35,045 bases of DNA from a virus. The stretch covers positions 1 through 35,045 of the IMG/VR virus record IMGVR_UViG_3300037961_001845. One strand, 5' to 3'. The position numbers and the translations under genes are program-made. The notes under the pieces are model-generated. The model searched no databases. It was not told the origin of the DNA and saw only the letters and a list, made by a program, of their open reading frames with translations. Shown piece by piece: positions 1 through 35,045 of the stretch (the first letter of the stretch is position 1; every line of letters begins with the position of its first letter).

Positions 1-509
1 CTCAAATCAGCCGCACCTGCGGTTTCAATTCCTTTGTATTGATAAGTAAAGTTTCTTGAACCACCAAGAGATAAATTGGTTTGTTTCATTTCAACTTCGG
101 TAGTAGGGAAAGTAATACTTTCTGTAATTCCTAACCATGTATCAGCAAGAAGGGTCTTTTTTGCACCAACGGCAGGAGCAGGACATGGCGCACCATAACT
201 ATCAATAACGAAGTAATCTCCGCTACTAATCGTTGTTGAGGGAGTAAAGGTAATCGTAGTAGCAGTATTTCCAGTAATTCTGTGAGTAGAGACATAAGCA
301 TTTCCGCCAGTATATTTCTTAAAAATACAACCAATATACAGATTATTGACTAATTTAAAATCAGTTCCAAATTCTGTTCCTGATGCGGTGCTAGCGGTTA
401 CTGTGGTTAATGTTCCACTAGTCTCTGAAATTGGAAAATAAATATCCAATTCTGGAATTTTAGTAATACTTGCTCCGCTTCCTAAAAATATATCTGTGTT
501 TTCTGCCAT
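1..509 (-). CDS. Major tail (tube) protein, 3' end cut by window edge
   Basis: The first 169 codons are visible and the frame stays open to the left edge. The start is the ATG at 507-509, behind a GGGGGAG ribosome binding site. The sequence is rich in Ser, Thr, Gly and alternating beta-strand patterns, with a segment near residues 60-105 alternating TTI/TFT strands. This is typical of tail tube proteins of long-tailed viruses. It follows directly the putative tail terminator gene (537-1049), which is where the tube protein sits in siphovirus and myovirus gene order. I see no diagnostic motif, so the call rests on position and composition. It could instead be another tail-surface protein. Confidence 0.55.
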   Translation of the reverse strand, partial: MAENTDIFLGSGASITKIPELDIYFPISETSGTLTTVTASTASGTEFGTDFKLVNNLYIGCIFKKYTGGNAYVSTHRITGNTATTITFTPSTTISSGDYFVIDSYGAPCPAPAVGAKKTLLADTWLGITESITFPTTEVEMKQTNLSLGGSRNFTYQYKGIETAGAADL

Positions 510-536
510 ACTAACTCCCCCTTCCTAACAAACTTA

Positions 537-1049
537 CTAGGGAATACTTAATGCAAATCTTTTCGCTTCTAATGATACTTTATATCCAAATAAACGCTTT
601 GCTCTATCATTTGATTCGCTTCTTGCGCCAACAAATAATTGATTGAATCTTGAGCCATCACTTGCGGTATAACCCTTGCGCTTACCCTCAAGAACCCTAC
701 GCAGAATCAAGTATATAGCCCTTAGCCTGTCTTTTCCGTGTGAGGCATCTGCTCCGCCTCGCTCGTCATGGAGAACCCGAATATGAAGGGTGAAGGAATA
801 AGTTTCATTTCTTACATCATAATGAATTGTTGGATATGTAATTGATTGTGAATCCTCAAAAACAACGATTGTTGCGGGCGTTCTGCTCAAATCAACACGA
901 ACACCTTTGTTAGCAGACAATGTTCTAATATCAATAAAATCTGGCGTAACGGCGTGGTCTGAACTAATCTCTCCTGCACTTACAAGAGCAGTAGCATTAG
1001 ACGACCAATTGTTTGATAACAAATCTAAGAGAAGAGAGACTTCATCCAT
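537..1049 (-). CDS. Putative tail terminator / tail completion protein
   Basis: A 170-aa protein starting at ATG 1047-1049 with a strong GGAGGTG ribosome binding site. After about 60 residues it shows a strand pattern (SYTFTLHIRVLH-like, near residues 85-95) followed by a long helix (DRLRAIYLILRRVLEGKRK, near 107-125) and a final strand. This strand-helix-strand order matches tail terminator proteins, which form a ring capping the tail tube at the neck. It lies between neck-region genes and the probable tail tube gene, the usual position for that role. Its start overlaps the end of the 71-aa gene upstream by 25 bases. The assignment is from architecture and synteny only. Confidence 0.45.
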   Translation of the reverse strand: MDEVSLLLDLLSNNWSSNATALVSAGEISSDHAVTPDFIDIRTLSANKGVRVDLSRTPATIVVFEDSQSITYPTIHYDVRNETYSFTLHIRVLHDERGGADASHGKDRLRAIYLILRRVLEGKRKGYTASDGSRFNQLFVGARSESNDRAKRLFGYKVSLEAKRFALSIP

Positions 1050-1240
1050 CTTTCCACCTCCGAGTTAATTTGTTTTTCAATTGTTTTTTGATATTCTTCT
1101 AAAGCAAACTTCATTACTTCATCATCACTAAAACCAATATCAATTCCTAATGATTCCGAAACTGCTTGCATGGCTAATTGTCTTTCCTTTTGAATAGTCA
1201 ATAACTGGTCAAATGCAGAAAGGTCAATCTTGATTGCCAC
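1025..1240 (-). CDS. Small helical neck-region protein, unknown
   Basis: A 71-aa protein beginning with GTG at 1238-1240 after a GTGATATT sequence that also precedes other starts in the window. It is almost wholly alpha-helical by eye: DLSAFDQLLTIQKERQLAMQ, then a short acidic turn, then a second helix ending in RWMKSLFS. I recognise no family. Its place between the 144-aa tagged protein and the putative tail terminator suggests a neck or tail-joining accessory protein. It could also be a small assembly chaperone. Confidence 0.6.
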   Translation of the reverse strand: MAIKIDLSAFDQLLTIQKERQLAMQAVSESLGIDIGFSDDEVMKFALEEYQKTIEKQINSEVERWMKSLFS

Positions 1241-1244
1241 AATA

Positions 1245-1679
1245 TCACACTCTATTCAGAAGTTCTCCCAATCCGTCTCTAACTTCCGCCATTTTTTCTT
1301 TGACATTAGGTAGCCTCATAAAGTCTCTACTATATTCAATGCTTAATTCCGAGTCCGTAGTATCAAAGAATAAATCATTAATATGTCCATCCTCAGTTCC
1401 TGCAATAAAACAAGAGGCAAAAAGAAGAGACTCATACATTTGTCCATCGCCATACTCAAATTCATATTTAAAAGCAAGGTCGCTAACTGCCGCCATTTCA
1501 GGAGAAGTTAAAGAAGTTCCCATAATATCAACTAAATAATTTCCAAACCTATGCGCTCCTGCTTCATATTTCTTTTTGAACATTTTTACGACAATATCTT
1601 CAATAATATCTTCAATTTGAAAAACGAACCTTTCTATATCATCTTCTGTAAATTCACTTTTAATAATGTCTTTCCACAT
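1245..1679 (-). CDS. Tagged neck-region protein (MWKDIIK N-terminus), unknown
   Basis: A 144-aa protein whose N-terminus MWKDIIKS is a short version of the Trp tag found on many proteins in the window. The start ATG (1677-1679) immediately follows the stop of the upstream gene, which begins MWEDIIK. The body is mixed helix and strand: an amphipathic helix at about residues 14-40, then a central region rich in Phe and Tyr, and an acidic C-terminal half. No catalytic motif is seen. Synteny suggests a neck or head-completion protein; sequence alone does not tell. Confidence 0.6.
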   Translation of the reverse strand: MWKDIIKSEFTEDDIERFVFQIEDIIEDIVVKMFKKKYEAGAHRFGNYLVDIMGTSLTSPEMAAVSDLAFKYEFEYGDGQMYESLLFASCFIAGTEDGHINDLFFDTTDSELSIEYSRDFMRLPNVKEKMAEVRDGLGELLNRV

Positions 1680-2357
1680 TTATTCCTGCCCCCTCAAAGA
1701 GTCTTTCCAATCTTCTCTATCTTTCATCCTCTCATCCTGATTCAAGGCTTCTTCAGCAGTAATGTTCTTTCCTGTATTTGGGTCGTAAGCCATAGGAAAC
1801 ATCGGCTCATACATATCTCTTCCTTCTGCTTCTCCAAACTTTTCAATTAATTTTTTATGAACATCGTCAATTAACGCTTCAGCCCAAGCATCTTCTTGCT
1901 TACAATAAAGACCAAATGTAGCCTTGTCGTAATCATATGCCCCAGCAATATACATAGGTATAGGATAAACTTCTTTATCTTCTTCTTTTAATCTATATTC
2001 TTCTCCAAATTTGTCAGCAATATCATCAATAACTTCTCCAAATCCATAATTCCACATATCATACCAATCTGCACCAGTTATTATTTTATCTGCTTCAGGA
2101 TATTCTACTACAAAACCCCTGCCTTCGTGATAACCAACTAAAGGAAAACACTCCAATACATAATTAGGGGTATAGTAATAACCTTCTAAAGAAGAACCAC
2201 CAGCACCATCTGTTAAATCATAAGGATGTTTTCCTTCTTTTGCTTCTATTTTATCAAGAACCTCCCTTATTAAGGGATTCATAAATTCAATAATTTTTTG
2301 CTTTGCACGAAATGGGGGAACTTTAACCTCTCTATTTTTGATTATATCTTCCCACAT
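1680..2357 (-). CDS. Tagged 225-aa protein (MWEDIIK N-terminus), unknown
   Basis: I place the start at ATG 2355-2357, three codons inside a longer frame that opens with TTG, because this puts MWEDIIKN at the very N-terminus, as in the next gene (MWKDIIKS). The protein is rich in Tyr, Asp and Glu, with stretches such as GSSLEGYYYTPNYVLE and MYIAGAYDYDKATFGLYC. It has no recognisable catalytic site. The two tandem tagged genes sit between the head-tail connector and the tail genes. The role may be in the neck, or it may be packaged cargo; I cannot separate these. Confidence 0.6.
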   Translation of the reverse strand: MWEDIIKNREVKVPPFRAKQKIIEFMNPLIREVLDKIEAKEGKHPYDLTDGAGGSSLEGYYYTPNYVLECFPLVGYHEGRGFVVEYPEADKIITGADWYDMWNYGFGEVIDDIADKFGEEYRLKEEDKEVYPIPMYIAGAYDYDKATFGLYCKQEDAWAEALIDDVHKKLIEKFGEAEGRDMYEPMFPMAYDPNTGKNITAEEALNQDERMKDREDWKDSLRGQE

Positions 2358-2362
2358 AATAA

Positions 2363-3673
2363 TCAATCCAAGAAATACACAATGTCGCCTTTGCCTTTCA
2401 AAATATCCATAGCCTCTTTACGAAGAATATCATATTTTTCTTTTGTGGAAATATTACCACCCGATTCTGTAATTAAAATACTTTGGTCGTCATGTCGGAT
2501 AATTTCCGATGCGGCTAATTTTGTTGTGGCTTCGTGAATTGCAGATGGGACTCTATTATCACCAGCGATATAAGAAACAATAACTGAATTGTTTCTGTGA
2601 TATGGATAATCTTTCAAAAAGAAAATACGACCTTCTTCATTAATTGTCCAATAATCGCCAAGTCTTCTTAAGTCCTCTTTATCTGTAAATGCTTCTAATG
2701 TGCAAACAGTCGGAATTTCACTAGTGGTAGTAAATGTCAAATTTCCTGAAAATGCGCCACCTGTTGTAGCATGGGTTAAAACAACAGTTGTTGAATCAGT
2801 AATAGAAGCAATTGTGGCCGCAGAAGGAACATTAGCACTTCTTTCCCCACTTATTGTCATCCCTACGGCTAATTTACTAGAATCAGCAACGGTGAGATTA
2901 ACTGAGTTATTGCCCGAACAAGCCTGTTTTATGGTCGCCTTGATGGTGCAATCTGCCCCATCGTCGCCCGAAAGTAGGGATGAGAAGAGGATTTGCTTCC
3001 CGTTTGACTTGGCCTTCGCCGCATAGAAAAAGTCAGAAATAGATAAATTAGATTGAGTGAGGCTTTTTGGTGCAGTTGCACCAGTAAATTGAGACATTGA
3101 AGGAAATGATTCATTTACCAAAGAGATGATTTCTTCATTGGTTGTTTTGATACCAAAGGTATTATTAAACTCATCATTACCTAAGTCAGTTAAATCATTT
3201 TCTGCAATCATCTCAAAAGACACGCCGCTATTCGGCAATTGAAGAATAATAGAATTTAAGTCTCTAAAATTATCTAGCAGGGTAATTTTTGCTTGAGCCG
3301 ATGCAATTTCAATATACTGGCTTCCCTGCCACAAAAGAAGAGAAACAATCTTTCTTACTTTCATTTTTGCCAATTGCACAAAACCAACATGACCGCCGTA
3401 ATATGCCTTGTGTGGCAGGTGAGAAAATTCAAAGTTATGATACTCGTCCTTCGTGATAATTGGTCGGTATGAACGCTTTACCTTGTCGTCCACGATACCC
3501 TCTACTCTCTTTATGATTGACCCAATTTGAGCCAATGTCGGGTATGTGGTTGCTGAAAAAGCGGGAACCTGTAATAGATTAGCAACCTCGGTTGCATTGG
3601 TATAAAAGCCCCGACCTTGAGAATAATCTGGATTAATTTCCGTAAAATCACTAGGCGAGATTGTTTGTCCCAT
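2363..3673 (-). CDS. Head-tail connector (adaptor) protein with inserted beta domain
   Basis: A 436-aa protein from ATG 3671-3673, which directly follows the TGA of the upstream gene and has GGTGCT as a ribosome binding site. Residues of about 30-90 form a helical region (TLAQIGSIIKRVEGIVDDKV followed by a basic Arg/Tyr stretch) like gp6-type connector proteins that dock under the portal. The C-terminal helices (HEATTKLAASEIIRHDD and KYDILRKEAMDILKGKGD) fit the same family. Between them lies a beta-rich Thr/Ser/Ala segment (about residues 230-325) with the pattern VNLTVADSSKLAVGMTISG, resembling small repeat domains seen on virion surfaces. Family members are normally far shorter, so the insertion is unusual. 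The connector call is moderately supported by order (MCP, then connector, then tail). Confidence 0.5.
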   Translation of the reverse strand: MGQTISPSDFTEINPDYSQGRGFYTNATEVANLLQVPAFSATTYPTLAQIGSIIKRVEGIVDDKVKRSYRPIITKDEYHNFEFSHLPHKAYYGGHVGFVQLAKMKVRKIVSLLLWQGSQYIEIASAQAKITLLDNFRDLNSIILQLPNSGVSFEMIAENDLTDLGNDEFNNTFGIKTTNEEIISLVNESFPSMSQFTGATAPKSLTQSNLSISDFFYAAKAKSNGKQILFSSLLSGDDGADCTIKATIKQACSGNNSVNLTVADSSKLAVGMTISGERSANVPSAATIASITDSTTVVLTHATTGGAFSGNLTFTTTSEIPTVCTLEAFTDKEDLRRLGDYWTINEEGRIFFLKDYPYHRNNSVIVSYIAGDNRVPSAIHEATTKLAASEIIRHDDQSILITESGGNISTKEKYDILRKEAMDILKGKGDIVYFLD

Positions 3674-3674
3674 T

Positions 3675-5357
3675 TCAAGCACCAATCATTTTTTGTAAAG
3701 CCCTAATGTTTTTCTTTAACTTATTGATATAATTAGCCATTGCTTTGTTTTGGCCTCTTCTTGCACCACTTAAGTTAAATTCACCGTGATTTGTCACTTC
3801 AAAGTCTACTTCAACAATAGAGTTTTTAAATGCATCAATTAAGCCATCTTTCGGAATAGGAACCATTGAAACCTTTTCTGCTCCAAAATCTCCAGCAGTT
3901 CTTGTTTTAAAACTTCTTTTAGTTTGACCTTCGGCATCTTTTGTCTCATCAAATTCAAATACAGAAATTTCGGATTTGTAGTCTCGTTTTTCATCTTGAG
4001 TAAGATTTCTATATTCTTCTTCCGAAATAAAAATCTTGCTTCCGTCTTTATTTCTTTTAGTTTTATGACTAAATGCTTTTTGAGACTGTTCTTCAATTTG
4101 TTCAGGAGTTAAACTTTTACCACCAAAATCTTCAAGATTTTTAATTGCCTCAAGAGCCATCTCTCTATATGTTTGTTCCGTCTTTCTTGAGTTTTTAATG
4201 TTCGCATAACATTTTACAGAATATACAACATCGGGAACAACTAAGAATTTGTTGAGTATTCTCATAATGGCTTCTTCATTATCAATAAAGAATCCTTCAG
4301 GTGTTCCCGAACTACCGTCATATGGGAACTTAACTCTCACCACTCTATTTGATTCTGCAAAAGTATAAAAATAATACTTATCGCCTATTTGAACAATATC
4401 TTCTTCTCTCATCAAATCTGTTCTGTTTAAATCTAATCTAGCGGCTGAAATAACAACAACATTCAAATCTTCGGTAAGATTCGTTGGCATAGGCATTTGT
4501 TGTCCAACTTGCTCAAAAGTTTGATTACCGTCTTCATCTTCTACTAATTCCATCTCAGTAAGAGTATTTTTACTTTCAAGTTCTCCCGAAATTTGCTCAA
4601 TATGCTTTTCGGGCAAATCAAAAGAATAGTCAAAGGTTTCTTTACCTATGTTTGACTTGGAGTTTCTTTCTCTAAAAGCGGCCTCTTGTCCTGTTTGTTC
4701 TAGAATAAAATCAGTCTTTGCAGCAATCAAAGCCCCTTCATCAAAAGAAGGAAATTTTGCTTCCATATGTGCTTTTAGTCCACTCATATCAGATTGAAAA
4801 CCATAAGTGTATTTTCCTTCCTGCCCGACCCCTTTATGTTGCCGAATAACAATATCATAATCAACATCAAAAGCATCTTCGCCTTTTCTTGTTTTAAGTT
4901 TATTTTTAGCATACCAAGATTCAAAATCAAAATCAGGTAATTTAGTGACTCCGCCTTCAATAAAAGAAACATCTGTTCCTCTAAGCCTACCTAAAACCCT
5001 GTTATTAGATAAGTCTTTTAATTTCTTATCTTTAATAAACTCTAAATTTGCAGTATTCGGTTTAGGTTTCTCTCCCTGCCTTCTTCGCAGTTCGGAAAAT
5101 CTACTCCAAGCCTTAGCATCCTTCTTTAATTCTTCTTCTAAAGACTCATCTAAAACTTTTCCTAATATAGCACTTAACTCTTCATCTAGTTTTTGTGCAT
5201 TAACTTCGCTTTCTTCTACACTTTCTCTAGCAATTCTTAATTTATTACGAAAAGACTTTTGTCCTTCTGTAATATAGTCTCTCATTTGAGAGAAAATATA
5301 ATCTTTAGATTTGGGTAGAGAAAGAGTTTGATTACCCCATCTAAAACTAACAGACAT
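3675..5357 (-). CDS. 560-aa structural-module protein, unknown
   Basis: This protein starts at ATG 5355-5357. The first 120 residues are highly charged and helical, likely coiled coil (ESEVNAQKLDEELSAILGK region). A central mixed domain follows with strands such as DLNVVVISAARLDLN and KYYFYTFAESNRVVRVKFPY, then a Lys/Glu-rich helical region and a basic C-terminus ending KKNIRALQKMIGA. It lies between the 216-aa helical protein and the connector. No enzymatic motif and no N-terminal Trp tag are present. It is plausibly a minor head or neck protein, but I do not recognise the family. Confidence 0.6.
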   Translation of the reverse strand: MSVSFRWGNQTLSLPKSKDYIFSQMRDYITEGQKSFRNKLRIARESVEESEVNAQKLDEELSAILGKVLDESLEEELKKDAKAWSRFSELRRRQGEKPKPNTANLEFIKDKKLKDLSNNRVLGRLRGTDVSFIEGGVTKLPDFDFESWYAKNKLKTRKGEDAFDVDYDIVIRQHKGVGQEGKYTYGFQSDMSGLKAHMEAKFPSFDEGALIAAKTDFILEQTGQEAAFRERNSKSNIGKETFDYSFDLPEKHIEQISGELESKNTLTEMELVEDEDGNQTFEQVGQQMPMPTNLTEDLNVVVISAARLDLNRTDLMREEDIVQIGDKYYFYTFAESNRVVRVKFPYDGSSGTPEGFFIDNEEAIMRILNKFLVVPDVVYSVKCYANIKNSRKTEQTYREMALEAIKNLEDFGGKSLTPEQIEEQSQKAFSHKTKRNKDGSKIFISEEEYRNLTQDEKRDYKSEISVFEFDETKDAEGQTKRSFKTRTAGDFGAEKVSMVPIPKDGLIDAFKNSIVEVDFEVTNHGEFNLSGARRGQNKAMANYINKLKKNIRALQKMIGA

Positions 5358-5367
5358 TTAATTCACC

Positions 5368-6018
5368 TCACATTAACCATTTTGCCCAAGCCGCACCTTT
5401 TTGAATTGCTGCCCCTAAATGTAATCCACTTGAAGGAGGCTCATAACTCATTTGACCTTGAGCATCAATCCAATAAGGCCGTCCATAGCCGTCTGTTCCA
5501 CTTGGAGGAATAGGATAACCTGAGCCATTATTCATAGCACCTTGCATTTGTTGATATTGCTGAGTATTTCCAGTAACATTGGCTAAAGCCATTCCTGCTG
5601 ATGGTTGTTGCATACCTCCACCACTAAAGCCTTGTGATTCAAGATATTGCTGTTTAGCCATCTTTCTTTGCATAACAACCTCAGTATTGATTGCAGATTG
5701 CAATAACTTTTGAATATCTAAATCAATGTTTTCTTGAGTAATTCTTTCATATTCACGAAGAGCATCTCGGTTCACCGTAAGATTGCTACCATTAGAGTCA
5801 AAACTCAACTTAGCAAGCATTTGAGAAACAACTCTTTCAACAACATCTTCCATCAACTTTTCAAGAGCAACTAAGAATTGTTCTCCGTGATATTGAAAGA
5901 ACTCTTCAACATGGTTTTCCTGTAATGAAAGTAAATTATTCACCGTTTTAAACTGTGTATCGCTTTGTGCTTGAACTGCACCTAACACGGTGCTGTTGCT
6001 TGTTCCTAATAATCCCAC
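5368..6018 (-). CDS. 216-aa helical protein with Gly/Gln/Pro-rich tail, unknown
   Basis: Residues 10-110 look like long amphipathic helices (NNLLSLQENHVEEFFQYHGE, then FLVALEKLMEDVVERVVSQM). Residues from about 120 are low-complexity, rich in Gln, Gly, Ser, Pro and Met. The C-terminus ends AAWAKWLM. The pattern suggests an oligomeric structural or assembly protein with a flexible tail. It is separated by two bases from the upstream zinc-site protein, and is probably cotranslated with it. No homologue is recognised. Confidence 0.6.
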   Translation of the reverse strand: MGLLGTSNSTVLGAVQAQSDTQFKTVNNLLSLQENHVEEFFQYHGEQFLVALEKLMEDVVERVVSQMLAKLSFDSNGSNLTVNRDALREYERITQENIDLDIQKLLQSAINTEVVMQRKMAKQQYLESQGFSGGGMQQPSAGMALANVTGNTQQYQQMQGAMNNGSGYPIPPSGTDGYGRPYWIDAQGQMSYEPPSSGLHLGAAIQKGAAWAKWLM

Positions 6019-6020
6019 TT

Positions 6021-6689
6021 CTATTCCTCCTTAATTTTCTCTTCTTCGGGTAATTCGTTCTGCGCTTGGACACCGTTCTTTAACATCAAATGGTTTAACC
6101 GTTCTGTCATAATGTTCATTTCTGCAATCAAGCGAATGACTTCATCGGTGGCCGTCTTTGTGTCTGCTAAGGCGGGTGGGGTTATAAACCAACCTGCCGC
6201 CGTAAGGGACATAACATCATCCTTCGTTAATGTCTTAATTGGGCCACTTTTAAGCATTTTAGGCATTCGTGGTTTAAAGGCACTAAATTCAAGTCCATGT
6301 TTATCTGCAAGAATTTGTTGTTGTAGCATTTCTAATTGCATATACATAGAAGCGTGTTTAGGACAATAAGTTCCCATTAGAGGCCGTCCTTTGACTACGC
6401 CATCTAAAGGCATAGGTGGACGCATATAATCTCCTTGTTCCCAAATGTGATGAAAACCACAGACAACACATCTGTCTTTGAGATTAAATTTCTTTCCATA
6501 CTTAATGCCTAAAAACTTCTTTGGTTCTGCTCTTAAAACCAATTTAAGTTCTTTTAGTTGAGTCTTCGGCTTATACGAAATAAACTTGTATTCTTGCACA
6601 ACACCGCTTGCTCTTGCCTGTTGAAGTGGCGAGAGAGCAGGGTTAAATTGTTGTGGTGCGTTTTGTCCTATAATGTTGTTTTGATACAT
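6021..6689 (-). CDS. Putative zinc-binding protein (CxxC...CxxH), unknown
   Basis: A 222-aa protein from ATG 6687-6689, chosen over a TTG three codons upstream. It carries C74-V-V-C77 followed by HH at 80-81, and C109-P-K-H112, a probable zinc-binding site joined by a Pro/Met/Gly-rich loop. The N-terminal 40 residues are Gln/Asn/Pro-rich and likely disordered. The C-terminus is acidic and helical. It is the gene immediately after the small GTPase and four bases from its stop, so it may be a partner of that GTPase or a structural component. Function is not recognised. Confidence 0.6.
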   Translation of the reverse strand: MYQNNIIGQNAPQQFNPALSPLQQARASGVVQEYKFISYKPKTQLKELKLVLRAEPKKFLGIKYGKKFNLKDRCVVCGFHHIWEQGDYMRPPMPLDGVVKGRPLMGTYCPKHASMYMQLEMLQQQILADKHGLEFSAFKPRMPKMLKSGPIKTLTKDDVMSLTAAGWFITPPALADTKTATDEVIRLIAEMNIMTERLNHLMLKNGVQAQNELPEEEKIKEE

Positions 6690-6694
6690 AGCAA

Positions 6695-7363
6695 TCAATA
6701 ATCCTTTATCATTGTAGTGATTCCTCTATAAACCATTTCGGGGTCAGACTTTGCAGATACAATATACTTGAAACAGGGTATTCCTTTATCATTTAACTTT
6801 CTCATGCCGTATTTAAATGGTTCAAAAATTTCGTGTTTGTCAATAGATTGTCCTTCTTCTAATGGGTATTTCTTTCCCCATATATCATATTTATTTGCCC
6901 AAATACCTACTGCCATTGGATAATCCGAATCTCTTTTCTTTTTTCCATTTGACCATGTGCTTGAAATAATTGAATCCACTAAAAATTTCCATGCTAATTG
7001 GTGGTCTAGGTTTGCTTCACTATCTAAATGTCGGTGGTCAATCATAAAAATAACATATTTGACTCTTCTATTTTGCATATCCTTTTCCCATTCTTTCCAG
7101 TAAATTGCTTCTCCACCAATATCTGCGCTTCTTACTGTATGTGAGTCTCCGTCTATTTTGACATTCTTTCTCGTTGCTCTATGTCTCCCAACGGTTCTTT
7201 GTTGTATTTGCGGAACTTCTCCTCTCGTTCTCAATTGATGACTAAGTGTTGTTTTACCAACCATTGTTGCTCCATAAACTCCAAAATTTATTGCATGAAC
7301 TTTTTTGTAAAATCCTATGATTGCTTCACCGACAAGAATAGCAAAGCCTGTCATTAATGACAT
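6695..7363 (-). CDS. Arf/Ras-like small GTPase with N-terminal membrane segment
   Basis: All five G motifs can be read in this 222-aa protein: P-loop GATMVGKT (30-37), a Thr-containing switch I region (about 57), DIGG (81-84) in the place of the DxGG motif of Arf-like GTPases, NKYD (157-160) and SAKSD near the C-terminus as G5. Residues 3-18 (LMTGFAILVGEAIIGF) are hydrophobic and likely a membrane anchor. I start at ATG 7361-7363, which overlaps the stop of the upstream gene as TAATG and has a GGTGGGGG ribosome binding site; a GTG four codons earlier is the alternative. GTP binding is well supported. The role is unknown, and such a GTPase between capsid and neck genes is unusual. The two upstream genes also encode membrane proteins, which suggests a joint function. 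Confidence 0.8.
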   Translation of the reverse strand: MSLMTGFAILVGEAIIGFYKKVHAINFGVYGATMVGKTTLSHQLRTRGEVPQIQQRTVGRHRATRKNVKIDGDSHTVRSADIGGEAIYWKEWEKDMQNRRVKYVIFMIDHRHLDSEANLDHQLAWKFLVDSIISSTWSNGKKKRDSDYPMAVGIWANKYDIWGKKYPLEEGQSIDKHEIFEPFKYGMRKLNDKGIPCFKYIVSAKSDPEMVYRGITTMIKDY

Positions 7364-7581
7364 TAATGCCCCCACCCGTTTAACAAAGTGTCAAACAGGA
7401 AACCCATGATGTTTATATCAAAAACACCAAGAATGTTTCCAACAAGGAAACCAGAAAGACCAGCACAAAAGCCCCAAAACCATGCTCGCATTTTCAAAAA
7501 GAAAATGTCAGCAGAATGCGCTCTTTGTTGATTATAAGCGTAGTCCGAATCGGAAAAGCCCATTATGTCTCCAAAGACCAT
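7363..7581 (-). CDS. Small membrane protein next to GTPase
   Basis: A 72-aa protein from ATG 7579-7581 with a GGCGGTGAAAG ribosome binding site. After a polar N-terminus (SDSDYAYNQQRAHS) it has a hydrophobic stretch from about residue 34 to 68 (FWGFCAGLSGFLVGNILGVF, then IMGFLFDTLL), enough for one or two membrane passes. Its TAA stop shares bases with the GTPase start, so the two are probably translationally coupled. Possible roles are a membrane anchor for the GTPase or a virion membrane or channel component. A holin-like role is possible but its position in the head module argues against it. Confidence 0.6.
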   Translation of the reverse strand: MVFGDIMGFSDSDYAYNQQRAHSADIFFLKMRAWFWGFCAGLSGFLVGNILGVFDINIMGFLFDTLLNGWGH

Positions 7582-7592
7582 TCTTTCACCGC

Positions 7593-7976
7593 CTATTGTA
7601 GTGCGGCTAAGAACTCATTACCTACGCTATTTTCTTCTTCCTGCTGAATAGGTTGATAGAAAGTAGTGTTGTATTGCTTTGCGCTTTCACGCATCTTTTG
7701 TCTTTGTTGTTCGTCCCTAGCCTTTCTTTCCCAGTAAGCCGCAATTTTACGGTCTAAGAGCCAAAGTTCAATTCTATCATTAAGGGATAAATCAAAGATA
7801 GCCTTCATTACCATGATTGCTCCGATTGTTCCCAAGCCAAACAAAACAGAATGCGCTAATGGGCCATATGGAAAATTCATTCCAAATGCCGCATATGCCC
7901 AAACATTTGTTCCGCTTAACGCACCAACAAATAGAATTGTCATAATTAGACGAGTATCTTGACTTAATGCTGCCAT
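7593..7976 (-). CDS. Two-pass membrane protein with charged C-terminal tail
   Basis: A 127-aa protein with two clear hydrophobic segments, about residues 10-30 (IMTILFVGALSGTNVWAYAA) and 42-62 (AHSVLFGLGTIGAIMVMKAI). A charged helix follows, RKIAAYWERKARDEQQRQKM (about 75-95), and an acidic tail. The start ATG 7974-7976 follows a GAGGTGATT ribosome binding site. It is the first of three consecutive membrane-associated products (this one, the 72-aa protein and the GTPase) within the head/neck module. I do not recognise the family; topology is predicted only by eye. Confidence 0.6.
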   Translation of the reverse strand: MAALSQDTRLIMTILFVGALSGTNVWAYAAFGMNFPYGPLAHSVLFGLGTIGAIMVMKAIFDLSLNDRIELWLLDRKIAAYWERKARDEQQRQKMRESAKQYNTTFYQPIQQEEENSVGNEFLAALQ

Positions 7977-7985
7977 TTAATCACC

Positions 7986-8267
7986 TCAAGCAAAGTGAAC
8001 GAAGGTATTTGCATTTCCGCTAGTCTCTTCATAAAAGAGTCCAACAGAACAAATAACACCATGCATATCAAATTCAACCTGTTGATTAGCCGCACCATCC
8101 AGATTAAAACGGGCTAATTCTTTACCCGTATTATCTGTTCCGTCAAATACCTTAACTTGACACGGTGCGCCACTATCGTTATTGACATGAATAGAAATTA
8201 ATTTGCACTTACCAACAAAAACCTTTCCACTAGCCGTTAAAAGACCACTACTTCTGCAACTCGGCAT
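7986..8267 (-). CDS. Small beta-rich head protein, candidate decoration protein
   Basis: A 93-aa protein built of alternating hydrophobic strands (KVFVGKCKLISIHVNND, then CQVKVFDG, then NQQVEFDMHGVICSVGLFYEE), consistent with a small beta-sandwich. It has four cysteines (C4, C21, C36, C72), which could form disulfides or just be buried. Start ATG 8265-8267 is preceded by an in-frame TGA, so it cannot extend upstream. The position two genes after the capsid protein suggests a head decoration or fibre component. This is inference from context. Confidence 0.5.
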   Translation of the reverse strand: MPSCRSSGLLTASGKVFVGKCKLISIHVNNDSGAPCQVKVFDGTDNTGKELARFNLDGAANQQVEFDMHGVICSVGLFYEETSGNANTFVHFA

Positions 8268-8328
8268 GATTCACCAACTCCGTTCAACCTGTCTATGAGG
8301 CATCACCCTCTTAACCCTATCGCTAGGA

Positions 8329-8649
8329 TTATTCAGTCAAAGACGACTTTTTGCTTTTAGCAGGGGCTTTCTTCACCTTTGGTTTAGCGGGGAGAAGATA
8401 TGCACACAATTTATCATGTGTGTCAAAATCTCTTCCCAACGCCTTACCTAAGCGAGTCAAGCGAGAAGGTTCTAATTGCTTCAATTCCTTTCTTTCACTC
8501 TCTGCAAAAGAAATATCAAGACAATTGTCGCCTAAATACCGCAAAGCGTCTTGAGCAGGAACATCTAAAGAAATGCCCCTACTCAAGACTTCGCCATTAA
8601 CCAAAAGGGTTCTTGACCGAGAACCTTTGGATAGTTTAATTGTTGCCAA
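8329..8649 (-). CDS. 106-aa basic-tailed protein near capsid gene, unknown
   Basis: The N-terminal half is mixed strand and helix (TIKLSKGSRSRTLLVNGEVL, then a helix around PAQDALRYLGDN). The C-terminal 25 residues are rich in Lys, Ala and Ser (KPKVKKAPAKSKKS), the kind of tail that binds nucleic acid or an acidic surface. The gene lies between the putative decoration gene and a second small beta-rich head gene. A basic-tailed head protein could contact packaged DNA. The family is not recognised. Confidence 0.55.
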   Translation of the reverse strand: MATIKLSKGSRSRTLLVNGEVLSRGISLDVPAQDALRYLGDNCLDISFAESERKELKQLEPSRLTRLGKALGRDFDTHDKLCAYLLPAKPKVKKAPAKSKKSSLTE

Positions 8650-8659
8650 TTAAACCACC

Positions 8660-8995
8660 TCAAAGGAGGCCATATACTCTTACACGAACCATTCCTTCAT
8701 CAGCCGTTCCGCTTTGTTGAGCAGAACCAGTAGAAAGAATGATTTTAACGCTAGAAACGGATTCATAAGCACCTGCGGTTGAAATCACAGGTCTTGCTGA
8801 ATGTCCAATTTCTTCAACGCCAGTAATCATAACTTGGGTAATTTGACTCAATCCTACTTCAGTAGCAGTTAAGGTAATACCGCCAGCAACATAATTAGTG
8901 ATGTTAATGATTGCATCAACCATATATTCATCGCCATTTGCTCTTGGCTTGGTAAAACCTTTATGGTCTGCCAATAATGTAACTGTATGTGCCAA
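8660..8995 (-). CDS. Beta-rich head protein directly after MCP, candidate decoration/stabilisation protein
   Basis: A 111-aa protein with a continuous series of predicted strands (MAHTVTLLADHKGFTK, EYMVDAIINITNYVAGGITL, QITQVMITGVEEI, VSSVKIILSTGSA, GMVRVRVYGLL). It lies 10 bases after the major capsid gene with a GAGGTGATTTAA-type ribosome binding site of the same form as the one before the capsid gene, suggesting high expression. Small all-beta proteins encoded just after the capsid gene are often trimeric decoration proteins. No specific family signature is visible. Confidence 0.5.
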   Translation of the reverse strand: MAHTVTLLADHKGFTKPRANGDEYMVDAIINITNYVAGGITLTATEVGLSQITQVMITGVEEIGHSARPVISTAGAYESVSSVKIILSTGSAQQSGTADEGMVRVRVYGLL

Positions 8996-9005
8996 TTAAA
9001 TCACC

Positions 9006-10358
9006 TCAAAGGAGATTGGTAATCTTTCCTTGACCCTTGAAGTAAGAACAACCAGTTTCAGCCATTGTGCGGTAAAGAGCCTTGTTTCCAAGGTTGCCGA
9101 CACCGAATGGGTTTCCGTTGCTGATACCATCCTCAAAGTATTGAGTTGGCTTCATAACAGATAGCCACAAATGGTCAGTATCAAGGAAAAGCATATCACT
9201 AATCAAACTGGAGTTATTACCCGTAGAAGGCATAGCAGCGACAGGAATCAAAGGAATGTCGTAGTAAGTAGAAACACGGAAACCGACTTCTGCACCCTTA
9301 ACACCACGAACACCGTTCACAGTTGGAACGATTTCCTTTCTATCCATGAAACGCTCTTGAGCCTGAAGCAAGTCAGAAAGCGTTTGAAGCGTATCATATC
9401 CCGTAAGAATGACCTTTGGTGAACCACCAGCAACACGGAGTCTGCGAACCATGTCGTTAATCACAGTAAGCGTCAATTGTCGTGCTTCTGCGGAAAGGTA
9501 GCCATCACCGAAAGAAACCTCAGCATCCAAATACTCGTTGCCCGACGCACTTCGGAGTTTTCCGTAAAGGGTGTCAATTTGTTGGTCAGTAGCCGTTCCA
9601 ACAAGGTTTCCGCCAGAATTGTCAGCCAATTCAGTAATTTCAGCAGAGTTAGCAACAATCTTGTAAAGAGAGGTGTAGCCTCGGTCAATTGCGTTAAGAG
9701 TCGTATATGCCGTGGTTGGGGAATAGTTCTCCAAAGGCATAACAAGCATTTGATTCTGGACTTCAGCGTGGTGCTTACCCATATCTTCTCTCAATTGAGC
9801 ACGAATATCACCGATACCATCGTCAATTTGAGCCATTTCCATAGCCAATTCGCTGAAAGCAAATTGATGAGCGATGATTTTCGGGCTGGTAAAGAGCGTA
9901 TCGTATTCGGGAGCAATTGAAATCAAACCATCCGTGTTTGAATCAAGGCTGGCGTTTTCGGGAACACCACCGATTCGGTCAGCACGAAGGGAATCATCAC
10001 CATAAAGCGAGTCCGAAAGAGCCGTATTGGAAGCCTTGGTAATATCAAGGAAATTACCCGTTCCACCAGCAGGACGCTTCTTAAGGATTCTCCAACCGCT
10101 TGAAGAATAAGGTCGCTTTGCGATAACAGACAATGCGTTGCATTCTCGGTTTAGCATAGACCAGACCTTTTGGCCGTAAATTTTGTTGTAAAGGTTTGCA
10201 TTAATACCCGTTGGGTCGCTTAATGAACCATCGTGAGCGACATGAATGCCGCTAACGGTTCCTGCGGCCTTTAGCAATTGGTTGCTAATATGACCCGTTG
10301 CGCCCGTTCCGTATGTTGCTGCTTCTAAATCTGCAATAGTGTTAATATATCCTACCAT
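9006..10358 (-). CDS. Major capsid protein (HK97-type)
   Basis: A 450-aa protein from ATG 10356-10358 with a strong GAGGTGATTT ribosome binding site. It directly follows the prohead protease/scaffold gene and precedes small beta-rich head proteins, the standard MCP position. Features fitting an HK97-fold capsid protein are an N-terminal Gly/Ala-rich arm, a long central helix region (FAFSELAMEMAQIDDGIGDIRAQ, split here as about residues 165-190), the helix containing LTLTVINDMVRRLRVAGGSPKV (about 290-310), and a C-terminal beta segment (HLWLSVMKPTQYFEDG). Codon and base composition here are somewhat less AT-rich than in neighbours, as is usual for a highly expressed gene. There is no N-terminal scaffold domain; scaffolding is supplied by the upstream gene. 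Confidence 0.8.
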   Translation of the reverse strand: MVGYINTIADLEAATYGTGATGHISNQLLKAAGTVSGIHVAHDGSLSDPTGINANLYNKIYGQKVWSMLNRECNALSVIAKRPYSSSGWRILKKRPAGGTGNFLDITKASNTALSDSLYGDDSLRADRIGGVPENASLDSNTDGLISIAPEYDTLFTSPKIIAHQFAFSELAMEMAQIDDGIGDIRAQLREDMGKHHAEVQNQMLVMPLENYSPTTAYTTLNAIDRGYTSLYKIVANSAEITELADNSGGNLVGTATDQQIDTLYGKLRSASGNEYLDAEVSFGDGYLSAEARQLTLTVINDMVRRLRVAGGSPKVILTGYDTLQTLSDLLQAQERFMDRKEIVPTVNGVRGVKGAEVGFRVSTYYDIPLIPVAAMPSTGNNSSLISDMLFLDTDHLWLSVMKPTQYFEDGISNGNPFGVGNLGNKALYRTMAETGCSYFKGQGKITNLL

Positions 10359-10369
10359 TTTAAATCACC

Positions 10370-11029
10370 TCAAAGGTTTCCTCCAACCATTTTATGAATG
10401 TCAGCCCAATCCATTTCGGCTAATTCATCCATAGTAGGGAGTTTGATTTGGGCTTCTTCTTGAGCCTTAATGATGTTGTCTCTTTCAGCCGTCAAAGACT
10501 TTCGGAGAGAAGCAAATTCATTCTTAAGAGAAGCAATTTCGGAAGCCGCATCATATTGCGACTTTGCGAGAATGTTTTCTCTCGTTGAAGTTTCAGCCGC
10601 AAAGCGAGCCTCAAATTGCTTTTGGAGATTGTCGTATGCTAACTTTTCAAGTTGTTCTTGACGGAAAGCCTCGTAAGCCTTCTCAATGTTTCCAACGGAC
10701 AAATCAAGGGTTTCAAGTTCATCATTGTCAAAAGCCTTCACAACGGGCAAATCCGATGCTCTTGGCTTTCCGTTGTCAATAACGATTCGGTCAGCAGGTT
10801 CGCCAATTTCAACACCTGCACCATCAAGAGTGGAAACATAGGCTTTGGCTTCATCATCCATGTATTCGCCCATACCCTTTTCATCCATCATCTTTTCGTC
10901 ATCATCTTCCATAGCCATGCCCTTTTCTTCATCGGACATATCCATGCTTTCTTCTTCTTCCTTTCTCAGCATATTGACTTCCTCCATAAGAGCGTCAAGT
11001 TCTGCCAATGCTTTTTCAATTTTGGTCAT
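10370..11029 (-). CDS. Nested in-frame scaffold protein (internal start)
   Basis: The protease frame contains ATG at 11027-11029 (codon 180), preceded at a 5-base spacing by AGGTGA (minus strand, 11040-11035) within AAAAAAGGTGAAAAATATG. This is one of the better ribosome binding sites in the window and lies exactly at the protease-to-scaffold boundary. The product would be 219 aa, highly acidic, coiled coil, ending EMDWADIHKMVGGNL. Lambda C/Nu3 uses the same nested arrangement to make free scaffold. The site is seen directly; its use is inferred. Confidence 0.6.
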   Translation of the reverse strand: MTKIEKALAELDALMEEVNMLRKEEEESMDMSDEEKGMAMEDDDEKMMDEKGMGEYMDDEAKAYVSTLDGAGVEIGEPADRIVIDNGKPRASDLPVVKAFDNDELETLDLSVGNIEKAYEAFRQEQLEKLAYDNLQKQFEARFAAETSTRENILAKSQYDAASEIASLKNEFASLRKSLTAERDNIIKAQEEAQIKLPTMDELAEMDWADIHKMVGGNL

Positions 11030-11566
11030 ATTTTTCACCTTTTTTGTTTTGTCTTGCTTTAAAATGTCAAACTTTGCTTCTGGATTAATTCCTTTTTCAC
11101 AAATAGTGACTTCATGTAATTCTAACTTTGAAATTTCGTTGTATTGTCCAAATTCATCATTGGTTTTCTTTACTTTTTCTAAAGCCTGTCCTCCAATACT
11201 GAAACTTCTTAATGAACCTTTTCTAATGCCTCGGTTAATTTCCTTTGCCTTTTCAATATCATCTCTTAATTTGATTACTACAAAGAATCCGACATCATCA
11301 ACTTCTGTTTTGAATAGTCTCCCTGATTTATCTCGGTATGATTCAACGACTTCTCCGACTTGAACATTTGAATGGTTTGTCATTACATTTCTAAACTTTG
11401 GGTTCTCCATGTATTTTTTAACAGCCTCTTTAAGTGCTTTGAGTGTGATTAAATCATTTTGCTTATCAACGATTTCAATGCTTGCATATCCTCCAATCAT
11501 CAAGTCGTCTTGGCTTTTTAGAATCCTGAAATCGTGAGCGTTGTTCCTCATCACCGCAGAAGTCAT
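10370..11566 (-). CDS. Prohead maturation protease with C-terminal scaffold domain
   Basis: A 398-aa protein starting at ATG 11564-11566; a TTG five codons upstream is an alternative. Residues 10-170 match the HK97-type prohead protease pattern: strand GGYASIEIVDKQNDLI (25-40), candidate catalytic His65 in VMTNHSNVQVG, and candidate Ser121 or Ser123 in RSFSIGG. A later strand LELHEVTICEKGINPEA closes the fold. From about 180 the protein becomes an acidic, Met/Asp/Glu-rich coiled coil, typical of scaffolding. It ends with EMDWADIHKMVGGNL, a motif shared with the 81-aa gene at 15224 and related to the N-terminal tags elsewhere. A nested scaffold start is described separately. The protease would cut scaffold and possibly tagged cargo during capsid maturation. 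Confidence 0.8.
   Translation of the reverse strand: MTSAVMRNNAHDFRILKSQDDLMIGGYASIEIVDKQNDLITLKALKEAVKKYMENPKFRNVMTNHSNVQVGEVVESYRDKSGRLFKTEVDDVGFFVVIKLRDDIEKAKEINRGIRKGSLRSFSIGGQALEKVKKTNDEFGQYNEISKLELHEVTICEKGINPEAKFDILKQDKTKKVKNMTKIEKALAELDALMEEVNMLRKEEEESMDMSDEEKGMAMEDDDEKMMDEKGMGEYMDDEAKAYVSTLDGAGVEIGEPADRIVIDNGKPRASDLPVVKAFDNDELETLDLSVGNIEKAYEAFRQEQLEKLAYDNLQKQFEARFAAETSTRENILAKSQYDAASEIASLKNEFASLRKSLTAERDNIIKAQEEAQIKLPTMDELAEMDWADIHKMVGGNL
11035..11040 (-). promoter_or_regulatory. Internal ribosome binding site for nested scaffold
   Basis: AGGTGA lies five bases before an in-frame ATG inside the protease gene. It complements the expected 16S rRNA 3' end as well as the site used for the capsid gene does. 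It decides the proposal that scaffold is also made separately. Confidence 0.6.
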
Positions 11567-11596
11567 TCTTCTCAACCCCAACTACCTATTATCCAG

Positions 11597-11604
11597 TATA
11601 TAAA
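11597..11604 (-). promoter_or_regulatory. Archaeal-type TATA box before protease/capsid genes
   Basis: TTTATATA on the minus strand sits in the 44-base gap between the ligase-fusion stop and the protease ATG at 11566. Its centre is about 34 bases upstream of that ATG, so a start site about 25 bases downstream of the box would give a very short leader. That also favours ATG 11566 over the TTG at 11581. The upstream purine-rich BRE is not obvious (GGTGTTC). It would give the capsid genes their own strong promoter. Confidence 0.45.
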
Positions 11605-11610
11605 GAACAC

Positions 11611-14592
11611 CTATTCTTCGGTGGGAAGGGGCAATTTATTATACCTATCCTCATAGATGTTCCACTTTCCTTCATCTCCCTCCTTATCGGCAGGTGTTTG
11701 TTTGTAGCCCGTCCAAGCAAGCCACATTTTCTCTCCACCCACATCTAAGACTCTATAATGCATTTTTGTTTCAAACTTATTACCTTCTAAGAAATATTCG
11801 TGATAGCCATCTCTTTGAATACCTAAACGAATTTTACCTGAATCTACTAATTTACCTTTAGTTACTGTTTTTGCTACTTCTGCTGGATATTTACCAGCCG
11901 CTCCGAATAGGTCAAACATTTCTTCTTCGTTCTCAATATTGATAGTCCAAAACATATTTTCTGTTTTTAGACCGATAGCAAAAGTTAAGTTATCATCTTC
12001 TCTTGCATAGATTTTAAATTGACCCTCTCTTAATTCTTTAGGTGTTTTATATTCATCTTCAACGAGTTTAATATCTTCTTTTAACATAGCATATTTATCA
12101 CTAAAACCAGAGTCTCCATAAACGCATTTTTGATAATCTTCTAAGGCTTGTTCTAATAGAGTATAATCCACCCCTTCTGCAGGATTAGAAATGAAATCTT
12201 CGGCTAATTGTGATAAGTAGTCGCAATCTAACATATCTATTGATTTATCCATATTCTGCACTTCTGCTTCATATTCACTTTCCCAAAGGTCGCCATCATA
12301 TGTTTCTGGCTCTGACAAAACAAATTGATATAATTCATCATAACCGCCGAAATATTTAATATGAGAGTCCAAAGTAGATTTTCTGTTTTCTTTAACGGCT
12401 TGCTTTAAATTACGACAACATTCATCATCGTCATTTGAATCAATTTGAACAGCATCATCTTCTTCTGCTTCTTCAATAATTTCTTCAATGCGAACTAATT
12501 CAGCCATTTTGATTAAACTTTTTTTAATTTCTTCTTCTTCCTGCATGATTTTATCATCATCAGCAGCAATTTTATCATCTCTTTCGCTGATACCATCTCT
12601 AAGAATGGCCCATTTCTTTAACTTCTTTTCATCGGAATCAAGAACCTGCTCATACAAATCTTTATGTTTTTCTTTTAAGAAGTTATGAATTTGTCGTGGA
12701 GTCTGTTCACCATTCATTTTTAAGTATTGGAAGATAGCAACAGTTAATTCACTTTGCTTAGTTTTCATAATATCAATGGCCTGTTGTTTCCACATATCTA
12801 AATCCATTGTAGCGTTCTTAGACATTAGGTTATCTTCTTCATAACCATAGATAGTAAAACCATCTAAATCATACTTGATGATAACATTTGCTTCTCCGTG
12901 AATGTGGTCTGTAATTTTAACACCTTTTGTAAATGCTTCAACATTATAGTTAAGAGACTTCTTGGTGTCTTGAGAAAGTAATTCCAAAGTGATTAATTTA
13001 TCGGGATGCTCAACTTCAGGAATTTCAATTGGTTTAGCAGAGAATAAACTAAACCCATTACCCTTCTTCTTAACTTCATCCACCTTAACTCGGATAATAT
13101 CTCCAACATCAACAGCAATTTTTGTATTCAAAGCCTTACCTACATTCAAGTATTGTTTCTTATCAATCTCAACTGTTCCTTCCATTTCTTCATTTATTGG
13201 CCCAATACCGACTGTATAAGAATATAAATTACTCTTTGTCTTTTTCTTTTCTAATACGATAACATCTAAATCAACAAACTTCTTTAACTTAATCCACTTC
13301 GGATTTTTCTTTGTTCCGATGTAATAAGTAGAAGTAGCGTCTTTGATAACGACTCCTTCCGAAGCAGGATTTTGCATAATTTCATCGGCATATTTTTGTA
13401 TATCTTTGAGATTATCTGCTTGTCGGGTATCTTTCTTTGAAGGATAAGCAATCGCTTCACTAGATTTTGATGAATAATTATTGAATAAAATTGTCATTCT
13501 ACTCTCTAATTCTTCATCCACAAGAGTTTGAGACTCATGGCGAATAATATCAAAAACATGACACCTTAATGTAGCATCTTTGTATTTGCCTTTAAAAACA
13601 TGAGCGATTGTATCTGCTCTATGAAGGGGGTCGTCGCCATCAAAAAGAACTAATTCTGCATCAAAAATACAATCTCCATATTCTTTCTTCTTTAATTCAT
13701 CAACCTGTGCTTTACACTTGTCAGTAATGTCTTTTTCATTATAAGAATAAATTTTTACCTTATCATCAATTTTATGCAATTGGACTCTCATGCCGTCAAA
13801 CTTTTCTTGAACATACCAGTTTCCGCTAAATCCCTTTAACTCCTTAATATCATCCACTTCAAAAATTCTATACATGGGTTTATTGGGAACAATAAACTGA
13901 GAGATAGATTTCTTTTCATCGCTTGGCACAGACTTTTGAACCCCTTCAATATCAGTAATGTCTTTCCATTCTTCTTCACTATTCTTAGATAAGAAGATTA
14001 ACTCTAACATATCCATAGCAGCCTTTACTTTGGATTCAACTTTCTTTGAGTCTTTTCCATCCCCGTAATGCTCAATAATATAGAGGGCTACATCGTCCAC
14101 TTCTAGGTCAAGTCCCATAAGACCCTCCGTAATTGTGTCGGGGGTCATGTCTTTAACGCTGTAAATGTCATCGGGTAGGGCTTTATTGTCGTCCCTTATA
14201 GCATAATGCACAAATTTGACCATGCTTTCGGGATTATCTAGCAATTCTTCAAGCACACTATCCTTGAACATGGCGGCGAAGGGGTCGGCCACGATGGATG
14301 AAGAATACCGTAAAAGTTTGATATTCTCGTAAAGTTCTTTGGCTTGGCGTGAAGAGGGGTCTTTGACATCTTTATCGTCTAAATCCTTTTCATCAATGAA
14401 GTTTTTCATTTCTTTGCCAGCAGCATCAGCCTCATTATATGATTCAATAATGGTATCAACTGCTTTACGCCAACGGCCCGAATATTCTGTTGGGTCGCTT
14501 CTTGCAGACAAATAGGCTACCCGTGTCTTTTCAAAAAGACGAAGAATTTCTTGAGAAGGCTGTTTATCCTTCTCAATAGAAGCCAATTTCAT
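11611..14592 (-). CDS. Giant protein with ATP-dependent DNA ligase core
   Basis: A 993-aa protein. Residues about 235-530 are an ATP-dependent DNA ligase core: motif I KFDGMR with nucleotidyl Lys264, motif III DAEL (Glu313), FDII (347-350), motif IV EGVVIK (412-417), motif V WIKLKK (433-438), then an OB-fold region. The sequence around motif I (KFDGMRVQLHK, followed by KVKIYSYNEKDIT) is of the archaeal/eukaryal replicative type. The N-terminal 230 residues are acidic and helical and do not look like a normal DNA-binding domain. After the OB fold come a predicted winged-helix segment (about 640-690), a Glu/Asp-rich linker, and a C-terminal beta domain with MHYRVLDVGGEKMWLAWTG near 950. The usual archaeal ligase is about 550-600 aa. 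Its location among head genes, not replication genes, suggests it may enter the virion. Ligase core certain; extensions unassigned. Confidence 0.85.
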   Translation of the reverse strand: MKLASIEKDKQPSQEILRLFEKTRVAYLSARSDPTEYSGRWRKAVDTIIESYNEADAAGKEMKNFIDEKDLDDKDVKDPSSRQAKELYENIKLLRYSSSIVADPFAAMFKDSVLEELLDNPESMVKFVHYAIRDDNKALPDDIYSVKDMTPDTITEGLMGLDLEVDDVALYIIEHYGDGKDSKKVESKVKAAMDMLELIFLSKNSEEEWKDITDIEGVQKSVPSDEKKSISQFIVPNKPMYRIFEVDDIKELKGFSGNWYVQEKFDGMRVQLHKIDDKVKIYSYNEKDITDKCKAQVDELKKKEYGDCIFDAELVLFDGDDPLHRADTIAHVFKGKYKDATLRCHVFDIIRHESQTLVDEELESRMTILFNNYSSKSSEAIAYPSKKDTRQADNLKDIQKYADEIMQNPASEGVVIKDATSTYYIGTKKNPKWIKLKKFVDLDVIVLEKKKTKSNLYSYTVGIGPINEEMEGTVEIDKKQYLNVGKALNTKIAVDVGDIIRVKVDEVKKKGNGFSLFSAKPIEIPEVEHPDKLITLELLSQDTKKSLNYNVEAFTKGVKITDHIHGEANVIIKYDLDGFTIYGYEEDNLMSKNATMDLDMWKQQAIDIMKTKQSELTVAIFQYLKMNGEQTPRQIHNFLKEKHKDLYEQVLDSDEKKLKKWAILRDGISERDDKIAADDDKIMQEEEEIKKSLIKMAELVRIEEIIEEAEEDDAVQIDSNDDDECCRNLKQAVKENRKSTLDSHIKYFGGYDELYQFVLSEPETYDGDLWESEYEAEVQNMDKSIDMLDCDYLSQLAEDFISNPAEGVDYTLLEQALEDYQKCVYGDSGFSDKYAMLKEDIKLVEDEYKTPKELREGQFKIYAREDDNLTFAIGLKTENMFWTINIENEEEMFDLFGAAGKYPAEVAKTVTKGKLVDSGKIRLGIQRDGYHEYFLEGNKFETKMHYRVLDVGGEKMWLAWTGYKQTPADKEGDEGKWNIYEDRYNKLPLPTEE

Positions 14593-14597
14593 GCTAA

Positions 14598-15218
14598 TCA
14601 GTTAATATCTCTTGGTCTAGCGGTTCTTGGATAACTAGGAAGCGCAGGATTCAATGGGTCTTTACCTGTCGTCATAGCATATTCATCTCCGTATGCTTCT
14701 TCATCAAGAGTTTCACCAGAATAGTCGGAATCATATGCAATTGTTTGTTCAGGGATTTTAGATAATTGTTTTTCAAGTTTTACTAATTGTTGAGTGATTT
14801 CTGTAATATGTTTTCGCATAAATTGTTTCGTATCGGGGTCTTTTACATCTTTTAAATCCCTTGCTAAACCTTGAAGCATTTTATTAAATCCATCAATTTG
14901 AGCAAGCAAATTTCTTCTTTCTTCATCATCTAAAAAAGGATTTGTCTTAAAATCTTCAGGTAAAACAGCCTTTAATAAATTATACATTTTTGTAATCTCA
15001 CCAGCATAAGCATGAAAAGTTGTTGGCCCATCATTTGATTCTGCCTTGTAGTTATAATTTTCAGCCTTTGGTCGCTTCAATTTAACTGCTTCCGAATCAT
15101 CATCCATAGGATTTCTGTTGTTATCCATCAAGGATTGATAAAGCATTTCTTTGGCTTCTCTTGCCTTTTGAATCATAATGCTAATTTGTCTTTCTTCTCT
15201 TGTTACTCTTTCAGGCAT
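14598..15218 (-). CDS. 206-aa coiled-coil protein, unknown
   Basis: The start is ATG 15216-15218, five bases after the stop of the upstream gene, with GGAGTGAT as ribosome binding site; a longer frame begins at a TTG inside the upstream gene and is less likely. Residues 1-25 and 105-155 are charged helices (QLVKLEKQLSKI), with an acidic, Tyr/Asp-rich C-terminus. It lies between the scaffold-like 81-aa protein and the ligase fusion. No family is recognised. An assembly or internal head role is possible from context only. Confidence 0.6.
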   Translation of the reverse strand: MPERVTREERQISIMIQKAREAKEMLYQSLMDNNRNPMDDDSEAVKLKRPKAENYNYKAESNDGPTTFHAYAGEITKMYNLLKAVLPEDFKTNPFLDDEERRNLLAQIDGFNKMLQGLARDLKDVKDPDTKQFMRKHITEITQQLVKLEKQLSKIPEQTIAYDSDYSGETLDEEAYGDEYAMTTGKDPLNPALPSYPRTARPRDIN

Positions 15219-15223
15219 AAAAA

Positions 15224-15469
15224 TCACTCCATCTTTGAAACCATTTTGTGAATATCCGACCAATCCATGCTAGAAACATCAGTAGATGGTAATGTATCAA
15301 AACCACCAACAGTATTATCCATAGCAGGTGTTGGGCTTTGTGAAACAACAAGGCCAGCCTTCATCAAAAGACTGTCTTTTGCATAGATTGTCTTTTCCAA
15401 CGCTTCAACCTTTGCAGTTAAAGCCTTAATAATTTCTAAAACATCTTTGTTAATACTTTCTTCTGTCAT
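15224..15469 (-). CDS. 81-aa coiled-coil protein with scaffold-like C-terminal motif
   Basis: The start is ATG 15467-15469, right after the TGA of the upstream tagged gene; a longer frame overlapping that gene is a shadow. Residues 8-35 form a short coiled coil (DVLEIIKALTAKVEALEKTI). The C-terminus ends SMDWSDIHKMVSKME, nearly the same as the end of the protease/scaffold (EMDWADIHKMVGGNL). Over the 30 bases coding MDWxDIHKMV the two genes match at 25 positions, and the Asp and His codons differ only synonymously. This points to conserved peptide function. I infer a small accessory scaffold or an adaptor binding the same capsid or portal site. Confidence 0.65.
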   Translation of the reverse strand: MTEESINKDVLEIIKALTAKVEALEKTIYAKDSLLMKAGLVVSQSPTPAMDNTVGGFDTLPSTDVSSMDWSDIHKMVSKME

Positions 15470-15473
15470 AGTA

Positions 15474-15728
15474 TCACATTCCAAACTTAGCCTTGCACTT
15501 TTCTCTTTCTGCTGCATATTCTTCTTCAGACATTCCGCCCTTGCCAAATCTCTTGTTTAAACGGTCAATACAAGCAAGATAACTTTGAGCGTCTAAACTG
15601 CTTCCTCTCATGGGCTTTCTTCTACTTCCACCTCTAAAACCGCGTGAACTCATTCCTCTTGCTTTTGATACTTCATTACAGTCATTACAACCGCAACCGC
15701 TTGCCTTTAAAATTGTTTTCCAACTCAT
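15474..15728 (-). CDS. Tagged Cys-rich basic 84-aa protein
   Basis: It begins MSWKTILKA, the tag common to this genome, followed at once by CGCNDC (residues 12-17), an Arg/Gly/Ser-rich basic stretch (RGFRGGSRRKPMRGS), and a C-terminal helical segment with two more cysteines (SYLACIDRLNKRFGKGG and EREKCKAKFG). It overlaps the preceding gene by 4 bases. The basic middle suggests nucleic-acid contact; the four-plus cysteines could bind a metal. I do not recognise the family. The tag and size suggest internal virion cargo. Confidence 0.65.
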   Translation of the reverse strand: MSWKTILKASGCGCNDCNEVSKARGMSSRGFRGGSRRKPMRGSSLDAQSYLACIDRLNKRFGKGGMSEEEYAAEREKCKAKFGM

Positions 15729-16090
15729 TTCTTATCCTCTCCTTTTCCTCTTGGATGAATTAAATCTCGCAATTGACGATAGAGTAATTCATACTCCTTA
15801 CGCAACTTCGTAGCCGTAGCGACAATATCAATGTTGCGCTCATCCATTGACTTCATTTTCTTATTTAACTTCTTATCTGATTTAATTAGTTCTAATTCTC
15901 TAAGAGTAGAAATAAGTTCACCTAATTTAGTAAAGTCTTGACCAAAAAATTCGGTGGGTTCTGCGGCTTGAAGTGTTTTCTTTAACTTCTTTCTTCCTTT
16001 AGCGTCTAAAGAATCAAGGAGTTTTTTAGGCTCTTGTTTCTTCTCTTTTAGAATAAAATCATTACCTTCCCCGTAATAGTCCCAAGTCAT
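15725..16090 (-). CDS. Basic helical 121-aa protein with diverged tag
   Basis: Starts MTWDYYGEGNDFILKEKK, which looks like the Trp tag with an insertion between the Trp and the ILK part. The rest is Lys-rich and helical (LDAKGRKKLKKTLQAAEP and SDKKLNKKMKSMDERN), ending in a charged tail. It sits in a string of closely packed genes between the portal and protease. No domain is recognised. A DNA- or scaffold-contacting internal protein is a reasonable inference. Confidence 0.6.
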   Translation of the reverse strand: MTWDYYGEGNDFILKEKKQEPKKLLDSLDAKGRKKLKKTLQAAEPTEFFGQDFTKLGELISTLRELELIKSDKKLNKKMKSMDERNIDIVATATKLRKEYELLYRQLRDLIHPRGKGEDKK

Positions 16091-16092
16091 AA

Positions 16093-17766
16093 TTATTCCT
16101 CCTTCGGCGGGTCTTTAAAAATCTTCTTAGATTCTTTTGTCGGTAATTCAGCAGGCTTTTTATCCTTAATCTTACTCTCAATGAAATTAACAACTTCTTG
16201 CAGTTCTTCTGCCTTTTCTTCATATTTTCTGGATAACTCTTCAAACTTTCCTGCGGCATCTACATCAATGGTAGGTGCGCCTTCAAAGAATCCTCCATCT
16301 GCTTCAAGAACCAATTTAACATCAGGGTCGCTTGCGAGATAGCCTGTTAATCCCTGTTCAATATCTCCTTCGGCTTTAGCACTAAGTTTTTCCATTTGCT
16401 TAGCGTATCTGCTTAAATCAAAAGCAATATTTGCTCCTTTAGTTAATTGTTCCTTAATTTCAGGCAAGGGGTCGCCTTGCTTAAATACATTTAAAATAGT
16501 GCTAAACTCTTTCAAAGTTGGTTTTAATCTATCAAAAGTATCTAAATCAACTTGAAGCCTTTCTAATTTTCTTTCTTCAGCCCTAAGTTCTTTTTGCAAT
16601 TCTTCTTTAGCCTCTCTAATATGTTTTTCTTTATTTTTATCAATATCTCTAAGCATAGAATTAATTTCTTTAATTGAACCAACTCTTTTCGCAGGGTCAT
16701 CCTTTACATCTAGTTTTTTACCAGATGAAGCGATAACTCTTCGTAAAGCAGCATTTAGTTTTCTAACCTGCCTAGCAACCAATTCGTCTGGGTTTTTGAG
16801 AGTCTCTTTAATCATTTCTATTTTTTCTTCAATAAATACTTTAGTATTCATAATACTATTAGTATATTTTTGAGTGGAATTAATTCTTCGTAGTGCTCTT
16901 TCGTATTCTCTATTGATGCCAACATCAGCCGTTCTTTTTTTGGCTCGTTCAAGCATACGAAGTCTTTCGCTTTTTACCTTCTTTCTAGGAACTAAAGTTC
17001 TTGGTTCTCTCTTCCATCTTTGTTTATGAATAGTTCTAAAAATCTCTAAGAAACCAATTTTTTCTCCATCAACATCAAATTCAGTATTTACAATATCATT
17101 TAGTAGGCCCTGTAATTCAATTACATTAATATCTTCGCCCTTTTTCACTTCTTCTCTTCCCTTCTTTGTATATTTATACATTTTTCCTGAAAGGACACCA
17201 TCAACTAGAAGTTCTCCATATTCATCTTCCAAAAAATTACTGTTATCTTTTAACCTAGTTAAGAAACCTAATAAACTGCTAGAATTAGTAGAAGTAGAAC
17301 CTAATCTTGAATAACTTTGCATAACTCCTCTAACAACAAGTTTTCCATCTTGTCTTGATACTCTTGCATCGGAAGAAATTTCCATCAAAATATCTGCTTG
17401 AAACTTTAGATTTGATAAAATTTTGTAGGCATCTTCTTCTTTAACAGACCTACTAAACTCTTCACCATATCTATTTTCTGCGATTCTAGCATCTATTTGT
17501 GCTTGTTCATCAGCACTATCAACAGGAGCAGAATAATCTTCTTCTTCACTTGCTCTTGCAGAACCCACTTCATCTTCTTCTTGCTTGGCAATAGTAATAT
17601 ATTTACGATAAGCAATCATATTTTGAGAGTTCATGTTCTCAATCAAAGATGCTTTGATTAAAGAAGCACTAGCCCGTTCCTTAACCAACATAGATGTATT
17701 ATCATCTAACTTTGCTTTGCTTAAAACATTAAGCAAAGATTTATCTTTGGCTAATTCAAAAAACAT
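16093..17766 (-). CDS. 557-aa coiled-coil protein, unknown
   Basis: This highly charged protein has long predicted coiled coils, especially at about residues 375-440 (IREAKEELQKELRAEERKLE) and 500-545. The first residues, MFFELAKDKS, could be a worn version of the tag without Trp. A central basic region (RKKVKSERLRMLERAKKR) may bind nucleic acid. It is placed between portal-linked genes and the protease. Candidate roles are internal head protein or scaffold-core component. There is no enzymatic signature. Confidence 0.6.
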   Translation of the reverse strand: MFFELAKDKSLLNVLSKAKLDDNTSMLVKERASASLIKASLIENMNSQNMIAYRKYITIAKQEEDEVGSARASEEEDYSAPVDSADEQAQIDARIAENRYGEEFSRSVKEEDAYKILSNLKFQADILMEISSDARVSRQDGKLVVRGVMQSYSRLGSTSTNSSSLLGFLTRLKDNSNFLEDEYGELLVDGVLSGKMYKYTKKGREEVKKGEDINVIELQGLLNDIVNTEFDVDGEKIGFLEIFRTIHKQRWKREPRTLVPRKKVKSERLRMLERAKKRTADVGINREYERALRRINSTQKYTNSIMNTKVFIEEKIEMIKETLKNPDELVARQVRKLNAALRRVIASSGKKLDVKDDPAKRVGSIKEINSMLRDIDKNKEKHIREAKEELQKELRAEERKLERLQVDLDTFDRLKPTLKEFSTILNVFKQGDPLPEIKEQLTKGANIAFDLSRYAKQMEKLSAKAEGDIEQGLTGYLASDPDVKLVLEADGGFFEGAPTIDVDAAGKFEELSRKYEEKAEELQEVVNFIESKIKDKKPAELPTKESKKIFKDPPKEE

Positions 17767-17775
17767 TTAAAAACC

Positions 17776-18000
17776 TCAAAAAGGAATGTTCTCTTTCTTT
17801 CCTCTTTTCTTTGATGGTAAAAGAATAACATCAGGATTATCAGCAGAAGAGGGTAATGCCTTGTGAGAAGTATCGGGAGGCAAACCAACAGACATATCTC
17901 TATTCTTTTGCTTCTTATTATTTTCTTGAGCCGTTAAAGCCTTAACTTTGGCTAACTCTTTTGTCAATCTTCTTTGCTTTTGGTGTAAATCTTCTGTCAT
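17776..18000 (-). CDS. Small basic 74-aa protein, unknown
   Basis: It starts at ATG 17998-18000, two bases after the stop of the upstream gene. An N-terminal Lys/Arg/Gln-rich helix (LHQKQRRLTKELAKVKALTA) is followed by a Pro/Ser-rich, probably unstructured half ending KKRGKKENIPF. There is no tag and no recognised domain. It is kept as a real gene because it fits tightly in the operon and nothing else covers this stretch. Confidence 0.55.
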   Translation of the reverse strand: MTEDLHQKQRRLTKELAKVKALTAQENNKKQKNRDMSVGLPPDTSHKALPSSADNPDVILLPSKKRGKKENIPF

Positions 18001-18002
18001 GT

Positions 18003-18326
18003 TTAATCCTCCAATGTTCCTTCGGTTCTTTCTAAAATATCAATAAGTTGTTCTTTAGACAAACTTTTAATGTGTCTTTCAGCCATCTCTAACAAATCTT
18101 TTCTTGTCATTTCTGCTAAATTAGACATATCTTCCTCAAAAACTAAATCTAAACTATCCATTCTTCCTCTTGGGTTTAAATCAGCCGCAGGATTTCCGCC
18201 CTTCATTCTCGTTTGAGTGGGTCTTTTCACCCTATTACTCAAAACCTTTTCGGGGATTTCTTTACCCCGACCAAGTTTGCCTTTTCTATCTCTAACCGCC
18301 TTTAATACATTTTCCCAGTTTTCCAT
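18003..18326 (-). CDS. Tagged 107-aa protein (MENWENVLK), unknown
   Basis: I place the start at ATG 18324-18326, directly after the portal stop, rather than at a TTG within the portal gene. This gives MENWENVLKAV, a clear tag variant with one extra residue before Trp. A basic region follows (DRKGKLGRGKEI, then VKRPTQTRMKGG), and the C-terminus is acidic and helical (TRKDLLEMAERHIKSLSKEQ), with spacing reminiscent of small helix-extended-loop-helix DNA-binding motifs; that resemblance is weak. It probably contacts DNA or the portal. Confidence 0.6.
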   Translation of the reverse strand: MENWENVLKAVRDRKGKLGRGKEIPEKVLSNRVKRPTQTRMKGGNPAADLNPRGRMDSLDLVFEEDMSNLAEMTRKDLLEMAERHIKSLSKEQLIDILERTEGTLED

Positions 18327-18327
18327 C

Positions 18328-19968
18328 TTAACCAACTCTTCTTTCTGTCCTTGTGTCAGTATTTTGATTTCCAGCCTCTAAGGGCAAACCCGCCATTCTC
18401 TTATCTGGGCCTACGCTCATTCTGCTTTTATTCCTTGTGGCGGGAGGGTTCTCTTGGGGCTTGCCTCCGCCTTGCATCGCCTGTTCTTGCATCTGCCCCA
18501 ATTGTGAAGCATCAATGTTTGTCCCTGCATACGGGTCAGGCTCCGCCTGTTCCCCTTCACCTTCTGCTGGTGGTTTTTCTTCGGGTTCAGGCTTTTTGAA
18601 AGTAAATTGTCCATCTTCGTCCATATCAACTTCAAAGCCTAAATTCTTTGTTGATGCAGCAATATTAACTTCAATCTCACGCTTACGAAGAACAGCAATT
18701 TCATCTTCTTCTTCGCTTGGTGGCAATTTCAAATTCCAGTCTGTAATACCAAACTGCTTTACAAGGAACGGGAAAACATAATTGTTATAGACAGTTTGTG
18801 CTTTTTGAACTGCTCTGTTTGTTACGAGAATTTGCATACCTTCATTATTTAATCCACCGCTTGTAGTATTGTCAGCCATAAATACCTTGCTAACACCATA
18901 GAAAGCAGAAATTCTATCTCTTAAATCGTCTTTAACGGAGACATAATCCATTTCTTTAAGACTATCCATGAACTTAATCCATTCAACTGCCCCTTTGCCA
19001 CTTTCTGCTTCAATGCCCATGACAGGAATGAAGTGAGGGTCGGCTTCCATCTTTTCTTTAACCGACCTCCAAAACGACCTCATAGAGTCCATGTTTCTTG
19101 TCTGAACTGCGAGTAAGCCCCTCGGCATTCGGCTCTTTGTATAGGATTGATTGACATAGTTCTCCATAGCAATAAGTGTCATAATATTGTTAAATAAAGT
19201 AATAACTGGAGACATACCATAAAGACGAGAAGGACTATATTTACTGAAATGCAACACCTCTCCCTTCAAGAAATGTTGGTCATCTCCATTTACTCTATTC
19301 ACATAATGGATAGGAAATAAATTGCTATTACAAATTTCACACTTTTCATGCGGGTCTTTGTGAATAACACCACGATGATTTACGCAAGTAAAGCCCTTTG
19401 TTCCTCTTTGTCCATTTTCATCACTATAAATAAACATTGTAACTGGGTCGCCACGATAAACTTCTTTGATGCGATGCATTCTAATTTTACCATTACCGTC
19501 AATAAAATATTCTTTAACGAGAACAATGTAAGCATCATCCATAATATTTAAATCATCCTCAAGTTCCTGCAAAACATCAATAAACAATTGCTCAGACTTA
19601 TTTACATAGCCTTCAATAAACTTCTCAGCATATTCTAATTGTTTAACATCAGGAATCTTAAGGTCAGCACTTTTACAACGAGAACATTCTTGAACAGGTC
19701 TTTTATGTTCTTTACCACAATTATTACATCGTGCTTCATATGCTTTCTCCCAAACATAGCCTCTTCTAAATACTTCTTGTTTTAATTGAGTAATACAAGT
19801 TCTAGCAATAACTGATTGATTGACAATATTATAGATGATTGGGCCAGTCATCATGTGATTGGTTTCTCTTTCTTGAATACCCATGTTGTAGACTTTTCTA
19901 TCAGCAGGTTTGGGAGTTTGTCTCCTAAACAGATTAGTAATGCTGAATCTTCTTTTTTCTTCAACCAT
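18328..19968 (-). CDS. Portal protein with two zinc-binding sites
   Basis: A 546-aa portal, the dodecameric DNA gate at one capsid vertex. The core pattern fits phage portals: N-terminal strand-helix region, the long helix around YGMSPVITLFNNIMTLIAME (about 245-270), the segment FYGVSKVFMADNTTSGGLNNEG (about 345-370), and a disordered Pro/Glu/Gln-rich C-terminus. Unusually it carries C81-C84-C95-C98 (CNNCGK...CSRC), a zinc-ribbon-like pair, and C195-H198-C210-C213 (CVNH...CEIC), a second site in the wing region. The first gene after the small-protein cluster, it is separated from it by a 53-base gap with a GGGGGTG ribosome binding site. Confidence 0.85.
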   Translation of the reverse strand: MVEEKRRFSITNLFRRQTPKPADRKVYNMGIQERETNHMMTGPIIYNIVNQSVIARTCITQLKQEVFRRGYVWEKAYEARCNNCGKEHKRPVQECSRCKSADLKIPDVKQLEYAEKFIEGYVNKSEQLFIDVLQELEDDLNIMDDAYIVLVKEYFIDGNGKIRMHRIKEVYRGDPVTMFIYSDENGQRGTKGFTCVNHRGVIHKDPHEKCEICNSNLFPIHYVNRVNGDDQHFLKGEVLHFSKYSPSRLYGMSPVITLFNNIMTLIAMENYVNQSYTKSRMPRGLLAVQTRNMDSMRSFWRSVKEKMEADPHFIPVMGIEAESGKGAVEWIKFMDSLKEMDYVSVKDDLRDRISAFYGVSKVFMADNTTSGGLNNEGMQILVTNRAVQKAQTVYNNYVFPFLVKQFGITDWNLKLPPSEEEDEIAVLRKREIEVNIAASTKNLGFEVDMDEDGQFTFKKPEPEEKPPAEGEGEQAEPDPYAGTNIDASQLGQMQEQAMQGGGKPQENPPATRNKSRMSVGPDKRMAGLPLEAGNQNTDTRTERRVG

Positions 19969-20021
19969 GAATCACACCCCCTGTTTTAATGCTACGCTAT
20001 CCTCGCCTATGAACGCTTCGG

Positions 20022-20255
20022 TTATGGTTGCCCGCTATCCTCAATGTCATACCTTTCGTTGCTTGAACGCAGCATTTCTTCTAAAATTCCCTTTAAGTAA
20101 GTCGCCCTACTTTCAGGTCGCTTAAATCCTAATTTTAAATAGTAAATAACCATTCTTTTATTAATGTCTGCTAAGTTAGAAAACTTAACATATTTTTTCC
20201 TATCTCTAGGTAATTCATCATTTAAGATTCCATTTTTAAGTTGTTTCCAACTCAT
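20022..20255 (-). CDS. Tagged 77-aa basic protein (MSWKQLKNG)
   Basis: A longer frame opens at ATG 20285, but that would overlap the Cys-rich gene upstream. The ATG at 20253-20255 yields MSWKQLKNGILND, in line with the tag on neighbours, so I prefer it. The body is basic and helical (RDRKKYVKFSNLADINKR, then a hydrophobic YYLKLGF), with SRATYLKGILEEMLRSSNER near the end. No strong ribosome binding site is seen, so translation may be coupled to the gene ending at 20267. The family is not recognised. Confidence 0.6.
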   Translation of the reverse strand: MSWKQLKNGILNDELPRDRKKYVKFSNLADINKRMVIYYLKLGFKRPESRATYLKGILEEMLRSSNERYDIEDSGQP

Positions 20256-20266
20256 TTTATTTTTAA

Positions 20267-20431
20267 TTAATAGGGTTTGGTCCATAATAAAGCCTCATCA
20301 ATTTTACAAGTCAAGCATCTATTTGATATTACTTCTTTTCTACATCTTCTGCAAACAGTCGCGTATCTAATTTTTTTAGGTAGTTTAGTTCTTACTTTAT
20401 GTTTAAAAATATCGTAGTGCTGGCGAGGCAT
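20267..20431 (-). CDS. 54-aa zinc-ribbon-like small protein
   Basis: A short gene starting at ATG 20429-20431, sharing one base with the TAA of the upstream gene (TAATG). The product begins MPRQHYDIFKHKV, is strongly basic, and carries CRRC (residues 27-30) and CLTC (39-42), two CxxC pairs nine residues apart, as in a rubredoxin- or zinc-ribbon-like knuckle. It ends LLWTKPY. It has no tag. It is probably a nucleic-acid-binding or structural zinc protein. Confidence 0.6.
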   Translation of the reverse strand: MPRQHYDIFKHKVRTKLPKKIRYATVCRRCRKEVISNRCLTCKIDEALLWTKPY

Positions 20432-20895
20432 TAACAGTTCCACCTTCTTCTTGCGGCCTTTGCTTTCTCGCTGTAAGTTCCATCTGCTCGTTTAAATCCT
20501 CTTGACCTTGCACAAAAAGACTTTCTTCTCTTGTATGCTTTACCGCCTCTTTTAAGTTTGCTTGGCTTTTTAGTGACTGGACGCTTTAAATTAGCACCTG
20601 TTTCTCTCTTGAATTTAGCACGACCTTTTGCACTTAATCCACCCGTTCTTGCGTGAATCTTTTTATTGTAGCCCTTGAAGGGTTTCTTTTTAAGAATAGG
20701 TTCGTGGGTATAAATATCTCCATCCTTGTGCATGAAAATTTTGCCTTCTTTTCTTAGTTTAGATAATGCCTGTTTGATTTCTGTTTCTTCACCAAACTGC
20801 TTTAGATTTTTCATTCCCAATGCTCCGCCTTCTTTCTCAATCTCACTAAGAATTTTTGATTCTAAATCTGCTTTAAGTATTTCTTTCCAAGTCAT
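20431..20895 (-). CDS. Tagged basic protein with SFCARSRG...RRRWNC C-terminal domain
   Basis: A 154-aa protein. N-terminal tag MTWKEILKA, then a winged-helix-like segment (about residues 12-60: SEIEKEGGALGMKNLKQFGE, and IKQALSKLRKEGKIFM followed by a short wing). The C-terminal part is very basic and ends with ARTGGLSAKGRAKFKRETGA, a Lys/Pro-rich stretch, KRRKSFCARSRGF and a final RRRWNC. I recall this C-terminal pattern as a small uncharacterised family spread through many tailed viruses (DUF6321-like by memory; not checked). The combination suggests a DNA-binding internal protein carried by the tag. The stop overlaps the next gene start. Confidence 0.7.
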   Translation of the reverse strand: MTWKEILKADLESKILSEIEKEGGALGMKNLKQFGEETEIKQALSKLRKEGKIFMHKDGDIYTHEPILKKKPFKGYNKKIHARTGGLSAKGRAKFKRETGANLKRPVTKKPSKLKRGGKAYKRRKSFCARSRGFKRADGTYSEKAKAARRRWNC

Positions 20896-21293
20896 TATTC
20901 TCCCCTCATTTGGTTTTCTTTAGATGTTTTATCATCATCAATTGGGCCACCTTTAGCCCATGTATAGCAGGTTCTTGCAGAATGGCATTTAAAATCGTGC
21001 ATCCAACAATAACCTAAGCGACCATCTTCATCCGTTTTTAAAGGCATACACTTATCCATTCTTGGTGAAATATCAAAAGCAATACAATTGCTACAATTAG
21101 ATTTCTTTGCTACTTCTGCAGTAGTGTTCCATCTTTTAGCGTATTCTTCCCAATATTCTTCATCAGCAAGATTGAGTGGGCCATATTTAATATTTGGGTT
21201 TTTAACAGCCGCATCTCTATTTTTAGTATTAAGCATTAAATCCTGTGTCGCTCTTGGACAAGCGAGTTCTTTTAAAATAATTTCCCAACTCAC
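20895..21293 (-). CDS. Tagged Cys/His-rich protein, putative metal-binding
   Basis: The start codon is GTG 21291-21293 with AGGTGATATT upstream; it gives MSWEIILKE. Residues about 65-118 hold a cluster: CSNCIAFD, then C (MDKCMPL), GYCWMHDFKCHSARTCYTW. With six cysteines and two histidines this looks like an iron-sulfur or zinc site; a similar CxxCxxFD...GYC...RTCxxW pattern occurs in small proteins of other marine tailed viruses (from memory). The segment before it is helical and Glu-rich. The cofactor cannot be decided from sequence. Confidence 0.65.
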   Translation of the reverse strand: MSWEIILKELACPRATQDLMLNTKNRDAAVKNPNIKYGPLNLADEEYWEEYAKRWNTTAEVAKKSNCSNCIAFDISPRMDKCMPLKTDEDGRLGYCWMHDFKCHSARTCYTWAKGGPIDDDKTSKENQMRGE

Positions 21294-21297
21294 AATA

Positions 21298-21720
21298 TCA
21301 CCTATTATCTTCTTTAAATCCAGAACTGGTTTCAGGAACTGGATTCTTTCCTTCTAACTTTCTTTTTGTTGCTTCGGGACTATTAAAATCATGGACTTGA
21401 TAAGGATTTTTATTGTCATCAGGTTCCTCATCTTCTCCAATAATTTGATATTCATAACTAGGTGCGCCTAATACTTCAAATATTCCCCTATCAAGAACAA
21501 CACATCTTCCTATATATTGGTCGCCCATAACAGTCCACGGTCTAGGATTTCCTCTAGTTCTCATAACATATTTTAAATTTTCAAATGCGGCCTCTCTTGT
21601 CGGAAAAATTGTTTCTCCATTATCGTCTGAAATAACATTCCAATTACGCATTCTGCTGGTATGCTCACCTTTAATCATGGCCTTGAAACCATTTTGTTTG
21701 ATAATGTTTTCCCAACTCAT
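21298..21720 (-). CDS. Tagged 140-aa protein (MSWENIIKQ), unknown
   Basis: It starts at ATG 21718-21720, overlapping the previous stop by four bases (ATGA). After the tag MSWENIIKQ comes a mixed domain with RNWNVISDDNGETIFPTREA, a helix ENLKYVMRTRGN and strands around GRCVVLDRGIFEVLG. The C-terminus (about 100-140) is polar, Pro/Asn/Glu-rich and probably disordered. I do not recognise it. It belongs to the run of five consecutive tagged genes between 20.4 and 22.6 kb. Confidence 0.6.
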   Translation of the reverse strand: MSWENIIKQNGFKAMIKGEHTSRMRNWNVISDDNGETIFPTREAAFENLKYVMRTRGNPRPWTVMGDQYIGRCVVLDRGIFEVLGAPSYEYQIIGEDEEPDDNKNPYQVHDFNSPEATKRKLEGKNPVPETSSGFKEDNR

Positions 21721-22058
21721 GCTCTCATCCTCTTAGTTTTTCTTTTACTAGATTCTTTTCTTGATAATGCTACTTTGTGTGCCGCATTTAATCTTTTCTT
21801 TGCTTCAGGGTCTTTTGCTCTTCTTGCTGCAACTCTTGCTCTTTGTTCTACTAAATTGATAATTTGCGATTGTCTTTTGTGTGGCTTTGATTTGAATGAT
21901 GAACTTGAAAAAGTTTCTCTTACATCTTTTGCAGTTTTGAATTTAACAGGAACAGTATCTTTTGGGTTTTCGTCTGTATATAATCTTCTTGCTGAACCTT
22001 TAGGTTTCTTTCCCGTTCCTTTCTTTGGGTCTTTCTTTAGAATATTAATCCAATTCAA
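21717..22058 (-). CDS. Tagged highly basic 113-aa protein
   Basis: The start is TTG 22056-22058 (TTGA overlapping the upstream TGA), translating as MNWINILKKDP; no ATG would keep the tag, so the alternative start appears to be used. The body is very rich in Lys and Arg: RRLYTDENPKDTVPVKFKTA, SFKSKPHKRQSQIINLVEQR, then ARVAARRAKDPEAKKRLNAA and a KRKTKR tail. The RLYTDENPKDTVPVKF and HKRQSQIINL segments recur, to my memory, in an uncharacterised family of small basic viral proteins (DUF5824-like, unchecked). DNA condensation or packaging with the genome is likely. Confidence 0.7.
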   Translation of the reverse strand: MNWINILKKDPKKGTGKKPKGSARRLYTDENPKDTVPVKFKTAKDVRETFSSSSFKSKPHKRQSQIINLVEQRARVAARRAKDPEAKKRLNAAHKVALSRKESSKRKTKRMRA

Positions 22059-22594
22059 GGTGAACCCTTCCTTCGTTTATAGGTCTTACAAGCAGCGCAA
22101 GTCGGCCTACATCTTCTTTTTGTTCCTTTAGAAGCATCAGCCCGACCACAGGGTTTTGGGCCTCCTTTATCTCCACAGGTTCCACAAGCAATCCATCCTC
22201 CCTGCGTTTTTCCTCCTTTAGATTCCTTTCCGCCTCTTCTTGAAAACCAACCGTGAAGTCCTTCACTTTTCTCTCTTTTGAAATTATCTCCGCCTTTACG
22301 AAACAGTCGGTCAAAGTTTTCAAAAAGAGCAGTATTTTCTTCATAACACTTTTCTCTTGCTTCAATAACCTTTGTGAAGGCTTTGTCTTCTTCAGGAGTA
22401 AATTTTGTTCTTGTCAGTATATGATGAAAGTAATTTTCTAATGTTTTACAAGACATTTGTCCAATTCTGCTCAAAGCAAAGGTTGGGGCTTTTCTATACT
22501 TTTCCATAAAATCAGAAAGTTCTTGCCTTAGAACATCACAGCACAATTGATTAGCATCAAAAGTGAGACGCTTAAGAACTTTTTTCCAAGACAT
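22055..22594 (-). CDS. Tagged protein with Cys-rich basic C-terminal domain (GWIxC...PCGR...CRPTCAAC)
   Basis: ATG 22592-22594 gives MSWKKVLKRL; an earlier GTG is part of the ribosome binding site GTGATTATC. Residues 12-110 are helical with two cysteines and a His pair. The last 65 residues form LHGWFSRRGGKESKGGKTQG, then WIACGTCGDKGGPKPCGR, and RCRPTCAACKTYKRRKG. The GW(I/V)xC...PCGR...CRPT pattern belongs to a small basic domain I know from phages and giant viruses, without known function. It is probably an internal or DNA-associated virion protein. Confidence 0.7.
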   Translation of the reverse strand: MSWKKVLKRLTFDANQLCCDVLRQELSDFMEKYRKAPTFALSRIGQMSCKTLENYFHHILTRTKFTPEEDKAFTKVIEAREKCYEENTALFENFDRLFRKGGDNFKREKSEGLHGWFSRRGGKESKGGKTQGGWIACGTCGDKGGPKPCGRADASKGTKRRCRPTCAACKTYKRRKGSP

Positions 22595-22599
22595 GATAA

Positions 22600-22761
22600 T
22601 CACTTCTTTTTGGATTTATTTCCCCAATTTGCAGCACCGACTTTACGACAACGGACAAGCGCACCTGAAGCGTATGCAGAAGGCCATTTCTTATAACGGC
22701 TTCGCACTTTATGATAACAGGCATCTTTTTCTTTCTTTAATTCTTCAAACCATAACGACAT
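22600..22761 (-). CDS. 53-aa conserved basic protein (KKWPSAYASGALVRCRK)
   Basis: Start ATG 22759-22761 after GTGATATT. The sequence begins MSLWFEELKKEKDACYHKV and contains SRYKKWPSAYASGALVRCRK, a widespread signature of small basic viral proteins (DUF5872-like by memory, unchecked). It ends in a Lys-run after VGAANWGN. The N-terminus MSLWFEELKK is itself a variant of the tag, with one extra residue before Trp. It sits 4 bases downstream of the endonuclease-like 690-aa gene, and its stop lies next to the start of the tagged Cys-rich gene. Confidence 0.7.
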   Translation of the reverse strand: MSLWFEELKKEKDACYHKVRSRYKKWPSAYASGALVRCRKVGAANWGNKSKKK

Positions 22762-22765
22762 AATA

Positions 22766-24838
22766 TCACAACTCTATGTTTCCATACTTTTCAATGTAAT
22801 GTTTAATATATTTCTGCATTCTTCCAATTGCATAACTGTAATTTTGCCCAGACTCAAACATCAAGTCAGCCATTTTTAATTCCGAAAATATTTTTTTACC
22901 TTCATCATCTAATTTTTCTGGTTTATTAGCCAAAAGTTTTTTAGTGGTTGTGATGATGTGTTCTACTTCTTTATCGCCTAATTTTTTCTTTTCTCTTAGG
23001 TAGGGTGTTGAACTTTTAATAATATCATAATCAAAACCAAAAACTAAACTTTTATATTTGCGCTCTAAATAATCCTGAATAATCTCGTAATTCTGCGACC
23101 AAGAGTTTTGTTCTATATCAATAGGAAGTCCTTGACTTTGTAGGCTTTCTAAAGATACTGTAAAATCTTCTTTCATAGTCTCTTTTTCATCATCAAGACG
23201 AATGTTTCGGATTTCAATTTTTTCGGATTTAACAATAGTTCCATCGGCTCTAACCTCATAATAAGAAAAACCACTATGAAGCCAACCAGATTCTGTGCTA
23301 ATCCAAGAAGATAACTCATCTTCAATTTCTTCTCTATCATCGTTTTCATCAATTTCTAATTCTTTAGCAGTTATAGCGCCTACTTGAAACAATAACTCAG
23401 AGGGGTCATCACTTGCCTCTTCTTCTAATTTAGTGTCCCAATCAACACTAGTAATAATAAAAGTTCTCTCTTGTTGTTTAACAATTGTTCCGATGTTCTC
23501 TAAAGAGTCCATAACCGACATTTTACAATTGTCTTTATATTTTTGAATATCATCTAAATAGATGCCTTCTTTCAACCAATCAAAACCTACATGGTCTTTA
23601 TGGTTTTCCCATTTCATTAACTTAAAAATTTCATCACAGCGGTCTTTATACCAATCAGCCTTCTTATATGACTTTTTCATCCGAATTAACTCAAGCAACA
23701 ATTCAGCGTTGCCTTTCTTAAGACGAAAGTGAGGAAGACAGTTCTTTAACAGTTTAGAAACATCATCCTGAGAATAAAAGTTTAATCTATTGATTAAACG
23801 AGTCGCTTGTGGAGATTTCTGGTCTAGATGCATTCTACCGAAACCAAGAGACTTATGCATTTCTTGCATAAAAGCCTTACCTCTTTCTCCTGTTGCGACT
23901 AATCCTACTCTTGGATTCATGTTGCGGTCAAGAGTAATATAACCATCCGAGTCAATAAATGCAGCAGTATAAGCCCAAATGTTTTTCTTAATCATAGATG
24001 GAACTTTATAGTAAGAACCCTTAACTGAAGTAATATCTAATTTTTTGATTGCCTTTGAGATTGAATTGGCACTTGATGACTTGTGTAAATCAGTAGGCAT
24101 TCTTTCATGTATAGCAGAAGCATTAATTCCTGGATTTTCACAAACCATCTTAATAATAAAGTCTTGCTTTCGTTCTGTTTTTGATTTTGTAAGCGATTGG
24201 TCAGTAATTTTAGCAATAGCATTTCTAAAATCCTTTTTAGCAGAAGACATGGTTTTATGAAGTTCACTATACTTTTGATTATAAGGCATACCATTCTGCT
24301 CTAATTCTGCTTCCCAATATTTACAAAGGGCATCAATTGTCTCTCTTCTTAATTCAGCACTCTTCATCTTGTGAAGTTTAGATAAATCCTTTTCATTGTA
24401 TCTCATTTTCCTTAGAGGAATCTCATAATCATTTAGCCAAGTAATAGAAGAAATACACTTATTCAAATGGTCTGTATAAGCATCAATCATTGTATCAATT
24501 GCTTTAGACATTCGTGTTCGGTGTTCCCCCTTTAATGCACGACGAGCCTTTCTCATCTTTCTAACTAAGTCTGGAATAGTGTGTTCTTGAACAATATATT
24601 CGTTTGGAAAAGACGCTAATTTTTTCCTTGCATCACTAGCATTAATGTTAAAAGCAGAAGATAATTTAGTAATTTCTTCATGCTCAGACATTACATAAGA
24701 ATTGCTGAAGATACTCTTTAATTCAGTATCTAATTGCTCCTCTATGGTATCTTTAACTTGTTCTTCTTCTTCATCTAAATCGGCTAAACGGTTCATTTGT
24801 TCAGCCGCTTGACGGTATTTATCTGCCTGTTCTGTCAT
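22766..24838 (-). CDS. 690-aa protein with LAGLIDADG endonuclease-like domain
   Basis: It starts at ATG 24836-24838 with a GAGGTG ribosome binding site. Residues 1-215 are charged helices; about 215-275 resemble a winged helix (KMVCENPGINASAIHERMP and SISKAIKKLDI). Next comes YTAAFIDSDGYITLD (about 288-302), a LAGLIDADG motif, with the typical follow-on GRMHLDQK, a helix NRLNFYSQDDVSKLLKNCLP and ELLLELIRMKKSYKKADWYK through about 420. The C-terminal 270 residues are acidic and unassigned. I see no intein splice junctions (no Cys/Ser start and no HN-Cys/Ser/Thr end around the domain), so the endonuclease fold is built into this protein. It directly follows the large terminase gene. Possible roles are homing, a terminase nuclease partner, or a DNA-binding regulator. 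Confidence 0.7.
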   Translation of the reverse strand: MTEQADKYRQAAEQMNRLADLDEEEEQVKDTIEEQLDTELKSIFSNSYVMSEHEEITKLSSAFNINASDARKKLASFPNEYIVQEHTIPDLVRKMRKARRALKGEHRTRMSKAIDTMIDAYTDHLNKCISSITWLNDYEIPLRKMRYNEKDLSKLHKMKSAELRRETIDALCKYWEAELEQNGMPYNQKYSELHKTMSSAKKDFRNAIAKITDQSLTKSKTERKQDFIIKMVCENPGINASAIHERMPTDLHKSSSANSISKAIKKLDITSVKGSYYKVPSMIKKNIWAYTAAFIDSDGYITLDRNMNPRVGLVATGERGKAFMQEMHKSLGFGRMHLDQKSPQATRLINRLNFYSQDDVSKLLKNCLPHFRLKKGNAELLLELIRMKKSYKKADWYKDRCDEIFKLMKWENHKDHVGFDWLKEGIYLDDIQKYKDNCKMSVMDSLENIGTIVKQQERTFIITSVDWDTKLEEEASDDPSELLFQVGAITAKELEIDENDDREEIEDELSSWISTESGWLHSGFSYYEVRADGTIVKSEKIEIRNIRLDDEKETMKEDFTVSLESLQSQGLPIDIEQNSWSQNYEIIQDYLERKYKSLVFGFDYDIIKSSTPYLREKKKLGDKEVEHIITTTKKLLANKPEKLDDEGKKIFSELKMADLMFESGQNYSYAIGRMQKYIKHYIEKYGNIEL

Positions 24839-24847
24839 ATAAACACC

Positions 24848-26278
24848 TCAAAAGTTCAAGCCTATGGTGGACGAATAGCCCTGTTGTGGTCGTGCTGGCT
24901 CATCACCAAACAACCCCAAATCATCAAGCAGTATGAAGTTATCCGTGGCTTGGTAAGTGGCCGCATTCGCTAAGGCAAGGCTCATCACCATATCGTCATG
25001 CGCCCCGATTCCCTCAAATTTTCCTCGTTCAGTAATCGCAAACATTGACATTTCTTCAATCAATAATGAAGAAACCTTTCTGCTCTCTTCGTTGCCGTAT
25101 GGGAAGTTAATCTTTCCATTTTCAAGAGTCATTTGTAAATTGAGAATAATCTCCTGTTTCTTTCTACGGGTTGTATCAAAGTCATGAACATTTACATCAG
25201 CGACTTGACGAAGTTCTTGAGTAAATGATTTAGCGAATGTGTTTGTTTCAAACAAGATAACCTCTGGTCTAAATACTTGATTTAGCAATTTCACTTTTTG
25301 GATATTCTCACGGAACTGAACATTCTTTGCTCGGTCAATATACACAATGGATTTATTTTCGTTCTCATCCATCTCAAGAACAGTAATCACATTGTAGTCT
25401 CCATCAGTAGAAATAGCAGGGTCTACGCCTATGAAGTATTTATATCCTTCACGCTTCAATGGCTTCAACACTAAATCTTTATTCTTAGCATTGTCTAAAT
25501 GTTCGGGATTAAAGAGAGAAGTTCCCGTTGAAATAGGCACACACATATATTCCCGTGTGAACATTAATGAACCGACTTCTGCCTTACGAGCCATCAACGC
25601 CTCATAGTTCCAACGGTCAGGCCACAACGGTTCGTTTAGTGCGTTTAAACAAGGGTATGTTCTAACAGTATATGCAGCGTTTTCTGCTAATTGTTGATAA
25701 ATATCTGTATAACTGAACGGTGTTCCAATAACACGCAAAGATGCGGTATGGTGAAGTGTTGGAATCATATCGCCGTAAAACCAATCAGTCACTTTTTGAA
25801 TACCTGTCATACTAAATTCTTTCAAAGGGTCGTCAATAATAATCTCTTGAGGGTGAAGTCCACGAATCTGTGAACCAACCGACCTTTCAAGAATTTGGTT
25901 TCCATTGGTCAATGTAATGTTTCCAATAGCCCAACCTCTTGCGGGTTTAAATTTCTTGAGCATTGGATGGGTGAACATCTTATCTATGTCTCTCATGTGA
26001 ACGAGAGTCTGCTTTTGGTTAGAAGAAATGTAAAGCATTTGATATGGCGGTTCTTCAAAGATTAACTTCCATACCACCCAACTATGCATAAATACAGATT
26101 TTCCGTGGTCACGGGAACAAATAATAACTGTTCTTTGGGTAGTGTTCATTAATTCGTGCCATTCTTGAATGTAGGAAGGAAAATCAAAACCTAATACATT
26201 TTGAAAGAAATATGGGAATGAATTGCGGGACAATTGCATATCCATTTCATGTTCAAAATTGAAGGCTTCTAGTTCCAT
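24848..26278 (-). CDS. Terminase large subunit (packaging ATPase/nuclease)
   Basis: A 476-aa protein starting at ATG 26276-26278; a TTG two codons earlier is the alternative. The ATPase domain shows the Walker A variant CSRDHGKS (54-61), Walker B EIIIDD (145-150) and motif III RVIGTPFS (182-189). The C-terminal RNase H-like nuclease shows FIGVDPAIS with Asp286, FETN with Glu344 and GAHDDMVMS with Asp428/429. It pumps viral DNA through the portal into the procapsid and cuts it. Unlike most neighbours it lacks the Trp tag, as expected for a motor that stays outside the capsid. The full domain set and length fit the family. Confidence 0.92.
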   Translation of the reverse strand: MELEAFNFEHEMDMQLSRNSFPYFFQNVLGFDFPSYIQEWHELMNTTQRTVIICSRDHGKSVFMHSWVVWKLIFEEPPYQMLYISSNQKQTLVHMRDIDKMFTHPMLKKFKPARGWAIGNITLTNGNQILERSVGSQIRGLHPQEIIIDDPLKEFSMTGIQKVTDWFYGDMIPTLHHTASLRVIGTPFSYTDIYQQLAENAAYTVRTYPCLNALNEPLWPDRWNYEALMARKAEVGSLMFTREYMCVPISTGTSLFNPEHLDNAKNKDLVLKPLKREGYKYFIGVDPAISTDGDYNVITVLEMDENENKSIVYIDRAKNVQFRENIQKVKLLNQVFRPEVILFETNTFAKSFTQELRQVADVNVHDFDTTRRKKQEIILNLQMTLENGKINFPYGNEESRKVSSLLIEEMSMFAITERGKFEGIGAHDDMVMSLALANAATYQATDNFILLDDLGLFGDEPARPQQGYSSTIGLNF

Positions 26279-26288
26279 ATACAATCCC

Positions 26289-28172
26289 TCAATCTAATTC
26301 GCCTTTAAAGTATGGTTCCATCAATTCCATAAGTTTTTTAACTTCTTCCTCTGGATGTTCTCTAGTAATTTTATTTTCATATATGGCTTTTTGGTGGCCT
26401 TTATTCATAGATAAATTAATTTGAAATCGGTCTAATTGTATTTGTGCTTCTTCTAAGTTAAAAGGCTCAGTCTGACTCAATAAATCATCTGTTGAATCTT
26501 CTAATATCTCTTCTTTAGGTTCATGGCCAGGTTTAATTCCATCATAGAATAAATTCAAAAGAGGTTCTTTGTCTGGGCCAATAACATTATCAACGGGATA
26601 TTTATCACCATCATCAATGTGATGAAGAACAACAACTTTTCCTATCTGTTCAATTCTATTTTTGCTCTTTCTGTATTTTAAATCCCCAACATAAAGTTGT
26701 CTATATCCCCTATTAACTCTTGCTTTTAATTGTTTTATTTTAGAATTGCTACCTTCTAAAACATCAAAGATTACTAAATCGTGCCTGCTGGGAATATCGT
26801 TGGTATAACACCAATAACTCATATTACTAGGAGGCAAAGAAAGAAGTCTATCCTCTAACACCCTATCAATAAAAGGATGATTTATGTTTCTTTGAGGCTT
26901 GCCGCTTCTGTCATAATCAGCCCTTTTTCCTTCATAGGTTTTAATATAATTAGGAGTCATTATGATAGCAACATTTTTATTTTTATCTATACGAGTTAAT
27001 GTCCCTCCTTCTCCATTTTGATTTACCCATCCTTTTTGTTTTTCATAAGAAAAGTCTGCTTTAAATTTAAGAATATCTTTCCAAGACTTCTCAAAAGTCG
27101 GGAAAATATTCTTCGGTTCTTTTGGTAGTCTTCTTCCTCTCTTCAAACCACGCACCCCATATTTTCCATGAATGTCAAGAAATTTTCTTCCCTTTGGAAT
27201 ACCTTGTCCTCTTTTGACTTTGCCGACCATTTCTTTGCTAACGCCTGTAAAAATAATAGCAGTTTCAAATCCTTCCAAATTAAGTTTCTTATCTGCGTTT
27301 GGTGTGTAAGGCTCTCCTTGTTTGATAACATCAATCATAACATATGTATTGTCTTGCTTCACATTCGTCCCAAAGAACCAGTATTTTCCTTTCTTTAGAT
27401 TCATCTCAGTTAATTTTTCCAACCAACCTTGCATTAAAGAAGTTCCCGCATTCGGTATTCTATCGCTGACCTGCCTTAAATATTGCTGAGAGACAAATGC
27501 TTTATATTCTGCTTTACCCTTTGACTTGATGTTTTTGTCTTTAAATCTGTCTCTTGTGCCTAAGTCGGGAGCAGGTTCTCCCAACTCAAAATCATCCCAA
27601 GTGTTGTCGGGTAAGTATTTGAGAAGATTAAACCATGATGGAGTAGGGTCGTCAAGATACACGCACTTCGCAAACTCACCCTTTCCACGAATATTACGAA
27701 TAGCCCAATTACCATTAGGGTATGCACTATTCCATTCATTTACTACCGATTCAGGAAGCAATTGTTTCATTTGCTCCCAGTTCTCACTATCGGGAAAAGC
27801 CCATCCGTTCTTTTTTGCAGTAGCAATCCAACGAGCATTATCTCCATCTCTGTGTCCAAAAGCAGCGACTAAGGGTTTAGATTGGTTTAATTGTGGCTCT
27901 CTTGCATCCTGTAATGCACGATTATTTCCACCAATCTGCCTTCCTTCTGCGGTAGCATACATTCCGCCAACCGTAGTATGAGAAGGGTGTTCTTTCCAGC
28001 CAACAGTAGAAATAGTCTTATCTTCATCATTTACACGAATAAGCCAATTATCTAAAGCATAAAGACCAGTTTCTAAATCCTTTCTGCGAGTATAAGGGTC
28101 GTCAGGATTATCCTGAGCAAACCTTCTTTTCATATCTTCATATGAAAAAATCGCAGGGAGAACTTTAGGCAT
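26289..28172 (-). CDS. 627-aa multidomain protein with GNAT-like N-domain and two internal tags
   Basis: Residues about 30-145 resemble a GNAT acetyltransferase: DNWLIRVNDEDKTISTVGWK, then GGMYATAEGRQIGGNNRALQ in place of the acetyl-CoA loop, and DNARWIATAKKNGWAF as the usual C-terminal signature. A second domain begins after PSWFNLLKYL (Trp180), and a third after KSWKDILKFK (Trp364). Both internal peptides match the N-terminal tags; SWFNLLK is identical to that of the adjacent gene (28174-28635), and 18 of 21 bases agree. Each thus sits at an apparent domain boundary, as if three packaged proteins had been fused. The C-terminal part has strands (TLTRIDKNKNVAIIMTPNYI and RHDLVIFDVLEG) of unknown fold. 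Enzyme activity is only suggested. Confidence 0.6.
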   Translation of the reverse strand: MPKVLPAIFSYEDMKRRFAQDNPDDPYTRRKDLETGLYALDNWLIRVNDEDKTISTVGWKEHPSHTTVGGMYATAEGRQIGGNNRALQDAREPQLNQSKPLVAAFGHRDGDNARWIATAKKNGWAFPDSENWEQMKQLLPESVVNEWNSAYPNGNWAIRNIRGKGEFAKCVYLDDPTPSWFNLLKYLPDNTWDDFELGEPAPDLGTRDRFKDKNIKSKGKAEYKAFVSQQYLRQVSDRIPNAGTSLMQGWLEKLTEMNLKKGKYWFFGTNVKQDNTYVMIDVIKQGEPYTPNADKKLNLEGFETAIIFTGVSKEMVGKVKRGQGIPKGRKFLDIHGKYGVRGLKRGRRLPKEPKNIFPTFEKSWKDILKFKADFSYEKQKGWVNQNGEGGTLTRIDKNKNVAIIMTPNYIKTYEGKRADYDRSGKPQRNINHPFIDRVLEDRLLSLPPSNMSYWCYTNDIPSRHDLVIFDVLEGSNSKIKQLKARVNRGYRQLYVGDLKYRKSKNRIEQIGKVVVLHHIDDGDKYPVDNVIGPDKEPLLNLFYDGIKPGHEPKEEILEDSTDDLLSQTEPFNLEEAQIQLDRFQINLSMNKGHQKAIYENKITREHPEEEVKKLMELMEPYFKGELD

Positions 28173-28173
28173 A

Positions 28174-28635
28174 TTATTTCACCTTAGACAATCCCTTTAT
28201 TCTCATATGAAATTTAACATATTCTTCAGGAGGCACGATGTTTTGGTCTGCTGCTTCTTGCAGTATTTGTTTAATTTTTTTGCCTCTTGCTGTGTTATAA
28301 ACATCTGGATGATTTACAAAATTAACTAATCTTAAATGTATGGGGTCAGCAATATTTTCTAAAGCATAAGCAATATATTCTTTTTGACTTTTAAATCTTC
28401 TGCCAAACTCATCATCTGTTTTATCATGTGCTGCGTGGGCTGCTTCGTGATTTATAACTCTAACCAAGTAATCAATTATTTCTTCGTCTGTTGTCTGGTT
28501 TTTAGATTTAAGATATTCATAAATATTTTTCTCATCTATTTCTATTCCTTTATTTTGATTGTAATAAGCGCCTTCTGTTCCTTTAGGTAATTTAGCAAAA
28601 TCAATATTAACTTTGAGCAAGTTAAACCATGACAT
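28174..28635 (-). CDS. Tagged zincin-like metallopeptidase (HEAAH)
   Basis: A 153-aa protein from ATG 28633-28635; AGGTGATGCTT upstream serves as the ribosome binding site, so the earlier GTG/ATG codons are not chosen. It carries the tag MSWFNLLKV at its N-terminus. The motif HEAAH (63-67) in a helix VRVINHEAAHAAHD is the HExxH of zinc metallopeptidases; a downstream Glu in EYIAYALENIADP (86 or 93) could be the third ligand. Its size fits minimal zincins. As a tagged protein it may be packed into the capsid and act during entry. It could be inactive; the motif is short, but its helical context is right. Confidence 0.65.
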   Translation of the reverse strand: MSWFNLLKVNIDFAKLPKGTEGAYYNQNKGIEIDEKNIYEYLKSKNQTTDEEIIDYLVRVINHEAAHAAHDKTDDEFGRRFKSQKEYIAYALENIADPIHLRLVNFVNHPDVYNTARGKKIKQILQEAADQNIVPPEEYVKFHMRIKGLSKVK

Positions 28636-28640
28636 AAGCA

Positions 28641-31148
28641 TCACCTAAAGGATGCCTTAATCATATATACTTGTTCACTACTAATACCATATTCTCTTGA
28701 AATATTTTCGTGAGAATCAACAGCCTTAATTATTTGTTCAACTTCAAAAGAAGTCAAATCAATATTATTATCAATCTGCATCTTCGTAATCATTTTGTTA
28801 ATACCATAATCATTCATAGGAATCTGCCCATAAATGACTGGCTTTCCTAACTGTTCTCTAACAGCGTCGTGAGCCTTCAATAACTTATGGAGAAGAACAG
28901 GCAAATCCACTTGAGCAGATTCAAAGATAGCCTTTAATCTATTATATGCCGCCTTAGAAGCAGGAGACTTTTTGGTAAGAATACCTTGATTCATATCTAA
29001 CCAATGGGGCAAAGCAAAAACAGCGAATGGCTTTCTAGCGTAAAAGTCCTCAAAGAATTGCTCACTTCTTTCAGCAATAGTCTTACCTGCAAATTTATTA
29101 TTTGCTCTCTTCATATCGCCTGTTTCTTTCATATAATGATAAAGTAATGCTGCGGCATAATTATCATTTCTTTCTTCAGTAGAGTTCCCAAAAATATTAG
29201 TCAATCCATCAGCAAATTCTTCTGCATCGGTAATCAAATCAACATCAATCTTAACTTCTGGCATAAAAATGCTATCTAAGAAATCAGCGACCTTATTCAT
29301 ATCTCCAACATCAATTTCTTCTCTTGAACCAGCGAATAAAGTATCATAAGCACCCGACATAACAGTATCTAATCCTAAATCAAGGCTCAATGTTTGTAGC
29401 ACCTTTGAACCAATACCTGATGCAAACGAAGGCATTTCAATAGGTAGCATCCCGCTATAAATTGGGTCAAAGTAATACTTGATTGCTGAATCCATCATCT
29501 TTTGAAGTTCTTCCTTAAATCCTTGAAGTTCTCCTCTCATCGTTCCCTTTTGGTTCAATGATAGAGGAACAGCCCCTCCTTGAATTTGTCCGACTGTTGA
29601 ACCTTGGCCTTGATAATAGTCAAATTGACTTCCTCTCCCTCTTCCTTTAGAACTTCTTGCATCAACTTCTGCAATAAAATCTTCATCTGATAAAATATCA
29701 TATAAGTCATTAAAGAAATCCTTAATTGCAGGAATATTCTCTGAACTAATCATATCCCCTTCATCAGCAGAAGGAAACTTATCTTTACTGCCATACATTT
29801 GAGCAAATTTAGTGTTATCTAAAACAGAAACAGGTAAAGCCAGAACAAAATCCTTCCCTTCATCAAGAATTTGAGTATCAACGGTTTGCTCTAACCATTC
29901 TTCAATATCAACCTGTGTTTCTAACGAAACGCCTTCACCTTCATCCAAATATTCAATCATATCTTCAAGCATTTCCTTAATTTCGGATTCCATTCTTGAA
30001 TTAATTGTGATTAGTTTTTCTCCTCTGTTATATTCATAAACTAAAAGAGGGTCTGCTTCAAAAATAAGTTGGTCGTATTCATCAGCCCAAGTTGTTTTCT
30101 GTTGTAATTCTTCTTCCCATTCGGAAACATCAAGGTCAATTGCTCCGCCTTCTGTGCTACTTCCTGATGCTAAGGAAGATTCAAGGTATCTCAACATTTG
30201 AGCATTTACATCTCCTTCCCTCGCTGCTATCTCTTCTTTAGTATCAGCATATCCTTTTTGAGAAGTGTCTTTATCCAGCATTCTGTCAATAGCCAATTTA
30301 TGAACTACGATATTAAAAAATCTATGATAGCCAGATTCAAATGGGCGAGTAATATTTTCAAATACAGCAATATATTCTAAGTTCATTCTGCCATCAAGAA
30401 TCTGTTTATACAATTTGTCAAATTTCTTTTGGATTGCTTCGGGAAAGTCAACATTTTCAACCTCAATAAAGAAATTAGCCATGTCTTCTTCAAATTGTGT
30501 ATAAAGTTTCCCAATTTCTGCCCAGTAGTTATATACCTTTTTACGAACAGATTTCTTAGAAACATCAACAGCACCTAAGAAATCATTCATGTTGATTTTG
30601 AATTCTTTGTATTCTGCAACATCTAATTTGTTTTCAAGTGCTTCTTGAATTAGTTCTAAATTATGCCTAAAGTTTTCGGGCAACTTAGCGGCTTCGTTTC
30701 CTAATACATTGTTTATTTGATTTAATATATCTTTTCTGGGATTTCTAATATCAATTCTTCCCTTAATTTTATCGCTGGTTAATTGAACAGAAGTGACTCT
30801 TGCACCTTGATTATACAGATTTAATCGCAAAAATGGCTTAACTACCTCTTCCATACTGGTTGCGGCAACCTGTGTTTTCTTAGCCTTCTTGCCTTTTATT
30901 TGTTCATTAATGTATTTTCTTGCGCCTTTGACTTTTCCAGGAATTTTGTCAAAAGCCGCCCTTCTTTCGTCTTCTCTCTCAATTAAACGAGCCTTATCTT
31001 TCAGAGCATTAGTAAATCGTGTAGTGATACTGGCAATTTCCGACCTTCTTTCAGCACCATCAGCAAGAGCCAAGCCCTCAACCCTTTCAGGAGATAAGCC
31101 TAGCATTTCTTTTTCTTCAGCAGTTAAGACTCTAATTTCTTCTGTCAT
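28641..31148 (-). CDS. 835-aa uncharacterised protein, probable internal virion protein
   Basis: It starts at ATG 31146-31148, overlapping the previous stop (ATGA). It has no tag. The sequence is mostly helical and charged, with an N-terminal basic region (KVKGARKYINEQIKGKKAKK, about 75-95), a long Glu/Asp-rich middle, and a C-terminal helix-turn-helix-like end (FEVEQIIKAVDSHENISREY then GISSEQVYMIKASFR). Genes this large between the packaging genes and the left end of a module are often ejection or internal proteins. No known domain is recognised. Confidence 0.6.
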   Translation of the reverse strand: MTEEIRVLTAEEKEMLGLSPERVEGLALADGAERRSEIASITTRFTNALKDKARLIEREDERRAAFDKIPGKVKGARKYINEQIKGKKAKKTQVAATSMEEVVKPFLRLNLYNQGARVTSVQLTSDKIKGRIDIRNPRKDILNQINNVLGNEAAKLPENFRHNLELIQEALENKLDVAEYKEFKINMNDFLGAVDVSKKSVRKKVYNYWAEIGKLYTQFEEDMANFFIEVENVDFPEAIQKKFDKLYKQILDGRMNLEYIAVFENITRPFESGYHRFFNIVVHKLAIDRMLDKDTSQKGYADTKEEIAAREGDVNAQMLRYLESSLASGSSTEGGAIDLDVSEWEEELQQKTTWADEYDQLIFEADPLLVYEYNRGEKLITINSRMESEIKEMLEDMIEYLDEGEGVSLETQVDIEEWLEQTVDTQILDEGKDFVLALPVSVLDNTKFAQMYGSKDKFPSADEGDMISSENIPAIKDFFNDLYDILSDEDFIAEVDARSSKGRGRGSQFDYYQGQGSTVGQIQGGAVPLSLNQKGTMRGELQGFKEELQKMMDSAIKYYFDPIYSGMLPIEMPSFASGIGSKVLQTLSLDLGLDTVMSGAYDTLFAGSREEIDVGDMNKVADFLDSIFMPEVKIDVDLITDAEEFADGLTNIFGNSTEERNDNYAAALLYHYMKETGDMKRANNKFAGKTIAERSEQFFEDFYARKPFAVFALPHWLDMNQGILTKKSPASKAAYNRLKAIFESAQVDLPVLLHKLLKAHDAVREQLGKPVIYGQIPMNDYGINKMITKMQIDNNIDLTSFEVEQIIKAVDSHENISREYGISSEQVYMIKASFR

Positions 31149-33433
31149 TCTTCCTCATCTCCTGCGTCTTTAATGATTCCAACCTTTTGAAATTGAGTGT
31201 TTGCTACGATTACTTTATTGTCTGGGAAATTTTGAGGTTTATTAACAAATTCTTCTAAGCGGTTTTTGAAAGCAACAATGATACTTTCTTTGATATTAGA
31301 AATAATGCTTGGCATTTTCTCATTTAATTCTCTTGCGGCATCCTCGGCCTCTTGCGAATCGGGGTTATCGTCTATGGTCTTAAACGCTTCCCTGACCTCT
31401 TCGTTTCCAGCCAGTTCATCTACTTGAGCAAAGAAACTAAGGCTTCTTTCAGGAGTAATTGATTCTAAAGCGGTTGCTTTGTTCGCCATTTCATCAGCAA
31501 GCCCTAAAAGTCCTCCTTGAGAGGATAATTTTTTAGAAGTAGATAACAAATATTGTTCAAAATTATCCATGTTTAATAATTCTTCACGAAGAACTGCAAG
31601 TTGCTGAGTCATATCAATCTGCTGTCTTTCTCCTGTTCTTTTTTCTGCTTCTTCAAGTCTTTGTTCAAGATTTTTAATCTTTTCATCGGCTCGTTGCTTA
31701 GATTCTTCTTTTTGAGCACTTGCTCTTTGTTTTCTAGCGGCGACTAACTTCTTTTTTAAGCCAGCGATAGTTTTTTCTGCTCTTTCTCTTTGTTTATCGG
31801 AAGTTTCAGCAGTTTTTACTTTACCTGCTTCCTTTACCGCTTTTTCAGGAGTCATAACTTCTCCTTCAACATTAAATATAGCATAATTAGCATCTCGCTT
31901 GCCGTCTTGTTCAACAGTTAGCAATTGCCCCGATTCATCATATTGCTTATTTCCATCTTTATCAAGGTCAGGTGCAATAAATGCTGTTGGTTTCCCGTCT
32001 TTAAAATACTCAATAGAATATTCATCAAAATCAGGTTCGGGGTAATCATCACCTGCTGGAACTCTCTCAAGTCCAGATTGTTTCAAATAATTTTCGTAAG
32101 CACTAGCCTCTTTAATTGAAAAATTACCTTCAAGGAATTGTAAAGACTCTCTTTGCTTCTCTAATGCTGCTTGGCTGATAGAAGTTTCTAAACTGTCGCT
32201 CTCTTTAATGATATTCCGAATTTCAGCAGTAACTTTTTTTCGTGATTTTGTATTTACATTCTCAATTCTAAATGGACGGACTCTAAAATCACTCCTTGTT
32301 CTTTGTTGTCCATCAACCAATGCTTGATAAATTTCATCAATAATCTGTTCTGTGGCTTGTTCTTCGGTAAGGTTCTGTTGAATCCTCAAAGCATCAAAGA
32401 ATGGCTTTTCCCATTCATTAGGGAACTCATTGGTTAAAATAATTTGAACAAATGGATTCACATTCATTGACTTTGTGCTAGATTTTGCTAAAAATATAAC
32501 ATTTGCGAAGGAAGCGCCATTTTCAAAGGTTTTTGGCTTAAATGCTTCAATACTTCCTGGAATTTTATTAACTGCTCTAATATATTTTACAACAGATGCA
32601 CCAGTAAAAGGCTCAACGATTGTTTTTCTCTCTTTTGAAGCAACAAAAATCTTCTTTTGACGAACTAAATCATCAACTTCAACAGTTTCGCTACCCGAAA
32701 CAAATAACATCTTCGTATTTGTCTTACTTCCATCGGAATTTCTCATAATTTTGTTGTAAGTCTCTTTGACTCGCTCTTTTTGTTGAATAACTGCATCACT
32801 ATCAATGATTTCCTTTGTCTTTTTGCTTCTTTTTGGAACCATTAGAGCAACTAATTCACCATTATCTTTTAAATCTGTCAAAATTGAGCCTTCTTTTAGT
32901 TCTCCGCCGATTGCATCAGCAAAATCAGCCAAAAGTTGCTCATTTGTTGGCGGATTTTCAAACATAATTACAGATTTTCCTGCTTTTTCACGCAAAATAT
33001 CTAAAGCATCTCTAACATCTCGGTTTCTTTCAAGAGTTCTTTTGGATAAATCAGCATTTTGCTCAATATTTTCTAAAATTTCATTGACTTTTTGCTCATC
33101 TTCGTCTCTTTTGGCTTCCATAGCCTCACGAAGAAGTTCTCTTACATCGTCAATTGTCATAAAACTGGCGGCATCTTTCAATTTTTGAACATTTTCTTTC
33201 ATTTGTTCAATGGTTTGGTCGCCTAGCGGTGGTTTTGAATAAACATTATGCAGTTCCTCAATAGAAATGTTGCCCATTTCTGCCTGTCTTAGAATTTCTT
33301 TAAGTTTTTGCGGAGGAGTTTTAAGATTTTGGATTTCTTCAATGGCCTTTTCCATTTGTTTTGAACTAGCGATAACTAATCCCAGCATTGGTTTATTGAC
33401 TGGAATCATTTTCAACTGTTCAAACCAACTCAT
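31145..33433 (-). CDS. Tagged 762-aa coiled-coil protein, unknown
   Basis: ATG 33431-33433 gives MSWFEQLKMIPVN; I prefer it to a TTG three codons upstream because the tag then lies at the N-terminus. Residues 30-150 and about 545-610 are long coiled coils (ETSDKQRERAEKTIAGLKKK, then KEESKQRADEKIKNLEQRLE). Between them is a mixed globular region with strands (ANVIFLAKSSTK, FVQIILTNEF) and a helical part with EEQATEQIIDEIYQALVDGQ. No catalytic motif is seen. It is probably a large packaged or core protein. Confidence 0.6.
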   Translation of the reverse strand: MSWFEQLKMIPVNKPMLGLVIASSKQMEKAIEEIQNLKTPPQKLKEILRQAEMGNISIEELHNVYSKPPLGDQTIEQMKENVQKLKDAASFMTIDDVRELLREAMEAKRDEDEQKVNEILENIEQNADLSKRTLERNRDVRDALDILREKAGKSVIMFENPPTNEQLLADFADAIGGELKEGSILTDLKDNGELVALMVPKRSKKTKEIIDSDAVIQQKERVKETYNKIMRNSDGSKTNTKMLFVSGSETVEVDDLVRQKKIFVASKERKTIVEPFTGASVVKYIRAVNKIPGSIEAFKPKTFENGASFANVIFLAKSSTKSMNVNPFVQIILTNEFPNEWEKPFFDALRIQQNLTEEQATEQIIDEIYQALVDGQQRTRSDFRVRPFRIENVNTKSRKKVTAEIRNIIKESDSLETSISQAALEKQRESLQFLEGNFSIKEASAYENYLKQSGLERVPAGDDYPEPDFDEYSIEYFKDGKPTAFIAPDLDKDGNKQYDESGQLLTVEQDGKRDANYAIFNVEGEVMTPEKAVKEAGKVKTAETSDKQRERAEKTIAGLKKKLVAARKQRASAQKEESKQRADEKIKNLEQRLEEAEKRTGERQQIDMTQQLAVLREELLNMDNFEQYLLSTSKKLSSQGGLLGLADEMANKATALESITPERSLSFFAQVDELAGNEEVREAFKTIDDNPDSQEAEDAARELNEKMPSIISNIKESIIVAFKNRLEEFVNKPQNFPDNKVIVANTQFQKVGIIKDAGDEEE

Positions 33434-33438
33434 TTTAA

Positions 33439-34326
33439 TCAATCCTGCTCTTCTTCCATATAATCTATTTGAACTGTTTCATCAACAGGTCTGGTTTTTA
33501 AGTCTTGAACCCACTCTCTAAACTTGTCATAGTCTTCATATCTTTGCTCAAAGTTAAAGAAATCATCAAACATAGTTCTAGTTTTTTGGGTAATTAGAGG
33601 AAAATTTCTTAAATTAGCCCTTCTATGATTTGGCTTAAATATTACATATCCCTTTTCAACTAAACTTTGATAAATTGTATTTTCTGCGCCAAATGCTCCT
33701 TCTCCAATATTTAGTGCGTTAAAGGCTTTGTATTTAGGTTTGCCATAATAGCCTTGAACTGCTAATAAAGCCATCATTTCTCCATTAGTTAAATCAACGC
33801 TATCCGCTTCAGGTCTGCCCTCTAAAATATCAAAGAAATCCGAATCCTTATTAGCATATATGGTAATTCTTGCAGGTCGTCTATATGAGCCAGCATGGGA
33901 ACGCCAACCTCCCTTTTCTAACACAATCAATATATCATCGTTAGTTAGGTTTGATGGAATAGTAGGCGGCTCTAATCTGGAAACTTTTCTGTTATGTCTA
34001 TCTTGTGGTCTATTTCCCATCATCCATTGGTCATCATCATATCCTGTTCTATAATAATACCATCTTAATTTAACTCTACCTGTTTTCCAATTTAAAACAT
34101 TAAATAGATGTTCTGTGCCGTGAATACTGGAAACCAAAGAATAGGCTGCTTTAGATATATCATCTTCTGCATAAAGAGTAACTTTTTCTTCTTTGAATCT
34201 AAATTGTTTTTGATAAACATTGTTTAAGGCTAATTGAACTGTTTCAGGAAATCTATCTAATGGAACAGTAGCCCCACTAGAAGATTCTTCCCTGTAAGGC
34301 ATCTTTAGAATATTTCGCCAACTCAT
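33439..34326 (-). CDS. Tagged 295-aa protein (MSWRNILKM), unknown
   Basis: It begins at ATG 34324-34326 behind AGGAGAAATTACA, a ribosome binding region nearly the same as that of the next two genes upstream. After the tag comes a region of aromatic-rich strands (RVKLRWYYYRTGYDDDQWMM), a helix NLTNDDILIVLEKGGWRSH resembling a wHTH-like unit, and another around NTIYQSLVEKGYVIFKPN. The C-terminus is acidic. I do not recognise the family. The paired 'LEKGGW' and 'VEKGYVIF' patterns suggest winged-helix-like DNA-binding segments, but this is weak. Confidence 0.6.
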   Translation of the reverse strand: MSWRNILKMPYREESSSGATVPLDRFPETVQLALNNVYQKQFRFKEEKVTLYAEDDISKAAYSLVSSIHGTEHLFNVLNWKTGRVKLRWYYYRTGYDDDQWMMGNRPQDRHNRKVSRLEPPTIPSNLTNDDILIVLEKGGWRSHAGSYRRPARITIYANKDSDFFDILEGRPEADSVDLTNGEMMALLAVQGYYGKPKYKAFNALNIGEGAFGAENTIYQSLVEKGYVIFKPNHRRANLRNFPLITQKTRTMFDDFFNFEQRYEDYDKFREWVQDLKTRPVDETVQIDYMEEEQD

Positions 34327-34337
34327 TGTAATTTCTC

Positions 34338-34538
34338 CTATTCTTCTCCCATCATATCAAAATGAGCATCAATATATCTTTGCTCAATTCTCTGTTTATT
34401 ACCTTCTTCGTCAATAAAAATACCAACTTGATGTGTCGTCGTCCCATCGGGAACCATGTCATATCCTTCCAAAATATAAGTTTTTCCTGTATGTTTGTTT
34501 CTATAAACCTCTCTTTTCAAAATAAATTCCCAACCCAT
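34338..34538 (-). CDS. Tagged 66-aa protein (MGWEFILKR), unknown
   Basis: Start ATG 34536-34538 with GGGGAGATTACA upstream. After MGWEFILKREVY the rest is a short strand-rich unit (KTYILEGYDM, HQVGIFIDEEG), then KQRIEQRYIDAHF and an acidic end. It resembles a miniature beta domain. The function is unknown. Its start region duplicates that of the next gene (see repeat), so the two small tagged genes may be related by duplication at their 5' ends only; their bodies do not look alike. Confidence 0.6.
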   Translation of the reverse strand: MGWEFILKREVYRNKHTGKTYILEGYDMVPDGTTTHQVGIFIDEEGNKQRIEQRYIDAHFDMMGEE

Positions 34539-34555
34539 TGTAATCTCCCCTGCAT
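34527..34555 (-). repeat. Duplicated gene-start segment, copy 1
   Basis: These 29 bases (the gene start of the 66-aa protein plus its ribosome binding site) match 34751-34779 at 27 of 29 positions. This copy fills the gap between the two small tagged genes. Here the part upstream of the ribosome binding site is non-coding. Confidence 0.7.
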
Positions 34556-34762
34556 TTAAGGTTCTACTTTTTCATATAGCACTAGATTAGGACTCATAAA
34601 AGAAATATCTTCTGTATGTATTGTATATTCTGTTGGGCCACCATAATCCGATTCAGCAATAACATATTGGGTTTTGCCTGTTTCTTTGGCTCTTTTTTGG
34701 GCTTCTTCAAGTGCCTCCGAAACCTGCAAGAAATCCTTTTTGAGTATTTTTTCCCAACTCAT
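34556..34762 (-). CDS. Tagged 68-aa protein (MSWEKILKK), unknown
   Basis: Start ATG 34760-34762, overlapping the previous stop as ATGA. The tag MSWEKILKK is followed by a helix (FLQVSEALEEAQKRAKETGK) and a strand pair (TQYVIAESDYG and TEYTIHTEDISF). No family is recognised. It has the same arrangement (tag, short body) as the next gene, but the bodies show no obvious similarity. Confidence 0.6.
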   Translation of the reverse strand: MSWEKILKKDFLQVSEALEEAQKRAKETGKTQYVIAESDYGGPTEYTIHTEDISFMSPNLVLYEKVEP

Positions 34763-34779
34763 TGTAATCTCTCCTGCAT
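34751..34779 (-). repeat. Duplicated gene-start segment, copy 2 (likely source)
   Basis: This copy overlaps the last codons of the upstream gene (ending KMQERLQ and a TGA) as well as the start of the 68-aa tagged gene. In copy 1 the same bases upstream of the ATG no longer code, so copy 2 is probably the original. Confidence 0.7.
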
Positions 34780-35045
34780 CTTCTGTTTAATGTCCAGCCA
34801 AATCTCAGGATTGTTCTGTGCAAGCACTTCTTGAACAATTTGCATTTGTGCGACAATAATTGTGTCCTGTCTCTTGTGAATCAATTTACCCTTGAACTCC
34901 ATAAGATACTTCAAAGATTCTCTAATTTCTCTTGCTAACTTAGTAAGAGCATCAATCATCTTAGGGTCAAGGTCATTCCCTAAATCGTTGAACACTTGCT
35001 CTAAACGCATATCTAACTTCTGCACATTGTTTGAAAGCAAATCAA
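34759..35045 (-). CDS. Helical protein, 5' end outside window
   Basis: The frame is open to the right edge (codons for Asp-Leu precede the first usable TTG), so the real start is probably beyond it. The visible 95 residues are helical and charged: KLDMRLEQVFNDLGNDLDPK, IDALTKLAREIRESLKYLME, then QMQIVQEVLAQNNPEIWLDI and a basic QKMQERLQ end. The C-terminal WLDIKQKM loosely echoes the WxDIHKM scaffold ending. It might be a small terminase subunit or a helical assembly protein; position upstream of the packaging module permits either, and evidence is thin. Confidence 0.5.
   Translation of the reverse strand, partial: DLLSNNVQKLDMRLEQVFNDLGNDLDPKMIDALTKLAREIRESLKYLMEFKGKLIHKRQDTIIVAQMQIVQEVLAQNNPEIWLDIKQKMQERLQ

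Follow-up and report, generated by a model that had tools for sequence, protein, structure and literature searches.

In phage T4, the first ten residues of IPIII suffice as a capsid targeting sequence (CTS), such targeting peptides are removed by the prohead protease, and Alt is an ADP-ribosyltransferase that is delivered to the host (PMC9026906). In encapsulin systems, the stretch coding for the cargo peptide lies at one end or the other of the gene for the cargo (PMC7355545). Here we describe a short tryptophan-containing peptide (hereafter the tag) that recurs in late proteins encoded in a 35,045-nucleotide viral stretch, IMG/VR record IMGVR_UViG_3300037961_001845 (hereafter the window), and in its relatives. 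The class of virus is indicated in part by one head gene.

9006-10358, minus strand: major capsid protein (MCP; SU10_MCP in Pfam; matches archaeal tailed virus MCPs), the putative binding partner of the tag

Within the GenBank phage set, the MCP matches only archaeal tailed viruses; its hits among genome contigs (L060, L061) lie only in a Maricaulis MAG and are probably misbinned archaeal virus contigs. The relatives of the window resemble the Magrovirales (Aoguangviridae, Apasviridae) as described, both in their opposed modules and in their replication genes (PMC10768690, PMC12999244): a size of about 95 kb, opposed modules, B-family polymerase, cpn60, RFC and ligase are alike in the two. G003 and G008, of 94-97 kb, are both built of opposed modules; encoded in G003 are a B-family polymerase, spread over two ORFs, as well as cpn60, RFC, DNA ligase, UvrD and a ribonucleotide reductase; the traits B-family polymerase, chaperonin and opposed modules were found in these two relatives, the window comprising the late block only. 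Judged by gene content, the contigs are magrovirus-like, from archaeal tailed viruses with hosts probably among the abundant ocean archaea; Poseidoniales would be the candidate hosts. One relative, G001 (L016-L025; 184,733 bases), has two MCPs and two late blocks, is about twice the size of the other relatives and is possibly two joined genomes.

The late strand of the window encodes a 627-aa protein with two internal tags, and the features below describe it and the gene upstream.

26289-28172, minus strand: three-module fusion protein, 627 aa (translation; relatives)
27618-27638, minus strand: first internal tag SWFNLLK (W180; residues 179-185), C-terminal tag of module 1 (translation, DNA match, alignment A2, L070)
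27066-27086, minus strand: second internal tag SWKDILK (W364; residues 363-369) (translation; DNA breakpoint against G001 directly after the tag)
28174-28644, minus strand: upstream N-terminally tagged gene, starting MSWFNLLK, with a HEAAHAAHD motif
27636-28172, minus strand: module 1, residues 1-179, predicted GNAT-like fold (Foldseek; alone in L070; alignment A2)
27084-27614, minus strand: module 2, residues 187-363, with copy 1 of the tag-associated domain at 200-357 (iterated search, E 9e-49)
26292-27062, minus strand: module 3, residues 371-627, with domain copy 2 at 383-555 and then a predicted helical tail (iterated search, E 5e-39; model)

Both peptides to which an earlier note had drawn attention, PSWFNLLKYL (W180) and KSWKDILKFK (W364), are present in the translation, and SWFNLLK is, as it had stated, identical to the N-terminus of the upstream gene: 18 of the 21 bases match and the likeness stops at the tag. 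The record holds just two DNA stretches coding for WFNLLK, 27618-27635 and, in the N-terminus of the upstream gene, 28612-28629. When the 627-aa protein was shuffled 20,000 times, two loose motifs appeared in 0.3% of the shuffles and two strict motifs (W.[DNE][IL][IL]K) in 0.005%, so a chance origin of the two tags is unlikely. No family was found for the protein in Pfam or PHROGs, nor any relative in the GenBank phage set. The HEAAHAAHD of the upstream protein is a zinc-metallopeptidase-like motif (no Pfam match above cut-off), and longer relatives of that protein are also tagged.

The AlphaFold model of the whole 627-aa protein is weak overall (pLDDT 56, pTM 0.29), and its three ordered regions are set apart by segments with a pLDDT of about 28-42, in which both tryptophans lie. 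Domain boundaries had been proposed near the tags, and the ordered regions do split at these low-confidence linkers containing W180 and W364. The model therefore argues against a single continuous fold with the tryptophans buried in its core, the outcome that would have spoken against separate modules, although low pLDDT does not by itself prove disorder. Module 1 (pLDDT about 60-89) has no Pfam match at E 1; in Foldseek searches of the PDB its ten best matches (E below 1e-3) are all acetyltransferases of the GNAT fold, the best at E 7e-5 and probability 1.00. The predicted fold is thus common to module 1 and GNAT acetyltransferases, and in place of their CoA-binding loop R/QxxGxG/A most alignment rows of module 1 have RxIGGN, with N replacing the last G/A. 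By analogy with T4 Alt, one might speculate that module 1 could be a delivered acyltransferase. The repeated domain of modules 2 and 3, modelled in isolation, is predicted with higher confidence (pLDDT 79, pTM 0.74), its N-terminal tag being of low confidence; it has no convincing match in the PDB (Foldseek best E 0.2; VIA-align Z below 4), which does not in itself prove a new fold.

Comparison with the 18 IMG/VR contigs that carry module 1 revealed how variable this arrangement is. Module 1 is conserved (56-96% identity over the best segment), and the part downstream of its tag varies. In G001, module 1 is followed by the same second domain and a different third domain; in G003 and G005, two tags stand nearly back to back behind it, followed by another domain; and in L069, L077 and G011, it is followed by other domains and by a small one that is a separate gene in the window.

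20022-20285, minus strand: small gene starting MSWKQLK, its domain fused behind module 1 in L069, L077 and G011

In L070, module 1 stands alone as a 189-aa protein that ends ...DWFNMLKRRN, with nothing after its own C-terminal tag, and W180 is therefore the C-terminal tag of module 1 as well as the start of module 2. The proposal that each tag precedes a new domain needs amending to this extent, and both tags do lie at real module boundaries. A stand-alone 183-aa tagged gene of G011 retrieves both module 2 (9e-49) and module 3 (5e-39) in an iterated search, indicating that the two are paralogous copies of one domain; a profile of this domain proved too diverse for scanning the whole collection. 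Three relatives (G011, L069, L077) encode the repeated domain as a gene by itself, tagged at the N-terminus. L070 also has the second domain as a gene by itself, there with no clear tag, a point against the explanation favoured below. Stand-alone copies have a C-terminal EPxNPF tail, and EPKNIF is retained immediately ahead of the second tag, in line with complete genes having been fused end to start. In several tagged proteins (L058 2057-2605, L069 9648-10196, G005 44319, G008 55013), a second recurrent short motif, [DEK]PxNPF, precedes the C-terminus by about ten residues. Several other families also occur in both split and fused states at tags, among them the following.

20431-20895, minus strand: fusion of a winged-helix-like part and DUF6321, tag MTWKEILK; in relatives, DUF6321 occurs as a tagged gene by itself

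At the DNA level, similarity between contigs breaks at the tags. The window and G001 are mostly 93-97% identical through the second tag, then 53%, then 27-47%; against G003, G004 or G005, the window is 77-100% identical before the first tag, and identity drops under 50% in the next ten codons or so. A stretch of about 38 bp that includes a tag is common to G004 and the window, an island flanked on either side by unrelated DNA. At tag positions, synonymous codons follow background usage and the residues are nearly fixed; because the codons are used as in the background, it is the peptide that appears to be under selection. Recombination thus appears to have used the tag DNA while selection acts on the peptide. 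A search for relatives with the modules as separate genes had been proposed as a check, and such relatives exist, with module 1 alone in L070 and the second domain in G011, L069 and L077. Together with the DNA breakpoints at tags and the low-confidence tag regions of the AlphaFold model, these separate and fused states strongly support that the 627-aa protein is a late-gene fusion at tags. The earlier suggestion of separately tagged genes joined in one frame is upheld, with the corrections that the first tag belongs C-terminally to module 1 and that modules 2 and 3 are duplicates.

The tag is widespread beyond this gene. Its consensus is M-[SNT]-W-x-[DNE]-I-L-K, where strong conservation ends, and the window has many N-terminal examples.

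15474-15728, minus strand: N-tagged late gene, starting MSWKTILK
1245, 1680, 18003, 20895, 21298, 21717, 22055, 31145 (variant MSWFEQLK), 33439, 34338, 34556: further N-tagged late genes

Among 1,281 distinct ORFs of relatives, called by a simple longest-ORF rule, W..[ILV][ILVM][KR] occurs 164 times within the 12 N-terminal residues, where 1.2 occurrences would be expected; the reversed strict motif does not occur in that N-terminal stretch. The sampling sites of the relatives overlap, and the counts are not independent. By BLAST clustering, 189 N-tagged ORFs form about 75 families, many of them basic; a PAP2-family and a DUF6321 protein belong to them. In two-sided genomes, nearly all tags lie on the late strand (27 of 133 late-strand ORFs versus 0 of 142 on the other strand in G001; 13 of 70 versus 0 of 77 in G004). 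It occurs at N-terminal, internal and C-terminal positions, as for a binding peptide. A search of 2.9 million viral contigs with a strict tag DNA pattern returned 108 stretches; among the 80 analysed, most have further tags and proteins similar to those of the viruses described here, and a minority look like chance. The literature searched, by literal tag strings, does not mention the tag, and a magrovirus query returned only a polymerase paper. We rejected a role in translation start or as a leader, since tags are also internal and C-terminal and their codon usage is ordinary, and also a role as membrane anchor, as none of the about 75 N-tagged families has a clear transmembrane stretch. The MCP match HLWLSVMK was excluded as a tag because it is a conserved interior stretch.

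A similar peptide forms the C-terminus of two further late proteins.

10370-11581, minus strand: prohead protease (Peptidase_S78; Pfam), its C-terminus EMDWADIHKMVGGNL (10373-10417) resembling the tag and conserved in relatives
15224-15469, minus strand: late protein of 81 aa, a scaffold-like candidate (its ORF is listed from 15547), ending SMDWSDIHKMVSKME (15227-15271)

In nearly all of the relatives examined, the C-terminus of both proteins reads M-x-W-x-[DE]-I-[HN]-K-M, and more diverged C-termini of the two keep W-x-[DE]-I. The pattern [ML].W.[DE]I is found 239 times at N-termini, 174 times at C-termini and 12 times in interiors (redundant counts). In the head region of halovirus HCTV-1, neither the N-terminal tag nor the C-terminal motif is present. 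The look-alike differs from the tag at +4, with H/N in place of L/I, and for this reason a common partner is not proven. The simplest reading of the likeness is nevertheless that tag and look-alike may bind one partner, for which the shell protein would be the obvious candidate.

Several neighbouring late genes deserve mention. Adjoining the protease, a 993-aa late-block protein (11611-14592, minus strand) includes a domain of ATP-dependent DNA ligases (Pfam 6e-29); a large protein is retained beside the protease in relatives too, and the early block of G003 holds an additional, separate ligase gene. A further gene, situated among those for head and tail (6695-7375, minus strand), encodes a small GTPase-like protein (weak MMR_HSR1/Ras-type Pfam matches). 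The gene adjoining TerL (22766-24838, minus strand) has an HNH/homing-endonuclease-like PHROG match at 289-406, possibly an insert, its homologues being shorter in G003 (607 aa) and G008 (453 aa).

The 627-aa protein is a fusion of late genes, in which a GNAT-like module with its own C-terminal tag is joined to two copies of the second domain, with a further tag in front of the second of these copies. We consider it fairly probable that the tag is a capsid-loading peptide and that its joints double as points of recombination and fusion. The tag would most likely draw its carrier into the prohead during assembly by docking on the surface that the similar C-termini of the protease and the 81-aa protein also bind; the carriers would be enclosed together with the DNA and in this way reach the host. 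Recombination at the tag DNA would swap, fuse and split modules, so that tags stay inside fused proteins as linkers. With slightly more doubt than belief, we extend this to a general magrovirus cargo-loading code, in which one short peptide, akin to the C-termini of the protease and the 81-aa protein and set at the N-terminus, the C-terminus or the joints of dozens of unrelated proteins, would mark cargo, a gene acquired at a joint would become virion cargo, and the joint DNA would drive modular exchange.

Three other explanations have to be weighed against capsid loading. The tag might recruit late proteins to a place other than the prohead, such as the tail, the baseplate or a host assembly site; its motif spacing is that of a short amphipathic helix, and tagged genes are spread throughout the late strand rather than lying only beside head genes. 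We nonetheless judge such a destination unlikely, as the closest look-alike sits on the prohead protease and on a small protein encoded nearby, and many carriers are small and basic, like the T4 internal proteins (PMC9026906). The earlier note had offered a polyprotein as an alternative to gene fusion, with the prohead protease cutting at or near the internal tags and freeing separate proteins inside the capsid. An S78 protease is indeed encoded, in T4 such a protease takes off the targeting peptides (PMC9026906), and the model places both tags in linkers of low confidence, but the linkers vary from one relative to another, and none of the 20 positions behind the tag holds a conserved residue. 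With no conserved site there, cleavage is without sequence support; we found no positive evidence for a polyprotein and think it quite improbable.

The tag might instead persist chiefly as a joint for recombination at the DNA level and have no function as a peptide, given that breakpoints coincide with tags and that the 38-bp island is common to unrelated contexts. Such a joint would keep bases rather than residues, the opposite of the background codon usage and near-fixed residues observed, and we find this explanation very hard to credit. If the tag is instead a capsid-loading peptide, sequence would predict which unknown late genes of marine archaeal viruses are virion cargo, cargo would be seen to evolve by swapping at a common joint, and a short tag for loading archaeal HK97-type capsids would be available as a candidate for testing.

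The proposed loading tag has parallels in both systems introduced above. Like the T4 CTS of IPI-IPIII and Alt, it is a short N-terminal peptide on unrelated, often basic late proteins of a virus that encodes a prohead protease (PMC9026906, PMC3012670), and the T4-type trait of one short N-terminal peptide on diverse late proteins is evident here. In contrast to the CTS, the tag is unrelated in sequence, is also internal and C-terminal, has no conserved cleavage site after it and is a putative packaging signal. Unlike the encapsulin system, it belongs to a virus with many tagged late genes and with a similar peptide on the protease and the 81-aa protein, and the shell is its putative partner; like the encapsulin cargo loading peptide, it is short, can stand at either end of unrelated putative cargo and occurs together with an HK97-type shell (PMC7355545).
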